This document shows, piece after piece, positions 1 to 64,000 of a stretch of DNA of 64,000 nucleotides. Within the stretch, counting starts at the first letter, position 1; the number at the start of each line of letters is the position of its first letter. A program made the position numbers and the translations under genes. The DNA comes from an uncultured SAR86 cluster bacterium (GTDB lineage: Bacteria; Pseudomonadota; Gammaproteobacteria; Magnimaribacterales; Magnimaribacteraceae). Location: assembly GCA_937773605.1 (NCBI GenBank), contig CALJVP010000014.1, positions 1-64,000 on the forward strand, in the 5' to 3' direction. The notes beneath the pieces are model-generated. The model searched no databases. It had not been told where the DNA came from and saw only the letters and a list, made by a program, of their open reading frames with translations.

Positions 1-130
1 ACCTTGCAGCCTTTTTATTGTCGAAGTCCATCTCTATATCGACTGAGATTATTTGTTTTACTTCTCTCTCCCATTCAAAGATTCCAATGATTGCCTCAAC
101 TTTTAAATTTTTTATATAAACCTTATCCAT
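1..130 (-). CDS. folB: Dihydroneopterin aldolase FolB (partial, C-terminus cut off by window edge)
   Basis: FolB converts dihydroneopterin to 6-hydroxymethyldihydropterin plus glycolaldehyde in cytoplasmic folate synthesis. Only the first 43 residues are present. They begin MDKVYIKNLKVEAIIGIFEW, and a few residues later comes the typical strand-ending VDIEMDFDNKKAA. The pattern of a short beta strand, then IGI(F/Y)(E/D)WER, is diagnostic of FolB. The ATG is at 130-128, three bases after the tsaD stop, so the two are probably co-transcribed. In many gammaproteobacteria plsY lies between tsaD and folB; it is absent here. Identification is firm despite the truncation. Confidence 0.85.
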   Translation of the reverse strand, partial: MDKVYIKNLKVEAIIGIFEWEREVKQIISVDIEMDFDNKKAAR

Positions 131-133
131 TAA

Positions 134-1135
134 CTATAACTCCGATAAATTCCATTTTGGTCTAATTACTATATCGCTTGATATATTTTTCTTACTTAAT
201 CTGTAGTGCCCAGTGACTGCCACCATTGCTCCATTATCTGTGCACCTGTTGATGGGAGGAAAAAATATTCTATTACCTTTCAAGCCTTCGATTAACCTCT
301 TTCTAATGTATTTATTTGAAGCAACCCCTCCTCCTATAACCAGCTGGTCTAGACCGTTTTGTGCAATTGCCAGTCGAGATTTCAAAAATAAAGTATCTGC
401 TACAGCTTCTTGAAAGGAAGCTGCTAGATCAGCTTTAAAAGTATCCGATGGATTTTTTTCGCTTCTAAAAGCGTACAAAACTGCTGTTTTCAAACCACTA
501 AAACTAAAATCAAGGTGAGATTCTTTGGTCATTGGCCTGGGAAAGTTGAAGGCATTGGGATCTCCTCTGGTAGCCAGCTCTTCTATTTTTGGCCCTCCTG
601 GATAACCCAAATCTAATAACTTAGCTACTTTATCAAAGGCTTCTCCCACTGCGTCATCCCTACTTTGACCTAAAACTTTGTATTCACCAAAATCATCAGC
701 TCTGATAATTAAGCAATGTCCTCCTGAAATCAATAACGTAAGGAAAGGAAAAGATGGTGCAGGATCTTCTAATAAGTTGATCAATAAATGAGCTTCCATA
801 TGATGGACACCTATACAAGGAATTCCCCAGCCCAACCCCAATGCTTGTGCCAAGGCTGCACCTGTCAATAAAGGCCCTCTCAGCCCCGGGCCTGCCGTAT
901 AAGCAATACCATCAAGGGCATCAGCATTAATGCCGGATTCTTTTATTGTTTCAGAAAGCAAAGGGATCAATTTTTTGACGTGATCTCGAGAGGCTAGTTC
1001 GGGAACTACACCGCCGTAATCTGAATGTTTTGCGGCTTGACTAAAGAGCTTCTCAGATATTATCTGATTAGAGTTACCATCATAAATAGCTATGCCAGTT
1101 TCATCACAAGATGTTTCTATACCTAATACTTTCAT
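134..1135 (-). CDS. tsaD: tRNA N6-adenosine threonylcarbamoyltransferase TsaD
   Basis: TsaD (Kae1/Gcp family) transfers the threonylcarbamoyl group from TC-AMP to A37 of ANN-decoding tRNAs, in the cytoplasm, together with TsaB and TsaE. The 333-residue length is normal. The N-terminus MKVLGIETSCDETGIAIYD is the ASKHA-fold phosphate loop. HHMEAH at residues 111-116 supplies the metal ligands, and the ISGGH and IGGGVASN segments are the later nucleotide-binding motifs. The gene is divergent from rpsU, as in E. coli and Pseudomonas, and runs into folB with a 3-base gap. Confidence 0.97.
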   Translation of the reverse strand: MKVLGIETSCDETGIAIYDGNSNQIISEKLFSQAAKHSDYGGVVPELASRDHVKKLIPLLSETIKESGINADALDGIAYTAGPGLRGPLLTGAALAQALGLGWGIPCIGVHHMEAHLLINLLEDPAPSFPFLTLLISGGHCLIIRADDFGEYKVLGQSRDDAVGEAFDKVAKLLDLGYPGGPKIEELATRGDPNAFNFPRPMTKESHLDFSFSGLKTAVLYAFRSEKNPSDTFKADLAASFQEAVADTLFLKSRLAIAQNGLDQLVIGGGVASNKYIRKRLIEGLKGNRIFFPPINRCTDNGAMVAVTGHYRLSKKNISSDIVIRPKWNLSEL

Positions 1136-1187
1136 TTGATCAACTCAATAACTTACATTCTGCGGACAAATAAAAAAAAAGAAAGGC

Positions 1188-1216
1188 TTTCCAAAATAAA
1201 AAGGCTTCTATAGAAT
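1188..1216 (+). promoter_or_regulatory. Candidate sigma-70 promoter for rpsU
   Basis: TTTCCA at 1188-1193 (4 of 6 matches to TTGACA) lies 17 bases before TAGAAT at 1211-1216. A GCGC-type discriminator follows, as is common for ribosomal and tRNA genes under growth-rate control. The start codon of rpsU is 26 bases further on. This is motif matching by eye, not measured initiation. Confidence 0.45.
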
Positions 1217-1242
1217 TGCGCAACCCGAAGGGGTTAAAGTAT

Positions 1243-1458
1243 ATGCCATCAATAAAAATTAGACCTAACGAATCATTTGACATTGGACTTAGAAAGTTCA
1301 AACGTGCTGTAGAAAAGGCAGGAATTATTCCAGAAGTTAGAAAAAGAGAATTCTACGAAAAGCCCACTGCAGTTTTAAAAAGAAAAAAAGCTGCTGCGGT
1401 TAAGAGAGAACAGAAAAATCAAAGAACCAACAGATTGGGGCGTCCTCCTCGTTTCTAG
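1243..1458 (+). CDS. rpsU: Small ribosomal subunit protein bS21
   Basis: bS21 is a small basic protein of the 30S platform near the anti-Shine-Dalgarno end of 16S rRNA, where it assists initiation. The product is 71 residues, the standard length. It starts [20 protein letters not shown] and ends in a basic [11 protein letters not shown] tail. An in-frame TTG at 1216 would add nine unrelated residues. The ATG at 1243 is chosen because it matches the family start and has GAAGGGG about 10 bases upstream. yqeY follows after 18 bases. Confidence 0.97.
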
Positions 1459-1476
1459 AGTAAATATTCTAAATCC

Positions 1477-1932
1477 ATGGCGGAAATAACACTCCTACCG
1501 CTAATTCAAGAGGCTGTTAAAACAGCCATGAGAAACCGTGATAAAGAAATTGTTACGACTCTTCGTATGGCTATTTCTGAATTAAAAAAAGAAGAGATAG
1601 ATAATAAAGTAACTCTTGATGATACTTTTGTAATTTCTATCCTCCAAAGGATGATTAAGCAAAGAAAAGATGCTGCATCTCAATTTCAAGAGGCTAACCG
1701 ACATGAATTAGCTGAAAAAGAGAGAAATGAAATTGCCATGTTGTCTGAATTTCTACCAGAACAACTGTCTAACGACGATCTTTTGCAAATTGTTAAAGCA
1801 GAAATTATCAGTTCTGAAGCAAGCTCTATGAAAGATATTGGAAAGGTCATGGGTAGTTTAAAACCTAAACTGCTTGGAAAAGCTGACATGTCAACGGTTA
1901 GCAGGCTTGTAAAAGAACAACTCTCCCAATAA
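1477..1932 (+). CDS. yqeY: GatB/YqeY domain-containing protein
   Basis: This 151-residue YqeY-family protein resembles the tail domain of the GatB subunit of tRNA-dependent amidotransferase. Its own role is unproven, though a tRNA-linked function is usually assumed. Visible family features are the N-terminal helical bundle with RTLRM-like TTLRMAISELKKEEID, the FLPEQLS segment near residue 90, and the C-terminal IGKVMGSLKPKLLGKADM. rpsU-yqeY is the head of the macromolecular-synthesis operon in Pseudomonas-like bacteria. Here dnaG and rpoD do not follow: the next gene is convergent, three bases away. Confidence 0.93.
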   Translation: MAEITLLPLIQEAVKTAMRNRDKEIVTTLRMAISELKKEEIDNKVTLDDTFVISILQRMIKQRKDAASQFQEANRHELAEKERNEIAMLSEFLPEQLSNDDLLQIVKAEIISSEASSMKDIGKVMGSLKPKLLGKADMSTVSRLVKEQLSQ

Positions 1933-1935
1933 CAA

Positions 1936-3150
1936 CTAGTCCAAATTAAGGTACCTGTCTCTTAAACGGGTCGATCTGGATTCGCTGGACATCAATCTCC
2001 CTGAGATATAAATCTGCTGGGCAAAAGCAGAGACTTCAAGAGGGTCTTTCTCCCAAATTATTAAATCTGCCTTGTACCCTTCTTTGATCATGCCAATTTT
2101 TTTTAAACCAAAAACTTCAGCAACGTTACTTGTTATTGCTCTAAGGGCTACGTCCCAAGGCAGCCCATAAGAAACAGCTATACCTGCGGCCTGTCGACTC
2201 AGATAACTGTTGTGCGTTTCATGGGAAGCTATGAGAATCTTAACCCCCGCCTTATTGAGTATGGCAGCATTATCTAATCTCGCGCCTAATTGATTAAAAG
2301 ATCCTGGAAGATTATTAATTGGTTCAAGAATAACTGGGGTATTTGTTTTGGCTAACTGTTTTGCTACCATCCAGGCTTCTGAACCTCCCCTTAGTATTAA
2401 TCTAATATTTTTTTCTATAGAAAAGTTAATTAAGAATAGGATGTCTGAGGCCCTGTCTGCTCTTACAACAAGGGGTATCTCTCTAGAAAGGACTCTTTTC
2501 AAAGCGATGATATCTCTACTGGAATAACTGGAAGAGGACGGCAGGCCTTTTTCATCATTCCAACCGTTTGCTTCTATGACTCTAGAAGCTACGTCCAAAC
2601 TGTCTTCAAGTAAAAGCATCTTAGCTGCCCTTGAGCCCTCTCCGGAACTTACACTACCGAACAAGGCGATGTCTCGACTAATTAAACTTCCTTCTAAGCT
2701 GCTTGATAAAGAAAAAGAAGAAGCCAAGCCGGAATACAATCCTGAGCTACTAGGTACGGAAAGAGCAGTTGTTATGCCGCCTCTAAGGTTATAAGGAATT
2801 AAAGTAGAGTGCGGATTAAAAGCTGAAACAATGCTCAGGCCTGAGGAATACACTGTTGACCTGTCATCCCTGGTCTCGGCTACAGCTTCGATCTCCACTA
2901 TTCCCAATTGAGAGTACGGAGCTATAAAACCAGGTGTTACTATTTTTCCGTTTAAGTCTTCTACTCGAGAAGCATCGACCTGCAAGTCTTTTCCAACCTT
3001 AATAATTTTTCCATCTTTGATATAAATATCAGTATTTTTTTGTACCCCCTCCGAATCCGCAGTGTGAACATTTCCACCTTTCAAGAGAAGCCCTTCTCCT
3101 TGAACAATAAGAGAGAAAACCAAAGAAAAAAAGAAGATTAGCGTTTTCAC
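1936..3150 (-). CDS. Secreted amidohydrolase-like protein lacking canonical metal ligands
   Basis: A 404-residue protein with a signal peptide (MKTLIFFFSLVFSLIVQGEG), so it is exported. The fold is that of the amidohydrolase superfamily (imidazolonepropionase-like): an N-terminal composite beta domain, PGFIAPY where active members have PGFID.H.H, a LRGGSEAW segment, ASHETHNS, and a C-terminal GMIKEGYKADLIIWEKDPL. The HxH pair is missing (APYSQ) and the usual HVHRADDI histidine is absent (LVVRADRASDI). It may therefore be catalytically inactive or work without the usual binuclear metal site. It overlaps the intact amidohydrolase upstream by 4 bases, so the two are translationally coupled and may act as partners. 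Confidence 0.8.
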   Translation of the reverse strand: MKTLIFFFSLVFSLIVQGEGLLLKGGNVHTADSEGVQKNTDIYIKDGKIIKVGKDLQVDASRVEDLNGKIVTPGFIAPYSQLGIVEIEAVAETRDDRSTVYSSGLSIVSAFNPHSTLIPYNLRGGITTALSVPSSSGLYSGLASSFSLSSSLEGSLISRDIALFGSVSSGEGSRAAKMLLLEDSLDVASRVIEANGWNDEKGLPSSSSYSSRDIIALKRVLSREIPLVVRADRASDILFLINFSIEKNIRLILRGGSEAWMVAKQLAKTNTPVILEPINNLPGSFNQLGARLDNAAILNKAGVKILIASHETHNSYLSRQAAGIAVSYGLPWDVALRAITSNVAEVFGLKKIGMIKEGYKADLIIWEKDPLEVSAFAQQIYISGRLMSSESRSTRLRDRYLNLD

Positions 3151-4502
3151 AATCTATCGCTCCCTGGTTTTAAGAGTCCTAACTCAAAGTCAGTTGGTTT
3201 AGGAGTTGAGGGGTCTTTATGATCATAGTGAATCAAACCATCGATAAAAACTTTTTCTGTTTTAGCGTAAACACTAAAAGGATCTTGGTCCCAAATAACC
3301 ACATCAGCCATCTTCCCAGGCTCTAAGGTTCCAACTTCATCTAAAATACCTAAAGCTTTTGCAGGGTTTTTTGTTATCCATTGGATCGCTCTGGATCTTG
3401 GAATATCAAAACCTGCCCTAACTCCTGCTGATCTTGCTTTTTCTGCTTCTTGATTTAGTCGCTGTATGCCTATCGGAGAATCAGAATGGACTATTGCACA
3501 TCCAGTTGCGTTATTCGCTTGATCAACAATAGCTACGTTTTCCCAGACCATGTCAAAAGCCTCGTGTTTGAAACCCCACCAATCTGCCCACATTGCAGCA
3601 CATACATTATTTTTGGCCAGCAGGTCAGCAACCTTGTAAGCTTCTACTGCATGGTGAAAAGTGGTTACCTTGTAATTAAATTCTTCAGCTATATCGAGCA
3701 TAACTGCCATTTCTTCACCTCTATAACAGTGGTTCTGTATCAATATCTCTCCATCCAGCACTCCAGCTAGAGTTTCTAGTTTTAGATCTCTAGTAACTCC
3801 GCGTTGTTCTTTGTATTTTTCTGCTTGAATCCAAGCTTTTCTATACCCTGCCACATTACCCATTCTTGTAGATGGCTCCCTGTTAGAATTTCCATAAACT
3901 CTTTTTGGGTTTTCACCACAAGCCATCTTCAATGTATAAGGAGCATTTGGAAATTTCATTCCTTGCATTGTTCTTGACCAAACATTCTTAAGTGTCACTC
4001 CTCTGCCTCCAAAAAGATTGGCCGAACCAGGTAGAACATGAAATGTTGTTATGCCTCCTTTGAGGGCCAAAGGCATTTGAGTGTCTTGGGTCCAAACAGA
4101 ATGTTCTGCCCACACATGCGGTGTGACAGGATCAGTAGCTTCATTACCGTCTGAGTTTGATCTTAGGCTTGGCGAGGAATAAACACCCATATGAGAATGG
4201 ATATCTATAATTCCAGGAGTTAACCACTTTCCTGTTGCGTCAATTAACCTCATGTCTGCAGGATAATTTAACTCCGTACCGACGGATTTTATTTTGTTAT
4301 TGGATATCCATACATCGGCCGAAGGGTAATCTTCTCCTGTTCCTGTGAGAACCCTAGCACCTATTATTACAAAATCGCCACTGTCACTGGGGTTGTAAGT
4401 AGATTGATAACTGTTTGCTGGGTCTGTGTTGAAAGGATCTTCATGGCTGCAAGAAGAGATTAAGAAAGCAAGAAAGATAACAAGATATTTCCACATATTC
4501 AC
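3147..4502 (-). CDS. Lipoprotein amidohydrolase (imidazolonepropionase-like)
   Basis: A 451-residue amidohydrolase with a lipoprotein signal (hydrophobic stretch then LISSCSHED, lipidated Cys at about residue 18), so it is probably anchored facing the periplasm. Metal-binding motifs are intact: PGIIDIHSHMG (HxH near residue 102), IQNHCYRG, TTFHHAVEA and the Asp-bearing IVHSDSP. The C-terminal EPGKMADVVIWDQDPF is the standard return of the beta domain. Such enzymes hydrolyse amide or cyclic amide bonds, often in dipeptides or hydantoin-like compounds; the substrate here cannot be read from sequence. It is the first gene of a two-gene operon with the degenerate paralogue. Confidence 0.88.
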   Translation of the reverse strand: MNMWKYLVIFLAFLISSCSHEDPFNTDPANSYQSTYNPSDSGDFVIIGARVLTGTGEDYPSADVWISNNKIKSVGTELNYPADMRLIDATGKWLTPGIIDIHSHMGVYSSPSLRSNSDGNEATDPVTPHVWAEHSVWTQDTQMPLALKGGITTFHVLPGSANLFGGRGVTLKNVWSRTMQGMKFPNAPYTLKMACGENPKRVYGNSNREPSTRMGNVAGYRKAWIQAEKYKEQRGVTRDLKLETLAGVLDGEILIQNHCYRGEEMAVMLDIAEEFNYKVTTFHHAVEAYKVADLLAKNNVCAAMWADWWGFKHEAFDMVWENVAIVDQANNATGCAIVHSDSPIGIQRLNQEAEKARSAGVRAGFDIPRSRAIQWITKNPAKALGILDEVGTLEPGKMADVVIWDQDPFSVYAKTEKVFIDGLIHYDHKDPSTPKPTDFELGLLKPGSDRL

Positions 4503-4533
4503 TAGCTTACGGAGAAACTAGTTATTCTTCAAG

Positions 4534-5121
4534 TCAAGTTTCAGCAGCTGTAAAAGCAGCCATCGTGGCTTGATCTATCTCTATATTTACTTGATCTTTA
4601 TCTCCGATAAGAGATAAATTTGTAGAAGCAAGAGTTTCTGGTATCAGAAACACAGAGAAACCATCTTGAGATACTTTAGCTACTGTTAAGCTGGCACCGT
4701 TAACCGCCACATAGCCCTTAAGAAGAATATATTTTCTCCACTCAGCAGGGCATTTCATGGCCAGTTCTGTTTCTCCTTCTTGTTTTTTTAATATTGCCTC
4801 GGCACCACAAGAAACATGACCAGAAAGAATATGACCGCCAACTTCATCTCCATATTTTAGAGATCTTTCAAGGTTGACTTTATCAGCCAATTCTAAGTAT
4901 TCTAAATTTGTTACTCTGATGGTCTCTTTTATTACATCAAAAGAAATAGAATTTTGGTCAAATTCAGTAACAGTTAAACAACAACCATTAACCGCGATGC
5001 TTGCTCCTATAAGCAATCCATCAGAAAACCCTTCATTTACAGCAACTTCCAAGGTAAAACCCGATTCATTTTTTAGTAACGCATTTACGCTGCCGAGCTC
5101 TTGGACAATTCCAGTAAACAT
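4534..5121 (-). CDS. ribE: Riboflavin synthase (alpha subunit)
   Basis: The enzyme dismutates two 6,7-dimethyl-8-ribityllumazine molecules to riboflavin and a pyrimidine. It is 195 residues with the typical internal duplication of two lumazine-binding barrels. The first begins MFTGIVQELGSV and contains GCCLTV; the second contains GHILSGHVSCGA and GYVAVNGASLTV. Its ATG shares one base with the stop codon of pyrE (TAATG), so the two are translationally coupled. The rest of the riboflavin genes are not in the window. Confidence 0.96.
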   Translation of the reverse strand: MFTGIVQELGSVNALLKNESGFTLEVAVNEGFSDGLLIGASIAVNGCCLTVTEFDQNSISFDVIKETIRVTNLEYLELADKVNLERSLKYGDEVGGHILSGHVSCGAEAILKKQEGETELAMKCPAEWRKYILLKGYVAVNGASLTVAKVSQDGFSVFLIPETLASTNLSLIGDKDQVNIEIDQATMAAFTAAET

Positions 5122-5756
5122 TATTCAGAGTAATAGTTTTTTATAAGATTTGCTTGTTCCTGAAGATTGCCGTCTTTCTCTAAGAAACTCGTAAGTTTTG
5201 AAATAGAAGCTATTGATTGAATGGGTATATCTAATTCAGCTTGCAATCTTTCCTTCGCAGTTTCTCCATCTTCATTTTTTTCTTCTCTATCAAGCGCTAC
5301 TACAGCTGCTACAACTCTACCTCCGGAATTATTAACTAAATTTATTGAATTCCTTAAAGCAGTACCTGCAGTTAAAACATCATCAACAATTAACACTCTT
5401 TTATCTCGAACAGAACCAATAAGAATTCCTCCTTCTCCATGATCTTTTTCTTCCTTTCTGTCAAAACAGACTGGGTACGCTTTAGAATTTTTTGCGCTGA
5501 GTTGCGTAGCGAGACTTGATGCAATCGGTATGCCTTTATAAGCTGGACCAAAAATTACATCGTAAGGTTCTTGAAGCTGCTCCACTTCGTCCAAATACAT
5601 CAAAGAAAGATCGTAAAGAAAGCCGCCTTCTAACAGTGAAGCTATATTAAAAAAATAAGGACTTTTCTTACCCGACTTCAATGTAAAATCACCAAACAGT
5701 AACGCTTGCTCTTTAATTGCTAGAGAAAAAAACTTATTTTGTGTTTTATTTATCAA
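5121..5756 (-). CDS. pyrE: Orotate phosphoribosyltransferase
   Basis: PyrE joins orotate to PRPP to make orotidine 5'-phosphate in pyrimidine synthesis. The 211-residue protein has GDFTLKSGKKSPYFFN near the N-terminus (the orotate/PRPP hood), FGPAYKGIPIA, and the PRPP-binding loop VLIVDDVLTAGTALRNS at about residue 121. The gene is divergent from gmk across a 74-base AT-rich spacer that must hold both promoters. It is the first gene of a pyrE-ribE unit. Confidence 0.96.
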   Translation of the reverse strand: MINKTQNKFFSLAIKEQALLFGDFTLKSGKKSPYFFNIASLLEGGFLYDLSLMYLDEVEQLQEPYDVIFGPAYKGIPIASSLATQLSAKNSKAYPVCFDRKEEKDHGEGGILIGSVRDKRVLIVDDVLTAGTALRNSINLVNNSGGRVVAAVVALDREEKNEDGETAKERLQAELDIPIQSIASISKLTSFLEKDGNLQEQANLIKNYYSE

Positions 5757-5830
5757 TTTGATTATAAAAATACCTATTTGATAATCTATTTTAATTGCAT
5801 TTGACCTACAATAAACTTCTTTTATTTAAT

Positions 5831-6448
5831 ATGAGCAAACTTTTTGTAATTTCAGCACCCTCCGGGGCAGGAAAAACCACTTTGATCGAGTCATTGCTTG
5901 AGCATTCGTCAAAAAGAAATCTTAGGCTTGGAATCTCTTGTACCACAAGGTCAAAAAGAAAAAATGAAACTAATGGGGAATCCTATTTTTTTAAAACAAA
6001 AGAAGAATTCCAAGAAATGTCTGAGAAAGAAGAGCTTCTAGAATCTGCAGAAGTTTTTGGTAATTTTTATGGAACACCAAGGAAATGGGTAGAAGAACAG
6101 CTCAACAAAGATATCGACATCATCCTGGAGTTGGATTGGCAAGGAGAAAAACAGATTAAAGAAAACTACCCTGATGCCGTTTCAATATTTATTTTACCTC
6201 CTTCACTTGAGGACTTGAGAGAAAGGTTAAATAAAAGAAATCAAGATTCAGAGGACGATATAAAGAAGAGACTTGCCCAAGCCAAGATAGAAATAATCAA
6301 CGGGTGTTCTTTTGATAAAATCATCATTAATGATGATTTTGAAGCAGCCGTTAAAGATTTAATCTTTATTATTGATCTTGATAAGGAAATTCTTAAAGAA
6401 AGACAAGAGCTTGTAAAGAACTCTTTAAACCAATTGCTGGATCAATAG
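5831..6448 (+). CDS. gmk: Guanylate kinase
   Basis: Gmk phosphorylates GMP to GDP using ATP. The product is 205 residues with the P-loop [16 protein letters not shown] at residues 7-22, followed by the GMP-binding [15 protein letters not shown] and a YFFKTKEEF segment. A TTG at 5795 in frame would add 12 residues; the ATG at 5831 gives [12 protein letters not shown], the family start. It heads a run gmk-rpoZ-spoT-ridA-recG, close to the E. coli order except that ridA occupies the slot of trmH. Confidence 0.97.
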
Positions 6449-6466
6449 AGCCCTATCGAGTAGAAT
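6438..6466 (+). promoter_or_regulatory. Possible internal promoter for rpoZ-spoT
   Basis: TAGAAT at 6461-6466 is followed directly by a GC-rich discriminator (GCGCTCCCC), with TGGATC (3 of 6 matches to TTGACA) 17 bases upstream inside the end of gmk. The combination resembles the rpsU promoter in this window. This is a weak motif call only. Confidence 0.3.
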
Positions 6467-6495
6467 GCGCTCCCCTTAATCAACGATATAGAGAT

Positions 6496-6768
6496 ATGGC
6501 AAGAATTACAGTAGAAGATGCTCTAGAAAAAGTATCTACTAGATATGAACTAATTATCCTAGCTGCTAAAAGAGCTAGACAACTCGCAACCGGTGGAAGA
6601 AGAGCCACTTTGGAGTGGGAAGATGATAAACCTACTGTTATGGCTTTAAGAGAAATTGAAGCTGGAACGGTCACTGTTGAAAACGTCAATGACCTAAAAG
6701 TTGATATTGCAGACCTAGAACAAGAATTTTCTGAAGAATTATCAGCTGAAGACTTCCCTAAAAGATAA
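6496..6768 (+). CDS. rpoZ: RNA polymerase omega subunit
   Basis: Omega helps fold and assemble the beta' subunit of RNA polymerase and in proteobacteria forms part of a ppGpp site. The 90-residue product begins [20 protein letters not shown] and contains the conserved AAKRARQL and [13 protein letters not shown] segments. The C-terminal tail is acidic. Position between gmk and spoT is the standard one and links the subunit to the alarmone-making enzyme next door. Confidence 0.97.
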
Positions 6769-6835
6769 TTTCCTTCCCTTTTATTAGCCAATAGGCTCAA
6801 AAATAGAGATACTTCATTTATATTTTTGAATAACT

Positions 6836-8980
6836 ATGGACTCGATAAACGCATTATCAAAAAAACTTTCTGATTACTTGGGACCAAAAGAGGTTGAACA
6901 AGTACAAAGGGCTTATGAATTAGCCTGCGAAGCTCACTCAGGTCAATTTCGTTCAAGCGGCGATCCGTACGTTAGCCACCCAATTGCAGTAGCTAGTATT
7001 TTAGGTTCATTTAGGATGGATGAAGACAGCCTTTCCGCTGCAATGCTGCACGATGTTATAGAAGACTCCGGTATCCCAAAAAGTCTTATCGAAAAAAAAT
7101 TTAATAGAGATGTTGCAAACCTCGTTGATGGAGTCAGTAAGCTCGATCAACTGAAAATTTCTACTCAAACTGAAGCTCAAGCCGAGAATTTCCAAAAAAT
7201 GGTTCTTGCCATGGCTAAAGATATTAGGGTCATTGTCGTTAAGCTTGCCGACAGACTTCACAACATGCGAACCCTATTCTATTTAGATAGAGAAAAACAA
7301 TTAAGGATAGCCAAAGAAACATTAGAGATTTATTCTCCAATTGCACATCGCATAGGAATGAATAATGTCTACAGAGAGCTTGAAGATTTAGCTTTTCAGA
7401 TAATCTACCCAACCAGACATGAACGCCTAACTGCCGCAATAAAAAAGAATAGAGGCAGTCAAAAGAAAGTTATTAAGAAAATGCAAAAAGATCTAGAAAA
7501 AAGACTTCATCAAGATGGATTGCCCGCTTTGATTCAAGGCAGGGAAAAACATATTTACAGCATTTATCGCAAGATGAAGGAAAGGAAAAGATCTTTTGCT
7601 GAGATAATGGATGTTTTTGCTTTAAAGATTATCGTAGACACTCCTGAGAATTGTTATAAGGCACTTGGTTTAGTCCATAGCATTTACAAACCTGTGGATG
7701 GAAGATTTAAAGATTACATAGCACTGCCTAAATCAAATGGCTACCAATCTATACACACAGGAGTTGTTGGAATTGAAGGCCTTTCCGTAGAGATTCAAAT
7801 AAAAACCCAAGAAATGGATGATATGGCAGAAAATGGTATTGCGTCTCATTGGCTTTATAAATCAGGTAATAAATCAGATACAAGCCCTCAAATAAAAGCC
7901 AGAAGGTGGGTTGCAAACCTTTTAGAAATGAGCGAAAGCTATGATTCTTCTAAAGAATTCATAGAATCAGTAAAGACTGATATATTTCCAGATGAAATCT
8001 ACGTTTTTACTCCTCAAGGAAAAATAATAGAAATGTCTGCAGGTTCTACAGTTATTGATTTTGCTTATGCCGTGCACACAGATATTGGTCACCATTGCAG
8101 AGCTTGCAGAATTAATAGAAAACTTGCTCCTTTAAGCGTCCCTTTAGAGAGCGGACAAACCATAGAAATATTGAGAGACCCGTTGCCTCAGACTTCACCG
8201 GCATGGCTGAACTTCGCTGTTACGCCTAGAGCAAGAAATAGTATCAGACACTACCTTAGTAACTTAAAGACGTCGGAAGCAAAGAAATTTGGTAAAAAAC
8301 TATTGGATCAATCTCTTAAATCAATGGATATAAGGTTAAGAGATTTAGACAAGGGTGATTTAAGAAGTGCTCTTGATGGTCTCGGGGTAAGGAGTTTAAA
8401 TAAACTATTAGAAGAAATTGGATTGGGAAAAAGAGTGGGTAATATTGTAGCAATACAAATTTCAAACTCCTTAAATCAAAAAGGAAATAAGAAATCTAAG
8501 GCCATTGTTCCTCTGGAGATTACTGGCTCAGAAGGTCTAATAGTCAACTATGCACCCTGCTGTAAACCTATCCCTGGTGACTCTGTTATAGGCCATCTTA
8601 CCGCCGAAAGAGGTCTTGTTGTCCACCAAGAACGGTGTAAGAATATATTAGCTGTCAGAGAGGATCCTACGCAATGCTTTCCTCTTAATTGGCATGAAGA
8701 ATTAAGTAGAACTTTCTCAGTGGAGATAAAGATTGTTGCTAATGACGAGCCTGGACTTCTGGCCAACATAGCATCATCTATTGCTGAAACAGATACTAAT
8801 ATCTCTTCTATAAAAACTCACGAACCTGAAACTGGTGTTTATGAATTTAACATTGATCTTCAGGTCTCCGACAGACTGAACTTATCTAAAGTTATTAGGA
8901 GACTAAAAACACACAAAGCGATAATATCCGTAAATAGGATACATGATCAAGAAATGCGAAAAGCAAAAATCCTGCATTAG
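6836..8980 (+). CDS. spoT: Bifunctional (p)ppGpp synthetase/hydrolase SpoT
   Basis: A RelA/SpoT homologue of 714 residues that makes and degrades the alarmone (p)ppGpp. The N-terminal HD hydrolase is intact (HDVIED at residues 72-77). The synthetase domain follows, with REKHIYSIYRKMKER and the RFKDYIALPKSNGYQSIHT segment. A TGS domain (VFTPQGKIIEMSAGSTVIDFAYAVH), a Cys-containing zinc-finger-like region (APCCKPIPGD) and a C-terminal ACT domain complete it. All parts needed for both activities are visible, so it is probably the main or only long RSH; no relA is in this window. Confidence 0.96.
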   Translation: MDSINALSKKLSDYLGPKEVEQVQRAYELACEAHSGQFRSSGDPYVSHPIAVASILGSFRMDEDSLSAAMLHDVIEDSGIPKSLIEKKFNRDVANLVDGVSKLDQLKISTQTEAQAENFQKMVLAMAKDIRVIVVKLADRLHNMRTLFYLDREKQLRIAKETLEIYSPIAHRIGMNNVYRELEDLAFQIIYPTRHERLTAAIKKNRGSQKKVIKKMQKDLEKRLHQDGLPALIQGREKHIYSIYRKMKERKRSFAEIMDVFALKIIVDTPENCYKALGLVHSIYKPVDGRFKDYIALPKSNGYQSIHTGVVGIEGLSVEIQIKTQEMDDMAENGIASHWLYKSGNKSDTSPQIKARRWVANLLEMSESYDSSKEFIESVKTDIFPDEIYVFTPQGKIIEMSAGSTVIDFAYAVHTDIGHHCRACRINRKLAPLSVPLESGQTIEILRDPLPQTSPAWLNFAVTPRARNSIRHYLSNLKTSEAKKFGKKLLDQSLKSMDIRLRDLDKGDLRSALDGLGVRSLNKLLEEIGLGKRVGNIVAIQISNSLNQKGNKKSKAIVPLEITGSEGLIVNYAPCCKPIPGDSVIGHLTAERGLVVHQERCKNILAVREDPTQCFPLNWHEELSRTFSVEIKIVANDEPGLLANIASSIAETDTNISSIKTHEPETGVYEFNIDLQVSDRLNLSKVIRRLKTHKAIISVNRIHDQEMRKAKILH

Positions 8981-8984
8981 TATT

Positions 8985-9368
8985 ATGAAACAAAAAATTG
9001 AAACTTCAGAAGCACCGAACGCTATAGGACCTTACTCACAAGCAATTAGAGTGGGTGATAATATTTTTCTTTCAGGTCAGATTCCCTTAGATCCAGAAAC
9101 AATGAAATTAGTGGAAGGTGAAGAAAATCAAATAAGGAGAGTATTTGATAACGTTCAGGCTGTTTGTAAGGCAGCCGGTTGTGGTCTTAACGATATTGTA
9201 AAACTTAATATTTCCCTGCAAGACCTTTCTCTGTTCGCTAAAGTAAACGAGGTTATGCTAGATTATTTTGAAGAGCCTTACCCGGCACGTGCTGCGCTAC
9301 AAGTCGCTAGATTGCCTTTAGACTCATTGATTGAAGTAGAAGCAATCATCATCAAGGAAAAAAGCTAA
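8985..9368 (+). CDS. ridA: RidA family enamine/imine deaminase
   Basis: RidA hydrolyses reactive enamine and imine intermediates released by PLP-dependent dehydratases. The 127-residue product starts MKQKIETSEAPNAIGPYSQA; the IGPYSQA motif, the FLSGQIPLD strand and the C-terminal PARAALQVARLPLDSLIEVE with its catalytic Arg are all present. A frame extending to 8943 overlaps spoT, but the ATG at 8985, four bases after the spoT stop, matches the family start. It takes the place trmH has in E. coli. Confidence 0.95.
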   Translation: MKQKIETSEAPNAIGPYSQAIRVGDNIFLSGQIPLDPETMKLVEGEENQIRRVFDNVQAVCKAAGCGLNDIVKLNISLQDLSLFAKVNEVMLDYFEEPYPARAALQVARLPLDSLIEVEAIIIKEKS

Positions 9369-9377
9369 TATCAATTC

Positions 9378-11462
9378 ATGCCTGAAGGCAAAACAACCAG
9401 CCATCTTGTCGAAGAACTTAAAGGAGTAGGTCCAAAAGTCTCTGAATCTCTTTCTTTGTTGGGCATTACAACCATACAAGATGCTGTTTTTCATCTTCCT
9501 TATCGTTATGAGGATAGAACCAAACTTACCTCACTAGGAGAAGCGCCGTATGAAATTCCTCTCCTTATAGAAGGAGAGATAATTAAATCAACGGTTGTTT
9601 TCAGAGGAAGACGAATGCTATTCACTGAGATTTACGATGGAACTGGTCGATTAACAATGAGGATGTTCAATTTTGCCTTTGCGCAGCACAAAGCCCTTAA
9701 AAAGGGGTCTAGAATAAGATGCTACGGAACCATAAGGCATGGACCTTCTGGAAAAGAAATGATTCATCCTCAGTACCAAGTATTTGAAAGAGCAGATTCT
9801 GTAGAAGTGGATAAAAGTCTTACGCCTGTTTACGCATCTACTTCAAAGCTTCAACAAGGTAGGTTAAGAAAAATTATCTCAGGAGCTATAAGCTATTGTG
9901 AAATAAATAACTTATTTGAAGAAGAAAAAGTAAAAAACTCTAACGATGAATTCTCTGATCTGTTTCAAGCATTAAAATTCATACACAACCCCCCTGCAGA
10001 TATAGACCTGAATGTCCTGTTAAGTGGCAATCATCCTGCTCAGAAGAAACTTATCAAAGAAGAGCTTATTGCGCATATGCTCTGTGCAGGAATACTTAAA
10101 AATGAGCTGGAAGGCAGAGAAGGTCCAGTAATGCGAACCAAGTCATCTAAAGAAGGCGTATTTCTTAAATCCCTAGATTTCCATTTAACCAATGCACAAA
10201 ATAGATGTTGGGACGAAATTTGTAATGACTTAACTGCTCAGTCTCCTATGCGCAGACTGCTTCAAGGGGATGTTGGTTCCGGTAAGACCCTAGTGGGTGC
10301 TTTAGCAGCACTTCATACTGCTGAGAATGAATGGCAAACAGCCTTTATGTGTCCAACTGAGATACTAGCTGAACAACATCATCAGACTTTATCTGAGTGG
10401 TTTAGCCCTCTTGATTTAAAAGTTGCAATTCTTACTGGCTCTACCACAGCTTCAAAAAGAAAAAAGATAGTTTCAGAATTAGAAGAAGGTGCAATAGATA
10501 TTCTTGTTGGCACTCATGCTCTTTTTCAAAAAGATGTAATCTTTAATAGGTTGGGATTAACTATAATAGATGAACAGCACAGATTTGGAGTGCATCAAAG
10601 ATTTTCTATGTTAGAAAAAGGAGGTTCCAAAAAGCGCAGCCCCCACCAATTGATAATGACAGCTACTCCAATACCTAGAACTCTAGCAATGACTGTGTAT
10701 GGCTCTCTAGAAACCTCCATTATTGATGAATTACCACCAGGCAGAAAACCAGTTACAACCTCTTCAAGGCCAAGCTCCATGAGAGACAAAGTAATGAAAA
10801 GAATTGAAGAAGTGTGTCTTGAAGGCCAAAGGGTCTATTGGGTATGTACCTTAATTGAAGAATCAGAAGAATTAGAAGCTCAATCTGCAGAAGAGCTGTT
10901 TTTAGATATCAAGAAGTCCGTACCAAACATAAAAACTGGGCTAGTTCATGGCCGTCTCAAAAAGAAAGAAAAAGATAAAGTAATCAATGAATTCCGTGAG
11001 GGCGAGATACAGCTCTTAGTCTGCACTACGGTTATAGAGGTAGGTGTTGATGTACCAGAAGCAACATTAATGATTATTGAGAATCCTGAAAGATTAGGAC
11101 TATCACAGCTTCATCAACTAAGAGGCAGAGTTGGCAGGAAAGCAGACTCAGATTCACATTGTCTTTTGCTTTATAAAGACCCTCTAACTTCAATAGCTCA
11201 AGAGAGAATAAAAACCATGGAAGAAACTAATGATGGTTTTGTTATAGCAGAAAAAGACCTAGAGCTCAGAGGATCAGGTGACATTTATGGAGTAAGACAA
11301 TCTGGACTTATGGATTTAAAAATTGCCGACCCTATACGAGACTCTGACTTATTAGAATTCGCCCAAGAAGAGGCTATAAGAATAGCCAAAACAGATGAGC
11401 CATTTGCTAAAATTTTAGTGGACAGATGGATAGGGACTAAAGTTGATTATTCTGAATCGTAA
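9378..11462 (+). CDS. recG: ATP-dependent DNA helicase RecG
   Basis: RecG remodels stalled forks and Holliday junctions. At 694 residues it is full length. The N-terminal wedge/OB domain includes PYRYEDRT and the RGRRMLFTEIYDGTGRL strand region. The helicase core carries Walker A GDVGSGKT near residue 297, DEQHRFGV near 398, TATPIPRT, and the motif V/VI region TTVIEVGVDVPEA...QLRGRVGR. The C-terminal TRG region follows. The stop lies inside the 3' end of cmoB on the opposite strand (26-base overlap). Confidence 0.97.
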   Translation: MPEGKTTSHLVEELKGVGPKVSESLSLLGITTIQDAVFHLPYRYEDRTKLTSLGEAPYEIPLLIEGEIIKSTVVFRGRRMLFTEIYDGTGRLTMRMFNFAFAQHKALKKGSRIRCYGTIRHGPSGKEMIHPQYQVFERADSVEVDKSLTPVYASTSKLQQGRLRKIISGAISYCEINNLFEEEKVKNSNDEFSDLFQALKFIHNPPADIDLNVLLSGNHPAQKKLIKEELIAHMLCAGILKNELEGREGPVMRTKSSKEGVFLKSLDFHLTNAQNRCWDEICNDLTAQSPMRRLLQGDVGSGKTLVGALAALHTAENEWQTAFMCPTEILAEQHHQTLSEWFSPLDLKVAILTGSTTASKRKKIVSELEEGAIDILVGTHALFQKDVIFNRLGLTIIDEQHRFGVHQRFSMLEKGGSKKRSPHQLIMTATPIPRTLAMTVYGSLETSIIDELPPGRKPVTTSSRPSSMRDKVMKRIEEVCLEGQRVYWVCTLIEESEELEAQSAEELFLDIKKSVPNIKTGLVHGRLKKKEKDKVINEFREGEIQLLVCTTVIEVGVDVPEATLMIIENPERLGLSQLHQLRGRVGRKADSDSHCLLLYKDPLTSIAQERIKTMEETNDGFVIAEKDLELRGSGDIYGVRQSGLMDLKIADPIRDSDLLEFAQEEAIRIAKTDEPFAKILVDRWIGTKVDYSES

Positions 11463-12381
11463 TAACAACAAACTTCCTTAAAGGAGCCGGAAAACCTTCT
11501 ATTGTTCTCTCGTGGTTGCCCTCCTCTAAAGCAGATTCAAAAGATCCGAACGGCATCCATTGAGTGGCCCTTTGTTCTTCAATAGTAGTCATTATGGCTT
11601 CAGTAGAGTCAATAAGTTCAAGACCTTGTTCAAGGATAAGTTTTTCTAAACCTATCTCGTTATGAACTGACCAAACGTTAGGCATATTTGCATACCTGTC
11701 ACCAGGCACAAGAACTTCTTCATAATCTTCAGGAGTCACTATGGTTTCGATGACGATTCTCCCTTCTTTTTTTAAGTGGGAAGCTAACAATCTGAGGTGT
11801 TTTCCTGGATCTCTTTGATGGTATAAAAGACCCATGCTAAATATCACATCAAAATAAGGCTTAGCTATCTGAATAGACTCCAATCTCTCTGGTAACATTT
11901 GTATTTTCTTTGATTGAGCAAAGTTATTTATGGCCAAAAATTGAGAAAAGTGTGTCAGATTTGGTTCCAAACATAAAACCTCTTTAGCGCCTAAGCCCAA
12001 CATTCTAAATCCGTAATAACCATTACCCGAACCGACGTCTAATACCTTCTTATCATTCAGATCCAAATCAAGCTCTAAGAAGCGATCCCATTTAAAATGG
12101 GAACACCACTCGCTATCAATAAACACTTCATTTATTGAAAAGGGCCCTTTTCTCCAAGGAACTAGCTGCAACAACAAGTCTTTTGTTTTATCGCTATCCT
12201 GAGGCGTCCAATTAAAATTTATTTTTACTTCCGAAGACATTTCTACTGTCTTATCTAAAGGGCTGGGCAATTCTGATAGGATTTTTTGCCAAAGTTCTAT
12301 GCGTTTGTCTTTCTTAATTCCGAAGAAGTCCTTCTTGTAAGGGTCAAGAAGCTTCTGCCATTCAGGAGAAATAAAATTCAT
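11437..12381 (-). CDS. cmoB: tRNA U34 carboxymethyltransferase CmoB
   Basis: CmoB uses carboxy-S-adenosylmethionine made by CmoA to convert 5-hydroxyuridine 34 to cmo5U, widening wobble decoding. The 314-residue protein has the class I methyltransferase core: VLDVGSGNGYYGFRMLG (SAM loop), a VLCLEPN acidic residue, and FSMGLLYHQRDP, a CmoB signature. It follows cmoA with a one-base overlap at 12381. The convergent 3' end overlaps recG by 26 bases. Confidence 0.95.
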   Translation of the reverse strand: MNFISPEWQKLLDPYKKDFFGIKKDKRIELWQKILSELPSPLDKTVEMSSEVKINFNWTPQDSDKTKDLLLQLVPWRKGPFSINEVFIDSEWCSHFKWDRFLELDLDLNDKKVLDVGSGNGYYGFRMLGLGAKEVLCLEPNLTHFSQFLAINNFAQSKKIQMLPERLESIQIAKPYFDVIFSMGLLYHQRDPGKHLRLLASHLKKEGRIVIETIVTPEDYEEVLVPGDRYANMPNVWSVHNEIGLEKLILEQGLELIDSTEAIMTTIEEQRATQWMPFGSFESALEEGNHERTIEGFPAPLRKFVVITIQNNQL

Positions 12382-13109
12382 TACTTAATAAATAGATATG
12401 TAGCAAAATTTAAATTGGACATTAATTTCTCACCCCTCCTAAACCCAACTCTTTTCATCCTTTGAAAGTGCTGTTCCTCTGTTTCGGTTACCATAACTCC
12501 TTCCAAGGAATCTCGTTTCGCAGCAATCTCCATCTTGGTATAGCCATTCATCTCTTTAAAGAGATGATGCAATAAAAATATACTCTTGGATTCTCTGTCG
12601 GATTGAAAATGTACCTTTTCAGAAATTAACAACACCCCTCCTGGATTCAACCCTTTAAATATCTTTTCTATTAAGAGTGTTCTCTTGTTGCGATCTAAGA
12701 ATTGCAAAACAAAATTAATAACCACAACTGAGGCGTTGTTTATCTCAGATGTATTTATATCTTCTAGCTTTAATTCTAGACGCCCCTCATCTACATAAGA
12801 GTTAAGCAATTTATTACATTTTCCTATCATCGCTTCAGAATTATCTATGGAGATAACTTTTATATTCTTATCACTAACGGAATCTAATAACGCTATAGTT
12901 GAAGCTCCCAACGAGCATCCTAAATCATAAACATATGAATTATCTCGAGAATACCGCCTTGAATAGTAATCTACTAAATTCACACTGGTCTTATAGCCAG
13001 GCACAGATCTATCAATCATATCTTCAAAGACTTCCGTGACTTCTTCATTGAAAGAGAAAGGCAAACCGCTTAAATTACCTTCAATAAATATATCATCCTG
13101 CTTTCCCAT
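12381..13109 (-). CDS. cmoA: Carboxy-S-adenosyl-L-methionine synthase CmoA
   Basis: CmoA makes carboxy-SAM from SAM and prephenate for CmoB. The product is 242 residues with FNEEVTEVFEDMIDRSVPGY, VYDLGCSLGAST (SAM loop) and VVINFVLQFL, all CmoA hallmarks. A TTG at 13133 would add eight residues (MLNFKLSF); the ATG at 13109 gives MGKQDDIF, which aligns with the E. coli start MSHRDTLF. The start is 30 bases from the divergent GNAT gene, so any promoter pair here is compressed. Confidence 0.95.
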   Translation of the reverse strand: MGKQDDIFIEGNLSGLPFSFNEEVTEVFEDMIDRSVPGYKTSVNLVDYYSRRYSRDNSYVYDLGCSLGASTIALLDSVSDKNIKVISIDNSEAMIGKCNKLLNSYVDEGRLELKLEDINTSEINNASVVVINFVLQFLDRNKRTLLIEKIFKGLNPGGVLLISEKVHFQSDRESKSIFLLHHLFKEMNGYTKMEIAAKRDSLEGVMVTETEEQHFQRMKRVGFRRGEKLMSNLNFATYLFIK

Positions 13110-13139
13110 AAAAGATAGTTTAAAATTTAACAAGAAATA

Positions 13140-13580
13140 ATGCTTAATTACTTTATCAAATCTCCTGAAACACCTGAAGAATGGGATAATTATTTTTTAT
13201 TCAGATGGGAAATGCTCAGAAAACCCCTTGGGATGTCTAAAGATTCTCTGCAAGATGACCAAGAAGAATCAAGCTTTCACCTAATTGCTCTGGATGATCA
13301 TGAGAAGGTTGTTGGGTCTGGAAGGGTTCATTTCAATTCCAATGTAGAGGCTCAAATCAGATACATGGCTGTTAGTGAAGATTTGAAAAGGAGAGGCATA
13401 GGCTCAGAGATAGTAAAGAAACTAGAAGAGCATGCAGGTAAGAGTGGAGCAAAGACAGTAATCCTAAATGCGAGAGAAGAGGCTATAAATTTTTATCTTT
13501 CGTTGGATTACTTAGAAGGAGGCCCGTACACATCCGATACGGGCATTCCACATACAACTATGAAGAAAATTTTATCTTGA
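13140..13580 (+). CDS. GNAT family N-acetyltransferase
   Basis: A 146-residue single-domain acetyltransferase. The acetyl-CoA loop is [16 protein letters not shown] near residue 85, preceded by the strand [11 protein letters not shown] and followed by [21 protein letters not shown]. The [11 protein letters not shown] segment near residue 25 recalls ElaA/YjcF-type GNATs. The acceptor is unknown. The stop codon abuts the hppA stop with no bases between them. Confidence 0.88.
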
Positions 13581-15575
13581 TTACAAGAGTGGTGCTATAA
13601 CCAGGCTCACGATTGCCATAACATTTATTAAAATGTTCATAGCAGGTCCAGAGGTATCTTTAAAAGGGTCTCCAACTGTATCTCCTACAACTGCAGCAGT
13701 ATGAGTATCGGTTCCTTTGCCTCCAAGATTTCCTTTTTCAATATATTTTTTTGCGTTGTCCCAAGCTCCGCCAGCATTTGCCATAAACAAAGCCATGAGA
13801 ACACAAGAAAGCAGTCCACCGGCGAGCATTCCACCTAAAGCTTCGGCTCCCAGTGTAAATCCTACTAATGGAGGTGCGCCAACCGCTATCACTCCAGGTA
13901 AAAGCATCTTCTTTAGAGCTGCAGTAGTTGCTATATCTACACATTTTTCTGTATCTGGCTCTGCAGTTCCTTCCAATAAACCAGGGATTTCTTTGAACTG
14001 TCTTCTGATTTCATTGATCATTTCAAAAGCAGCATCACCAACAGCAGTCATTGTTATTGAGGCGACCAAAAAAGGTATGGCTCCTCCTATGAACATTCCT
14101 ACCAAAACCATTGGCTCCGACAGCAGTAGGACCAAGTCTTCCCCTCTATTTGCTGAAACACTTTCAACAAAAGCCGCAATGATAGCCAATGCCGCTAGAG
14201 CAGCTGCTCCTATAGCAAAGCCCTTACCAATGGCAGCAGTTGTATTCCCTTGCTCATCTAGTTCATCTGTAATTTCTCTTGTTTCAGGAGGCATTCCAGC
14301 CATCTCTGCTATGCCGCCAGCATTATCAGCTACCGGCCCATAAGCATCTATCGCCATCGTTATTCCCACAGTGGATAACATACCCACTGCTGCAATACCG
14401 ACTCCATACAGTCCCGTTAAGCTTGTTGATAGATAAATTATTATAGCTATGCAGGCTATTGGTAAAACAACAGATTGCATACCAACCGACAAGCCAGTAA
14501 TCATGACTGTAGCTGGTCCAGTTTGTCCAGATTCTGCTATCTTAACCACCGGCGTAGAACCTGTGTAATATTCTGTAATTAGTCCTATTGCTATTCCTCC
14601 AACCGCTCCTGTTAAGACCGCTAGCCAGACATTAACGCCCGTTTCTCCTAAAAGAGAAGTGGTTAAAAAATATGCTGTAGCGATGAAGACAATAGGCGCT
14701 CCTATTGTTCCTGTTCTCAACGCAGAGGCAGGAGAAAGGCTTGAAAAAACCCTTACTATAATAATCCCTACCATTGAAGATAATAGACCTATTGACGCCA
14801 AAGCCAGAGGCAAGAACATCATTTCTGATCGTGATTCGGTTACTGCAAGAGTTCCTGCAATAGCAATACAAGCAATCATTGATCCACAGTAAGATTCAAA
14901 AATATCTGATCCCATGCCCGCAATATCTCCAACATTGTCACCAACGTTGTCTGCAATCACACCGGGGTTCCTAGGATCATCTTCAGGAATACCTGCTTCC
15001 AACTTTCCAACTAGATCAGCGCCGACATCTGCACTCTTTGTAAAAATTCCGCCACCGACACGCGAGAACAAAGCAACGATAGAAGCCCCCATACCAAAGC
15101 CTTCAATAGAGTGGTAGTGATCCCCTCCTCCAATGAAATAGAACAATGTTCCTAGACCTATTAAACCTAAAGAAGCTACACACAATCCCATTATGCTTCC
15201 GCCATAGAAAGCTATAGACAGAGCTGTTTCAGCACCCGATTCTGAAGCTGCCGTGGCCGTTCTTACATTGGCCTTGGTTGCAGCGTACATACCTAACCAA
15301 CCTGCGACTGCCGAAGAAAGTGCTCCGGAAAATACTGCTATTGCTGTGCTTGATCCCAACTGCCAATAAACAAGTGCAATCACTACCGCTGCAAAAGGTA
15401 CAAGATAGCTGTACTCTCTTTTCATGAAGGTCATTGCTCCGGAGTGAATTTGATCACCAATCTTAGTTACAGCTTCATTTCCAGCAGGGTATCTACTTAC
15501 AACTATGTAAATAGCTAAAGCTACTAGTAAACCGAACGCACCTAATAGTGGTGGTATGTAAAAATATGACTCCAT
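13581..15575 (-). CDS. hppA: Membrane-bound K+-dependent ion-translocating pyrophosphatase
   Basis: A 664-residue M-PPase with about 16 membrane helices that couples PPi hydrolysis to H+ or Na+ export. The catalytic signature [34 protein letters not shown], and the second acidic cluster [14 protein letters not shown] near the C-terminus are intact. [14 protein letters not shown] carries Ala where K+-independent enzymes have Lys, which places it in the K+-dependent class. Whether it pumps H+ or Na+ I cannot decide. The start has a strong Shine-Dalgarno GGAGGAG 5 bases upstream. Confidence 0.96.
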
Positions 15576-15654
15576 CTTCTCCTCCGTTTAGTAAATCAGA
15601 CCTTTTAAAGGTTTCAAAGCGCGTGAGTCTACAAGAATAAGAAATTAAAGAAAA

Positions 15655-16917
15655 CTAAATTTTTCTATCAAATATCTCTTTATCAAATTCCCCTTCAGAT
15701 TTTGCAACTACGCAAGAAACCATTGAGTCTCCGCAAACATTAACTACGGTTCTCGTCATGTCTAAGAGCCTATCTACTCCTATGATTAATGCAATTCCCT
15801 CTACTGGTAAACCAACCTGTTCTAAAACCATTGCCAACATAATCAAACCTACTCCAGGAACTCCTGCAGTTCCTATACTAGCTAGCGTTGCTGTCAAAAT
15901 AACCATTAAATAGTCTATGGTTGTAAGATCAATATTGTAAGCCTGAGCTATAAATACGGTTGCAATTCCTTGCATTATTGCGGTGCCGTCCATATTTACT
16001 GTTGCCCCAAGAGGTACAGTAAAAGACCCGATTGAAGGCTTTACTCCCAATTTAGTGGTAACAGTTCTTAAAGTTACTGGCATAGTTGCACTGCTAGAAG
16101 AGGTACTGAAAGCAAATACAGATAAAGATCTCAATTTACTAAAGAAAGTAATTGGATTTAATTTAGCAATGAGAGTGATAAACAACCCATAAGTTACCAG
16201 CGCATGAAATAAGAGAACAAATAATAACAAAAAGAAATATTTACTTAGGTCGCCAATTACACCTATGCCTTTAACCGCAAACAAAGTTAACAATAAGGAG
16301 AAGACCCCGTAGGGAGCTAATTCAATCAACATAGTAACTAGCTTTAAGATCACATCATTTAATCTCTGAAAACTCTGCTGTAAAGGCTTTCCTGACTCAC
16401 CTATGCCCTTCAAGGCAATACCAAACAACAAAGAAAAAACTATTATTTGTAACATGTTGCCTTCTGCCATTGCAGCAATAGGGTTGGTAGGAAAAATACT
16501 AACTATAACTTGTTTAAGAGAAGGAGGATCTGTAGCCACAAAAGCTTGCGGTAGGGCTAAATTAGCACCTAAACCTGGCTCAACAAGCAAAGCAAAAAAT
16601 AAGGCGAGAGAAATAGCTATAGCAGTAGTTACAAGATACAAAGATAAAGTTTTTATTGTAATGGTACCTATTTGAGAAGATGAAGAGATTGATAAAACTC
16701 CGCAAACTAAAGAAAAGAAGACTAAAGGGACAATAGCAAGCCTTAGCGAAGCAATAAAGATTTGCCCTACAATATCAAAAATTCCATTGGCTAATAGATC
16801 GTATAAAATTAAATCGCCTGTGGAACCCAAGATACCTGAGTCGTGAGTTAGTTTTATTAAGGCACCACCCAAGATACCTCCTATCATTGCTAAAACTATT
16901 CTAGTTGTTAAAGTCAT
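15655..16917 (-). CDS. Dicarboxylate/amino acid:cation symporter (DAACS, GltP/DctA-like)
   Basis: A 420-residue secondary transporter of the glutamate/dicarboxylate family. The serine-rich reentrant loop SVFAFSTSSSSATMPVTLR (HP1) and the substrate/Na+ motif GATVNMDGTAI (TM7) are both present, as is the VDRLLDMTRTVVNVCGD segment of TM8 with its substrate-binding Asp and Arg. Substrate choice (glutamate/aspartate versus C4-dicarboxylates) cannot be fixed by eye. It follows rubredoxin after 3 bases on the same strand. Confidence 0.93.
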   Translation of the reverse strand: MTLTTRIVLAMIGGILGGALIKLTHDSGILGSTGDLILYDLLANGIFDIVGQIFIASLRLAIVPLVFFSLVCGVLSISSSSQIGTITIKTLSLYLVTTAIAISLALFFALLVEPGLGANLALPQAFVATDPPSLKQVIVSIFPTNPIAAMAEGNMLQIIVFSLLFGIALKGIGESGKPLQQSFQRLNDVILKLVTMLIELAPYGVFSLLLTLFAVKGIGVIGDLSKYFFLLLFVLLFHALVTYGLFITLIAKLNPITFFSKLRSLSVFAFSTSSSSATMPVTLRTVTTKLGVKPSIGSFTVPLGATVNMDGTAIMQGIATVFIAQAYNIDLTTIDYLMVILTATLASIGTAGVPGVGLIMLAMVLEQVGLPVEGIALIIGVDRLLDMTRTVVNVCGDSMVSCVVAKSEGEFDKEIFDRKI

Positions 16918-16920
16918 CTC

Positions 16921-17088
16921 TTAATCAATTTCAACCATTTCAAAATCTTCTTTGCCTACACCACAATCTGGACAAACCCAATCTTCTGGTATGTCATCCC
17001 ATTTTGTTCCCGGTTCAATGCCATCTTCTGGCCAACCTTCAACCTCATCATATACCCATCCGCAGACGATACATTCCCATTTCTTCAA
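16921..17088 (-). CDS. Rubredoxin
   Basis: A 55-residue one-electron carrier with a single Fe held by four Cys: [10 protein letters not shown] near the N-terminus and [12 protein letters not shown] near the C-terminus, both with the usual spacing. It begins at a TTG (17088-17086), giving [11 protein letters not shown]; an in-frame ATG 33 bases upstream would add an atypical tail. It is divergent from ubiA and precedes a symporter. A partner NAD(P)H reductase could be the flavoprotein at 39720-40934, but that is inference. Confidence 0.94.
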
Positions 17089-17090
17089 TT

Positions 17091-17099
17091 TTCTCTCCT
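17091..17099 (-). promoter_or_regulatory. Ribosome binding site deciding the rubredoxin start
   Basis: On the minus strand AGGAGAGAA ends 2 bases before TTG at 17088, with the AGGAG core 6 bases away. It is one of the stronger Shine-Dalgarno sites in the window and selects the TTG over the upstream ATG, inside whose reading frame it lies. Confidence 0.7.
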
Positions 17100-17167
17100 G
17101 GTTAATTAAAAAATAAATCATTCTAACTCAACTTTCTCATCAACCTAGATTAAAGTAGCGCCCCTTG

Positions 17168-18028
17168 ATGAAAAAAAATGTAATTGAAAAACTGCTAGGA
17201 CTGTCTTATCTAATGAGATTGGATAAGCCTATTGGGACACTTTTACTGCTTTGGCCAACATTAAGTGCTTTCTACGTTCTCACCGGGGGGAAGCCTGACC
17301 CTGTTTTATTGGTAGTTTTTATTCTCGGAGCCTTTTTGATGAGGTCAGCGGGATGTGTAATTAATGATTTTTTTGATCAAGATTTTGACGGAAAAGTTGA
17401 ACGCACCAAAGAAAGGCCTCTAGTTACTGGTGCTGTTTCTAAAAATGAAGCTCTAATCCTTTTTTTTGTTCTGCTTGCTGCTTCTGCCTACCTGCTTACC
17501 TGGACAAATAAATTTACTTTTTTAATGGCTTGCTTGGGAGTATTTCTTACATCTTTCTACCCTTTAACTAAACGTTTCTTTTCTTTCCCTCAGGCTTTTT
17601 TAGGGTTTGCGTTTTCTTGGGGAATTATCATGGTCTCTGCTGCTGAATTAAATTTAATTAATTTAACTACTCTTCTTATCTTTTTAGCCTGTTTTTTCTG
17701 GATATTAGCTTACGATACAATCTATGCCATGTGCGATAAAGAGGATGATGCCTCTATAGGCATAAACTCTTCTGCCCTTACCTTGGGTAAGGGTGTAAAA
17801 GTATCTATATTTATTTTTCACATCCTATCTTTAATATTTTGGTGTTGTGTTGGTTTATATGGAGGATTGGATACAATCTTCTTCTTTACTGTTTTTCTTT
17901 CATTTTTATTCGTTATTAGACAAATGCTTCTTATTAAAGATTACGACAGAAATAAATGTTTAAAAGCATTCAAAGGTAATAATTGGGTAGGACTCTTAAT
18001 CTTTATCGGGGCTTTTCTTGGTTCTTAA
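17168..18028 (+). CDS. ubiA: 4-hydroxybenzoate polyprenyltransferase UbiA
   Basis: UbiA attaches the polyprenyl chain to 4-hydroxybenzoate in ubiquinone synthesis, in the inner membrane. The 286-residue protein has the two Asp-rich prenyl-diphosphate motifs: NDFFDQDFDGKVERTKERP near residue 75 and YDTIYAMCDKEDD near residue 190. RLDKPIGTLLLLWPT at the N-terminus is typical. A TTG three bases before the ATG is ignored. No chorismate lyase gene (ubiC), a usual neighbour, lies next to it. Confidence 0.96.
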   Translation: MKKNVIEKLLGLSYLMRLDKPIGTLLLLWPTLSAFYVLTGGKPDPVLLVVFILGAFLMRSAGCVINDFFDQDFDGKVERTKERPLVTGAVSKNEALILFFVLLAASAYLLTWTNKFTFLMACLGVFLTSFYPLTKRFFSFPQAFLGFAFSWGIIMVSAAELNLINLTTLLIFLACFFWILAYDTIYAMCDKEDDASIGINSSALTLGKGVKVSIFIFHILSLIFWCCVGLYGGLDTIFFFTVFLSFLFVIRQMLLIKDYDRNKCLKAFKGNNWVGLLIFIGAFLGS

Positions 18029-18030
18029 TT

Positions 18031-19206
18031 ATGGAAGTTCATTTTTTAAAGAAAATCTCTGATATAGAAAAACAAGAATGGGATGCGGTTGTTGATTCGG
18101 ACTACCCCTTTCTAGAATATAATTTCTTGAATGCACTAGAAACATCAACGTGTGTTTCTGAAGAAACCGGATGGAGTCCCTTTCATTTAATTGTAAGAAA
18201 TAAGAATGAAGTTACTGCTGTTATGCCTTTGTATGTAAAAACAGATTCACAAGGTGAATTTATTTTTGACTGGTCGTGGGCAGATGCATATTACAGAAAC
18301 GGTCTGAACTACTACCCTAAATTAGTCTCTTCTATCCCTTTCACTCCAGCTGCAGGTCCAAGACTATCGATAAAACAAGGGTACAAAAGGAAAGAGATTG
18401 CCCAATTAGTTAATCAGGCCATAAAAAATATTAGTGATGAACTTGATATCTCCAGTATGCACATCTTATTACCTGAGGTTTCAGAACTAGAAGAATTCAT
18501 TGAAGCTGACTTCAGTCTTAGGACAAGCTACTCATTCCATTGGTTTAATAACGAATATGAAATTTTTGATGATTTCTTGAGCGACTTAACCTCTCGCCAG
18601 AGAAAGAATATAAAAAAGGAAAGACAAAAAATTGATGCGCAAGGAATAAAAATTGAGAGAGTTAGGGGTAAAGATATTTCAGAAGAAATGATCGTTTGCT
18701 TTTATGACTTTTATCAAGTGACCTACCTAAAGCGAGGTATGGGTGGCTACTTAAATCTTGAGTTTTTTAAAGATGTCATAAAACTAATGCCTGAATCTAT
18801 TCTTTTGGTAATGGCAAAAAATTTAGAAGGGGATTATGTTGCTGCTGCTTTAAACTTTTATGATTCTAAAAAGCTATATGGGCGATATTGGGGCTGTCTA
18901 GCTGAATATGATTCCCTGCATTTTGAGACTTGTTATTACCAAGGCATAGAGTTCTGTATAGAAAATAATTTATCAAGATTTGATCCCGGGGTACAAGGAG
19001 AACACAAAATTAAAAGAGGATTTTTACCAATAGAAACCTACTCGGCGCATTGGATAAAAGATATTCGCTTTAAAAAAGCAATCGATGATTTTCTTCATCA
19101 AGAAACAACCAATATTAAGAACTATAATCAGCAGTGCACTTCCCTTCTGCCATTTAAAAAAGATTTAATATCAAGAATTTATGAGCAAAATACAGAAGTT
19201 AAATAA
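18031..19206 (+). CDS. FemAB-like GNAT acyltransferase (DUF482 family)
   Basis: A 391-residue member of the DUF482/FemAB-like family of unknown substrate, named for similarity to peptidoglycan bridge-forming aminoacyltransferases. Signatures: DWSWADAYYRNGLNYYPKL, FTPAAGPRL, SRQRKNIKKERQK, GRYWGCLAEYDSLHFETCYYQ and the C-terminal FDPGVQGEHKIKRGF. The ATG lies two bases after the ubiA stop. It overlaps the next gene by 26 bases, so ubiA to DUF1249 looks like one operon. Confidence 0.88.
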   Translation: MEVHFLKKISDIEKQEWDAVVDSDYPFLEYNFLNALETSTCVSEETGWSPFHLIVRNKNEVTAVMPLYVKTDSQGEFIFDWSWADAYYRNGLNYYPKLVSSIPFTPAAGPRLSIKQGYKRKEIAQLVNQAIKNISDELDISSMHILLPEVSELEEFIEADFSLRTSYSFHWFNNEYEIFDDFLSDLTSRQRKNIKKERQKIDAQGIKIERVRGKDISEEMIVCFYDFYQVTYLKRGMGGYLNLEFFKDVIKLMPESILLVMAKNLEGDYVAAALNFYDSKKLYGRYWGCLAEYDSLHFETCYYQGIEFCIENNLSRFDPGVQGEHKIKRGFLPIETYSAHWIKDIRFKKAIDDFLHQETTNIKNYNQQCTSLLPFKKDLISRIYEQNTEVK

Positions 19207-19807
19207 TAGAACTTTAGCTCTTGGAATAAAGCACTTAAAAAAAGTGGACTCTGATTTTAAGGAAATACTTAGAGATAGAAACGATCAAATAAATTCTTTT
19301 AAGAAGACAGGAGGATTTGAGGGCTTAATTAGCTTAATAGTCGAACAACAATTATCTGTTGCATCCGCCAAAGCTATCTTTAGCAGAGTCAAACTTGTTT
19401 GTGGAGATTTTGAAGCCTCTTCTTTCCTCAAAATAAAAGAAGAGGAACTAAAAGCTACTGGCTTAAGTCGCCAGAAAGTAACTTATTGTAGAAATGTTGC
19501 TGAAGCGGTGATTAACAAAACTTTAGATTTTAAAAAACTAGAAAAAATGTCAGATCAAGAAGTGGTTGAGATGCTGGTCAAAATAAAAGGCATAGGAGAA
19601 TGGACTGCTCAGTGCTATTTAATGGCTTGTATGAAACGACTGGATGCTTGGCCATCTTCAGATCTGGGGTTAATTGTGGCCATTCAAAAGATTAAGAAAA
19701 TCAACGAGAGACCTAAAAGTTTGACAATTGAAAAAATGGCTGAACCTTGGAAACCCTATAGGTCCATAGCTGCGTTATTATTGTGGTCCACTTATGATAA
19801 AGACTAA
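19181..19807 (+). CDS. DNA-3-methyladenine glycosylase (AlkA-type HhH-GPD)
   Basis: A 208-residue helix-hairpin-helix glycosylase that removes alkylated purines. VEQQLSVASAKAIF near residue 53 is the AlkA-type helix, KIKGIGEWTAQCYLMA near residue 140 is the hairpin, and LDAWPSSDLG carries the catalytic Asp. It lacks the AlkA N-terminal TBP-like domain, as in many short bacterial members. The ATG sits inside the end of the FemAB-like gene. Confidence 0.92.
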   Translation: MSKIQKLNNRTLALGIKHLKKVDSDFKEILRDRNDQINSFKKTGGFEGLISLIVEQQLSVASAKAIFSRVKLVCGDFEASSFLKIKEEELKATGLSRQKVTYCRNVAEAVINKTLDFKKLEKMSDQEVVEMLVKIKGIGEWTAQCYLMACMKRLDAWPSSDLGLIVAIQKIKKINERPKSLTIEKMAEPWKPYRSIAALLLWSTYDKD

Positions 19808-20261
19808 CCAACAAGCATATAACTTTAATTCTCAAAAGAAGAAAACGAGGCTAAATGACCTTATTAAACTTTATGAAATTAATTATCTTAAGCTTCATAA
19901 AATACTGCCAAATATTTTGAACAAAAATAATGCTAGTTTTGGTTTGCCTGAAGGAGAAAGTAGTTCCGCGGTTAGTATCAATGTCTTCAAAGAATCAAAA
20001 TACACCTCTAAATTAATAGTTTGTCAGAGTAATTTTTCAATAAGCAGTATGGAAGACATGATCATGGAGGTGGCCATTTATAATGACTTGAAGATGGTAG
20101 AAGTTAGACGTTTTAATGGGAAACACCAATTCTGGTCAAGAAATGTCTTTCCTAATAAAAATATGCTCAGTAAGGACGAAAAATATCAATGGAATAAATA
20201 TCTATCTGAATGGTTAACCTTTGTTACTAGAGAAGGCCTCAGTAATATAAGGATTGACTAA
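19794..20261 (+). CDS. DUF1249 protein (YqiB family)
   Basis: A 155-residue protein of the DUF1249/YqiB family, widespread in gammaproteobacteria with no defined biochemical role. The conserved C-terminal half is clear: YNDLKMVEVRRF, then FPNKNMLSKDEKYQWNKYLSEW, comparable to the PNKKLHQRDEKHQINQFL segment in E. coli. It overlaps the glycosylase by 14 bases. In E. coli yqiB sits near tolC and nudF, so the present neighbourhood is different. Confidence 0.85.
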   Translation: MIKTNQQAYNFNSQKKKTRLNDLIKLYEINYLKLHKILPNILNKNNASFGLPEGESSSAVSINVFKESKYTSKLIVCQSNFSISSMEDMIMEVAIYNDLKMVEVRRFNGKHQFWSRNVFPNKNMLSKDEKYQWNKYLSEWLTFVTREGLSNIRID

Positions 20262-20265
20262 TATA

Positions 20266-20349
20266 GCACTAATTTAGTGCATATGATCTATAGTAGTGCA
20301 TTTTATTCTTATAATTTAAAATAACGCACTCTATATGTCCATATAGTGT
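20266..20349 (+). promoter_or_regulatory. NtrC-like operator cluster upstream of the glutamine synthetase gene
   Basis: GCAC-N7-GTGC (palindrome GCACTA/TAGTGC, 20266-20280) matches the NtrC half-site pattern. Further half-site-like copies occur at 20295-20299 (AGTGC), 20326-20330 (GCACT) and 20345-20348 (AGTG). A TATAAT at 20310-20315 has no good -35, as expected of an activator-dependent promoter. No GG-N10-GC sigma-54 element is visible between here and the start codon. That NtrC encoded just downstream binds here is inference. Confidence 0.55.
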
Positions 20350-20409
20350 TCAATTCTACTTTTTAACATGCTAATATCCGATTTTAAATAATTGAATGGA
20401 GATTTTAGA

Positions 20410-21378
20410 ATGAATAAATACGAATACATATGGCTTGATGGATTTAAGCCAGAGCCATCCTTAAGGAGCAAGGTAAAAGTAACAGAAGGAGAAGCTCCTG
20501 AATGGTCTTTTGATGGTTCTTCAACACAACAAGCAGAAGGTGGCAGTTCGGACTGTTTGCTCCTTCCAGTTCAAATGTATGATAACCCTACAACTGATGG
20601 CGCCTTAGTTATGTGCCAAGTTCAAACTGGGGAACATGAAACTCATCCTTCTAACGAAAGAGCTGCTGCAGCTGAAATTGTTTCGGATGAATGGTGGTTC
20701 GGCTTTGAACAAGAATATTTTTTAACAGACCTGGAAGGCGAACCACTTGGCTGGGACAAGGGTGTGCCAAGAGCACAAGGAGACTACTACTGCGGTGTAG
20801 GAAGTAATAATGTAGTAGGTAGAGAGATAGCAGATGCCCATCTAGATGCCTGCTTAGATGCAGGTATAGAGTTAACAGGAACTAATGCTGAAGTTGCTTT
20901 AGGGCAATGGGAGTATCAATGCCTAGGGAAAGGCATTAAAGCTGGTGATGACTTGTGGGTAAGCCGATACCTTTTACATAAAGTAGCTGAAGAATTTGGT
21001 GTGAGTGTGAACATCCATCCAAAACCAAAAACAGGGGATTGGAATGGCTCAGGCATGCATACTAACTTTTCTAATGAAGAAATGAGATCTTCTGGTACAG
21101 AGGAATTGTTTACCTCAATGTGTGAGAAACTTGGAAAGGTTCATGCAGAAGGAATTGCTTCGTATGGTTCAGATAACGACATGAGACTGACTGGGTTGCA
21201 TGAAACACAAAGTATTGATCAGTTTTCTTATGGGGTTAGCGACAGAGGAGCAAGCATCAGAATACCTATTTACACTGTAGAGCATAATTGGAATGGATAC
21301 CTAGAAGACAGAAGACCTGCTTCTAATGCTGATCCTTATAAAATTATTGCTCATATAGTTGGTACTCTAACTGCTTAA
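20410..21378 (+). CDS. Glutamine synthetase type II (eukaryotic-like GSII)
   Basis: The enzyme joins ammonia to glutamate using ATP. At 322 residues it is far shorter than GSI (about 470) and matches GSII throughout: YIWLDG at the start, APEWSFDGSSTQQAEG, the Mg-binding WWFGFEQEYFL, YYCGVGSNNVVGREI, AGIELTGTNAEVALGQWEYQ, WNGSGMHTNFS, RLTGLHETQSIDQFS and GYLEDRRPASNADPY. The GSI adenylylation-site region is absent, so control by GlnE is not expected. The ATG at 20410 (GGAGA seven bases upstream) is preferred to a TTG at 20392. It occupies the position glnA has before ntrBC in enteric bacteria. GSII in this setting suggests gene replacement. Confidence 0.93.
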   Translation: MNKYEYIWLDGFKPEPSLRSKVKVTEGEAPEWSFDGSSTQQAEGGSSDCLLLPVQMYDNPTTDGALVMCQVQTGEHETHPSNERAAAAEIVSDEWWFGFEQEYFLTDLEGEPLGWDKGVPRAQGDYYCGVGSNNVVGREIADAHLDACLDAGIELTGTNAEVALGQWEYQCLGKGIKAGDDLWVSRYLLHKVAEEFGVSVNIHPKPKTGDWNGSGMHTNFSNEEMRSSGTEELFTSMCEKLGKVHAEGIASYGSDNDMRLTGLHETQSIDQFSYGVSDRGASIRIPIYTVEHNWNGYLEDRRPASNADPYKIIAHIVGTLTA

Positions 21379-21408
21379 CTGGCTCATTCTAGATAAGTAG
21401 TTATGATA

Positions 21409-21434
21409 TTCTGGGGGCAAAGTAGCCCCCAGAA
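21409..21434 (+). terminator. Stem-loop between glutamine synthetase and ntrB
   Basis: A perfect 10-bp GC-rich stem (TTCTGGGGGC / GCCCCCAGAA, loop AAAGTA) ends 8 bases before the TTG of ntrB. There is no following T-run, so a full Rho-independent terminator is unlikely. Partial termination or protection of the glutamine synthetase mRNA 3' end, lowering ntrBC expression relative to it, fits the position. In enteric glnALG an attenuating structure is found at the same place. Confidence 0.6.
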
Positions 21435-21442
21435 ATAGAACC

Positions 21443-22546
21443 TTGAATCAATTAAACCATTTTTTATTCACAGAATTAACTACTGGCATACTGGTGCTTG
21501 ATTCCTCTCTTTCTATTAAGTTAATCAATACTTCGGCTGAATCTTTCTTAGATTCAAGTCTTAAATCAACAACAGGCAAAAAGATAACTGATCTGTTTCA
21601 TGAAGAACCAGATAGTCTTGAAAACTTTGAAAACTGCCTCGAGAAGAATAGAGATTTTAAAAAAATAGATGCCATTCTGCATCTTCGTAAAGGAAGAACG
21701 CTCTTATGCGATTATACCTTGCGCCCTTTCTCAAATGCAGAGTTTAAAGAGTGCTTGATAATGGAGATTGTTGGCAAGGAGAATGCTTCTGAAATTAAAG
21801 AAAGGCATAGAATGAAAACTAATCAGGAAATTACCACTGAATTTATAAGGGGCATGGCTCATGAAATAAAAAATCCATTGAGCGGCATAAGAGGATCTGC
21901 ACAACTATTAAATAATAAGTTGCCCGATCAAAATTTAAGAGAATACACTGATATTATTATTAAACAGACAGATAGGCTTACCGTTCTAGTGGATAATATA
22001 CTCGGGCCAAATAAGAAACCTTCTTTTAAAGTGCAGAATATTCATTATCCAATAGAAAATGTCATGGACTTAGAAAAAAATGAGATTAAAGACATCGAAA
22101 TAAAGTATGAAAAAGATTTTGATCCTAGCATCCCAGATCTCTTAATAGACAGCTATTTAATAGAAAACAGTGTTTTAAATCTTATTAAGAATGCCAGAGA
22201 GTCTCTGTCCAATTCAAAAACGTTAAGTCCAAAAATAAAAGTGAAAACAAGAGTGGTGCATCAAGAATATATAGGAGAACTTAGGTTCACTACACTATGC
22301 AAGATATCAATCTCTGATAATGGTCCAGGAATACCTGAAGATATCAAAGATTCAATATTCTTTCCTATGATATCTGGGAAAGAGCAGGGTTCTGGACTGG
22401 GTCTATCAATAACACAGGGAATTGTTTCTCAGCACAACGGGGCGCTGCAATTTAGAAGCAAACCAGGCGATACAGAATTTTCAATTATCATTCCCATTTC
22501 AGCTAACATGAATACAAATGATGGATTAAAAGAAGCGCATGGCTGA
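21443..22546 (+). CDS. ntrB: Nitrogen regulation sensor histidine kinase NtrB (GlnL)
   Basis: A 367-residue cytoplasmic kinase that phosphorylates and dephosphorylates NtrC according to PII signals. An N-terminal PAS-like domain (to about residue 115) is followed by the H-box FIRGMAHEIKNPLSGIRGSA with His140, the N-box LIKNARES, the G1 box ISDNGPGIP and G2 GSGLGLSI. No membrane segment is seen. It starts at a TTG with no clear Shine-Dalgarno site directly after a hairpin, which would keep expression low. It overlaps ntrC by 8 bases. Confidence 0.92.
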   Translation: MNQLNHFLFTELTTGILVLDSSLSIKLINTSAESFLDSSLKSTTGKKITDLFHEEPDSLENFENCLEKNRDFKKIDAILHLRKGRTLLCDYTLRPFSNAEFKECLIMEIVGKENASEIKERHRMKTNQEITTEFIRGMAHEIKNPLSGIRGSAQLLNNKLPDQNLREYTDIIIKQTDRLTVLVDNILGPNKKPSFKVQNIHYPIENVMDLEKNEIKDIEIKYEKDFDPSIPDLLIDSYLIENSVLNLIKNARESLSNSKTLSPKIKVKTRVVHQEYIGELRFTTLCKISISDNGPGIPEDIKDSIFFPMISGKEQGSGLGLSITQGIVSQHNGALQFRSKPGDTEFSIIIPISANMNTNDGLKEAHG

Positions 22547-23927
22547 TAACATCTTGGTTTGGGTAGTAGATGATGACGAATCGATTAGATGGGTCTTAGA
22601 AAAAGGTCTGTCTGAACATGATATAGATGTAGAAGTTTTTGAATCAGCCCATAAAGTGGTTCTAAAACTTGAGTCAGAAAATCCTGATTTGATATTGTCC
22701 GATATAAAAATGCCTGGCACGAGCGGCATTGACTTACTTGATCAAGTACAGAATTTGAGGCCTGAGATACCAGTAATAATCATGACTGCCCATTCTGACC
22801 TAGAAAGTGCTGTTGAATCTTATGAACACGGAGCATGGGAATATTTGCCCAAGCCTTTTGATATTGATGAAGCTGTAAAAATGATCAGAAGAGCAACCTT
22901 GTCGCCCTCACAAAAACTCGATAGCGAAAATGAAAGTGAAACAAAAGCCGAAATAGTTGGAGAAGCGCCAGCTATGCAAGAGGTCTTTAGGGCTATTGGT
23001 AAACTTTCAAACTCAAATTCTACTATTCTTCTTGTTGGGCAATCTGGAACTGGAAAGGAACTTGTAGCTAAGGCTCTATACCAACACAGTCCTAGAAAAG
23101 ACAAACCATTTATTGCACTAAACATGGCTGATATTCCTAAAGAGCTTCTTGAGGCAGAGCTATTCGGTCATGAAAGAGGAGCTTTTACAGGGGCAGATGA
23201 AAAAAGAATAGGGAGATTTGAACAAGCTAACGGGGGAACTCTATTCCTGGATGAAATTGGGGATATGCAACTGGAAACTCAAACGAGATTGTTAAGGGTT
23301 CTTTCTAATGGAGAATTTTATCGGGTAGGTGGGAGAGAGCCCATAAAAGTAGACGTGAGGATCATTACGGCAACTCACCAAAATCTTGACGTGCATGTTA
23401 AAGAAGGGACCTTCAGGGAAGATTTATTCCATAGACTGAATGTTATTAAACTTACTTTGCCTAATCTCAATGAACGAAGAGAAGATATTCCTGAATTAGC
23501 TAAGCATTTTTTTAAACTGTCTTCTGAAGAACTTGGAGAAGAAAGAAAATACCTTTCGCAGGAAGTTGAGGATTATTTTTTAAGCCTTCCATGGCCAGGC
23601 AATGTTAGACAATTAGAAAATACTTGCCGGTGGTTAACGGTAATGTCTCCTACAAGAGAGATTCGTCTGGAAGATCTTTCAGATGATTTAATTTCTGAGG
23701 AAACAAATGGAACTGAATGGACCGACCTGCTTAATCTATGGGTTGAGAATTCTTTAGCTAAGGGTGAAAACAATCTTTTAGAAAAAACTCTTCCAGACTT
23801 TGAAAAAACAATGATCAAAGCAACGCTAAGAAAAACAAAAGGAAAGAAAAAAGAAGCAGCCAATATTCTTGGATGGGGTAGAAATACTTTGACCAGGAAA
23901 ATTAAAGAGCTAGGCCTAGATAGGTAG
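22539..23927 (+). CDS. ntrC: Nitrogen regulator NtrC (sigma-54 activator)
   Basis: A 462-residue enhancer-binding protein. The receiver domain has the acidic pocket VVDDDES and phosphoacceptor Asp55 ([10 protein letters not shown]). The AAA+ domain has Walker [10 protein letters not shown] near residue 167, the sigma-54 contact loop GAFTGA near 213, and [14 protein letters not shown]-terminal Fis-type helix-turn-helix ([21 protein letters not shown]) binds DNA. The intact GAFTGA loop implies that a sigma-54 (rpoN) is encoded elsewhere in the genome. The start overlaps the ntrB stop (ATGGCTGA). Confidence 0.95.
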
Positions 23928-23934
23928 GTTTAAT

Positions 23935-24351
23935 CTACTGTTTGATTAGAGGCAAACCTGCTTGAACCCATCCTTGCATCCCTCCAGAAAGGATATTTAC
24001 GTTTTCAAACCCTTGCTTAATTAACCTTCCACCAACGGCACTTGATGAACTCCCCAGTTTGCAAACTAGAAGGATTTGGTCACTTTCGTTTGCTTTAAAG
24101 AGTGAATTTTCTTTATCAACGCTATCCGGCTCTAGATTAATTGCACCTGATATGGTTCCTGAATTGAATTCAGCAGAAGTTCTCAGGTCTACCACCAAAG
24201 CATTTTCTTTGTTGATAATACGTGTTGCCTCAGAGGTATCTATTTTTTTTCCTCCTTTTCTGCTCTCATAAATAATTAGGGCAAAGAGCAAAAAAAACAA
24301 TAATAATACTGCTATGTAATTATCAACCAGAAAAATTAGAAATTTATCCAT
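23935..24351 (-). CDS. Membrane-anchored rhodanese-like protein
   Basis: A 138-residue protein with one N-terminal membrane helix (about residues 12-30) and a rhodanese domain: ALVVDLRTSAEFNSGTISGAINLE, then active-site Cys in LLVCKLGSSSSA, then GFENVNILSGGMQGWVQAGLP. The layout is that of E. coli YibN, which has a similar membrane anchor. It probably carries sulfur or acts in redox, but no partner is visible. It is convergent with ntrC, 7 bases apart. Confidence 0.88.
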   Translation of the reverse strand: MDKFLIFLVDNYIAVLLLFFLLFALIIYESRKGGKKIDTSEATRIINKENALVVDLRTSAEFNSGTISGAINLEPDSVDKENSLFKANESDQILLVCKLGSSSSAVGGRLIKQGFENVNILSGGMQGWVQAGLPLIKQ

Positions 24352-24416
24352 AATGGAGCAGGATTATATAGATTACTAAGTTAGAATAGTTGGTTATTAC
24401 AAAATAATTATATCGT

Positions 24417-25022
24417 ATGAGCGCTTCTCTTGTTCTTGTTAGACATGGCCAAAGTGAATGGAATGAAAAAAATCTTTTTACTGGCTGGAAAGATCCCGGT
24501 CTTACAGCAAAAGGTGTGGAGGAGGCTAAATCAGCCGGTATTCAATTAAGAACTGAAGGTTTTCAATTTGACGTTATGTTTACTTCTGATCTTCTTAGGG
24601 CTCAAAAGACAGGGGAGATTATTCTTAAAGAATTAGGAGTTACAAACCTGCCCGTGGTTAAAAACCAAGCCTTAAATGAAAGAGACTATGGTGATTTATC
24701 AGGCCTCAATAAAGATGAAGCAAGAGAAAAATGGGGTGATGAGCAAGTTCATATTTGGCGACGATCTTTCGACACTCCTCCACCGGGAGGGGAAAGCTTA
24801 AAAGGCACGGCTGAGAGAGTGCTACCTTATTTTAAAAAAGAAATTCTTCCACAATTATTGGAAGGGAAAAATATCTTAATTGCTGCGCATGGTAATTCTT
24901 TGCGCTCCCTTGTTATGGAATTAGATCAGCTCACTAAAGAACAGGTTGTAAAATTAGAAATTGCTACAGGTGACCCTATTTACTATGAAATTGCATCGTC
25001 CGGAAAGGTAGTTAAGAAATAA
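24417..25022 (+). CDS. gpmA: 2,3-bisphosphoglycerate-dependent phosphoglycerate mutase (short form)
   Basis: GpmA interconverts 3- and 2-phosphoglycerate in glycolysis. The phosphohistidine motif [18 protein letters not shown], the [21 protein letters not shown] segment, PPPGGESL and the second His in AAHGNSLR are all present. At 201 residues it is about 50 shorter than the E. coli enzyme. The GDLSGLNKD...WRRS(F/Y)D.PPPGGESL wording and length match the alphaproteobacterial short form as I recall it, which suggests transfer. It converges with hisF, two bases apart. Confidence 0.93.
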
Positions 25023-25024
25023 AC

Positions 25025-25792
25025 TTAATCGCGAACAGCTATTTTAGCCAACCTTAGAGCTTCCTTGGCTTCTTTTATAGAATATTCTGAAAAATGAAAG
25101 ATGCTTGCTGCCAGTACGGCTTCGGCACCGCCCTTCAGTATTCCATCGACTAAATCTTGAAGAGATCCAACGCCTCCTGAAGCAATTACAGGAAGATTAA
25201 TGCTAGAAGAAACTGCTTTAGTTAATTGATTATCAAATCCTTCCTTGGTTCCATCGCGGTCCATGCTGGTTAAAAGTATTTCTCCCGCACCAAAGTCTTC
25301 GAGTTTTTTTGCCCATTCAACGACATCTAAACCGGTCTTATTTCTTCCTCCATAAGTGACTACTTCATATTTGTCTCCGTTCTTATTGATACTCTTGGCA
25401 TCAATTGCCACAACAATGCATTGAGAACCAAACTTCTCTGAAGCTGCTTTAACGAATTCAGGGTTTTCGACAGCTGCAGTATTGATACTCACTTTGTCAG
25501 CGCCCGATCTCAATAAATTCTTTATGTCGTCTAAAGACCTTACCCCCCCTCCTACAGTCAAAGGAATAAAAACCTCACTCGCTATCTTTTCTACTGTTTG
25601 ATAAGTGGTTGCTCTAGATTCATGGCTGGCCGTAATGTCCAACATGGTTATTTCATCCGCTCCTTCAAGATCATAGCGTCTAGCAACCTCACTTGGATCA
25701 CCAGCATCTCTGATGTTAAGAAAATTAACTCCCTTAACCACGCGACCATTGTCTACATCAAGGCAAGGAATTATTCTCTTGGCTACAGTCAT
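25025..25792 (-). CDS. hisF: Imidazole glycerol phosphate synthase cyclase subunit HisF
   Basis: HisF uses ammonia from HisH to cyclise PRFAR to imidazole glycerol phosphate and AICAR. The 255-residue (beta-alpha)8 barrel starts [21 protein letters not shown], with catalytic Asp11, and has [11 protein letters not shown], the second-half Asp in [10 protein letters not shown] and [12 protein letters not shown]. It is the last gene of hisB-H-A-F and overlaps hisA by 4 bases (ATGA). Confidence 0.97.
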
Positions 25793-26520
25793 TTCTTTTG
25801 TTGTGATTCTGCGATTGCCTCTTCAAGACTAAAAGCATTTTCGTAAAGCGATCGACCACAAATGACGCCTTCTAGATTCACATTACTTCTTGATAACTCT
25901 CTAATATGATCTAAAGAGGAAACACCTCCTGAAGCAATAACCGGTATGGTTGTGCTTCTTGCCAACTCCACAGTGGCCTCCACATTGGGACCTGACATCA
26001 TTCCATCTTTTGAGATGTCTGTGTAAATGATGGAAGAAATCTTTATATCAGAAAGAGAGTTTAATAAATCTAGCGGTGTAGTAGTGCTTGCTTCAACCCA
26101 GCCCTCTGTTTTAAGTTTACCTTGGTAAACATCAAGAGCAAGGACAATACTTTTAGGGTAAGTTGAACTGAGTTGTCTTAAAATCTCCGGCTCCTTTATA
26201 GCTGAAGTTCCCATCACTATTCTTGAAATACCAGAATCAAGATATAAAGCAGCCGACTCTAGATTACGTATGCCTCCGCCAACCTGTATTACCTTGTTTT
26301 TAAATTCAGAAGCTATTTCTAAGATGACCTTTTGATTAACAGGCTTGCCTTGAATGGCTCCATCAAGATCTACCAAGTGAAGTATTTCAGCTCCCTTAGA
26401 GAACCACTGTCTTGCCATTTCAACGGGGTGTTCAGAAAAAACAGTTTCCTGATCCATCTTTCCTTCCTTAAGTCGGACACACCTCCCTGATTTAATATCT
26501 ATTGCTGGAATTATTATCAT
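25789..26520 (-). CDS. hisA: ProFAR isomerase HisA
   Basis: HisA opens the ribose ring of ProFAR to give PRFAR. It is a 243-residue barrel, paralogous to His[19 protein letters not shown] at the start with catalytic Asp near residue 7, [11 protein letters not shown], the second catalytic Asp in [15 protein letters not shown], and [13 protein letters not shown]. The ATG at 26520 shares its A with the hisH stop (TGATG); a TTG one codon earlier is less likely. Confidence 0.97.
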
Positions 26521-27137
26521 CAATTACCTTTCCAACTAATAAAATTTTTATAAAACTGAAGGCCTACTTTTTGACTTTTTTCTGGATGAAATTGTACTGC
26601 GAAGATATTCTTCTTAGCCAACGCTGAAATAAATTCAGACCCATGACAAGTTGTTCCTATTGCGTCCACAGAGCTATCACATGCGTAGCCATGAACAAAG
26701 TAGAAGAAACTGTTGTTAGGAATATCTGTCCATAAGTAATGATCAGATTTTTGTAATACTTGATTCCAGCCCATGTGCGGAACTTTTACAGTAGAGGTAC
26801 TGGATATTCTACGAACCTTCCCTTCTAATAAGTTAAACCCATTAATTCCATTATTCTCTTCACTTGATTCAAGTAACATCTGCATCCCAACACAAATAGC
26901 AAGCGTAGGCTTCTCAGCCATATTTCTTAAAACAACCTGATCAAGGTTATTATTCGATAGAGCTTCCATGCAGTCTTTAATAGCCCCAACTCCAGGTAAG
27001 ACTATCTTGTCTGAATTTTCTATTTCACTTTTTTTTGAAGTAACTAGAATTTGATCTGAAGGAGAAACCTTTTTAAGGGCTTTGCTGACTGAATGAAGGT
27101 TTCCCATACCATAATCAATTACGGCTATTGTGTTCAT
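26520..27137 (-). CDS. hisH: Imidazole glycerol phosphate synthase glutaminase subunit HisH
   Basis: HisH hydrolyses glutamine and channels the ammonia to HisF. The 205-residue class I amidotransferase has YGMGNLHSVSKAL, the oxyanion strand PGVGAIKDCM, nucleophile Cys in LAICVGMQML, and the His-Glu pair in FHPEKSQ. It is translationally coupled to hisA and follows hisB by 19 bases. Confidence 0.97.
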   Translation of the reverse strand: MNTIAVIDYGMGNLHSVSKALKKVSPSDQILVTSKKSEIENSDKIVLPGVGAIKDCMEALSNNNLDQVVLRNMAEKPTLAICVGMQMLLESSEENNGINGFNLLEGKVRRISSTSTVKVPHMGWNQVLQKSDHYLWTDIPNNSFFYFVHGYACDSSVDAIGTTCHGSEFISALAKKNIFAVQFHPEKSQKVGLQFYKNFISWKGN

Positions 27138-27156
27138 AAAAAAGTTTCTTATGGGG

Positions 27157-27744
27157 TTACAAAGAACCCTTGGTAGAGGGAATAGTCCCCTCTGATCTTT
27201 TGTCTAGCTCTAATGCCATCCTCAAGGATCGGCCAAAAGCTTTAAAAATTGTTTCTATCTGATGATGGGTATTGTCTCCACTTAAATTATCTATATGAAG
27301 TGTTACAAAAGCATGGTTACTAAAAGACTGGAAAAAATGTTCGAACATACCAACCTCCATATTACCCACCGTATCCTTGGCAAATTTAACGTTCATAAAT
27401 AAGCCGGGCCTACCTGAAAAGTCTAAAACTACCCTCGATAGCGCTTCATCAAGAGGCACGTAAGAATGTCCATATCGTCTTATGCCTTTTTTATCTCCAA
27501 CAGCTTTATTAAAGGCTTCTCCTAAAGTAATGCCTATGTCTTCAATAGTATGGTGATCATCTATATGCAAATCGCCCTTTGCTTTTATATCTAAGTCAAT
27601 CATGCCATGACGTCCTATCTGATCCAGCATGTGTTCTAAAAAAGGTAGCCCCGTTGCAAAAGAAGTCTTTCCAGTACCATCCAGGTTAATTTTAATTACA
27701 ACCTCTGTTTCAGAAGTCCCACGCGTTATTTCTGCTTTTCTCAT
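27157..27744 (-). CDS. hisB: Imidazoleglycerol-phosphate dehydratase HisB (monofunctional)
   Basis: The enzyme dehydrates imidazole glycerol phosphate to imidazole acetol phosphate. The 195-residue product has the two metal-binding repeats: [13 protein letters not shown] with [13 protein letters not shown], and [13 protein letters not shown] with NTHHQIET. There is no N-terminal HAD phosphatase as in enteric HisB, so histidinol-phosphatase must be a separate gene (see 47016-47666). The ATG at 27744 is chosen over a TTG at 27759. It heads the his operon and is divergent from mutY. Confidence 0.97.
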
Positions 27745-27830
27745 TTTTCTATCAATCAATAAAAAGGTCGCGCATTATAACGGATATAGATTAACTCTTC
27801 ATAGAAGGTCGTATAAAATCTTAAAACCGT

Positions 27831-28877
27831 ATGAACACTTTTAGTAACAGAGTAATTAAATGGCACGGGGAGAGCGGAAGAACTGACTTGCCCTGGCAAA
27901 TTAATAAAACCCCTTACAAAGTATGGATATCCGAGGTTATGCTCCAACAAACACAAGTTAATACTGCAATGCCTTACTTTGATGCGTTCATGAAACGTTT
28001 TCCTAATATTGACAGTCTGGCTGAAAGTACAACGGATGACGTTCTGAGCTATTGGTCAGGTTTAGGCTATTACGCCAGGGGAAGGAACATCCATAAAACT
28101 GCGTGTATTTTAAAAGATGATTATTCTTCTTCTCTGCCCTGCTCATTAATAGAACTAGAGTCACTTCCTGGCATTGGTAGATCAACCGCTGGAGCAATAT
28201 ACTCTCTGGGCTTTAATAAAAGCGCTCCCATCTTAGACGGTAATGTTAAAAGAGTACTTTCTAGACATAAGAGAATTGATGGGATTTTAAAAAAAGCTAC
28301 TACCGTTAATAAACTCTGGGAAATATCTGAAGAATTACTTCCACATAGAAATTATGGAACGTACACTCAAGGCATTATGGATCTTGGCGCTACTGTATGC
28401 ACCAGAAGCAATCCTAGCTGCTCAGTGTGTCCAGTTGAAGAAGACTGTCTTGCTAGAATTCATAGTGAAACAGCGCTGCTGCCGAATAGAGGAACTTCAA
28501 AAAAGAAAAGAGAGAAAGAGGTTTTTTGGCTTGTACCCATAGATAAAAATAATAATGTCTACCTAGAAAAAAGACCAGAAAAAGGAATTTGGGGTGGCTT
28601 ATGGTCATTTATAGAATGTGATGAAAAAAAAGAATTAAAAAAAATTTACGAGAGTAAATTTAGTCCAAATAAAACTTCTATTAAAAAATACAAAGAGATT
28701 GAGCATAGCTTTAGCCATTACAACCTTAAGGCACATGTTTTTGTAGTGACTCATAAGAGGAAATTAACTAAGCAAACCAATATAGAATCTATATGGACCA
28801 ATGCTAAAGAGTTACAATCAATTGGCACTCCTAAACCAATACAAAAATTAATAACAGAGATGAGCCAGAATGGTTAG
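27831..28877 (+). CDS. mutY: Adenine DNA glycosylase MutY
   Basis: MutY removes adenine mispaired with 8-oxoguanine. The 348-residue protein has LPWQINKTPYKVWISEVMLQQTQV (catalytic Glu near residue 37), the hairpin LPGIGRSTAGAI, catalytic Asp in PILDGNVKRVL, and the 4Fe-4S ligands CTRSNPSCSVCPVEEDC. The C-terminal MutT-like domain that reads 8-oxoG follows (KRPEKGIWGGLWSF). It overlaps yggX by 8 bases, the usual gammaproteobacterial pair. Confidence 0.97.
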   Translation: MNTFSNRVIKWHGESGRTDLPWQINKTPYKVWISEVMLQQTQVNTAMPYFDAFMKRFPNIDSLAESTTDDVLSYWSGLGYYARGRNIHKTACILKDDYSSSLPCSLIELESLPGIGRSTAGAIYSLGFNKSAPILDGNVKRVLSRHKRIDGILKKATTVNKLWEISEELLPHRNYGTYTQGIMDLGATVCTRSNPSCSVCPVEEDCLARIHSETALLPNRGTSKKKREKEVFWLVPIDKNNNVYLEKRPEKGIWGGLWSFIECDEKKELKKIYESKFSPNKTSIKKYKEIEHSFSHYNLKAHVFVVTHKRKLTKQTNIESIWTNAKELQSIGTPKPIQKLITEMSQNG

Positions 28878-29136
28878 ATTAGTAAACTGCAAAAAACTAA
28901 AAAAGGAATTACCTGGACTTGAAGGACCTCCGTATCCAGGTCCTAAAGGTGAAGAGATCTTTCTTAACGTTTCACAACAAGCTTGGGATGAATGGCTAGA
29001 ACATCAAAAAATGTTAATTAATGAAGGGCAATTAAATTTGATGGATAGAGAATCAAGGAAATGGCTCAATACACAAATGGAGTTATTTCTATCAGGAGAA
29101 GAGTATGCCAAACCTGAAGGTTATAGACCTGAATAG
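28870..29136 (+). CDS. yggX: Probable Fe(2+)-trafficking protein YggX
   Basis: An 88-residue acidic-basic protein linked to protection of Fe-S clusters from oxidation. The family core is clear: VNCKKLKKELPGLEGPPYPGP (with the single conserved Cys), then WDEWLEHQKMLINEGQLNL, MDRESRKWL, and a tail ending YAKPEGYRPE. Coupling to mutY, itself a 4Fe-4S enzyme in oxidative DNA repair, is common in gammaproteobacteria. Confidence 0.95.
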   Translation: MVRLVNCKKLKKELPGLEGPPYPGPKGEEIFLNVSQQAWDEWLEHQKMLINEGQLNLMDRESRKWLNTQMELFLSGEEYAKPEGYRPE

Positions 29137-29190
29137 TAAATCCTACTTCTTTAGCGGAGAATATTTGTATACAATCCTCAAACCTTTAAT

Positions 29191-29266
29191 GCCCAGATAG
29201 CTCAGTCGGTAGAGCAAAGGACTGAAAATCCTTGTGTCGGTGGTTCGATTCCACCTCTGGGCACCA
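29191..29266 (+). tRNA. tRNA-Phe (anticodon GAA)
   Basis: A 76-base cloverleaf. The acceptor arms GCCCAGA and TCTGGGC pair fully. The D arm is GCTC...GAGC, the anticodon stem-loop GGACTGAAAATCC has GAA at its centre, the T arm GGTGGTTCGATTCCACC is standard, and CCA is encoded (29264-29266). TACAAT at 29170-29175 is a likely -10 box with no good -35. No terminator-like T-run hairpin is obvious before the next gene. Confidence 0.97.
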
Positions 29267-29359
29267 TTTCTAGGATTTCTTAAATTTGAGCTTTAACAAG
29301 AACTGTAATAGTCTGAATTAGAGTAATTAAAATTGGAATAGAAAAAGTATTAGAGCTAG

Positions 29360-30331
29360 ATGAATTTCTTTAATAAAAAAAATAAACTTTTTCCGTCCAT
29401 TGAACCTTTTGATTCTGGTTTTATAGAGAAAGGGGTTCATAAAGTTTATTACGAACAGTGCGGTAATCCAACCGGAAAGCCAGCCATATTTTTGCACGGC
29501 GGACCTGGCGGTGGAGCAGGAAAATTATCAAGACGTTTTTTTGATCCAAAAAAATATCGAATAATACTTTTTGATCAGAGAGGGTGCGGGAAAAGCAAGC
29601 CGCATGCTTGTTTGGAAGATAACACCACTTGGCATCTTATTGAAGATATTGAGTCAATAAGAGAAACACTCAATATTCAAAAATGGTTAGTTTTTGGTGG
29701 ATCATGGGGCAGCACACTTGCTATAGCATACGCTCAAAAACATCCAGACAGAGTGAGTGAAATGGTTCTTCGAGGTATTTTTATGTTGAGGCAAAAAGAG
29801 CTTCAATGGTTTTATCAGTATGGTGCAAGCGAGCTGTACCCTGAAGCATGGAAAGGTTTCATCGAAGAAATTTCTGAAGAAAAGAGGTCTGATCTTATTG
29901 AAGCTTATAGACATATTTTTAATGGTGAAGACGAAGAAAAACAACTATCTGCAGCAAAAGCATGGTCAAAATGGGAAGCATCAACTAGTTTTATAAACCA
30001 CAACCCTGAAGCTGTGAAAGACTCTATTGGAGCAGAATTCGCATTGGCTTTTGCACTCATTGAGAACCATTACTTTGTTAATAAAGGATTTTTAGAAAAC
30101 GAAAATCAACTTTTAGATAATGTTGATAAGATTAGGCATATTCCCACAATAATCGTTCAAGGAAGATATGACGCAGTGTGTCCAGCCACTACTGCCTATG
30201 AACTCCATTCCAGGTGGCCTGAATCTGAATTGATAATTGCACCTTTCTCTGGGCATTCAGCCTTTGAAAAAGAAATAACAAATGAATTGATAAAAGCCAC
30301 AAATCAATTTGTAAAACATAAACACAATTAA
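29360..30331 (+). CDS. pip: Proline iminopeptidase (alpha/beta hydrolase, family S33)
   Basis: The enzyme removes N-terminal proline from peptides. The 323-residue protein has the S33 signature set: FLHGGPGGGAGKLSRRFFDP (oxyanion), LFDQRGCGKSKPH, the nucleophile elbow GGSWGSTLAIAYA (Ser near residue 114), an Asp in VQGRYDAVCP and the catalytic His in FSGHSAFE. The length is normal. It begins a run of same-strand accessory genes after tRNA-Phe. Confidence 0.93.
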   Translation: MNFFNKKNKLFPSIEPFDSGFIEKGVHKVYYEQCGNPTGKPAIFLHGGPGGGAGKLSRRFFDPKKYRIILFDQRGCGKSKPHACLEDNTTWHLIEDIESIRETLNIQKWLVFGGSWGSTLAIAYAQKHPDRVSEMVLRGIFMLRQKELQWFYQYGASELYPEAWKGFIEEISEEKRSDLIEAYRHIFNGEDEEKQLSAAKAWSKWEASTSFINHNPEAVKDSIGAEFALAFALIENHYFVNKGFLENENQLLDNVDKIRHIPTIIVQGRYDAVCPATTAYELHSRWPESELIIAPFSGHSAFEKEITNELIKATNQFVKHKHN

Positions 30332-30370
30332 ATTATTCTTTTTACAGGAGATTTATCATAAACTCGTTAT

Positions 30371-31252
30371 ATGGGGATAAAACATCTAAATTCAGATGCG
30401 CATGTTGATGAGATTCTAGAAATTCTAGAAGAAGATGCTGGTGTAATAATCGATAATGTCCTTACCAAGGATCAACTTAATAATATCACCCAAGATATAC
30501 ATCCTTTCTTGGGAAACACTAAAGAAGGAAAAGACGAGTTTACAGGCTTCAAAACTAAGCGAGTGGGGGCCTTGATGGCCAGATCGCCCGAATGTAGGAA
30601 TTTAGCGCTTGACCCATTAATCAATGAAGTTTCAAAAAGATTTTTAGAGCCTCACGGTGAAGGATACCAATTGCATTTTACTTCAGCGATTAATATAGGT
30701 CCCGGTGAGACTCAACAAATCTTGCATAGAGACAGAGGGGTTTGGGGCGGCTATATTCCAAGAAAAATTGAAACTCAACTAAGTACGGTTTGGGCGATAA
30801 CGGATTTTACAAAAGAGAACGGAGCCACCCAACTAGTTCCTGGTTCTCATAAGTGGAATAAGAATCGAGAACCTACTGATGAAGAAATTGATTATGCAGA
30901 AATGAATGCCGGTTCTGTCTTTATTTACACTGGCTCAGTTATGCATGCAGGCGGCAATAATATTTCTGATGAAAACAGAATGGGGGTCTTCATCCACTAT
31001 GCACCCTCATGGCTTAGACAAGAAGAAAATCAGTATTTGTCTTGTCCGCCTGAAATAGCAAAAACTTTAGACCCTAAACTTAGATCTTTGATGGGATATT
31101 CAAAAGGTGGTTATGTGTTAGGCTTTTTTACTGACCCTTATGATAAGGAAGGAAAACTTGAATCAGTTTCTCCTGAAAAGATTTTTGGAGGCTCTGCTGA
31201 CAAATTTGAAAACCTAACGACTCCGGACAAGCTTGTAAAGGAATCATCGTAG
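30371..31252 (+). CDS. Phytanoyl-CoA dioxygenase family protein (PhyH-like) 1
   Basis: A 293-residue Fe(II)/2-oxoglutarate dioxygenase. The iron ligands are HRD in QILHRDRGVWGG near residue 119, and the distal His in VMHAGGNN; the Arg in DENRMGVFIH would bind 2-oxoglutarate. ENGATQLVPGSHKW is a family hallmark. The substrate is unknown; marine bacteria carry many such paralogues. The AGGAG nearest upstream is about 20 bases from the ATG, too far for a normal ribosome site, and no alternative in-frame start exists. Confidence 0.87.
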   Translation: MGIKHLNSDAHVDEILEILEEDAGVIIDNVLTKDQLNNITQDIHPFLGNTKEGKDEFTGFKTKRVGALMARSPECRNLALDPLINEVSKRFLEPHGEGYQLHFTSAINIGPGETQQILHRDRGVWGGYIPRKIETQLSTVWAITDFTKENGATQLVPGSHKWNKNREPTDEEIDYAEMNAGSVFIYTGSVMHAGGNNISDENRMGVFIHYAPSWLRQEENQYLSCPPEIAKTLDPKLRSLMGYSKGGYVLGFFTDPYDKEGKLESVSPEKIFGGSADKFENLTTPDKLVKESS

Positions 31253-31297
31253 TATTTATTTTATAAAAACTAATAACTACAAAAATTAAGGAAGTTA

Positions 31298-32644
31298 GTG
31301 GACACGAGAACACAAGAGTTCCTTAATAATCCTATACTTCCATTGCTTGTTAGGATGGCTGCCCCTAATACAATAGCTTTTTTTATACAGGCAATTGTCG
31401 TGCTGACTGAAGTCTGGTTTATTAGTAAATTAGGAACTACTTCACTTGCAGCTGTTGCTTTGGCTTTTCCTATTCTAATGATAACTCAGCAAATGGCTTT
31501 TGGCGCCTTAGGAGGAGCCGTGACATCTTCTATAGCCAGGAGCATTGGTGCCGGAGATACAATAAGAGCTGAAAAATTATTATGGCACTCCTTGTTAATA
31601 GCTAGTTGTGGTGCTGTTGTTTTCCTCTTGGCCTTCCTTCTTGGAGGAGAGTCTTTACTAAAAATTCTTGGGGGGAAAGGTCCTTTATTAGAAGAATCAT
31701 TATCTTATTGCATGATCTTTTTGACTGGAGGGATTCTAATATGGTTATCAGGGAGTTTAAGTGCTGCTTTGAGGGGGATGGGCAATATGCGTTACCCCGC
31801 TATGTTAATGAGCATAAGTTCTGGAATGCAGGTCATCCTTTCTGGAGGATTTATTCTCGGGTGGTTTGGTTTTCCTAAACTGGGAATAGCAGGTGCTGCT
31901 GTTTCTGCACTGGCTAGCGGAGGGTTTATGTCTTTAATGATGTTTTTGAAACTTTCAAGTTCATCTAGCAAGATTAATTTAAAAATCTCAAGGTTTTCTT
32001 TTGAAAAAGAATTGTTTAAAGATATTCTTGATGTCTTTTTACCTGCGTCTTTGGCCCCTGTGTTTACTGTTGGAACTGTTCTAGTGCTAACCGGTCTTGT
32101 TGGTCAATTTGGAACTACGGCTCTGGCAGGCTATGGAATAGGTTCTAGAGTTGAATTCTTAATGATTCCCTTGGTATTCGGAATTGGCACTGCCATGACT
32201 GCCATGGTGGGAACAAATATCGGTGCTAAGAATATTGAACGGGCTGAAAGAATTGGCTGGCTTGGGGGTATTTCTGCAGGATTCTTTGCAGGGATAATTG
32301 GAATAGTTCTCGCACTCACTCCCGAGCTTTGGATAAATTTTTTCGCTTCAGATGAAGCCACTTATTTGGTGACTAAACAATACATTCAGGCCGTAGGATT
32401 CTGTTACGGCTTTCAGGGGCTGGGGCTATCTCTTTACTTTGCCTCTCAAGGAGCCAGTGCCATGAAATGGCCTATTATTGCAACAGTTACTCGATTTACT
32501 GTTGCTGCACTGGGAGGGTGGATATCTATATATTGGTTCTCAGGCGGTCTAATAGGAATCTTTTATTCTGCCGCTATAGCCATGACTCTCTTTGGATTGA
32601 TGTTGTTAATTTCTTTAAAAATGGGCGCGTGGAGAAAATCTTAA
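31298..32644 (+). CDS. MATE family efflux transporter
   Basis: A 448-residue protein with 12 predicted membrane helices in two homologous halves, exporting cationic or other compounds against Na+ or H+. The N-terminal PLLVRMAAPNTIAFFIQAIV and VALAFPILMITQQM, and the second-half PASLAPVFTVGTVLV and AGYGIGSRVEFLMIPLVFGIG, are typical MATE repeats. It starts at a GTG preceded by AAGGAAG. Position between two PhyH-like dioxygenases may be coincidental. It overlaps the convergent dioxygenase by 4 bases. Confidence 0.92.
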   Translation: MDTRTQEFLNNPILPLLVRMAAPNTIAFFIQAIVVLTEVWFISKLGTTSLAAVALAFPILMITQQMAFGALGGAVTSSIARSIGAGDTIRAEKLLWHSLLIASCGAVVFLLAFLLGGESLLKILGGKGPLLEESLSYCMIFLTGGILIWLSGSLSAALRGMGNMRYPAMLMSISSGMQVILSGGFILGWFGFPKLGIAGAAVSALASGGFMSLMMFLKLSSSSSKINLKISRFSFEKELFKDILDVFLPASLAPVFTVGTVLVLTGLVGQFGTTALAGYGIGSRVEFLMIPLVFGIGTAMTAMVGTNIGAKNIERAERIGWLGGISAGFFAGIIGIVLALTPELWINFFASDEATYLVTKQYIQAVGFCYGFQGLGLSLYFASQGASAMKWPIIATVTRFTVAALGGWISIYWFSGGLIGIFYSAAIAMTLFGLMLLISLKMGAWRKS

Positions 32645-33432
32645 CGGACTCTTATATTTTCAATTTCTCCAGATTTAAGTGCAGGAAGTCCTCCTGGTTG
32701 ATAAGTAATAATGTATGCCCTTCTTTGAGTATTTGTAGAGTTTGGCTCTGAGCCATGAACAATGTGAGGGTTAAAAAAGACTAAAGACCCAGCACTTATC
32801 TCAAGAGGCACCTCAGCAGTTTTATCAAATGCATTGGGGTCGGTATAAAAACCACCTAACTGCGTCCCGTCATTTGTACCTGGTAGACATCCGCTTGTAT
32901 GACTCCCTCTTATAACCTTAAAACATCCATTTTCTAAAGTTGCATTGTCTAAAGATAGGTAGACATTCGGTAAAAGGTCCACATTTTCACTATCATGCAC
33001 CCAGTATGGAGAATCCTGGTGCCAACCAAAACCTGTGCCCTCTTTTGGTCTCTTAAGATTTAGCTTATCAGTCCATAGACTGATCAACTTCATGCCTATA
33101 ATGTCTTGAATTGGATTAACCAATCTTTGGTCTGTTATTAGCTCTCTCAGCTCTTCATCCAGCTGATGGGCTGGTTCAATCACCCTTATTGTTTCAGAAT
33201 CTAAACCTGGTTCAAACTGAACGGTTAGATAATCAGAATCTACAAATCTTTTTCCATCTAAATGATACGCAGTGCCTTTCTGGCTTAGGAGTAGAGCTTT
33301 TGAAGCAGCGCGCTCCAATGCCTCATTTATTTTAAAGACTTCTGATTTAGAGAAAATATTCTCTCTTACTAGAAAGCCATCTTTTTTGTAGGAAGACTTT
33401 TCTTTAGGTGTTAAGTTGGTTTCTATGATCAA
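32641..33432 (-). CDS. Phytanoyl-CoA dioxygenase family protein (PhyH-like) 2
   Basis: A second Fe(II)/2-oxoglutarate dioxygenase, 263 residues, only loosely similar to the one at 30371. The iron site is HQD in FGWHQDSPYWV plus the distal His in NPHIVHGSEPN, with Arg (QRRAYIITYQP) for 2-oxoglutarate. NGCFKVIRGSHTSG is the family loop. The start is a TTG at 33432, without a clear ribosome site, and its first bases overlap the start of a divergent reading frame at 33425, so the true start may be internal. Confidence 0.85.
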   Translation of the reverse strand: MIIETNLTPKEKSSYKKDGFLVRENIFSKSEVFKINEALERAASKALLLSQKGTAYHLDGKRFVDSDYLTVQFEPGLDSETIRVIEPAHQLDEELRELITDQRLVNPIQDIIGMKLISLWTDKLNLKRPKEGTGFGWHQDSPYWVHDSENVDLLPNVYLSLDNATLENGCFKVIRGSHTSGCLPGTNDGTQLGGFYTDPNAFDKTAEVPLEISAGSLVFFNPHIVHGSEPNSTNTQRRAYIITYQPGGLPALKSGEIENIRVR

Positions 33433-33732
33433 GTTACTTAAAGGTTTTGCTTATCTCTGTATATGGAGCACCCCTTTCCAGATAGCCTTTATCATATGGG
33501 GTCTCTGGATAGTTTCTACTTCTAACTATACCGTTATCTCGTTAACTAATTTTGAGTTTTTTAAAAATTATCTAACTTTCTATTCTGGCGATCTATCGAC
33601 TGGCTATATGCTTGGTTTTGGAATCCATGCCTAGACTTTTGTACTTGTCTCATCCCGATGGTAATACACCAAACAATAAAAGCCATTACCAGCACCTGGC
33701 TGGGACTTTGGATTCTGAAAAAACTAAATTAA
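33425..33732 (+). pseudogene. Small membrane protein, apparently frameshifted
   Basis: Frame A starts ATG 33425 (MIKLLKGFAYLCIWSTPFQI) and is strongly hydrophobic until it stops at 33632-33634. Frame B, one base off, is open from 33565 to a stop at 33730-33732. It reads WLYAWFWNPCLDFCTCL and then IPMVIHQTIKAITSTWLGLW, a convincing second membrane segment. Joining them with a one-base shift between about 33590 and 33605 gives a protein of roughly 100 residues with two membrane spans. I do not recognise the family. Either the gene is broken or the sequence has an error. Its stop overlaps the MAPEG gene end by 9 bases, which fits the tight packing elsewhere. Confidence 0.5.
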
Positions 33733-34089
33733 AGAAACTGCCATCAGCACTAAACAAATTGTTGATACCATCCAAGTCAACGACCTTATATAAATTACAT
33801 TAAAAACATAAAGAGGAACATAGAGGCATCTCAAACCAAGCCAGTAAGTAGCTAAATCGTAGTTATCGACTTCCGGATTGATTATTGTAAGCACAGCCAG
33901 AACTAAAAAAATTGGTAAGCTTTCCATAAGATTTAAATGAGCTCTATTGGCTCTTCCTATAAAAGGCGCAACTTCTATTGGTTCATCTCGACTGGAAAGT
34001 AAATATTGTAAATTTTTTGCATTCAACAAGGTGGGTAGCATTGCCTGCGCGAATGCAAGTAATGCAGATAATAAGATTAATGATGTCAT
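33724..34089 (-). CDS. MAPEG family membrane protein
   Basis: A 121-residue, four-helix membrane protein of the MAPEG superfamily (microsomal glutathione transferase/leukotriene synthase-like). Family features: RANRAHLNLMESLPIFLVLAV around residue 47-67 with the conserved Asn and Glu, and LATYWLGLRCLYVPLYVFNVIYIRSLTWMV near the C-terminus. The substrate is not known; bacterial members are usually inferred to handle glutathione conjugation or peroxide. Confidence 0.88.
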   Translation of the reverse strand: MTSLILLSALLAFAQAMLPTLLNAKNLQYLLSSRDEPIEVAPFIGRANRAHLNLMESLPIFLVLAVLTIINPEVDNYDLATYWLGLRCLYVPLYVFNVIYIRSLTWMVSTICLVLMAVSLI

Positions 34090-34144
34090 GTTTTTCCTAT
34101 GTAAAAATTAATAATTCTAATCAACGTATTACAATACTAGAGAA

Positions 34145-34814
34145 ATGAATCTTTTAAAAACGATCTTTTCCATCAAAACGATACCCATTGTTTTATGGAG
34201 CTCTAGCTACCCACTGAATTACAAGCCAAGACTTAAGACGATGTTTTATCTGGTCTTGGGATTATTTCTATTTGGTCTTGGAGATGCAATTATCATAGGG
34301 AGTGGTGCGGGAGTAAGTCCTTGGACCGTATTGGCACAAGGGATTTCATATTCAACGAATTGGACGATTGGTTTCTCAACTTTCATTGTAAGTTTGAGTG
34401 TTCTGATTCTCTGGTTTCCCTTAAGGCAACAGCCTGGAATAGGAACTATATTAAATGTGTTCATTATCGCCGGAACCATAGACTTAACCTTACCTTATCT
34501 TCCCTCGCCTACTGAATACCCAAACCAAGTTCTTCAAGCGGCTATAGGAATAATGACGATTGGCCTAGGAAGTGGTTTCTACTCTAACGGCAAACCTTGG
34601 CCCTGGTCCAAGAGATGGTTTAATGGTTGGGCTTCAAAGAATAACAGACCTTCCTATCATTACGGTGAGAACCGCCCTTGAACTAATGGTTGTTATCACA
34701 GGATGGTTAATGGGGGGACTGGTTGGCCTTGGAACTATAATGTTTGTTTTTGGAATAGGCCCTGCCGTAGCAGGCGGTCTATACTTTGTTGGCGTACTAT
34801 TTAAAAGGCAGTAA
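34145..34814 (+). pseudogene. YczE/DUF6198-type membrane protein, frameshifted
   Basis: The reading frame from ATG 34145 covers the N-terminal two-thirds: GLGDAIIIGSGAGVSPWTVL, then RQQPGIGTILNVFIIAGTIDL, then GIMTIGLGSGFY. It then leaves the family pattern and ends at 34681. The frame one base on resumes it exactly at 34584: LTANLGPGPRDGLMVGL, then VRTALELMVVITGWLMGG and VGLGTIMFVFGIGP, ending 34814. Removing one base at about 34583 restores a continuous 222-residue protein with about six membrane helices. The function is unknown (membrane proteins near YitT). Either a recent pseudogene or a base-calling error. Confidence 0.8.
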
Positions 34815-34871
34815 ATTATTTACCAAATTTTTACCCTGTCTTCTGGATCTCTGTACATCTTATCTGACTCC

Positions 34872-36842
34872 TTAACGATCGTAAGCCTCCACAAACTCCG
34901 GCATATTCATTAAAGTTCCATTACAACGATATGGTGCTGGGGAATGTGAGTCCGTTAGCAGTCTATTTCTTAACGCTTCTTCTCTAAATTTATAAGCCCA
35001 AACCTGTGCCCAGCCCATGAAGAATCTTTCTTCCCCTCTCAGTCCATCAATTATTTTCGACTCTTGATCATTCAAAGATAGCTTGTAAGCTTTATGGGCT
35101 ATGGTCAGTCCACCCAAGTCGCCTATGTTTTCACCCAAGGTCATCTCTCCGTTAATAAATTCCCCCGGCAAAGGTTCAAATTTGCTGTACTGATCAGCCA
35201 ATTTCCCAGTACGTAACTTAAACTCCTCCAAATCATTCTCAGTCCACCAATTCCTTAATACACCATCGCCATCTGACTTGGCACCTTGGTCATCAAAACC
35301 ATGGCCCATCTCATGACCAATAACTCCACCAATAGCCCCATAATTCACAGCATCATCAGCCTGCATATTAAAAAAGGGAGGTTGTAAGATCGCTGCAGGG
35401 AAGACTATTTCATTCATCGTGGGGTTGTAATAAGCATTAACCGTCTGAGGAGTCATAAACCACTCATCTCGATCAATGGGTTTGCCTAGTTTATCGATTT
35501 GTTGTTGATGGCTAAAAAGAGCTGCTTGTCTTAGGTTATTTATTAAATTATTACCCACCTCAAGACCACTATAATCTTTCCATTTATCCGGATAACCTAT
35601 CTTAGGTTGAAACTTTGAAAGTTTATCGAGAGCTTGTTTTTTAGTCTCGTCGCTCATCCAGTCTAAATCGATTATTGCTTCTTTATAAGCTACTCTTAAG
35701 TTCTCAACCAGTTCAATCATTCTGTCTTTTGCCTCTGGTTTAAAATGTCTTTCCACATATATCTTTCCAATCACTTCTCCTAAAACCCCACTGATCAGAG
35801 CAGTGCCTCTTTTCCATCTTTCTTCTTGGATAGGCGTACCGTTAAGTGTTCGCCCATAAAAGGCAAAATTCTGTTTGTCTATTTCTGCATTTAGAGAGCC
35901 CGCTGATGAATTTATTAGTTTCCATTTTAGATATAATTTCCAGTCTTCAAGGGGTATTAATTTAAAAAGGTTAGAAAAATCTGAGAAGTAACTTTTTTCT
36001 CTGACTACAAAGTATTCTTGATTAGCTAAACCGGCTTCCTCTAGATAAAAGGACCAATTAAGATTTGGAGCTAACTTCCTTAAATCTTTCGTGCTCAGCT
36101 TATTGTAAGTCTTGTCTCGATCTCTTCGATCTACCATTGTCCAGTGAATCTTTGCTATTGAAGTCTCAATTGCCATGACCTTTGAAGCTATAGATTCCAC
36201 TTCTTTAAACCCAAAGAGCTCAAACATTTTCTCTAAGTGACCGACGTATTCAGACCTTAAGTCCTTCGATTTATCATCTTCATTTAAATAATAGGCTTTT
36301 TCAGGCAGGCCTAGCCCTGATTGACCAAAGTAAGCGATGTATTCAGTTGGGTTCTTAGAATCGTTACTAACATAAAATCCATAAGGTGAATTTACTCTGG
36401 TTTTTTGCATTCGTGCAAAATGCACTGCCAAAGAGTCATGATCTAAAATTTTATCTATCTCTTCTAAGTCCGATTTAACTGGAGAAACCCCAAGAATCTC
36501 CAGGCTTTCCTCGTCCATAAAGCTATTGTATAAATCGCCTACTTTCTGAGAATCCGATCCTTCTAAAAGATTTTTTTGTTTTGAGGATTCTTCTATAATT
36601 ACCCTAACATCGTCACGAGCTTTATCCCTTAAGGCATTAAAAGAACCATAAGTGGACTGATCTTCAGGTATCTTTGTGTTGTCTAGCCAAGTGCCGTTTA
36701 CATATCTGTAGAAATCATCTTGTGGACGAACTGTAATATCAAAATTATCTCTATCTACACCTGATTCAAGATTCGAATCAGTTGCAGAACAAGAAAAAAG
36801 TAAACAAAGGCTAAGTAGAATTATTGAATGATGGAGATGCAT
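34872..36842 (-). CDS. M13 family metallopeptidase, lipoprotein (neprilysin-like)
   Basis: A 656-residue zinc endopeptidase with a lipoprotein signal (LLSLCLLFSCSATDSN, lipidated Cys near residue 18), so it faces the periplasm or the cell surface. The zinc site is GHEMGHGFDDQG near residue 507 with the third ligand in GENIGDLGG about 60 residues later; VNAYYNPTMNEIVFPAAILQ is the M13 substrate-binding strand. The N-terminal all-helical domain begins with DFYRYVNGTWLDNT. Its likely role is peptide degradation for nutrition. Confidence 0.94.
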   Translation of the reverse strand: MHLHHSIILLSLCLLFSCSATDSNLESGVDRDNFDITVRPQDDFYRYVNGTWLDNTKIPEDQSTYGSFNALRDKARDDVRVIIEESSKQKNLLEGSDSQKVGDLYNSFMDEESLEILGVSPVKSDLEEIDKILDHDSLAVHFARMQKTRVNSPYGFYVSNDSKNPTEYIAYFGQSGLGLPEKAYYLNEDDKSKDLRSEYVGHLEKMFELFGFKEVESIASKVMAIETSIAKIHWTMVDRRDRDKTYNKLSTKDLRKLAPNLNWSFYLEEAGLANQEYFVVREKSYFSDFSNLFKLIPLEDWKLYLKWKLINSSAGSLNAEIDKQNFAFYGRTLNGTPIQEERWKRGTALISGVLGEVIGKIYVERHFKPEAKDRMIELVENLRVAYKEAIIDLDWMSDETKKQALDKLSKFQPKIGYPDKWKDYSGLEVGNNLINNLRQAALFSHQQQIDKLGKPIDRDEWFMTPQTVNAYYNPTMNEIVFPAAILQPPFFNMQADDAVNYGAIGGVIGHEMGHGFDDQGAKSDGDGVLRNWWTENDLEEFKLRTGKLADQYSKFEPLPGEFINGEMTLGENIGDLGGLTIAHKAYKLSLNDQESKIIDGLRGEERFFMGWAQVWAYKFREEALRNRLLTDSHSPAPYRCNGTLMNMPEFVEAYDR

Positions 36843-36976
36843 AAACGCTTCCTATTAAAGATTTAAAAATATCACTTTAATGCATTTAAAATTAAAAAAC
36901 GAAGATCTTATTTAGATTTCTCCACGAACAACTGTATAAATAGTAAAATAATTTATTAAACTTACATTAAATAGAA

Positions 36977-37846
36977 ATGAGTAAAAAAATAACCATCCCC
37001 GCAATCCTTGCTAGTTTAATAATTGGCTACTTAATGGCTTTGGCAGGCAGTCAAGGCTCTGTGGAATTTAATGGATGGCCTCTCTTTGCAGTTTGCGCAT
37101 CAATCAGCTTCTTATTGCACTGGTTAATATTTATTCCTTCTTATGGTTTTCAAACAGAACATTATTTTGATTTGACGGGGTCTATTTCATATTTAGCCGC
37201 AGTAACCATTGGCTTCACACTCAATCCATCTTCAGATCCGAGAGACTTAATTATAGGATTATTGATAGTTGTATGGGCAATGCGCTTAGGTACTTTTCTA
37301 TTCATGAGGGTCAAGATAGACGGAAAAGATAAACGCTTTACGGTTATGAAAACTGAATTTGTTTGGTATTTAATGACTTGGACTATTGGCGGTTTGTGGG
37401 TTTTTATCACCATGGCTGCTGGACTGGCTGCGATTACATCAAACGAAACAACAGCTCTTAGCTGGCCAGCTTTTATAGGCATTGCCCTTTGGGTCTTTGG
37501 TTTTATGATTGAAATCATAGCAGATAAACAAAAACGTGATTTCAAAAAGGATGCCAATAAAAAGCATGCCTTCATAACAACTGGTTTGTGGGCTTGGTCT
37601 CGCCATCCAAACTATTTTGGTGAAATAGTATTGTGGATAGGGGTAACATTAATAGCGCTGCCTGTTTTATCTGGCTGGCAATTAGCCACTTTATTATCTC
37701 CAGTATTCGTTTATGTTCTCCTCACAAGGATAAGCGGCATCCCCATGCTTGAAAATAGAGCTCAAAAAAAATGGGGCTCCGATCCCGATTACATTGCCTA
37801 TCTTGAAAGAACTCCAAAATTAATACTAAAAAAACCTAAAGCATAA
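36977..37846 (+). CDS. DUF1295 membrane protein (steroid 5-alpha-reductase-like) 1
   Basis: A 289-residue integral membrane protein of the DUF1295 family, distantly related to steroid reductases and ICMT-type methyltransferases. The C-terminal signature GLWAWSRHPNYFGEIVLWIGV and a tail IPMLENRAQKKWGSDPDYIAY are clear. About seven hydrophobic segments precede it. The biochemical role of bacterial members is not established. The 134-base divergent spacer before it is very AT-rich. Compare the paralogue at 59484. Confidence 0.88.
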   Translation: MSKKITIPAILASLIIGYLMALAGSQGSVEFNGWPLFAVCASISFLLHWLIFIPSYGFQTEHYFDLTGSISYLAAVTIGFTLNPSSDPRDLIIGLLIVVWAMRLGTFLFMRVKIDGKDKRFTVMKTEFVWYLMTWTIGGLWVFITMAAGLAAITSNETTALSWPAFIGIALWVFGFMIEIIADKQKRDFKKDANKKHAFITTGLWAWSRHPNYFGEIVLWIGVTLIALPVLSGWQLATLLSPVFVYVLLTRISGIPMLENRAQKKWGSDPDYIAYLERTPKLILKKPKA

Positions 37847-37863
37847 TTAAGGTAGGAAGAAAT

Positions 37864-38286
37864 ATGATAGATGAAATACAAAAAGGAGGCTGCTTATGTG
37901 GAAATGTAAGCTATGAATTTAATAAGCCGTCTTCTATGACTACACACCATTGCCATTGTAAAGATTGTCAAAAATCTACTGGAAGTGGGAAAGCAACTAT
38001 CATGCTGATCCCAAAGGATGAGTTAAAGATTTCCGGTGAGTTAAAATTCTATACCGTTACCGGCAGTGCCGGATCACATGTAACCAGAGGGTTTTGCGAG
38101 AATTGTGGCTCTCCTCTAGTCAGTTTTGTAGAAGAAAATGCAGACATAAGATTTATTAAACTGGGAAGCCTTAATGATTCCTCATGGGTTAATGTTGAAT
38201 CCAATTTCTGGAGCTCAACGGCTAATTCTTGGTCTCCTGCAGATGAAGAAATCTTCAGTTTTACTCATAACCCTGAATTCCCTTAA
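37864..38286 (+). CDS. GFA family protein (glutathione-dependent formaldehyde-activating-like)
   Basis: A 140-residue zinc-binding protein of the GFA/CENP-V fold. Metal-ligand Cys residues are in GGCLCGNVSYEF, HCHCKDCQKSTGSG and GFCENCGSPL, with the normal spacing. Members are usually annotated by homology to glutathione-dependent formaldehyde-activating enzyme, but activity is rarely proven. It follows DUF1295 by 17 bases and precedes zapE by 17. Confidence 0.9.
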   Translation: MIDEIQKGGCLCGNVSYEFNKPSSMTTHHCHCKDCQKSTGSGKATIMLIPKDELKISGELKFYTVTGSAGSHVTRGFCENCGSPLVSFVEENADIRFIKLGSLNDSSWVNVESNFWSSTANSWSPADEEIFSFTHNPEFP

Positions 38287-38303
38287 ATACACCTCTTAAA
38301 AAA

Positions 38304-39362
38304 TTGAAGCCTTCTGAGATCTATCTGTCTAAGGTCGAAAAAAAAGAATTAACTCTTGATGAAAATCAACTTGCCTTGCTTCAGGATATGGACATTCTGC
38401 AAGATCAAATCATAAGAAGATCAGCCAGATGGTTTTATAAAGAACGCATCAAAGGCCTCTACATCAAAGGTGAAGTAGGAAGAGGGAAAACACAGCTTAT
38501 GGATATTTTCTTTGAGAGCTTGAACATGAAGAAGAAGAAGAGACTGCACTTTCATAGGTTTATGAAAAAATTGCATCAGGATCTAGATGATCTTTCTGGT
38601 CAAGTAGATCCGGTTCAATTGGCTGCTATTAATCTAGCAAAAGACACAGAAGTTCTGTGTTTTGATGAATTCTTTGTAGAAGAAATAGGTGATGCAATGC
38701 TACTAGCAAGGTTCATGGAAAAACTTTTTCACCTGCCAGTCTCATTAGTGGCAACATCGAATACCTTGCCTGATGACCTTTATGAGAACGGTCTTCACAG
38801 GAATCGATTCCTACCTGCCATAAAAGCTATAAATGATAACTGTAAAGTGTATGAACTTAACTCTAATCAAGATTACAGGCTGAGAACTCTTGAGCAGCAA
38901 GATATTTTTATTATTTCAAAAGATGGTTTAGGTGATGAAAAGATTAAAAAAACATTTGATGAATTGACCCAAAATTTATACGAGGAAGGAAGGAACGTTG
39001 AGGTGCTTGGAAGAAAGATCAAAACCGTAAGATTATCAAAAGGCCTTGTCTGGTTTTCTTTCAAAGAATTGTGTGAAGGCTTTAGAAGCTCAAAAGACTA
39101 TATTGAACTTTGCGTGGAGTTTCATACTATTTTTGTATCGGGAATTCCTTTACTAGATTCCAATAGTGATGACAGCACGAGAAGGTTTATAGCACTTGTG
39201 GATGAATGCTATGAAAGAAACGTAAATCTCATACTATCTTCAGAGGCCCTAACAAAGGACCTATACTCAGGACAAAAGATGAAGGAACCTTTTAAAAGGA
39301 CAATCAGTCGTTTAGAAGAAATGAGGTCCAGAGATTATTTATCCAAACCTCACCTGGCTTAG
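38304..39362 (+). CDS. zapE: Cell division protein ZapE (AFG1-like ATPase)
   Basis: ZapE is an ATPase that associates with the division ring. The 352-residue protein has Walker A KGEVGRGKTQLMD near residue 53, HFHRFMKKLH, Walker B LCFDEFFVEEIGDAM near residue 115, and sensor ATSNTLPDDLYENGLHRNRFLPAI, all AFG1/ZapE marks. It begins at a TTG; no in-frame ATG gives the family start and no clear ribosome site is visible. The stop is three bases from the convergent ABM gene. Confidence 0.94.
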   Translation: MKPSEIYLSKVEKKELTLDENQLALLQDMDILQDQIIRRSARWFYKERIKGLYIKGEVGRGKTQLMDIFFESLNMKKKKRLHFHRFMKKLHQDLDDLSGQVDPVQLAAINLAKDTEVLCFDEFFVEEIGDAMLLARFMEKLFHLPVSLVATSNTLPDDLYENGLHRNRFLPAIKAINDNCKVYELNSNQDYRLRTLEQQDIFIISKDGLGDEKIKKTFDELTQNLYEEGRNVEVLGRKIKTVRLSKGLVWFSFKELCEGFRSSKDYIELCVEFHTIFVSGIPLLDSNSDDSTRRFIALVDECYERNVNLILSSEALTKDLYSGQKMKEPFKRTISRLEEMRSRDYLSKPHLA

Positions 39363-39365
39363 TTC

Positions 39366-39647
39366 TTAGACAGCGGCAAGAACTTTTATTTCAGGGGCTC
39401 CTGCCATAAATGCTCCCATCTCAGCTCCAAGAGCCCTAAAGTAATCAGTCTTTCCATGAGCATCTTGAGCCTCTTGATCTTTATACCTCTCAAGAAAAAC
39501 ATAGGTTGTTTCATTTTCTTTGTATAAATCGTAATAAACAACACCGTCTTCATTGGCGTTTACTTTTTCAACCAGTTGCTTAGCTACGGCTTCAAAATCA
39601 GCTCCAGAACCTTCTTTAATATTTAATGTGGCCACAATTCCTATCAT
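39366..39647 (-). CDS. Antibiotic biosynthesis monooxygenase (ABM) domain protein
   Basis: A 93-residue single ABM (ferredoxin-like) domain. It starts MIGIVATLNIKEGSGADFE, with VYYDLYKENETTYVFLERYKD in the middle and HGKTDYFRALG as the third element. Relatives include quinol monooxygenase YgiN and various detoxifying proteins; nothing fixes the substrate here. The gene is followed on the other strand by a flavoprotein reductase 72 bases away. Confidence 0.88.
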   Translation of the reverse strand: MIGIVATLNIKEGSGADFEAVAKQLVEKVNANEDGVVYYDLYKENETTYVFLERYKDQEAQDAHGKTDYFRALGAEMGAFMAGAPEIKVLAAV

Positions 39648-39719
39648 TTTATTTCTCCCTTTTTAGAATAAGATGTAGACTTTATTTCTATTTTAAAAAA
39701 TTATCGAGCACTTTCTAAT

Positions 39720-40934
39720 ATGAATGAAATTGTAGTTATAGGATCTGGTCAAGCTGCCATCCAAACTGTGATGTCTTTAAAGAGGAATGAATTCACAGGT
39801 TCCATTAAAGTCATTGGAGAAGAAGACCACCTTCCTTATCAGCGACCTCCTCTATCAAAAGATTTTTTGTTAGAAGAATATAAGCCCGAGCGTGTTTCTT
39901 TAAAGAAAAAAGAATTTTATGAAGAGAATGGAGTTGATTTAATTCTTGGTAAACGCGCTGAATCAATTGATACGATCTTAAAAGAAATAACTCTTAGTGA
40001 TGAAAATAAAATTCGTTATGACCAGCTTATAATTGCCACGGGAAGCAGGGTAAGAAAACTCAACGTACCGGGTTCTGATAAAAAAGGGATTTATTATCTT
40101 AGAGACTTAGACGATGCCAACGCACTAAAGCAAAGATTAAAAAAGAATAAGAAAATGGTTATAGTCGGTGCGGGATACATCGGCCTGGAAGTCGCTTCAG
40201 TAGCTGCAAGTCTTGGAGTAGAAGTAACTGTCATTGAAATGGCCAATCGAGTCATGAACAGGACCGTTGATCCTATGATTTCTTCTTATTATCAAAAATT
40301 GCATGAGAGTCACGGAGTAAAAATACATTTGGACAATGGACTAAAGGCATTTGAAGGCGGTGATTCTGTGAATGCAGTTCTTTGCTCTGACGGGCTTATG
40401 CTAGAGGCCGACCTGGTTGTCATAGGAGCAGGTGTCTTGCCTAACCAAGAAATAGCTATAGAGGCAGGCCTGGAATGCAATAACGGCATAATGGTAAATG
40501 AGTTTGGAGAAACTTCTACTGCACATGTCTATGCCTGTGGTGATTGCACCAATCATCCCAATAAAGGTTTGAACACAAGGCTAAGACTTGAATCGGTTCA
40601 TAATGCCATGGAGCAATCTAAAACAGTAGCAAACACCATAATGGGAAACAAAGAGCCGTATGATCAAGTACCATGGTTTTGGTCTGATCAATACGACCAC
40701 AAATTACAATTGGTTGGCATCTCTGGCGATCATGATGAGGTGGTCATGAGAGGCTTGGAGTCTGAACAAAAATTTCTTCTTTTCTACTTAAAGAATTCTG
40801 AATTAATAGCCGTTAATGCCATTAATTCTTCAAAAGAGTTTCTTATCTGTAGAAAGCTGGTTGCAAATAAAGTTAAAATAAGTTCTGATGTTATCAAAGA
40901 CCAATCTGTAAATTTAAATGATCTATTATTATGA
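39720..40934 (+). CDS. FAD-dependent ferredoxin/rubredoxin-type reductase
   Basis: A 404-residue NAD(P)H-dependent flavoprotein of the class that reduces ferredoxins for dioxygenases and P450s. FAD site IVVIGSGQAAIQTVMSL at the start, PYQRPPLSKDFL near residue 40 (typical of this subfamily), the NAD-binding loop VIVGAGYIGLEVASVAASLG near 145, VYACGDCTNHP, and a C-terminal reductase domain with PWFWSDQYDHKLQLVG. The electron acceptor is not in the immediate neighbourhood; the rubredoxin at 16921 is one option. It overlaps hspQ by 4 bases. Confidence 0.91.
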   Translation: MNEIVVIGSGQAAIQTVMSLKRNEFTGSIKVIGEEDHLPYQRPPLSKDFLLEEYKPERVSLKKKEFYEENGVDLILGKRAESIDTILKEITLSDENKIRYDQLIIATGSRVRKLNVPGSDKKGIYYLRDLDDANALKQRLKKNKKMVIVGAGYIGLEVASVAASLGVEVTVIEMANRVMNRTVDPMISSYYQKLHESHGVKIHLDNGLKAFEGGDSVNAVLCSDGLMLEADLVVIGAGVLPNQEIAIEAGLECNNGIMVNEFGETSTAHVYACGDCTNHPNKGLNTRLRLESVHNAMEQSKTVANTIMGNKEPYDQVPWFWSDQYDHKLQLVGISGDHDEVVMRGLESEQKFLLFYLKNSELIAVNAINSSKEFLICRKLVANKVKISSDVIKDQSVNLNDLLL

Positions 40935-41263
40935 AAGAAACGGTTGAAACTGAGTATTCCCTAGGCCAAGTTGTAAAGCATAAGTTCCTCGATTTTAGAG
41001 GTGTTATTTATGATGTTGATCCTGAATTTAGCAACACTGAAGAATGGTATGAATCGATTCCTTTGGCAATCAGACCCATCAAAGAACAACCTTTTTATCA
41101 TGTGTTCGCTGAGAATGATCAAGTCTTCTACTCAGCGTATGTTTCTCAGCAAAATTTATTAGTTGACGATAGCAATACCCCGATAGAACATCCAGATGTA
41201 CCGGTTTTTTTTGGGGGATTTGACGGTGCTTCTTACGAGCTTCTGGAAAATAGTAAAAATTAA
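40931..41263 (+). CDS. hspQ: Heat shock protein HspQ
   Basis: HspQ (YccV) is a small heat-shock protein that modulates Lon protease and was first reported to bind hemimethylated DNA. The 110-residue product has YSLGQVVKHKFLDFRGVIYDVDPEF, RPIKEQPFYHVFAEND, YVSQQNLLVDDS and the family ending HPDVPVFF. The start overlaps the reductase stop (ATGA) and the stop overlaps the convergent aminotransferase by 4 bases. Confidence 0.93.
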   Translation: MKETVETEYSLGQVVKHKFLDFRGVIYDVDPEFSNTEEWYESIPLAIRPIKEQPFYHVFAENDQVFYSAYVSQQNLLVDDSNTPIEHPDVPVFFGGFDGASYELLENSKN

Positions 41264-42483
41264 TGATTTCTTAAAGTAGCAAGCGCTACGCAACAAACAA
41301 ATATCTCCATTGCCGTGTCCAATTCCTTGATATTGCAAGCTGTTGGGGCCAATCTGATTATGTTGTCTTTTGGATCAACTCCATAAGGAAATGTTGCACC
41401 AGCTGGTGTAAGTTTCAGACCCAAACCAGAAGCTAAATTAATTATTTCTTTAGCCAGCCCTTCTTCAGAAGTGAAAGAGACAAAATAACCACCTGTGGGT
41501 TTAGTCCAAGAACCGTAGTCCTGTTTTGAAAGCCAACTATCAACTAATTCAAATTTAGGTTTCAATATTTCTGCATGTTTTTTCATATGTGAAATCACAC
41601 CGCCATTTTTTTTAAAAAATTTAACATGCTTTGCTTGATTGACTTTATCGGGTCCGATTATAAGAGCCAAGTAGTGTTTAAGAAAAAGATCAAGGTTGAA
41701 TTTAGAAAGGGCTAAAAATCCAATTCCACTTCCTGCATAGGTCATCTTGGAAGTCGAAGCAAATGCAACTATTGAGTCAAGAGCATCAATATCTTTCGCT
41801 AGGCTAAAGATATCTTCTAGTGGAATAGAGTCTTTAAAATCATGAATGGCATAGGCGTTGTCCCAAAAAATCTTAAAGTTCTGTTTTGCCTCTTTAGAAA
41901 TCTTCAATAGACCTTCGGTAATTTCTTTAGAGTATATTTCTCCGGTAGGATTAGAGTGCTTTGGAACACACCAGATTCCCCTTATTGATTGGTCTTGCTT
42001 AACCAACTCTCTAACAGATTCTAAATCAGGCCCTTCTCCAGTAAGCTCAACGGGTATCATGTTTATACCAAACTCTTCGCTCAGTCTAAAATGTCGATCA
42101 TAGCCCGGCACTGGACATAAGAAAGATATTCTTTCTTTAGAAGACCAAGGCCCATCTCCTGATCCATGGAAGAACAGACTTGAAATGTACTGGGACATTA
42201 AGTTGAGACTACTATTTCCTCCCGCCAGAACGTAATCCTTATCACAACCTAAAATTTCAGCTCCTAATTCTCTACAGGAATCCAAGCCTCGAGGTTCTCC
42301 GTAGTTTCTTATATCTACTCCGTCTACAATTGTTTGACCTTGTAATATGCCCTCTAAACCTGAGGATAAATCTAATTGAGATTCATCTGGCTTTCCCCTA
42401 GTAAGATCAACTTTCAGCTGCCTTGTCTTGAGATCCAAGTACAGAGCTTCAGCTTCTTCAATTTCGGTAATTAAATTATTCAA
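41260..42483 (-). CDS. PLP-dependent aminotransferase (PF12897-type aspartate aminotransferase-like)
   Basis: A 407-residue fold-type I aminotransferase of the actinobacterial-like aspartate aminotransferase group (PF12897). Substrate/PLP features: DLTRGKPDESQLDLS near the start, NYGEPRGLDSCRELGAEILG, GGNSSLNLM, CPVPGYDRHF, then CVPKHSNPTG, and the Schiff-base Lys in ASTSKMTYAGSGIGF near residue 245. The amino donor is uncertain. The gene is divergent from gcvT. Confidence 0.88.
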   Translation of the reverse strand: MNNLITEIEEAEALYLDLKTRQLKVDLTRGKPDESQLDLSSGLEGILQGQTIVDGVDIRNYGEPRGLDSCRELGAEILGCDKDYVLAGGNSSLNLMSQYISSLFFHGSGDGPWSSKERISFLCPVPGYDRHFRLSEEFGINMIPVELTGEGPDLESVRELVKQDQSIRGIWCVPKHSNPTGEIYSKEITEGLLKISKEAKQNFKIFWDNAYAIHDFKDSIPLEDIFSLAKDIDALDSIVAFASTSKMTYAGSGIGFLALSKFNLDLFLKHYLALIIGPDKVNQAKHVKFFKKNGGVISHMKKHAEILKPKFELVDSWLSKQDYGSWTKPTGGYFVSFTSEEGLAKEIINLASGLGLKLTPAGATFPYGVDPKDNIIRLAPTACNIKELDTAMEIFVCCVALATLRNH

Positions 42484-42666
42484 TGTTTTATAAAAAACAT
42501 GATTTTATCATTCACCAAGAATTCTTCACAGCATTACAAGTATTGTTTAGAGCTTAAAACGTTTATAAGTCGGTGTTAAAAAAAATTTCACATATTTATT
42601 TCCTTTTTTTGGGATAAATAAAATCTTTTAAAAGACGAATTAAATAAATTTAGTTAAAATCCTTTC
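42484..42666. promoter_or_regulatory. Divergent control region between the aminotransferase and gcvTHP
   Basis: An AT-rich 183-base spacer. It contains AAGAATTCTTC at 42517-42527, with a second copy at 42670-42680 inside the proposed gcvT start region, and the palindrome TCTTTTAAAAGA at 42624-42635. TAAAAT at 42655-42660 could be a -10 box, placing a start site near 42667. I looked for a tandem glycine riboswitch and see none of its conserved core. Confidence 0.35.
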
Positions 42667-43764
42667 ATTAAGAATTCTTCGTCACAACAAACGCCTTTAT
42701 ATAGCCTTCATGTACAAGCATCAGCAAAGATGGTTGATTTTCATGGGTGGGCAATGCCTATCAATTATGGATCTCAGATTGCAGAGCATCAATCCGTAAG
42801 AGACAACTGTGGAATTTTTGATGTATCTCACATGACGATCTTAGATTTTAAAGGTGAGCAAGCCAGGGATTATATTAGGTACATGATCTCTAATGATGTG
42901 GATAACTTAAAAGAAGATTGTGATGGACTCTACTCTGCAATGCTCAATGAATCGGGCGGTGTCATAGATGATCTTATAGCTTACAAAATGCCATTTGGTT
43001 ATCGATTGGTAGTTAATTGTGCTACTAGAGGAGAAGATCTCAAATGGCTTTCATCTCATTTAAATGGATTTGAAGTAAAAATGATAGAAAGGGATGACTT
43101 ATCTATGCTTGCCATCCAAGGCCCTAGATCTGAGCAAGTTATTTCTCTTTGCTCAAACTTGCCCATAAGCCTTTTAAAAAATAAGAAAAGACAACAAGGT
43201 GCCGTCAATGGTGAAACTTTTATAGCCAAAACCGGTTATACGGGTGAACTGGGATTCGAAGTTATTCTACCCAATGCAAATGCCCAAGACTTATGGCAAG
43301 AAGCCGTCGCTGCTGGAGCTGAACCTGTTGGCTTAGGTGCAAGAGACACTTTAAGATTGGAAGCTGGAATGAATCTTTACGGCTATGAGATGGATGAATC
43401 TATTTCCCCCTTAGAATGTAACATGGGATGGGCCGTTTCTTTGGAAGACAGCGCAAGAGAATTTTTGGGAAAAGAAGCTTTTCTTGCTAAAAAAGATTCT
43501 AATAACAACCCTGTTCTTGTTGGCCTACTTTTAAAAGAAAGAGCTATAATAAGAAGTGGTCATGAGGTTTATCTAGATGCTGAAAAAACTATTAAAGGAA
43601 TCGTAACAAGCGGTACTTACTCACCAACTCTAAAACAATCTATAGCCCTTGCTAGAGTGCCCAGAACAAATAAAGAAATTTGCTACACAGAGGTGCGGGG
43701 TAAACTTTTAGAGGCCAGAATAGGAAAGCCAAGATTTATTAAAGAAGGAAAATTTATTTTTTAA
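42667..43764 (+). CDS. gcvT: Glycine cleavage system aminomethyltransferase GcvT (unusual start)
   Basis: GcvT releases ammonia from the aminomethyl-lipoyl arm of GcvH and gives 5,10-methylene-THF. The conserved N-terminal QQTPLYSLH, which aligns with QQTPLYEQH in E. coli, is encoded upstream of the first ATG (42730). The frame is open only back to 42658 and contains no ATG, GTG or TTG before 42730. The only plausible initiator is ATT at 42667, giving 365 residues against 364 in E. coli. From there VDFHGWAMPINYGSQI, FDVSHM, AKTGYTGELGFEV and GLGARDTLRLEAGM confirm the family. The alternative is a 344-residue form starting at 42730, or a sequence error. Confidence 0.9.
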   Translation: MKNSSSQQTPLYSLHVQASAKMVDFHGWAMPINYGSQIAEHQSVRDNCGIFDVSHMTILDFKGEQARDYIRYMISNDVDNLKEDCDGLYSAMLNESGGVIDDLIAYKMPFGYRLVVNCATRGEDLKWLSSHLNGFEVKMIERDDLSMLAIQGPRSEQVISLCSNLPISLLKNKKRQQGAVNGETFIAKTGYTGELGFEVILPNANAQDLWQEAVAAGAEPVGLGARDTLRLEAGMNLYGYEMDESISPLECNMGWAVSLEDSAREFLGKEAFLAKKDSNNNPVLVGLLLKERAIIRSGHEVYLDAEKTIKGIVTSGTYSPTLKQSIALARVPRTNKEICYTEVRGKLLEARIGKPRFIKEGKFIF

Positions 43765-43773
43765 AGGATTAAT

Positions 43774-44160
43774 ATGAGTGAATCACCTGAAAACCTAAAA
43801 TACTTATCCAGTCATGAATGGGTAAAACTTGAAGATGATGGCTCTGTAACAGTTGGAATTAGCGACCATGCGCAAGATCTCCTGGGAGATATTGTTTTTG
43901 TAGAATTACCAGAGGTTGGTCAAGAACTTGGGGCAGAAGAAGAAGCCGCAGTTGTTGAATCTGTCAAAGCTGCTTCCGATATTTTTTCTCCAATAGGCGG
44001 AAAGGTTACAGAGATAAATGAAAAACTTCTAGACGAACCGGATCTGGTCAACGTCTCTCCGTATGAGGATGGTTGGTTCTTCAAAATGCAGCCAGACGAT
44101 CTAGAGAGTTTAAAGAGCCTCCTTTCGTCAGAAGAATATACTAACTCTCAAGAATCCTAA
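43774..44160 (+). CDS. gcvH: Glycine cleavage system H protein
   Basis: GcvH is the lipoylated shuttle between GcvP, GcvT and dihydrolipoyl dehydrogenase. The 128-residue product has [23 protein letters not shown] near the start and the lipoyl-Lys65 in [19 protein letters not shown]-like [13 protein letters not shown] closes the domain. A good ribosome site (AAAGGA) lies 8 bases before the ATG. It sits 9 bases after gcvT and 15 before gcvP. Confidence 0.97.
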
Positions 44161-44175
44161 TAATTTTATAAATTA

Positions 44176-47019
44176 ATGGCAGATAAAGAGAATAGTTTTC
44201 GAGATAATGAATTCTTCAGCAGAAGACACATAGGTCCCAATAAACTTGAGACTGCCTCTATGCTTAAGGAAGTAGGATTCAATAACTTGGATGAATTTAT
44301 TTCAGCTGTTGTACCTGAAGACATCTTATTAAAATCTAAATTATCGATAGGGTCAGAAAAAACAGAACAAGAAGCATTAATCGAATTGCAGAGAGTAGCA
44401 TCTAAAAATGACTCTTTTGATTCCTATATAGGACAGGGTTATTACAACACTATTACGCCCGGCGTTATTCTTAGAAACGTTTTTGAGAATCCAGGATGGT
44501 ACACATCTTACACTCCTTATCAATCCGAAATTTCACAGGGCAGACTCGAGGCTTTAATTAACTTCCAAACAATGGTCTGTGATCTAACGGCCATGGAAAT
44601 AGCAAATGCATCATTGTTGGATGAAGCCACTGCAGCAGCTGAAGCTATGTCTTTGTCTAGGAGAATATCTAAATCTAAATCAAATACTTTTTTTGTAGAT
44701 GAGCAATGTTTTCCTCAGACCATTAATGTTCTCAAAACTAGAGCAAAACCACTAGGCATAAATATTAAAATAGGATCTCCTGAAGATAGTTCGCGTGAAG
44801 ATTACTTTGGAATTATTCTTCAATACCCTTCAACAGAAGGGAACGTAAATGATTACACGTCCGTGGTGACGGAGGCTCATGAAAAGAAAGCCTTAACAAT
44901 TTTTGCTACGGATTTGTTGGCTCTTACTTTAATTAAAGCGCCCGGAGAATTTGGAGCAGATATTGTCATAGGGTCTTCTCAGCGTTTTGGTGTCCCAATG
45001 GGGTTTGGAGGCCCTCATGCTGCATTCATGGCAACCAAAGAAGGTCACCGTAGGTCTCTACCAGGAAGAATAGTGGGGGCTTCTGTAGATAATCATGGAA
45101 ATACAGCTTACAGATTAGCTCTGCAAACTCGTGAGCAGCACATAAGAAGAGAGAAGGCTACAAGCAATATATGTACTGCACAGGCCCTATTAGCGATTAT
45201 GGCTGGCTTCTACGCGGTATACCATGGAGCAGACGGCCTTAAAACCATCGCCTTGAGGGTGAATGAAAATACAAAAAAACTGGCTAAAATTATTCAAGAT
45301 AATGGTTATCAAATAAAATCTAATTCTTTCTTTGATACTTTCATCGTGATGACGGGAGATAAAACAGAAACTATCTTCAATCAGGCCTTAACAAAAAAAA
45401 TAAATTTAAGAAAAGTGTCTGGAAACAGTATTGGGATATCTTTAGATGAAACCGTTACTGGCGAAGATGTAAATGCATTGGCCTCTCTCTTTTGCGACGA
45501 GTATTCCGTACCCGACGAACCATTGGCTGGCTCTATCCCGGATGATCTAATTAGAAAATCAAATTACCTTCAACATCCGGTCTTTAAGAGACATCAAACA
45601 GAAACAGAAATGTTGAGATACATTAGAAAGCTATGTGATAAAGACATAGCCCTAGATAGAGCGATGATTCCTCTTGGTTCTTGCACAATGAAACTTAATG
45701 CGACTTCAGAGATGCTGCCTGTTAGTTGGCCAGAATTTTCTTCAATTCACCCTCTTGCTCCACTTGAACAAGTAAGTGGCTATATGGAACTTATCTCAGA
45801 ATTAGAAGAAATGCTTATAGATATCACTGGTTATTCAGCTATTTCATTACAACCCAATGCAGGATCACAAGGAGAATATGCGGGTCTGTTGGCAATAGAT
45901 GCATACCATAAAGATCGAGGAGATGATGAAAGAAATATTTGCCTTATACCTAAATCCGCACATGGCACTAATCCGGCCTCCGCTCAAATGGTGGGAATGA
46001 AGGTTGTTGCTGTTGAGTGTGATAAAGATGGAAATATTGATATAGATGACCTAACAGCAAAAGCAAAATTGCATTCAAAAAATCTGTCTGCACTAATGAT
46101 TACCTACCCTTCAACACATGGCGTCTTTGAAACAACGGTTAGGGAAGTCTGTTCTTTGATTCACGAATACGGCGGTATGGTTTATATCGACGGGGCAAAT
46201 TTTAATGCAATGGTAGGTCTGTGTTACCCAGGGGAATTTGGTGGAGATGTTTCTCACCTTAATCTGCATAAGACTTTCTGTATACCTCACGGAGGAGGAG
46301 GCCCTGGCATCGGTCCCATTGGAGTTGTAAAAAAATTAGAGAAGTTCCTTCCAGGGACTCATAATCAAACAGGCTCTCCGCTTGGTCCAGTCTCTGCCAC
46401 AGACTGGGGAAGCGCAAGCTTGCTTCCTATTAGCTGGATGTACATAAAGATGATGGGTTCAGAAGGGTTGAAAAGGTCCACAGAAATGGCGATCCTCAAT
46501 ACAAACTATATTGCCTCCAGGTTGCAAGGGCATTACAAGGTCCTGTACAGAGGAAAAACAGGCTTGGTGGCCCATGAATGCATAATCGATGTAAGACCCC
46601 TCAAAGAAAGTGCAGGAGTTGAAGTTGAAGATATTGCTAAAAGATTAATTGATTATGGTTTTCATGCTCCAACCATGTCTTGGCCTGTTGCTGGAACTCT
46701 TATGATTGAACCTACAGAAAGTGAATCTAAGTATGAAATTGATAGATTTTGTGACGCAATGATAAGCATCAGAGAAGAAATAAGAAAAATAGAATCGGGA
46801 GCCATGGATCAAGAAGACAATATGCTAAAGAATGCTCCTCACACAGCTAAACATGTTACTGGAGATTCTTGGGAACATTCTTATTCAAGACAACTAGCAG
46901 CCTACCCGATAAAAAATCTTGAAGAAAATAAATACTGGCCACCGGTTGGACGAGTTGATAACGTCTATGGCGATAAGAACCTCATGTGTAGCTGTCCTTC
47001 AATGGATGATTTTAATTAA
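44176..47019 (+). CDS. gcvP: Glycine dehydrogenase (decarboxylating) GcvP
   Basis: The P protein decarboxylates glycine with PLP. It is a single fused 947-residue chain: the N-terminal half begins FSRRHIGPN and has [15 protein letters not shown]; the C-terminal catalytic half carries PLP-binding Lys near residue 699 in [16 protein letters not shown], preceded by [13 protein letters not shown] and [12 protein letters not shown]. Both halves are intact. It ends 4 bases inside the 3' end of the convergent phosphatase gene. Confidence 0.97.
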
Positions 47020-47666
47020 TTAGTTATCCTAGAATCATCTATTTCCCAACCTAATGATACTGCCTTTTCTCTGAGCTTGCTGTCTGGATTTAAAACTACT
47101 GCTTTGGAAGAAAAGTTAAGTAATGGCAGGTCGTTAATAGAATCTGAGTAGGCAATAGTCTCAATCAAGCTTCTGTCACCAAGCCAATTTTCTATCTTCC
47201 TTACTTTTTCTTCGCCGAAATTAGGTTTCCCGGATACTTTACCTGTATAGCAACCCTCTTGTACCTCTGGATCAGTTCCAAAAAAAGTTTTGATTCCTAA
47301 CAAGCTGGCAACCTCTTTCACTATAAAACTTAAAGTGCCTGAAGTAATTAAACATTCATCCATAGTATGTTTTTCTAACAAGCCTTTGCTTGTAGAGTCT
47401 TTGAACTCTTCAACAATGGTCACACAAAAGGGTTTTACAATATCTTCGACCTCCTCAACTGTCATTCCTTTGATTGGAGCCAATAGAAATTCTGTATAAA
47501 CAGAAAAATCCAGTTCACCTCGTCTATAATCTTCATCGAATTTTCTAATTTTTTCTTTAAAACCTTCGTCCTTCATTAGGCCATTTTCTGCCATGTACTT
47601 AGCCCAAGCGGCCTCAGCATCTCCAGCCAATAAAGTGTCATCCATATCAAAAAAAACTAAACTCAT
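47016..47666 (-). CDS. HAD-IB family phosphatase, probable histidinol-phosphatase
   Basis: A 216-residue HAD phosphatase: motif [10 protein letters not shown], motif II ITSGT, motif III Lys in [11 protein letters not shown] and motif [13 protein letters not shown]. The subfamily is that of phosphoserine phosphatase-like HAD-IB enzymes. In Pseudomonas aeruginosa the homologue next to rppH (PA0335) was reported to be histidinol-phosphate phosphatase, and the same divergent arrangement with rppH occurs here. Because the HisB in this window is monofunctional, this gene is a good candidate for the missing step, but the substrate is inferred. Confidence 0.82.
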
Positions 47667-47730
47667 TGATCATACCTATTAAGAAAGTGCATTATAAAGG
47701 TAAGTTTGAAGTATTTAAGGAGAATATTAA

Positions 47731-48231
47731 TTGTCAAATAATGAAGTATATAGGCCTAACGTGGCTATAGTTATTCTTAGTCAAAAAGGCGATCTTCTTT
47801 GGTGCAGAAGAAAAAACCATGATGGGTGGCAATTTCCTCAGGGAGGTATAGATTCTGGTGAATCTCCAGAAGAGGCAATCATCAGAGAAACCAAAGAAGA
47901 AGTTGGTCTTAATTCAGAAGACTTTAAAATTATTTATGAAAATAAAGAGTGGATAAACTATGAAGTGCCTAAGGCAAGAAGATCCAGTTATTTTTTTCAA
48001 AAAAAGAAGTTTATAGGCCAGAGTCAAAAATGGTTCTTAGCTGAATTGAAGTGTGATGAGAATAAAATTGACCTTAACTCCTCTGCGCCGGCTGAATTTG
48101 ATGACTGGATCTGGGCCAAGTATTGGTACCCACTAGGAGCAACTGTTACTTTTAAATCAGAGGCCTACAGAAGAGCTCTGATTGATATGATGCCAGCATA
48201 CTCGGCATTTCTTAAAAGATTAAGTGGCTGA
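47731..48231 (+). CDS. rppH: RNA pyrophosphohydrolase RppH
   Basis: RppH removes pyrophosphate from mRNA 5' ends and so starts RNase E-dependent decay. The 166-residue product has YRPNVAIVIL, the Nudix box GGIDSGESPEEAIIRETKEEVG, and the family-specific W.FPQGG and KWFLAEL segments. The start is a TTG with AAGGAGA a few bases upstream. The C-terminus overlaps the convergent NRDE gene by 12 bases. Confidence 0.95.
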   Translation: MSNNEVYRPNVAIVILSQKGDLLWCRRKNHDGWQFPQGGIDSGESPEEAIIRETKEEVGLNSEDFKIIYENKEWINYEVPKARRSSYFFQKKKFIGQSQKWFLAELKCDENKIDLNSSAPAEFDDWIWAKYWYPLGATVTFKSEAYRRALIDMMPAYSAFLKRLSG

Positions 48232-48993
48232 AAAATTAAAGCCTTTTCGCTCCCCCAACACACCTCCCTCTAAATAATTTTGTTCGCTAACGCTTATTCT
48301 TTTAGAACTATCTATGGTGAGAAGAGTTGTGCATCTTGTCCCATAAAATTTAGATCTTATAAATCTGTAAGGTATTTCTTCATAATCTCTCTTTATTAGA
48401 TCTTCTTTAGTTTCTGATTCTAAATTTCCTGAATCTTCCGACATCATATTAAAAGCACCATCTAGACTGTAGGGACGGTTCTGATGTTCTTTAAAATCCT
48501 CCTTAATTTTATTAACTTTTTCGGTTTTTGAATTCAAGAAACGATTGCCCAAAGCATGCACTCCCTCAGTTAGTGTAATTATGCCTTCTTTCCTATTAGA
48601 GTAAGAATGCACAGCCTCTTCATCGCTGACCAGCAAATTAAACCCAGCAAAACTTTCTCCTTCTAAAGATGATAAATAATCCGGACCTGTACAACTATCA
48701 GATTCTAAATAATCAGTAATAAGCTTTCCTCTGGATAATTCATAAGTCTTTTGTTCACCATCTTCTTTGTAATTAGTTAATGCAGCAAATCTTCCATTTT
48801 TATTAACCCCTAGCCAAGTGCCCCCAGCAAGTAAATCTTTGCCTGCAAGAATGGGTTTATCATCCCACCAATCTATTGAAGTGGTTGGCCTTTCATAATA
48901 TTCATCTCTATTTGCCATTAAAGTTATAGAGAATTCTGAGTCAGTATCGATGGAATCAGTTTTTTTTGAAATGGAAAAAACAATTAAGCACAT
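48220..48993 (-). CDS. NRDE (TANGO2-like) family protein
   Basis: A 257-residue NRDE-domain protein, the bacterial counterpart of eukaryotic TANGO2, which is linked to heme or acyl-CoA homeostasis; the bacterial role is unclear. It begins with the conserved MCLIVF and Cys2, followed by TLMANRDEYYERPT, GGTWLGVNKNGRFAALTNY and HALGNRFLNS. The C-terminal RCTTLLTID matches the family. The start is clear at ATG 48993. Confidence 0.9.
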   Translation of the reverse strand: MCLIVFSISKKTDSIDTDSEFSITLMANRDEYYERPTTSIDWWDDKPILAGKDLLAGGTWLGVNKNGRFAALTNYKEDGEQKTYELSRGKLITDYLESDSCTGPDYLSSLEGESFAGFNLLVSDEEAVHSYSNRKEGIITLTEGVHALGNRFLNSKTEKVNKIKEDFKEHQNRPYSLDGAFNMMSEDSGNLESETKEDLIKRDYEEIPYRFIRSKFYGTRCTTLLTIDSSKRISVSEQNYLEGGVLGERKGFNFSAT

Positions 48994-49041
48994 GTCATTT
49001 TATTAATAAATTATTTAGATCGAGTTAATGATAAAATAGCC

Positions 49042-49830
49042 TTGTTGGAAATCTTTTTATACCTCATTCTTGGAACTTTCTCTGGTGTTTTAGCCGGTCT
49101 ATTTGGAATTGGCGGTGGCATTGTAATAATCCCTACTTTCTTCTATATCTTCTCTTTTCTTGGATTCCCGAGTGAAATATTATCTCACATGGTGCTAGGA
49201 AGTTCACTTGGAGTAATTCTCTTTAGTTCAATTTCTTCTACTTTTTCACACAGCAATAGAGGTGTAGTTAGTTGGAAATTAATTAGAATGGTTGCTCCCA
49301 GTATTTGTGTTGGATCTGCCTTGGGTGGCCTTACTGCAGGTAATATAGACAGCGACACCTTACAAGGGCTTGTATCTCTTTTCCTTTTAATCGCCTCCAT
49401 TCAACTTATCTTTGAATTCCCTCCCCCGAGACAAAATCCCCGCACTTCTACTTTGGGCCCTATCATTGCAGGAGGAGGCATTGGCTGGCTCTCTGGTATC
49501 TTTGGAATTGGCGGAGGTATATTCTCAGTTCCTTATTTTTACCACAGAGGACTTAAGATGATGAATGCCATAGGAACTTCAGCTGCTTGTGGAATTCCTA
49601 TAGCTTTATCAGGAACAATTACCTATATTTACATTGGATTTGATGAAGTAATATTACCAGGTAATTCTTGGGGGTATGTTTACCTCCCTGCTGCGCTTAC
49701 GGTGGGTATAGTAAGCTCTTTGACAGCCCGTTTTGGCGTAAAAATTGCTCATAGAATGAAACAAAAAAAGCTAAGGATTGCCTTTGCATTTTTAGTTATG
49801 ATTATGGCTCTAAACTTATTAACTCGTTAA
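49042..49830 (+). CDS. TauE/SafE family sulfite/anion exporter
   Basis: A 262-residue membrane protein with seven to eight helices. TauE/SafE members export sulfite, sulfoacetate or other organic anions. The two internal repeats are evident: LGTFSGVLAGLFGIGGGIVIIP near the start and GGGIGWLSGIFGIGGGIFSVPYF in the middle. It begins at one of two adjacent TTG codons. The substrate is not known. It precedes the DUF4212/symporter pair with no gap. Confidence 0.9.
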   Translation: MLEIFLYLILGTFSGVLAGLFGIGGGIVIIPTFFYIFSFLGFPSEILSHMVLGSSLGVILFSSISSTFSHSNRGVVSWKLIRMVAPSICVGSALGGLTAGNIDSDTLQGLVSLFLLIASIQLIFEFPPPRQNPRTSTLGPIIAGGGIGWLSGIFGIGGGIFSVPYFYHRGLKMMNAIGTSAACGIPIALSGTITYIYIGFDEVILPGNSWGYVYLPAALTVGIVSSLTARFGVKIAHRMKQKKLRIAFAFLVMIMALNLLTR

Positions 49831-50100
49831 ATGAACAAAGAATTGGAAAGAAATAAATCTTACTGGAGAGCCAATCTAAAGATTGTTTCATGGTTAATGG
49901 TGGTTTGGTTTTTTTGCTCCTTTGGTTTTGGAATAATCTTCTCAGACACATTAGATCAATATAGGGTGGGAGGTTTTAAATTAGGGTTCTGGTTTGCTCA
50001 GCAAGGGAGCATATATATATTTATAGTATTGGTGTTTGTATACGTTCATCTCATGAATAAGCTAGATAGAAAATACGCAAAAATAGAAGAGAAGGATTGA
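49831..50100 (+). CDS. DUF4212 small subunit of a sodium/solute symporter
   Basis: An 89-residue protein with two membrane helices: a basic N-terminus (ERNKSYWRANLKIVSWLMVVW), LGFWFAQQGSIYIFIVLVFVYV, and a charged tail. DUF4212 proteins are the usual accessory subunit encoded just before VC2705-type solute:Na+ symporters. The stop lies just before the symporter start, and the TauE stop abuts its ATG. Confidence 0.9.
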   Translation: MNKELERNKSYWRANLKIVSWLMVVWFFCSFGFGIIFSDTLDQYRVGGFKLGFWFAQQGSIYIFIVLVFVYVHLMNKLDRKYAKIEEKD

Positions 50101-50102
50101 TT

Positions 50103-51851
50103 TTGGAAGTTCAAGAACTTACTTATTTATTTGTTGGCTTATCTTTTGCGGTTTATATTGGAATTGCAATATGGTCACGTGCTGAATCAACCAATGATTT
50201 TTATGTAGCAGGTAAAGGAGTTCATCCTGTAGCCAATGGTATGGCCACTGCGGCTGATTGGATGTCTGCAGCATCCTTTTTATCCATGGCAGGATTAATT
50301 GCATTTTTAGGTAAAGATGGCTCTGTCTACCTAATGGGATGGACGGGAGGCTATGTTCTGCTTGCACTTTTTCTTGCGCCCTATTTAAGAAAATTTGGAA
50401 AATTTACAGTTCCTGATTTTATAGGCGAGAGATACTATTCAAGTTTTGCTAGAAAAGTTGCAGTTTTGTGCCTTATCTTTATATCTTTTACATACATAGC
50501 CGGCCAAATGAGGGGAGTAGGAATTGTCTTTTCAAGGTTTCTTGAAGTGGACATTAATACAGGCGTTGTAATTGGCATGGGGATCGTGTTTTTTTATGCC
50601 GTATTAGGGGGCATGAAGGGCATAACCTACACTCAAGTAGCTCAGTACTGTGTATTAATCTTTGCCTACCTTGTTCCGGCAATATTTATTTCTATATTGA
50701 TGACCGGCAACCCCGTCCCCCAGCTTGGCTTTGGAAGTACTCTGGTTGATAGTCCTGTCTACTTACTGGATAAACTTGATCAAGTTACCGTTGATCTGGG
50801 TTTTAATGAATACACACAAAATTCAAAAAGTGTAATCGATATTTTCTGTATAACGGCTGCTCTCATGTTTGGTACGGCGGGGTTGCCTCATGTTATTGTT
50901 AGATTTTTTACAGTGCCCACTGTGGCAGATGCTAGAAAATCGGCTGGATATGCACTAATCTTTATAGCTCTCCTTTACACAACCGCTCCAGCAGTTTCTG
51001 CTTTTGCAAGGATGAATCTTATAGATTCAATACAAGACAAGGAGTATTCAAGTGCGCCGAGTTGGTTTAAGAACTGGGAAGAAATTGGATTGATAGCTTG
51101 GAAAGATAAAAATCTAGATGGGGCTATACGTTATTCATCGGGGGATGCTGTAAAAGGAAGACCTGTTTATGATACTGAAAGAGGTCCTTCTGGAGAAAGA
51201 ATCGTTTTAAATAGTCCTAATTCTGATAATGAGAATGAAGTTTATATAGACCGAGATATTATTGTCTTAGCCAACCCTGAGATAGCTGAACTTCCTGGCT
51301 GGGTTATTGCGCTTGTTGCTGCCGGAGGTCTAGCCGCAGCACTTTCCACGGCAGCTGGCTTGTTGCTGGTGATATCATCTTCAATTTCTCATGACCTTCT
51401 CAAGAAGACTTACATGCCAAAAATTACCGAAAGACAGGAGCTGTTTTTTGCAAGGGTCTCTGCTGCAGTAGCAATTGCCATAGCGGGGTTGTTTGGTATT
51501 TATCCTCCTGCATTTGTGGCTCAAGTCGTTGCTTTTGCATTTGGGTTAGCCGCTGCTACCTTTTTTCCAGTTCTATTTATGGGAATTTTTTCAAAGAGGC
51601 TTAATAAAGAAGGAGCAATAGCAGGTATGTTGGTGGGTTTAATCTTTACAGCAACTTACATTATCTTCTTTAAATTTCTTTATGTAGACTTAAATACTTC
51701 AGAGAACTGGCTCATGTCCATCTCTCCAGAAGGCATAGGTTTTATAGGTATGATATTAAATTTTGTTGTCGCTATTCTGGTTTCTTCTGCCACCAAACCT
51801 CCTCCTCAAGAAGTTCTTGATATGGTAGAAATGATAAGACAGCCAGAATGA
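50103..51851 (+). CDS. VC2705-type sodium:solute symporter, large subunit (acetate/monocarboxylate-like)
   Basis: A 582-residue SSS-family transporter with about 13 helices. YLFVGLSFAVYIGIAIWSRA, then DFYVAGKGVHPVANGMATAADWMSAASFL (family motif), GTAGLPHVIVRFFTV and ALSTAAGLLLVISSSISHDL are typical. A periplasmic insert around residues 320-390 is rich in charged residues. A TTG at 50097 also fits, but GAAGGA ends directly before it; the TTG at 50103 leaves normal spacing and gives the family start. The likely substrates are acetate or short carboxylates, by family only. Confidence 0.9.
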   Translation: MEVQELTYLFVGLSFAVYIGIAIWSRAESTNDFYVAGKGVHPVANGMATAADWMSAASFLSMAGLIAFLGKDGSVYLMGWTGGYVLLALFLAPYLRKFGKFTVPDFIGERYYSSFARKVAVLCLIFISFTYIAGQMRGVGIVFSRFLEVDINTGVVIGMGIVFFYAVLGGMKGITYTQVAQYCVLIFAYLVPAIFISILMTGNPVPQLGFGSTLVDSPVYLLDKLDQVTVDLGFNEYTQNSKSVIDIFCITAALMFGTAGLPHVIVRFFTVPTVADARKSAGYALIFIALLYTTAPAVSAFARMNLIDSIQDKEYSSAPSWFKNWEEIGLIAWKDKNLDGAIRYSSGDAVKGRPVYDTERGPSGERIVLNSPNSDNENEVYIDRDIIVLANPEIAELPGWVIALVAAGGLAAALSTAAGLLLVISSSISHDLLKKTYMPKITERQELFFARVSAAVAIAIAGLFGIYPPAFVAQVVAFAFGLAAATFFPVLFMGIFSKRLNKEGAIAGMLVGLIFTATYIIFFKFLYVDLNTSENWLMSISPEGIGFIGMILNFVVAILVSSATKPPPQEVLDMVEMIRQPE

Positions 51852-52621
51852 TCCTACCTGAAATAGATCCCGTTGCTCTTCAAATTGGCCCTTTGGCCAT
51901 TAGGTGGTATTCGTTAACCTGGATGGCAGCTTTTATTGGTATATATTCAGTAGCAAAATATAGATTAAAGGTATTCTCAACTGAACAACTCAGTGACCTT
52001 ATGTTCTATGGCTTATTGGGAGCCATGCTGGGCGGAAGAACAGGGTATTGTTTTTTTTATGGCATAGATCAATTAAGCGAAGACCCTCTATGGCTTTTTA
52101 GAGTTTGGGAAGGTGGATTATCTTTTCATGGTGGTCTTCTAGGAGTCCTTGTAGCAGTCTATTTTCTTGCAAGATCATGGCGGGTCAAATTTTTTGAAGT
52201 ACTGGATTTTATAGCACCCGCGGTTCCCATCGGTCTTGGCACCGTAAGAATTGGTAATTTTTTAAATTCTGAACTGCTTGGTCGCCCCACTGACCAGAGC
52301 TGGGGTGTTATCTTTCCTTCAGATCCTTCTGGGCTATTAAGACATCCTTCACAACTGTACCAGGCATTCTGCGAGGGAATATTGCTTTTAATTTTTTTAT
52401 TATGGATTGCCAAAAAACCTAAACCTCCTATGGCAATTTCTGCTTATTTTCTAATTGGTTATGGAACTTTGAGAACGGCTACGGAATTCTTCAGGGAGCC
52501 GGATGCTCATATAGGCCTTAGTGCCTTTGATTTCTTAACCAGAGGACAAATGTTATCTATACCAATGGTATTAGCAGGTCTTCTATTATTGTTTTTTTCT
52601 TATAAAATTATCAAAAAATGA
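51848..52621 (+). CDS. lgt: Prolipoprotein diacylglyceryl transferase
   Basis: Lgt attaches diacylglycerol to the lipobox Cys of prolipoproteins in the inner membrane; it would act on the lipoproteins encoded at 3147 and 34872. The 257-residue protein has [58 protein letters not shown] (catalytic region), then [14 protein letters not shown]. It overlaps both neighbours by 4 bases (ATGA-type), so lgt-thyA-folA is one unit. Confidence 0.96.
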
Positions 52622-53523
52622 AACAATACCTTGACCTAATGAAACACATCCGAGACGAAGGTGTGAAAAAAGAAGATAGAACCGGAACAGGAACTGTCAG
52701 TGTTTTTGGTTACCAAATGCGTTTTGATCTTGAGGATAGCTTTCCTCTACTCTCAACAAAGAAAGTGAATCTTGATTCAATAATTCATGAACTCCTGTGG
52801 TTTATTAGTGGCGATACGAACATCTCTTACTTGGTTAAAAATGGTGTCAACATATGGAATGATTGGCCTTATCAAAGTTATCTAAAACAAACAGACCAAG
52901 AAGAAAACTACCCGATGCATTCAAAAGAGTGGAAAGGTAAAATGAAAGAATTCATAGAACAAATAAAGAATGATAATGATTTTGCAAAAGTTTATGGTGA
53001 TCTGGGGCCGGTTTACGGTAGGCAATGGAGAGATTTTGAAGGCGTTGATCAACTGAATCAAGTTGTTGAAGATATTAAATCTTCTCCTGACTCCAGAAGG
53101 CTGATTGTTTCAGCATGGAATCCCAAAGACATCCCGGTAATGGTTAAATCAGGATTGCCACCTTGTCATACGCTGTTCCAGTTTTACGTCAGTGAAGGCA
53201 GGCTATCTTGTCAGCTTTACCAGCGTAGTGCAGATGTTTTCCTTGGTGTTCCTTACAACATTGCTTCCTATGCCATTTTAACTTTGATGATTGCACAAGT
53301 AACAGGACTGAAACCGGGAGAATTTATTCATACTCTTGGTGATGCTCACTTATACAGCAATCATCTTGAGCAGGTCGAAGAACAGCTTGCTCGTGCACCT
53401 TTCCCTAGCCCTACACTCTCTATAAATAAAGATAAAGATACGATCTTCGATTTTTCCATAAGCGACTTTGAACTAATAAACTATAAAGCACACCCACACA
53501 TACCAGCTCCCATAGCCGTCTAA
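52618..53523 (+). CDS. thyA: Thymidylate synthase
   Basis: ThyA methylates dUMP to dTMP using methylene-THF. The 301-residue length exceeds the 264 of E. coli because of an insertion around residues 95-140, as in Lactobacillus casei-type enzymes. [26 protein letters not shown], catalytic Cys near residue 183 in [28 protein letters not shown] and the folate-binding C-terminus (PIAV) are present. It depends on folA next door to regenerate THF and draws methylene-THF partly from gcvTHP. Confidence 0.96.
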
Positions 53524-54008
53524 TGGAAATCATACTAATTGCAGCTGTGTCGAAAGATAAAGTAATCGGAAAGCAAGGTGGCATTCCCTGGAAGATAAAA
53601 GAAGACCTTAGTTTTTTCAAAGAGAAGACCTTAAATTCTCCGATAATAATGGGAAGAGCCACTTATAACTCAATAGGACGGCCTTTACCCAATAGACTAA
53701 ATATAGTTATGACCAGATCGGTAAAGAATACTGAAGGAGTAACAGAAGTAACATCCGCAGATAAAGCTATTGAAGCTGCTTCAATAAATAGAGATTCATC
53801 AAGGGTGTATATAATCGGAGGTGAAAATATTTACAAAGAATTTTTACCTATCGCTCATAGAATGATTATTACGGAAGTTGATCTATATATAAAAGATGGA
53901 GATACTTTTTTTCCTGAGTGGAATATTAGTGAATGGAAAGAACAAAGCAGGGATCAGAGAGAAGAAAACGGTACAAGATTTAGCTTCGTCGAATATACTA
54001 GGAATTAG
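53523..54008 (+). CDS. folA: Dihydrofolate reductase
   Basis: FolA reduces dihydrofolate to tetrahydrofolate with NADPH. The 161-residue product has the GGIPWKIKEDLSFFKEKT loop with the catalytic Asp (same position as E. coli Asp27), IIMGRATYNSIGRPLPNR, VYIIGGENIYKEF and a TFFPEW ending. The ATG shares one base with the thyA stop (TAATG). The stop overlaps the convergent TPR gene by 4 bases. Confidence 0.96.
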   Translation: MEIILIAAVSKDKVIGKQGGIPWKIKEDLSFFKEKTLNSPIIMGRATYNSIGRPLPNRLNIVMTRSVKNTEGVTEVTSADKAIEAASINRDSSRVYIIGGENIYKEFLPIAHRMIITEVDLYIKDGDTFFPEWNISEWKEQSRDQREENGTRFSFVEYTRN

Positions 54009-55489
54009 ATTCCTAAGGCCTTTCTTTTAAGCTTTAAGGCCTCAACCCTCTCCTCTTCTCCTTCAGTATAGGTTATCCATTTTCTGGCTTGATCTTGAGC
54101 TTTCTTCTTTTTATCTTTCTGTTTATCTTTATCTTTTTGTTTCTTCTTTTTAACGCTGTATTGCTTCTCAGCTACATCAATGCATTTCCTAAAAGAAAGA
54201 ATTGCGTTATCCCATTCTTGATTCTCAAAAAGAATTTGCCCAAGTAACATATGAGCTCCAGCTTCATCTTTTAATTTACCCTTTTCAATTCCTAACTTTA
54301 TGGCTTCTCTAGCATCAGAAAATTCATCCAATCCAAAATGAACCTGGCCCAGAAAAATATAGAGCTCCCCTTCTTTAGATATTTTTGCTGCCTTCTTGTA
54401 ATAAGGCTTGGCCTTCGATAGTTCTTTGGAAGCATGCCAGTATTGAGCCAATGCTTTAAGAGTTTTTTCTTCTTCTTTAATTATTTCTTGATTAAAACCA
54501 CTTTGCAGAACATTAGCTGCTTTTCTAGGATTCTCGAACATAAATAATAGCTGTGATAAAGCAGTAAATTCTCTTTGCTTATCCAAAAGGCCATCATCAT
54601 AAGCAGCTTCTAGGGCTCCCATTTGATCCATAGATCTTCCTTTTTGACCATAGAGGCCTGAAAGTTGAGTCCAATATTGTTTCTTAGGATAATGTTGAAC
54701 TAAAATCTCATATATTGGTAAAACGTCTAAATCTCTCTTTAACTCAGTAAAAAGTGCCATCTTAAGCAAGTAATGATTTTCCTTTGCTACGCCTTTCTTT
54801 GTTTCTCCCGTTTCTACTGTTTCACCTGTTTCATTACCTTCTTCATCCAGAACGGGTCTTGTAATAGGAATGTCTCTGCTTTCTTGCATTTCTATTGCTA
54901 TTAATATGTTCTCTACAGACTTCTTAAATTCTTCCATCTGATAATAAGTTGTTGATAAAAGAGCATAAGCATCTGCACTTGGATCTTCTTCAAGATCCAG
55001 CCATCTAAGCAAGTAATCAATGGAGCCTTTGTAATCCTCTCTTATATAAGAGAGCTGCGCCAAGGAGTAGAGGGATCCCAATCTCTCTTGGTCATTCGAA
55101 TCAGGTTCGTTCATTAAATCCTTATAAGCCTGTTCAGCTAAAAGGTATTTTTCACTTGAAAAATAAATGTAACCGTAATAATAGTACATCTTAGATCTAT
55201 CTGTACTGGTAAATTTGGACGATGGATCGCCAATAGGTGCTAACATCAGCATCGCTTCATCCCATTGCTCTGCTTCAATTAGTGGCTGAAGGTTTTGAAG
55301 TATTTTTTGAGCCTTTTTGCTAGGAAGCTTGGTTCTTCTTCTCTTCTTCTTTTTCTTATCATCATCTGCTGCTTGGAGCGAAGATCCTGCGTATTCAATA
55401 GGAGAAACTTCCACCAACAGAGGTAATAGACTAAATACCAAAGAAAATACTAAAACTTTAAGGGGTAATTTTTTTAAATTTATATTCAT
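54005..55489 (-). CDS. Secreted TPR-repeat protein, last gene of the TonB2-type operon
   Basis: A 494-residue protein with a signal peptide (hydrophobic KVLVFSLVFSLLPLLV), then a lysine-rich stretch and a series of TPR helices (for example DSNDQERLGSLYSLAQLSYI and YIFLGQVHFGLDEFSDAREA). The C-terminus is again lysine-rich. It is the periplasmic TPR component that ends TonB2-type operons in marine gammaproteobacteria; its exact job is unknown. GTG 55501 is possible, but ATG 55489 gives a cleaner signal peptide, four bases after the tonB stop. Confidence 0.86.
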   Translation of the reverse strand: MNINLKKLPLKVLVFSLVFSLLPLLVEVSPIEYAGSSLQAADDDKKKKKRRRTKLPSKKAQKILQNLQPLIEAEQWDEAMLMLAPIGDPSSKFTSTDRSKMYYYYGYIYFSSEKYLLAEQAYKDLMNEPDSNDQERLGSLYSLAQLSYIREDYKGSIDYLLRWLDLEEDPSADAYALLSTTYYQMEEFKKSVENILIAIEMQESRDIPITRPVLDEEGNETGETVETGETKKGVAKENHYLLKMALFTELKRDLDVLPIYEILVQHYPKKQYWTQLSGLYGQKGRSMDQMGALEAAYDDGLLDKQREFTALSQLLFMFENPRKAANVLQSGFNQEIIKEEEKTLKALAQYWHASKELSKAKPYYKKAAKISKEGELYIFLGQVHFGLDEFSDAREAIKLGIEKGKLKDEAGAHMLLGQILFENQEWDNAILSFRKCIDVAEKQYSVKKKKQKDKDKQKDKKKKAQDQARKWITYTEGEEERVEALKLKRKALGI

Positions 55490-55493
55490 ATCA

Positions 55494-56135
55494 TTAATCA
55501 CATCCTTCTGGAGTGTAATCCATACTTTTTCCTGGCGCTTCTATTTTGAAGACAACAATTGTTTTAACTCTAGGCACCTCTACAGCTTGTCCATCACGTA
55601 TCTGAGGTTTGTACTTGTACTTAAGAGCTGAACGCATTGCAGATCTATCAAATATTCCTGAAGGCTGTGACCATAATACTTCAGGATCTCTGGTAGAGCC
55701 TACTTTTGTTACAGTGAATTGCAACATCACGCATCCCTCTATTTCTCTCTCAAGAGCTCTTCTAGGGTAAACCGGAGGTACTTGGAATATAGGCACATAT
55801 GAACCGTCAGCAAAAACGCCAGCTTTTTTGCCTTTAAAACTTAAGTTAGGTCTGGCTGATGCATTATCTAAATCAGCTGGAGGAGTCATATCAAACTCCG
55901 GAGGCATGGTTTCAGGGGGTGGCTCTTCTTCTTGAGGTCTCTCCATGTCTTGAATTAATTCAAGTTCTCTCTCTGGCATAGTAACGTCGGCAATTTTAAA
56001 TATGTCTGTATTTAACTCGACATCTTCAACTGCTATAAGTAACTGCATGCCATAAAAGATACCAATCGTTAGGATAAAAGAAGCTGTTAAAGACGCTCCT
56101 ATCTTTTTTAAACTTGCTTCAGCAAAAAAACCCAT
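55494..56135 (-). CDS. tonB: Energy transducer TonB
   Basis: A 213-residue TonB: one N-terminal membrane anchor (about residues 15-33), a short proline/glutamate-rich spacer (EEEPPPETMPPEFDMTPPADL region), and a C-terminal TonB domain beginning VYPRRALEREIEGCVMLQFTV and ending RVKTIVVFKIE. The spacer is short compared with E. coli TonB, as is usual for TonB2 proteins. It transmits proton-motive energy to outer-membrane receptors, none of which are in this window. Confidence 0.95.
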   Translation of the reverse strand: MGFFAEASLKKIGASLTASFILTIGIFYGMQLLIAVEDVELNTDIFKIADVTMPERELELIQDMERPQEEEPPPETMPPEFDMTPPADLDNASARPNLSFKGKKAGVFADGSYVPIFQVPPVYPRRALEREIEGCVMLQFTVTKVGSTRDPEVLWSQPSGIFDRSAMRSALKYKYKPQIRDGQAVEVPRVKTIVVFKIEAPGKSMDYTPEGCD

Positions 56136-56141
56136 TTCTTA

Positions 56142-56552
56142 CTAAAATTTAGGCTCTGAGGCCAGTGAGATTTGATAAACTCCTGCATCTCTCGATTGAT
56201 CCATAACCGCAATGATGCTATCAGCAGTTGCTTTTTCATCTGCTTGAATTACGACCGTTCCTTGAGGGTTATCTGCTAATAATTTAGTTATATTAGCTTT
56301 TACTTGCCTCACATCAATTCTTCTGCCGTCTATCCAAATATCGTTGGTGGCTCCTATTGCTATCAAAATAGCTGCGTTTTCTTGAATATTGGAGGTTTCT
56401 GCGTCTGGGCGATTAACTTCCAACCCAGGCTCTTTGATAAAATTTGCAGTAACAATAAAGAAAATTAAAAGAATAAACACCACGTCCAACATTGGCGTTA
56501 AATTAATATCCTCTTCTTCTGCTACAGCATTACTGATTGGCGATCTTCTCAT
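56142..56552 (-). CDS. exbD: Biopolymer transport protein ExbD
   Basis: A 136-residue ExbD with one membrane helix carrying the essential Asp: INLTPMLDVVFILLIFFIVTANF. The periplasmic domain contains VVIQADEKATADSIIAVMDQSRDAGV, typical of the family. It forms the proton channel with ExbB-type proteins encoded on either side. It ends 6 bases before tonB. Confidence 0.96.
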   Translation of the reverse strand: MRRSPISNAVAEEEDINLTPMLDVVFILLIFFIVTANFIKEPGLEVNRPDAETSNIQENAAILIAIGATNDIWIDGRRIDVRQVKANITKLLADNPQGTVVIQADEKATADSIIAVMDQSRDAGVYQISLASEPKF

Positions 56553-56564
56553 AATTTAACCTTC

Positions 56565-57089
56565 CTATTCTGATACCAAATGATCCACTAAGAGATCTTC
56601 TTCTTTTTGGGCTTTATTAACTAAATATTGATTTGCAAAAGTCCCTGTAAGAGCTACAGCTAAACCTGCCATTGCAGGTATTGTTGATCTAGAAACTCCT
56701 CCAGCCATCGCTTTCGCATCGCCTCCACCTGTTACTGCCAGAAGGTGAAAAACTTCTATCATTCCCGTAATGGTTCCAAAGAGGCCGAATAATGGTGCAA
56801 TTCCAACACACATCTTTATCAACGATAAGTTTTGATTAATACTAGACTTGGATTCAGAGACTAACATGTCTCTTATGGCAGAAGAATTCCAAGATAACTT
56901 ATCGGGCCTACTCTCCCATTGTGCAATAGCTTTATCTATAAGGCTATTATGTATAAATGTGAAATACCAAAGTCTCTCAAAAATGAGAAACCACATGAAG
57001 AAAGCCAATAAACCAATTAAATAAAGTACGTCTCCCCCTCTTTGCATAAATGCAAAAAGGGCATCTTGAGCGTCGTATATAAAAAACAT
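56565..57089 (-). CDS. exbB: MotA/TolQ/ExbB proton channel protein (ExbB)
   Basis: A 174-residue ExbB with three membrane helices: DVLYLIGLLAFFMWFLIFERLWYF, the conserved GIAPLFGLFGTITGMIEVF near residue 95, and IPAMAGLAVALTGTFAN. It is the short, classical ExbB of the TonB2 complex. The gene sits between the larger ExbB-like TtpC homologue and exbD. Confidence 0.93.
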   Translation of the reverse strand: MFFIYDAQDALFAFMQRGGDVLYLIGLLAFFMWFLIFERLWYFTFIHNSLIDKAIAQWESRPDKLSWNSSAIRDMLVSESKSSINQNLSLIKMCVGIAPLFGLFGTITGMIEVFHLLAVTGGGDAKAMAGGVSRSTIPAMAGLAVALTGTFANQYLVNKAQKEEDLLVDHLVSE

Positions 57090-57097
57090 TTATTTCC

Positions 57098-58504
57098 TTA
57101 CGCTTTACCTTCAGAACGTTTAGCTGCCATACCTGTACTAGATTCTTCTATGGTTCCCAGAATTCCCTTAGAGAAATTATTGACGGTTGCGTACATAAAA
57201 GTTGTTGGTATAGCCACCATCAGTCCCAACCAAGTTGTTACTAATGCAACAGAAATACCACTGGCCATTGTCTTAGGATCCCCGGTACCAAACAAAGTAA
57301 TCATGGTGAAAGTTTCTATCATTCCAATGATGGTTCCAAAAAGACCCATCAATGGCGCTACTACTGAAACTATCTTTAAGACCCAATTCAGACCTTCAAT
57401 TGTCGGCCTTTCTTTGAGTATTTGCTCAGCCATCTTCAATTCTAAAGTTTCTGTGCTTGACGTAGAATCTTCTTCAGCGATCTTAAGTATTCTACCCAGA
57501 GCATTATCTTCTGATAAAGTTGATGATTCTGCTTGCGCTTGAACGCCCTGTCTCAGTCCCCACAGAGAATAGAATCTCCATACGAAAAGAAGTGTCGCTA
57601 AAACACCAATAGTCATAATTATATAGCCCACCGGTCCACCCAGAGTCATTCTCTCAAGAGTGCTTGGCATGGAAATTAAACTGGCCAATAAAGACCCTCC
57701 TTGAGGTCCTGTAGGATCTACAGCAAACTGAACAGGGAAGGTCTCACCTACCATGATATCACTGGTTGTTCCCGTGAATCTTCCGGCTGGCTGAGATGGC
57801 AGTTCCGTGTACATTCCTCTAGAAGGAGAGTAAGTAAGATACTGTCCATCTGAGACAGCATTGAAATTACCAACACGAACCACTTCCCTGGAATCTACCG
57901 TTCCGTCATTTGCAATCACTTCAGCAGTGAATTTTGAAACTTCTCCCGATGCATTGATCTCTCTTTGAAGCTCAAACCACAGTTGTTCTAGTTCTCCAAT
58001 TGTCGCTAGTTTGATTCCTTCACTCATCTTCTTGCCAAGATTAACTAAAAAAGTTTCTCTGTCTTTGCCAAATTCAGCGGCAGTTATAGAGGACTCAAAA
58101 ATTTGTCTTGATTCTGTAGACGTTCCTGCGAGATGACCAAATATTTCGTTAAGAGAACCCAATCTCTCACGCAACTGCTCTTCAGCTACAACCAAAAGTG
58201 CTTCATTGGCCTCAAATCTTTGTTCTAGCCTTGCTGCTTCTCTTTCTAATCTGGCTCTTTCTGTTTTAGCATCTGCCAAGAGTTTTGCTTGCTTATTCTT
58301 TTCGTTTCTAAATTTTGCTTCTCTTTGACGTTGTGCTCTGGTGTCAGCAAACTGACCTTGACGCACTACCTCTAATAATTCTTGAGGATTAGAAGGCACT
58401 ACCTCCGCTTCATCATCTTCAGCAGCATTGATAGAAAAAGAAGTTCCGAATGCAATAAAAAATGCTAAAAGGCTAGGTAATAAATATAATTTTAAATTCT
58501 TCAT
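57098..58504 (-). CDS. TtpC-like MotA/TolQ/ExbB protein with periplasmic coiled coil
   Basis: A 468-residue protein with an N-terminal signal peptide and a long coiled-coil periplasmic segment (residues 35-190). It is followed by the ExbB core: a membrane helix near residue 275, and GLNWVLKIVSVVAPLMGLFGTIIGMIETFTMITLFG with VTTWLGLMVAIPTTFMYA near the end. This matches TtpC of Vibrio TonB2 systems, which is needed for full TonB2 function. It overlaps the DUF3450 gene by 4 bases. Confidence 0.9.
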   Translation of the reverse strand: MKNLKLYLLPSLLAFFIAFGTSFSINAAEDDEAEVVPSNPQELLEVVRQGQFADTRAQRQREAKFRNEKNKQAKLLADAKTERARLEREAARLEQRFEANEALLVVAEEQLRERLGSLNEIFGHLAGTSTESRQIFESSITAAEFGKDRETFLVNLGKKMSEGIKLATIGELEQLWFELQREINASGEVSKFTAEVIANDGTVDSREVVRVGNFNAVSDGQYLTYSPSRGMYTELPSQPAGRFTGTTSDIMVGETFPVQFAVDPTGPQGGSLLASLISMPSTLERMTLGGPVGYIIMTIGVLATLLFVWRFYSLWGLRQGVQAQAESSTLSEDNALGRILKIAEEDSTSSTETLELKMAEQILKERPTIEGLNWVLKIVSVVAPLMGLFGTIIGMIETFTMITLFGTGDPKTMASGISVALVTTWLGLMVAIPTTFMYATVNNFSKGILGTIEESSTGMAAKRSEGKA

Positions 58505-59268
58505 TTTGCTTCCCCTGCGTTTTGCAATGGCAATTCAAGTAAATCTACCGTTGCCAATCTATTAGCAATCCTAATACCTTTTCTTGTAGGATTTCTGTAA
58601 CTACCGTCTAACTCTTCCCAAGACCTAGTTTTGTTATTCCAACCGTGTGTTTGAGTCTCGTCAGCTGTCTGGAAAACCATTGCCAACCTTCCTACTCTAA
58701 GAATGTTCCCTTCTCGTAGCTCGCCATCAATCATGATGCTGTCCTTATAAGAGTCTAATTTTCTTCCGTACTCCCCCTCTACTTCAAATGCTTCAAGTAC
58801 CTGTCTAAGTCCTTCTGCAGGAGAAACGGTGGGGTTGTCTAAAGCCGCTTTAGCAAAAGCAACTCTTTCTTTTCTTTCTGATAGATGGAAAGGTAGATCA
58901 AGTTCTATAGAAGTTTCAATTCCAGATAACATCCTTCTAGTGAAAGGTGGAATCTGCCTTTGCATAACTTGAGCTTCTTTCATGGTTTTGTCTATTTCTT
59001 TAAGTCTTTCTTCTTGACGGTCAATTTGTTGTTTCATTTGAGCGTTATAAACTCTTAAACCTTCGATTTGCTTAGACACTGTTTTAAATTCATTGACGAT
59101 CAGCGAAGTATCATCGTCCATCTGATCAATCTTAGCTTGAGATGATTTTTCAGCTTTTTGACGCTTCTCTCCCACGTCCAGTAAAGGCTGTATTTGATCG
59201 CTTATAACGATAGAAGAGCCCAATATAAGGCCCGTAGTTAAGATAATAGTTTTCCAAAGACGCTTCAT
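58501..59268 (-). CDS. DUF3450 periplasmic coiled-coil protein
   Basis: A 255-residue exported protein: a signal peptide (TIILTTGLILGSSIVISDQ), then an extended coiled coil with many Lys, Glu and Gln (residues 30-100), and a globular DUF3450 domain containing IPPFTRRMLSGIETSI, VSPAEGLRQVLEAFEVE, and GRLAMVFQTADETQTHGW. DUF3450 is a regular first gene of TonB2-type operons and probably scaffolds the complex. A good ribosome site (AGGAGA) is 4 bases before the ATG. Confidence 0.9.
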   Translation of the reverse strand: MKRLWKTIILTTGLILGSSIVISDQIQPLLDVGEKRQKAEKSSQAKIDQMDDDTSLIVNEFKTVSKQIEGLRVYNAQMKQQIDRQEERLKEIDKTMKEAQVMQRQIPPFTRRMLSGIETSIELDLPFHLSERKERVAFAKAALDNPTVSPAEGLRQVLEAFEVEGEYGRKLDSYKDSIMIDGELREGNILRVGRLAMVFQTADETQTHGWNNKTRSWEELDGSYRNPTRKGIRIANRLATVDLLELPLQNAGEAK

Positions 59269-59340
59269 CGCGTGTCTCCTGTTTTAAATAAAATTCTTTT
59301 TTCGCCTGTAAATTAAAATCGACCTATGGTTAATTTTACC

Positions 59341-59391
59341 AGGTGTTATACCTAACTATAACACCTAATAAAGCGGAAATATTCCTTTATT
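59341..59391. promoter_or_regulatory. Paired inverted repeats upstream of the TonB2-type operon
   Basis: A perfect 10-bp inverted repeat (AGGTGTTATA at 59341-59350, TATAACACCT at 59357-59366, 6-base loop) is followed by a second, imperfect one (AATAAA-GC-GGAA at 59367-59378 against TTCC-TTTATT at 59382-59391). They lie 73 or more bases upstream of the DUF3450 ATG, in the divergent spacer shared with the gene at 59484. No T-run follows, so an operator is more likely than a terminator. They do not match a Fur box. Confidence 0.5.
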
Positions 59392-59483
59392 TGCACTTCA
59401 TCCCCACGCGAGCGAGTAAACTATACATTAACTTTATTCAATAAAGCAACAACCGGATCAGAGAATGATTCCTTGACAGAAAT

Positions 59484-60269
59484 ATGAATTTAATACAGCT
59501 AGTCTTCACTCTAACCTTAATTAATATTGTGCTTGTATTTATTATCATTTATACGTCAGCACAATTAAAGAAATTGAAGATTTTATTGGTCGCAATGCCT
59601 CTATTACTTTCAATTACGGCATGGTCTGGGATGTTACTCCAAAGCATTTTTGAGATTGCTGATTTTGCTGATCGACAGATTCTAGCTAACATTCTCTTAA
59701 CCCTTTGGGCCTTTAAGTTTTCTGCTTATAACAAGAATTTAAAAATTCAAATTTTGAAATATTTACTTAATAAAGATTTTCATATAATTGGTTCGGGGGT
59801 TTTTGAACAAACTGGCACCTTACTTCGTTTCATCGGCTGTTTTATGATCGTACTAATGCCCGTAATATCTCTAAATTTTTTATCAGGTAATTCTGATTTG
59901 GGATTTCTTGATGCCTTTGCTTCTTTGGTATTTGTCCTGGGAGCGGGTTATGAGTTTAAAGCTTTAAATGAACTAAAAAAATTGTCATCAAATAATAATG
60001 ACAATCTTAATCGTATGGGCTTGTGGTTTTTCTCTAGGCACCCTGACTTACTCGGACAACTTATTTCTTGGTGGGGCTTATATTTACTTGCTCTAGGGGC
60101 CTACGGAGGCGAATGGAGCATTTTTGGCCCCTTACTAATAACTTTCCTCTATTTAAGAAATTTTCTTTTAGGAGTGGAAGAAAGGCTTGCTAGAAAATAT
60201 AATGACTATAACGAATACAAGTTATCAACACCCGGTATCTTCCCAAAAGTGTCTTTTCTTAAATCTTAA
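59484..60269 (+). CDS. DUF1295 membrane protein (steroid 5-alpha-reductase-like) 2
   Basis: A 261-residue membrane protein with six to seven helices and the DUF1295 core GLWFFSRHPDLLGQLISWWGLYLLAL. RHPD replaces the usual RHPN seen in the paralogue at 36977, and the following Tyr is Leu. The C-terminal GVEERLARKYNDYNEYK resembles the standard tail. The biochemistry is unknown. It lies 3 bases before psd, so a role in lipid metabolism is possible but inferred from position only. Confidence 0.82.
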   Translation: MNLIQLVFTLTLINIVLVFIIIYTSAQLKKLKILLVAMPLLLSITAWSGMLLQSIFEIADFADRQILANILLTLWAFKFSAYNKNLKIQILKYLLNKDFHIIGSGVFEQTGTLLRFIGCFMIVLMPVISLNFLSGNSDLGFLDAFASLVFVLGAGYEFKALNELKKLSSNNNDNLNRMGLWFFSRHPDLLGQLISWWGLYLLALGAYGGEWSIFGPLLITFLYLRNFLLGVEERLARKYNDYNEYKLSTPGIFPKVSFLKS

Positions 60270-60272
60270 GCT

Positions 60273-61118
60273 ATGAGTATCTTACAGAACTTAATTCCCC
60301 ATCATTTTCTAACTTTTTGTGTTGGAAAACTTGCTAGTTCTAAAAATAAAACTCTTAAAAATATTCTCATCAGGATATTTATAAAACTATATAAGCCAGA
60401 TCTTAGTCTCGCTAAATTAAAGAGACCCGAAGATTATAAGACCTACAATGATTTCTTTATAAGGGAGCTCGAAGATTTTGTCAGACCACTAGATTCTTCA
60501 ATAAATGCTGTTTGTTCTCCTGTAGATGGGTCAATAGTAGATTATGGATTAATTGATAGTGGCCAGCTAATACAGGCAAAAAGATTTAAATATGAGTTAA
60601 CAGACTTAATGGGAGATCCTGTGCTTACAGAAGAGCTGGACGGTGGTGTTTTTATTACCATTTACCTGGCTCCTACAGATTATCATAGAATTCATTGCCC
60701 TCTTGCAGGAAAAATAATCAAAAGTAACCACATGGGTGATAGCTTATTCAGCGTTAATTTAGACGCGCAGACTTCCATTCCCTCTCTCTACATTAAAAAT
60801 GAAAGGGCAAGCATGGTTATTCAATCAAGAGGGTTCTCTTATGGCCTTGTTGCAGTGGGTGCTTCAATTGTAGGAAGCATAGTCCCTTTTTGGGAGAAAA
60901 AAGATCTTAAGAAAAGATCATCTTTTAAAGAATCTTGGAATAACGGTCCCAAAGAAGATTCAAAAATGGTGGGTAAAGGTCAAGAATTGGCCTATTTTAA
61001 AATGGGGTCTACGGTCATTCTATTATTTCCTAAAGTTGCAAAATTGAATATTGATTCCTTGTATCAAAATAAGACTGTAAAATTTGGCGAAAGGCTGGCA
61101 GAAATAGAGTCAGACTGA
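60273..61118 (+). CDS. psd: Phosphatidylserine decarboxylase
   Basis: Psd makes phosphatidylethanolamine from phosphatidylserine at the inner membrane. The 281-residue proenzyme has FIRELEDFVRPLD, CSPVDGSIVDYG, the conserved DYHRIHCPLAGKI and the self-cleavage site FKMGSTVILLFP (Ser at about residue 246 becomes the pyruvoyl group). All parts needed for maturation are present. It precedes efp by 23 bases. Confidence 0.95.
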   Translation: MSILQNLIPHHFLTFCVGKLASSKNKTLKNILIRIFIKLYKPDLSLAKLKRPEDYKTYNDFFIRELEDFVRPLDSSINAVCSPVDGSIVDYGLIDSGQLIQAKRFKYELTDLMGDPVLTEELDGGVFITIYLAPTDYHRIHCPLAGKIIKSNHMGDSLFSVNLDAQTSIPSLYIKNERASMVIQSRGFSYGLVAVGASIVGSIVPFWEKKDLKKRSSFKESWNNGPKEDSKMVGKGQELAYFKMGSTVILLFPKVAKLNIDSLYQNKTVKFGERLAEIESD

Positions 61119-61141
61119 CTAAACATTAAAAAGGAGAAATT

Positions 61142-61705
61142 TTGGTTTCATATTCAACAAGTGATTTTCGCACGGGTCTAAAAGTTATCATTGAAAATGA
61201 CCCTTGCATCATTATTGAAGAGGACTTTGTAAAACCTGGCAAGGGCCAGGCTTTTAATAAAATTAAATTCAGGAATTTATTAACGGGTAGAGTTGTTGAA
61301 AGAACCGTTAAGGTTGGTGAATCGCTGGAAGCAGCAGATATTGCTGAGTTTGAAATGCAATACCTCTACAGTGATGGTGGCGATTGGTATTTCATGCATC
61401 CTGAGACTTACGAGCAAATAGCGATCTCAGATAAAATGGTTAGCTCATTAAAAGACTGGGTAACTGAAGAAGATTTTTGTAAGATTCTGCTGTGGAATGA
61501 TCAACCAATTTCAGTCATAGCGCCAAATTTTGTTGACCTAGAAATTGTAGAAACGGATCCAGGTGTTAAAGGAGACACCGTTTCAGGGGGCTCAAAGCCT
61601 GCGACTCTATCTACAGGTGCCATCATTAAGGTCCCTCTTTTTCTTTCTAAAGGAGAAATAGTAACTGTTGATACCAGAAATGGTCAGTATCAGGGGAGAA
61701 AGTAG
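61142..61705 (+). CDS. efp: Elongation factor P
   Basis: EF-P relieves ribosome stalling at polyproline. The 187-residue product has three beta domains and the modified-Lys site FVKPGKGQAFNKI (Lys33, equivalent to E. coli Lys34), which suggests EpmAB-type beta-lysylation. TDPGVKGDT and GGSKPATLSTGAIIKVPLF close the protein. The start is a TTG with AAGGAG 5-6 bases upstream. It overlaps nothing but ends 10 bases before argS. Confidence 0.95.
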   Translation: MVSYSTSDFRTGLKVIIENDPCIIIEEDFVKPGKGQAFNKIKFRNLLTGRVVERTVKVGESLEAADIAEFEMQYLYSDGGDWYFMHPETYEQIAISDKMVSSLKDWVTEEDFCKILLWNDQPISVIAPNFVDLEIVETDPGVKGDTVSGGSKPATLSTGAIIKVPLFLSKGEIVTVDTRNGQYQGRK

Positions 61706-61715
61706 CCCTAAAATC

Positions 61716-63473
61716 ATGAAAAATGATCTGATAAGAATCCTTAAAACTGTTCTGAAACAAATAGGTGAAGAGAATGGTATTGATTTCTCAAACAAAAAAG
61801 TTTCGATACAAGAGAACAAAGAGAAATCTCATGGGGATTATGCAAGCAATTTAGCAATGGTGATTGCTAAAGACTTATCTCAAACTCCAAGAGAAGTTGC
61901 TGAAAAGATATGTTCTCTCCTGCCATCAGAAGAATGGATTGAAAAAGTAAATATAGCAGGTCCAGGTTTTATAAACTTTTACTTAAAAAAAGATACACAC
62001 AATGAAATTCTTCTGCTTATTGAAGAGAGCGGCAGAGACTTTGGTAGAAATAATTCAGGTAATGGAGAAAGGGTCCTAATTGAATATGTTTCCAGTAATC
62101 CAACGGGGCCTTTACACGTGGGACACGGCAGAGGAGCTGCTTTTGGATCCGTTCTTTCTGAGCTCTTAAGGTGTGCAGGCTATAAAGTAGACGAAGAATA
62201 CTATGTGAATGACCACGGCCGTCAGATGAATATTCTGACAATTAGTATTTGGCTCAGGTACTTGCATCAAAATGGCCAAGAGTTAAAATTTTCAAAAAAA
62301 GGTTACCAAGGAGTTTATGTAGAACAACTGGCTAAACAGCTTGCAGAAGAAAAAGGGACTAAATATAACTTAAAAGAAAATGAGTCGGACCTTCTGGAAT
62401 TACTCGAAGCACAAGAAACAGAAGAGGACCTAGACAGACTGATAGGGTGGGGGAAATCATTCCTTAAAGAAAATTTTGAAGAGATAAGGGAGTTTTCTCT
62501 TAGAGAAATCATGAGCTCCATAAAGGAAGACTTAAAGCTTTTCGGAGTTAACCATAATCTTTGGTTTAATGAATCAAGCATGTACTCTAATAAAATTGAC
62601 TTACCTGATATCGATAAATCAATAAAACTTCTTTCTGAATCGGGTTTTCTCTATGAAAAAGAAGAAGCCTTATGGTTTAAATCCACGGAATTTGGTGACG
62701 ATAAAGACAGAGTTGTTAAAAGAGCCAATAGTGACAACACCTATTTTGCTTCTGATATTTCATACCATTTAGATAAATACGATAGAGGCTATGACAGAAT
62801 CATCAATGTCTGGGGAGCAGACCATCACGGCTATCTTCCACGGGTTTCTGCTGCCATGGAGGCTCTAGGAAAAAGCCGAGACAAGTTAGAAGTAGTATTT
62901 ATCCAGTTTGCTAATCTTCTTAGAAATGGAGAAAAAGTATCCATGTCTACAAGAGGAGGAGAATTTATACCCCTCATTGAGTTAATTGAAGAAGTATCTT
63001 CTGAAGCGGCTAGATTTTTTTACATCAACAGAAAGGCAGATCAGCATCTAGACTTTGATCTGGATTTAGCTAAATCTCAAACGAAAGATAACCCTCTTTA
63101 TTATATCCAATATGCGCATGCAAGGATTTGTGGTGTATTCGAAACTTTGAAGAAAGAAGGAATGAAATTAAACCAAGAGCTTGGCTTAGATAATTTAAAT
63201 TTATTAAACCTGGACAAAGAAATAGAAATACAAAAAATGTTACTTCAGTATCCAGAAGTTATTTCTAGAGCAGCGAAAAATTCTGAACCTCATTTAATCT
63301 GCTATTACCTGAAGGATTTATCTGGACTTTTTCATAGCTATTACAACAGCGAAAGGTTCTTAGTGGATGATGAAAAACTAATGAATTCAAGGTTATTTCT
63401 GCTTAAAGGAACTAAGCAAGTCATTTCTAATGGTCTTGAAATTCTTGGCATAGGCGCACCAGAGTCAATGTAA
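61716..63473 (+). CDS. argS: Arginyl-tRNA synthetase
   Basis: ArgRS charges tRNA-Arg. The 585-residue class I enzyme has the HIGH-type motif near residue 134 in SSNPTGPLHVGHGRGAAFG and VSMSTRGGEFIPL as its KMSKS equivalent, which is typical of ArgRS. The N-terminal Add1 domain and the C-terminal DALR domain (YYIQYAHARICG) are present. A frame to 61668 overlaps efp, but the ATG at 61716 matches the family start. Confidence 0.97.
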   Translation: MKNDLIRILKTVLKQIGEENGIDFSNKKVSIQENKEKSHGDYASNLAMVIAKDLSQTPREVAEKICSLLPSEEWIEKVNIAGPGFINFYLKKDTHNEILLLIEESGRDFGRNNSGNGERVLIEYVSSNPTGPLHVGHGRGAAFGSVLSELLRCAGYKVDEEYYVNDHGRQMNILTISIWLRYLHQNGQELKFSKKGYQGVYVEQLAKQLAEEKGTKYNLKENESDLLELLEAQETEEDLDRLIGWGKSFLKENFEEIREFSLREIMSSIKEDLKLFGVNHNLWFNESSMYSNKIDLPDIDKSIKLLSESGFLYEKEEALWFKSTEFGDDKDRVVKRANSDNTYFASDISYHLDKYDRGYDRIINVWGADHHGYLPRVSAAMEALGKSRDKLEVVFIQFANLLRNGEKVSMSTRGGEFIPLIELIEEVSSEAARFFYINRKADQHLDFDLDLAKSQTKDNPLYYIQYAHARICGVFETLKKEGMKLNQELGLDNLNLLNLDKEIEIQKMLLQYPEVISRAAKNSEPHLICYYLKDLSGLFHSYYNSERFLVDDEKLMNSRLFLLKGTKQVISNGLEILGIGAPESM

Positions 63474-63480
63474 ATAGGCT

Positions 63481-64000
63481 GTGAAAAATATAAAAGAAGC
63501 AACCAAACAATTCTTAGAGCTGAAGCAAAAAGCTTGTAATGAGTTGGGGCGCGAGAACTCTGAAGTTATTGCCATAGGTGCATCAAAAACTCAAAGCATT
63601 CAGTCCATCCTTAAAGCCTATGAAGGAGGTATTAGAGATTTTGGTGAAAACTATCTTCAAGAGGCAGAGGAAAAAATGAGCCAACTTCCCTCGGATATCA
63701 CTTGGCACTTTATCGGTTCGATTCAAAGAAAAAAATCAAAAAAAATTGCCTGTTTGTTTGATTGGGTTCATACAATTGACAGGATTGAGGTCGCTGAATC
63801 ATTAAATAACGCAAGACCTAAGGAGCTAGGGCAATTAAACGTTTGCGTCCAAGTTAACTTAGACAATGAAGAATCAAAATCGGGTATCGCTCTCGAAGAG
63901 GTGGATAACTTTCTACTGGATATTCAAAACCTAGATAATCTCAACGTACGAGGTCTAATGGTTATCCCAAGGCCAAAAGACAATGATATTCAAAGACTCT
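63481..64000 (+). CDS. yggS: YggS family PLP-binding protein (partial, C-terminus cut off)
   Basis: YggS/PROSC proteins bind PLP and keep cellular vitamin B6 and amino acid balance. The frame runs from GTG 63481, seven bases after argS, to the window edge (173 codons). Markers: IAIGASKTQS (PLP-Lys36), DFGENYLQEAEEK, ITWHFIGSIQRKKSK, WVHTIDR and VQVNLDNEESKSGI. The start lacks a strong ribosome site, but the family N-terminus fits. Confidence 0.93.
   Translation, partial: MKNIKEATKQFLELKQKACNELGRENSEVIAIGASKTQSIQSILKAYEGGIRDFGENYLQEAEEKMSQLPSDITWHFIGSIQRKKSKKIACLFDWVHTIDRIEVAESLNNARPKELGQLNVCVQVNLDNEESKSGIALEEVDNFLLDIQNLDNLNVRGLMVIPRPKDNDIQRL

Follow-up and report, generated by a model that had tools for sequence, protein, structure and literature searches.

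Enzymes that work beside an inactive paralogue are already known, as are inactive proteins of the amidohydrolase fold. In the M16B heterodimers, a metal-binding subunit is joined to a paralogous subunit without the metal motif and both are needed, with the mitochondrial processing peptidase, SPH2681/SPH2682 and TTHA1264/TTHA1265 given as examples (PMC12731061). The alpha subunit of the mitochondrial processing peptidase has no zinc motif yet is essential, and TTHA1264 is inactive alone but forms an active heterodimer with TTHA1265, the product of the neighboring gene (PMC12731061). The pseudo-dihydroorotase of P. aeruginosa is an inactive chain of the amidohydrolase superfamily and is described as necessary for ATCase activity (PMC7053772).

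The locus described here lies in a window of 64,000 nucleotides (positions 1–64,000 of contig CALJVP010000014.1 from an uncultured SAR86 cluster bacterium) and comprises an upstream, catalytic-type amidohydrolase gene (U) and a downstream paralogue without metal ligands (D). Our best reading is that U-D would work like the M16B proteases, with an active half and an inactive one. The window pair belongs to neither the M16B nor the ATCase system, and the comparison concerns the working mode: fold and chemistry are unrelated to those of M16B, for which a clam-shell assembly has been shown, whereas for U-D it is proposed. The partner of the pseudo-dihydroorotase is the unrelated ATCase of pyrimidine synthesis, whereas the partner of D is an active paralogue and both proteins look exported. 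Window D was considered as a pseudo-dihydroorotase of ATCase and rejected, because it scored 28–34 bits in dihydroorotase models with cut-offs of 442 and more and no ATCase gene was found among the neighbors of the pair, which encode TsaD, ribosomal protein S21, a YqeY-like protein, riboflavin synthase and PyrE.

We propose, with a probability of roughly 0.6, that U and D together make up a single exported (periplasmic or membrane-tethered) enzyme-pseudoenzyme amidohydrolase heteromer, each as one subunit. In such an assembly U would hold the metal site and carry out hydrolysis, and D, a pseudoenzyme of the same fold, would assemble with U and might complete or shape the substrate chamber, stabilize U, or hold substrate via its retained R233 and E258. 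We infer the physical complex, the activity of U, a peptide-type substrate and the exact role of D; the heteromer is supported by intact versus lost ligands, a shared fold, purifying selection, near-absolute linkage and one natural fusion.

Both genes are on the minus strand. U occupies positions 3147–4502 and encodes 451 amino acids from the listed GTG start; the true start is probably the ATG at 4496 (449 amino acids), two codons past the GTG, because both same-genus homologues begin there. D occupies positions 1936–3150 (404 amino acids, GTG start). The genes share the four nucleotides GTGA at 3147–3150, with the GTG start of D over the TGA stop of U, which is the 4-base overlap claimed in an earlier note on this DNA. 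The overlapping stop and start codons may cause U and D to be made in step. Close to its N terminus, within the signal peptide, the U sequence has a lipobox-like ISSC, in agreement with the lipoprotein label that the earlier note had given to the upstream gene; the N terminus of D is a hydrophobic, signal-peptide-like helix. Elsewhere in the window, the open reading frame listed with a TTG start at 1216–1458 encodes the neighboring ribosomal protein S21, translation of which probably begins at the ATG at 1243.

Both proteins pass the cut-offs for PF01979 (Amidohydro_1; 61.1 bits for U and 43.4 for D against a cut-off of 25) and PF07969 (61 and 42.6 bits against 29.7), and they align with each other at 24% identity over 380 columns (BLASTP, E = 2e-22). 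PDB: 3ooq is the best solved relative of both by sequence (E = 8.7e-61 for U and 1.3e-31 for D). The AlphaFold2 model of D, made with 61 sequences, is a confident amidohydrolase barrel (mean pLDDT 92.7) that matches 3ooq_F with a Z score of 45.5 over 364 residues, compared with 26.0 for the next entry; the barrel is predicted to be intact, as expected from the earlier claim that the downstream protein retains the fold. For the U model (mean pLDDT 85.2), 3ooq was ranked first by Foldseek (E = 1.1e-35), and the next entry followed at 1.2e-16. U and D belong to a 3ooq-like group, 3ooq being far closer to both than the next solved structure. The 3ooq protein is from Thermotoga maritima, presumably from locus TM0814, and in alignments its ligand residues are the same as those of U. 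It differs in being listed as one kind of chain, and its entry title names no metal-less partner and no function; a search of open-licence full text for the locus name with "amidohydrolase" found no paper. Among the best 25 of 64 and of 72 matches to NCBI equivalog families, which included dihydroorotase, HutI, dihydropyrimidinase and isoaspartyl dipeptidase, U and D fell far below every cut-off (for example, 49.7 against 371 for D and 61 against 391 for U), and where annotation was seen, both genes were called only "amidohydrolase" or "amidohydrolase family protein." The CRMP or dihydropyrimidinase-related proteins, metal-less superfamily members of the animal nervous system, gave weak sequence matches to D and differ from it in that their genes are not coupled to that of a catalytic paralogue in bacteria.

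On the precedent of the superfamily and the alignment to 3ooq, we take H102, H104, E197, H258, H284 and D341 (U numbering from the GTG) to be the expected metal ligands. Window U has all six, with H102 and H104 in an HSH motif, and window D has none, with Y, Q, S, R, G and H at the aligned columns. The upstream gene with all its metal-binding motifs and the downstream gene with HxH and other ligands replaced, as read by the earlier note, were thus both confirmed. The same division was found across genomes. In 78 named pairs, U was complete in 78/78, and D had no ligand in 44, one in 27, two in six and three in one; D_L082 ends at a contig end and its missing ligands were scored as none. In 24 further pairs, U was complete in every case and D in none, with zero to two ligands. 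A first set of 45 pairs had a complete U in 41, three of the remainder being cut by the locus edge (U_L019, U_L020 and U_L050) and one having T at the E197 position (U_L052), and again no complete D. Loss of a complete site therefore held in all three sets. Second-protein orthologues with HxH intact, which the earlier note had taken as evidence against its reading, amount to one: D_L041 (1 of 45, and 0 of 78 and 0 of 24 in the other sets) retains HxH and has itself lost H258, H284 and D341, so the ligand loss is conserved as a loss. These comparisons support the reading of a putative catalytic and non-catalytic pair.

The positions within D were not lost uniformly. The first His was absent in all 78 named D proteins and H284 was Gly in 69, whereas E197 was kept in 25 and H258 in nine. 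R233 and E258 (D numbering), close to the old active site, are conserved in D as in U; Arg 261 of U persists in 73 of the 78 D proteins and Glu 287 in 65. These partial retentions of E197 and H258, together with polar positions conserved in D itself (E86, N112, H313 and N314), would fit D being an enzyme with a different chemistry, metal-free or differently liganded. We consider this improbable: most of the former ligand positions vary greatly in D, with fifteen different residues in the H102 column, which disfavors a metal site re-using the old positions, and no alternative invariant set of metal-type residues was evident in 120 D sequences. In the same alignment, conservation reached 80% or more of the 120 sequences in 67 columns, including a C-terminal set (R392, L396, R399 and Y400, at 0.98–0.99) with no conserved counterpart in U; D_L050, D_L052, D_L082 and five U rows (L019, L020, L045, L050 and L052) were omitted from this conservation count. 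Inspection by eye of conserved D residues at the barrel mouth gave no enrichment worth claiming.

U and D occur together. Among 370 genomes of the class, they were found in exactly the same 20 (E cut-offs of 1e-10 for D and 1e-20 for U). In 61 relatives, counting the window genome, U was found in 29 and D in 30 (1e-5 for D and 1e-20 for U); the D count is 32 matches less those in G014 and G023 (weak, E about 3e-6 and 8e-6), which were judged to be other amidohydrolases. The sole D without U in these relatives was a C-terminal remnant in G020, and in G016 U and a partial D were on two contig ends. The remnant, at L034:133-420 in a genome about half complete, adjoins unrelated sequence, which could be explained by loss of the pair through deletion or by a chimeric contig. 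U was directly before D in all 28 full loci from the relatives (L001 and L006-L032).

A set of 80 named loci, the best 80 of 488, was fetched by U alignment alone, so the linkage test is independent of D. D was directly downstream of U in 78 of the 80, and in the remaining two the contig stops 157 and 374 bases past U. Some genomes are shared between the named and the unnamed collections, which makes these sets not independent. The loci come from SAR86, Microbulbifer, Lysobacter, Xanthomonas, Pseudoxanthomonas, Pseudoalteromonas, Colwellia, Glaciecola, Caulobacter, Brevundimonas, Sphingomonas, Sphingopyxis, Hyphomonas, Henriciella and others. The commonest spacing, with starts inferred by position, was the 4-nucleotide overlap (48 of 78). 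Co-occurrence, on which the earlier note had made its reading depend, is therefore nearly complete, and the pairing and the ligand loss are ancient. The inheritance of the pair as a unit across many bacteria suggests that D is an obligatory partner of U, but the coupling of the genes also fits a shared pathway without contact. No third neighbor conserved over all loci was found. In a plasmid collection, five records matched the D query at 1e-10 and two of these were true pairs. Sphingopyxis sp. Root154 has two U-D pairs in tandem (L099:4788-10960).

D might be suspected of being a functionless duplicate in decay, since it has lost every ligand, evolves faster than U (11 columns invariant in 61 D sequences versus 91 in 49 U sequences) and is a broken remnant in one genome, G020. 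Such a fate is scarcely credible, given that D was retained in 20 of the 20 U-bearing genomes of the 370 and that comparison of the window with two same-genus relatives gave a dN/dS of about 0.07–0.10 for D (0.04–0.06 for U); the low ratio and the intact predicted barrel argue that D is not a decaying copy.

A second branch of the family was found when the fused protein of G377 was used to search 397 Pseudomonadota genomes, which gave a catalytic-type relative in 70. Loci were fetched for 30 of these matches, and a D or D2 gene was directly after the catalytic one in 30/30. Eight of these loci (L169-L176) belong to a divergent branch with proteins of about 1000 amino acids, in which the catalytic domain makes up the C-terminal half and a third amidohydrolase-fold domain, X, the N-terminal half. 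This arrangement of an X-plus-catalytic protein followed by a D gene was listed for L164 (952-4104), L169-L176 and L204-L208. The ligand set was present in 0 of 7 X domains and 0 of 8 D2 domains, compared with all six ligands in 7 of 8 U2 domains, the remaining case being U2_L166 with T at the E197 position. The ligand counts of X and D2 and the layout of the loci indicate one or two metal-less partners per catalytic domain, in varied gene arrangements. The exceptional U2 belongs to a second, very divergent pair of G311 (L166:2480-5070), the catalytic member of which has the Thr. In L165, catalytic and D domains form a single chain of 934 amino acids (L165:2451-5255, from G377), with a separate X gene upstream (L165:772-2490). 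This was the sole single-frame U-D fusion found (L051/L165, one genome). Apparent fusions of 902–1235 amino acids in L044, L078, L094, L168, L191 and others were rejected, because they are stop-to-stop frames with U and D in different frames.

The fusion bears on a role for D outside the mature enzyme, as a factor that folds, exports or inhibits U. Conserved order, tight spacing and the position of the catalytic gene first in the loci examined would suit such a role, but the natural fusion puts D in the chain of U, and U and D each seem to have their own export signals, and we regard this role as very unlikely. In a crude test, a hydrophobic N terminus was found in 70 of 78 U and 71 of 78 D proteins, and a simple, likewise crude, motif test found a lipobox-like motif in 34 of 78 U and three of 78 D proteins. 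Export of both U and D is likely from these sequence features, and because only 34 of the 78 U proteins are lipoprotein-like, the exact compartment may vary.

A gene for a POT-family (PTR2) transporter was directly upstream of U in six of the 78 named loci (L098, L121, L129, L130, L131 and L133) and directly upstream of the pair on a Qipengyuania citrea plasmid (L203:147-4636). The POT-adjoining pairs are from some Alphaproteobacteria and one unclassified proteobacterial MAG. The structures that follow 3ooq in the fold list of D include peptidase-type entries (Xaa-Pro dipeptidase, prolidase and arginine carboxypeptidase). Based on the POT neighbor and these fold matches, our best guess is that the substrates are peptides. 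The transporter gene that adjoins the pair in part of the Alphaproteobacteria would also agree with D being a separate exported binding protein or regulator that recognizes the same substrate or product and is coupled to U by expression only, as would the intact barrel with R233 and E258 conserved, as expected of a binding site. This is a possible but unlikely alternative, since the U-D fusion and the near-obligate, wide pairing exceed usual shared regulation, and the recurrence together of three amidohydrolase-fold domains, two of them metal-less, in the second branch also points away from a separate protein.

Single-copy relatives were found on records from Monoglobus, Nonomuraea and Acetoanaerobium (Bacillota and Actinomycetota), each with six of six ligands and with no second copy within 3 kb on either side. 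The existence of these catalytic-type relatives indicates that the fold can do without D in those three cases; it counts against the heteromer, as does the faster evolution of D than of U. A tree of 68 domains was made from 20 of the 78 named pairs, the window pair, 23 second-branch domains and the three single-copy relatives. Without an outgroup, one branch (SH-aLRT 99) split 32 catalytic from 36 metal-less domains, and the split persisted after the ligand columns and the longest rows were dropped. U formed one group and D another, each with a support of 100; four further rows were left out of the final tree. When three very distant outgroup rows were included, the metal-less group had a support of 85 and was drawn open, with D2_L166 outside. 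The simplest reading of the sequences is that the metal site was probably lost once, long ago, with joint inheritance thereafter, and the long branches among the metal-less domains call for caution over this single-loss reading.

No description of an exported pair of active and inactive amidohydrolase paralogues was found in searches of open-licence papers. As a tentative and rather doubtful extension of the heteromer, the pairs may represent an unrecognized class in Proteobacteria of exported hetero-oligomeric amidohydrolases, in which a catalytic barrel would work only when joined by one or two metal-free barrels of the same fold, encoded by overlapping genes or fused to it at the N or C terminus; this class would be an independent counterpart of M16B and possibly serve extracytoplasmic peptide processing. 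The pair is widespread (20/370 genomes of the class, with a catalytic-type relative in 70/397 Pseudomonadota genomes), and, given dependence on a partner, assays of the catalytic subunit by itself could fail. If the heteromer is real, U-D would be a clear-cut example of a pseudoenzyme retained beside its parent enzyme over a very long time.
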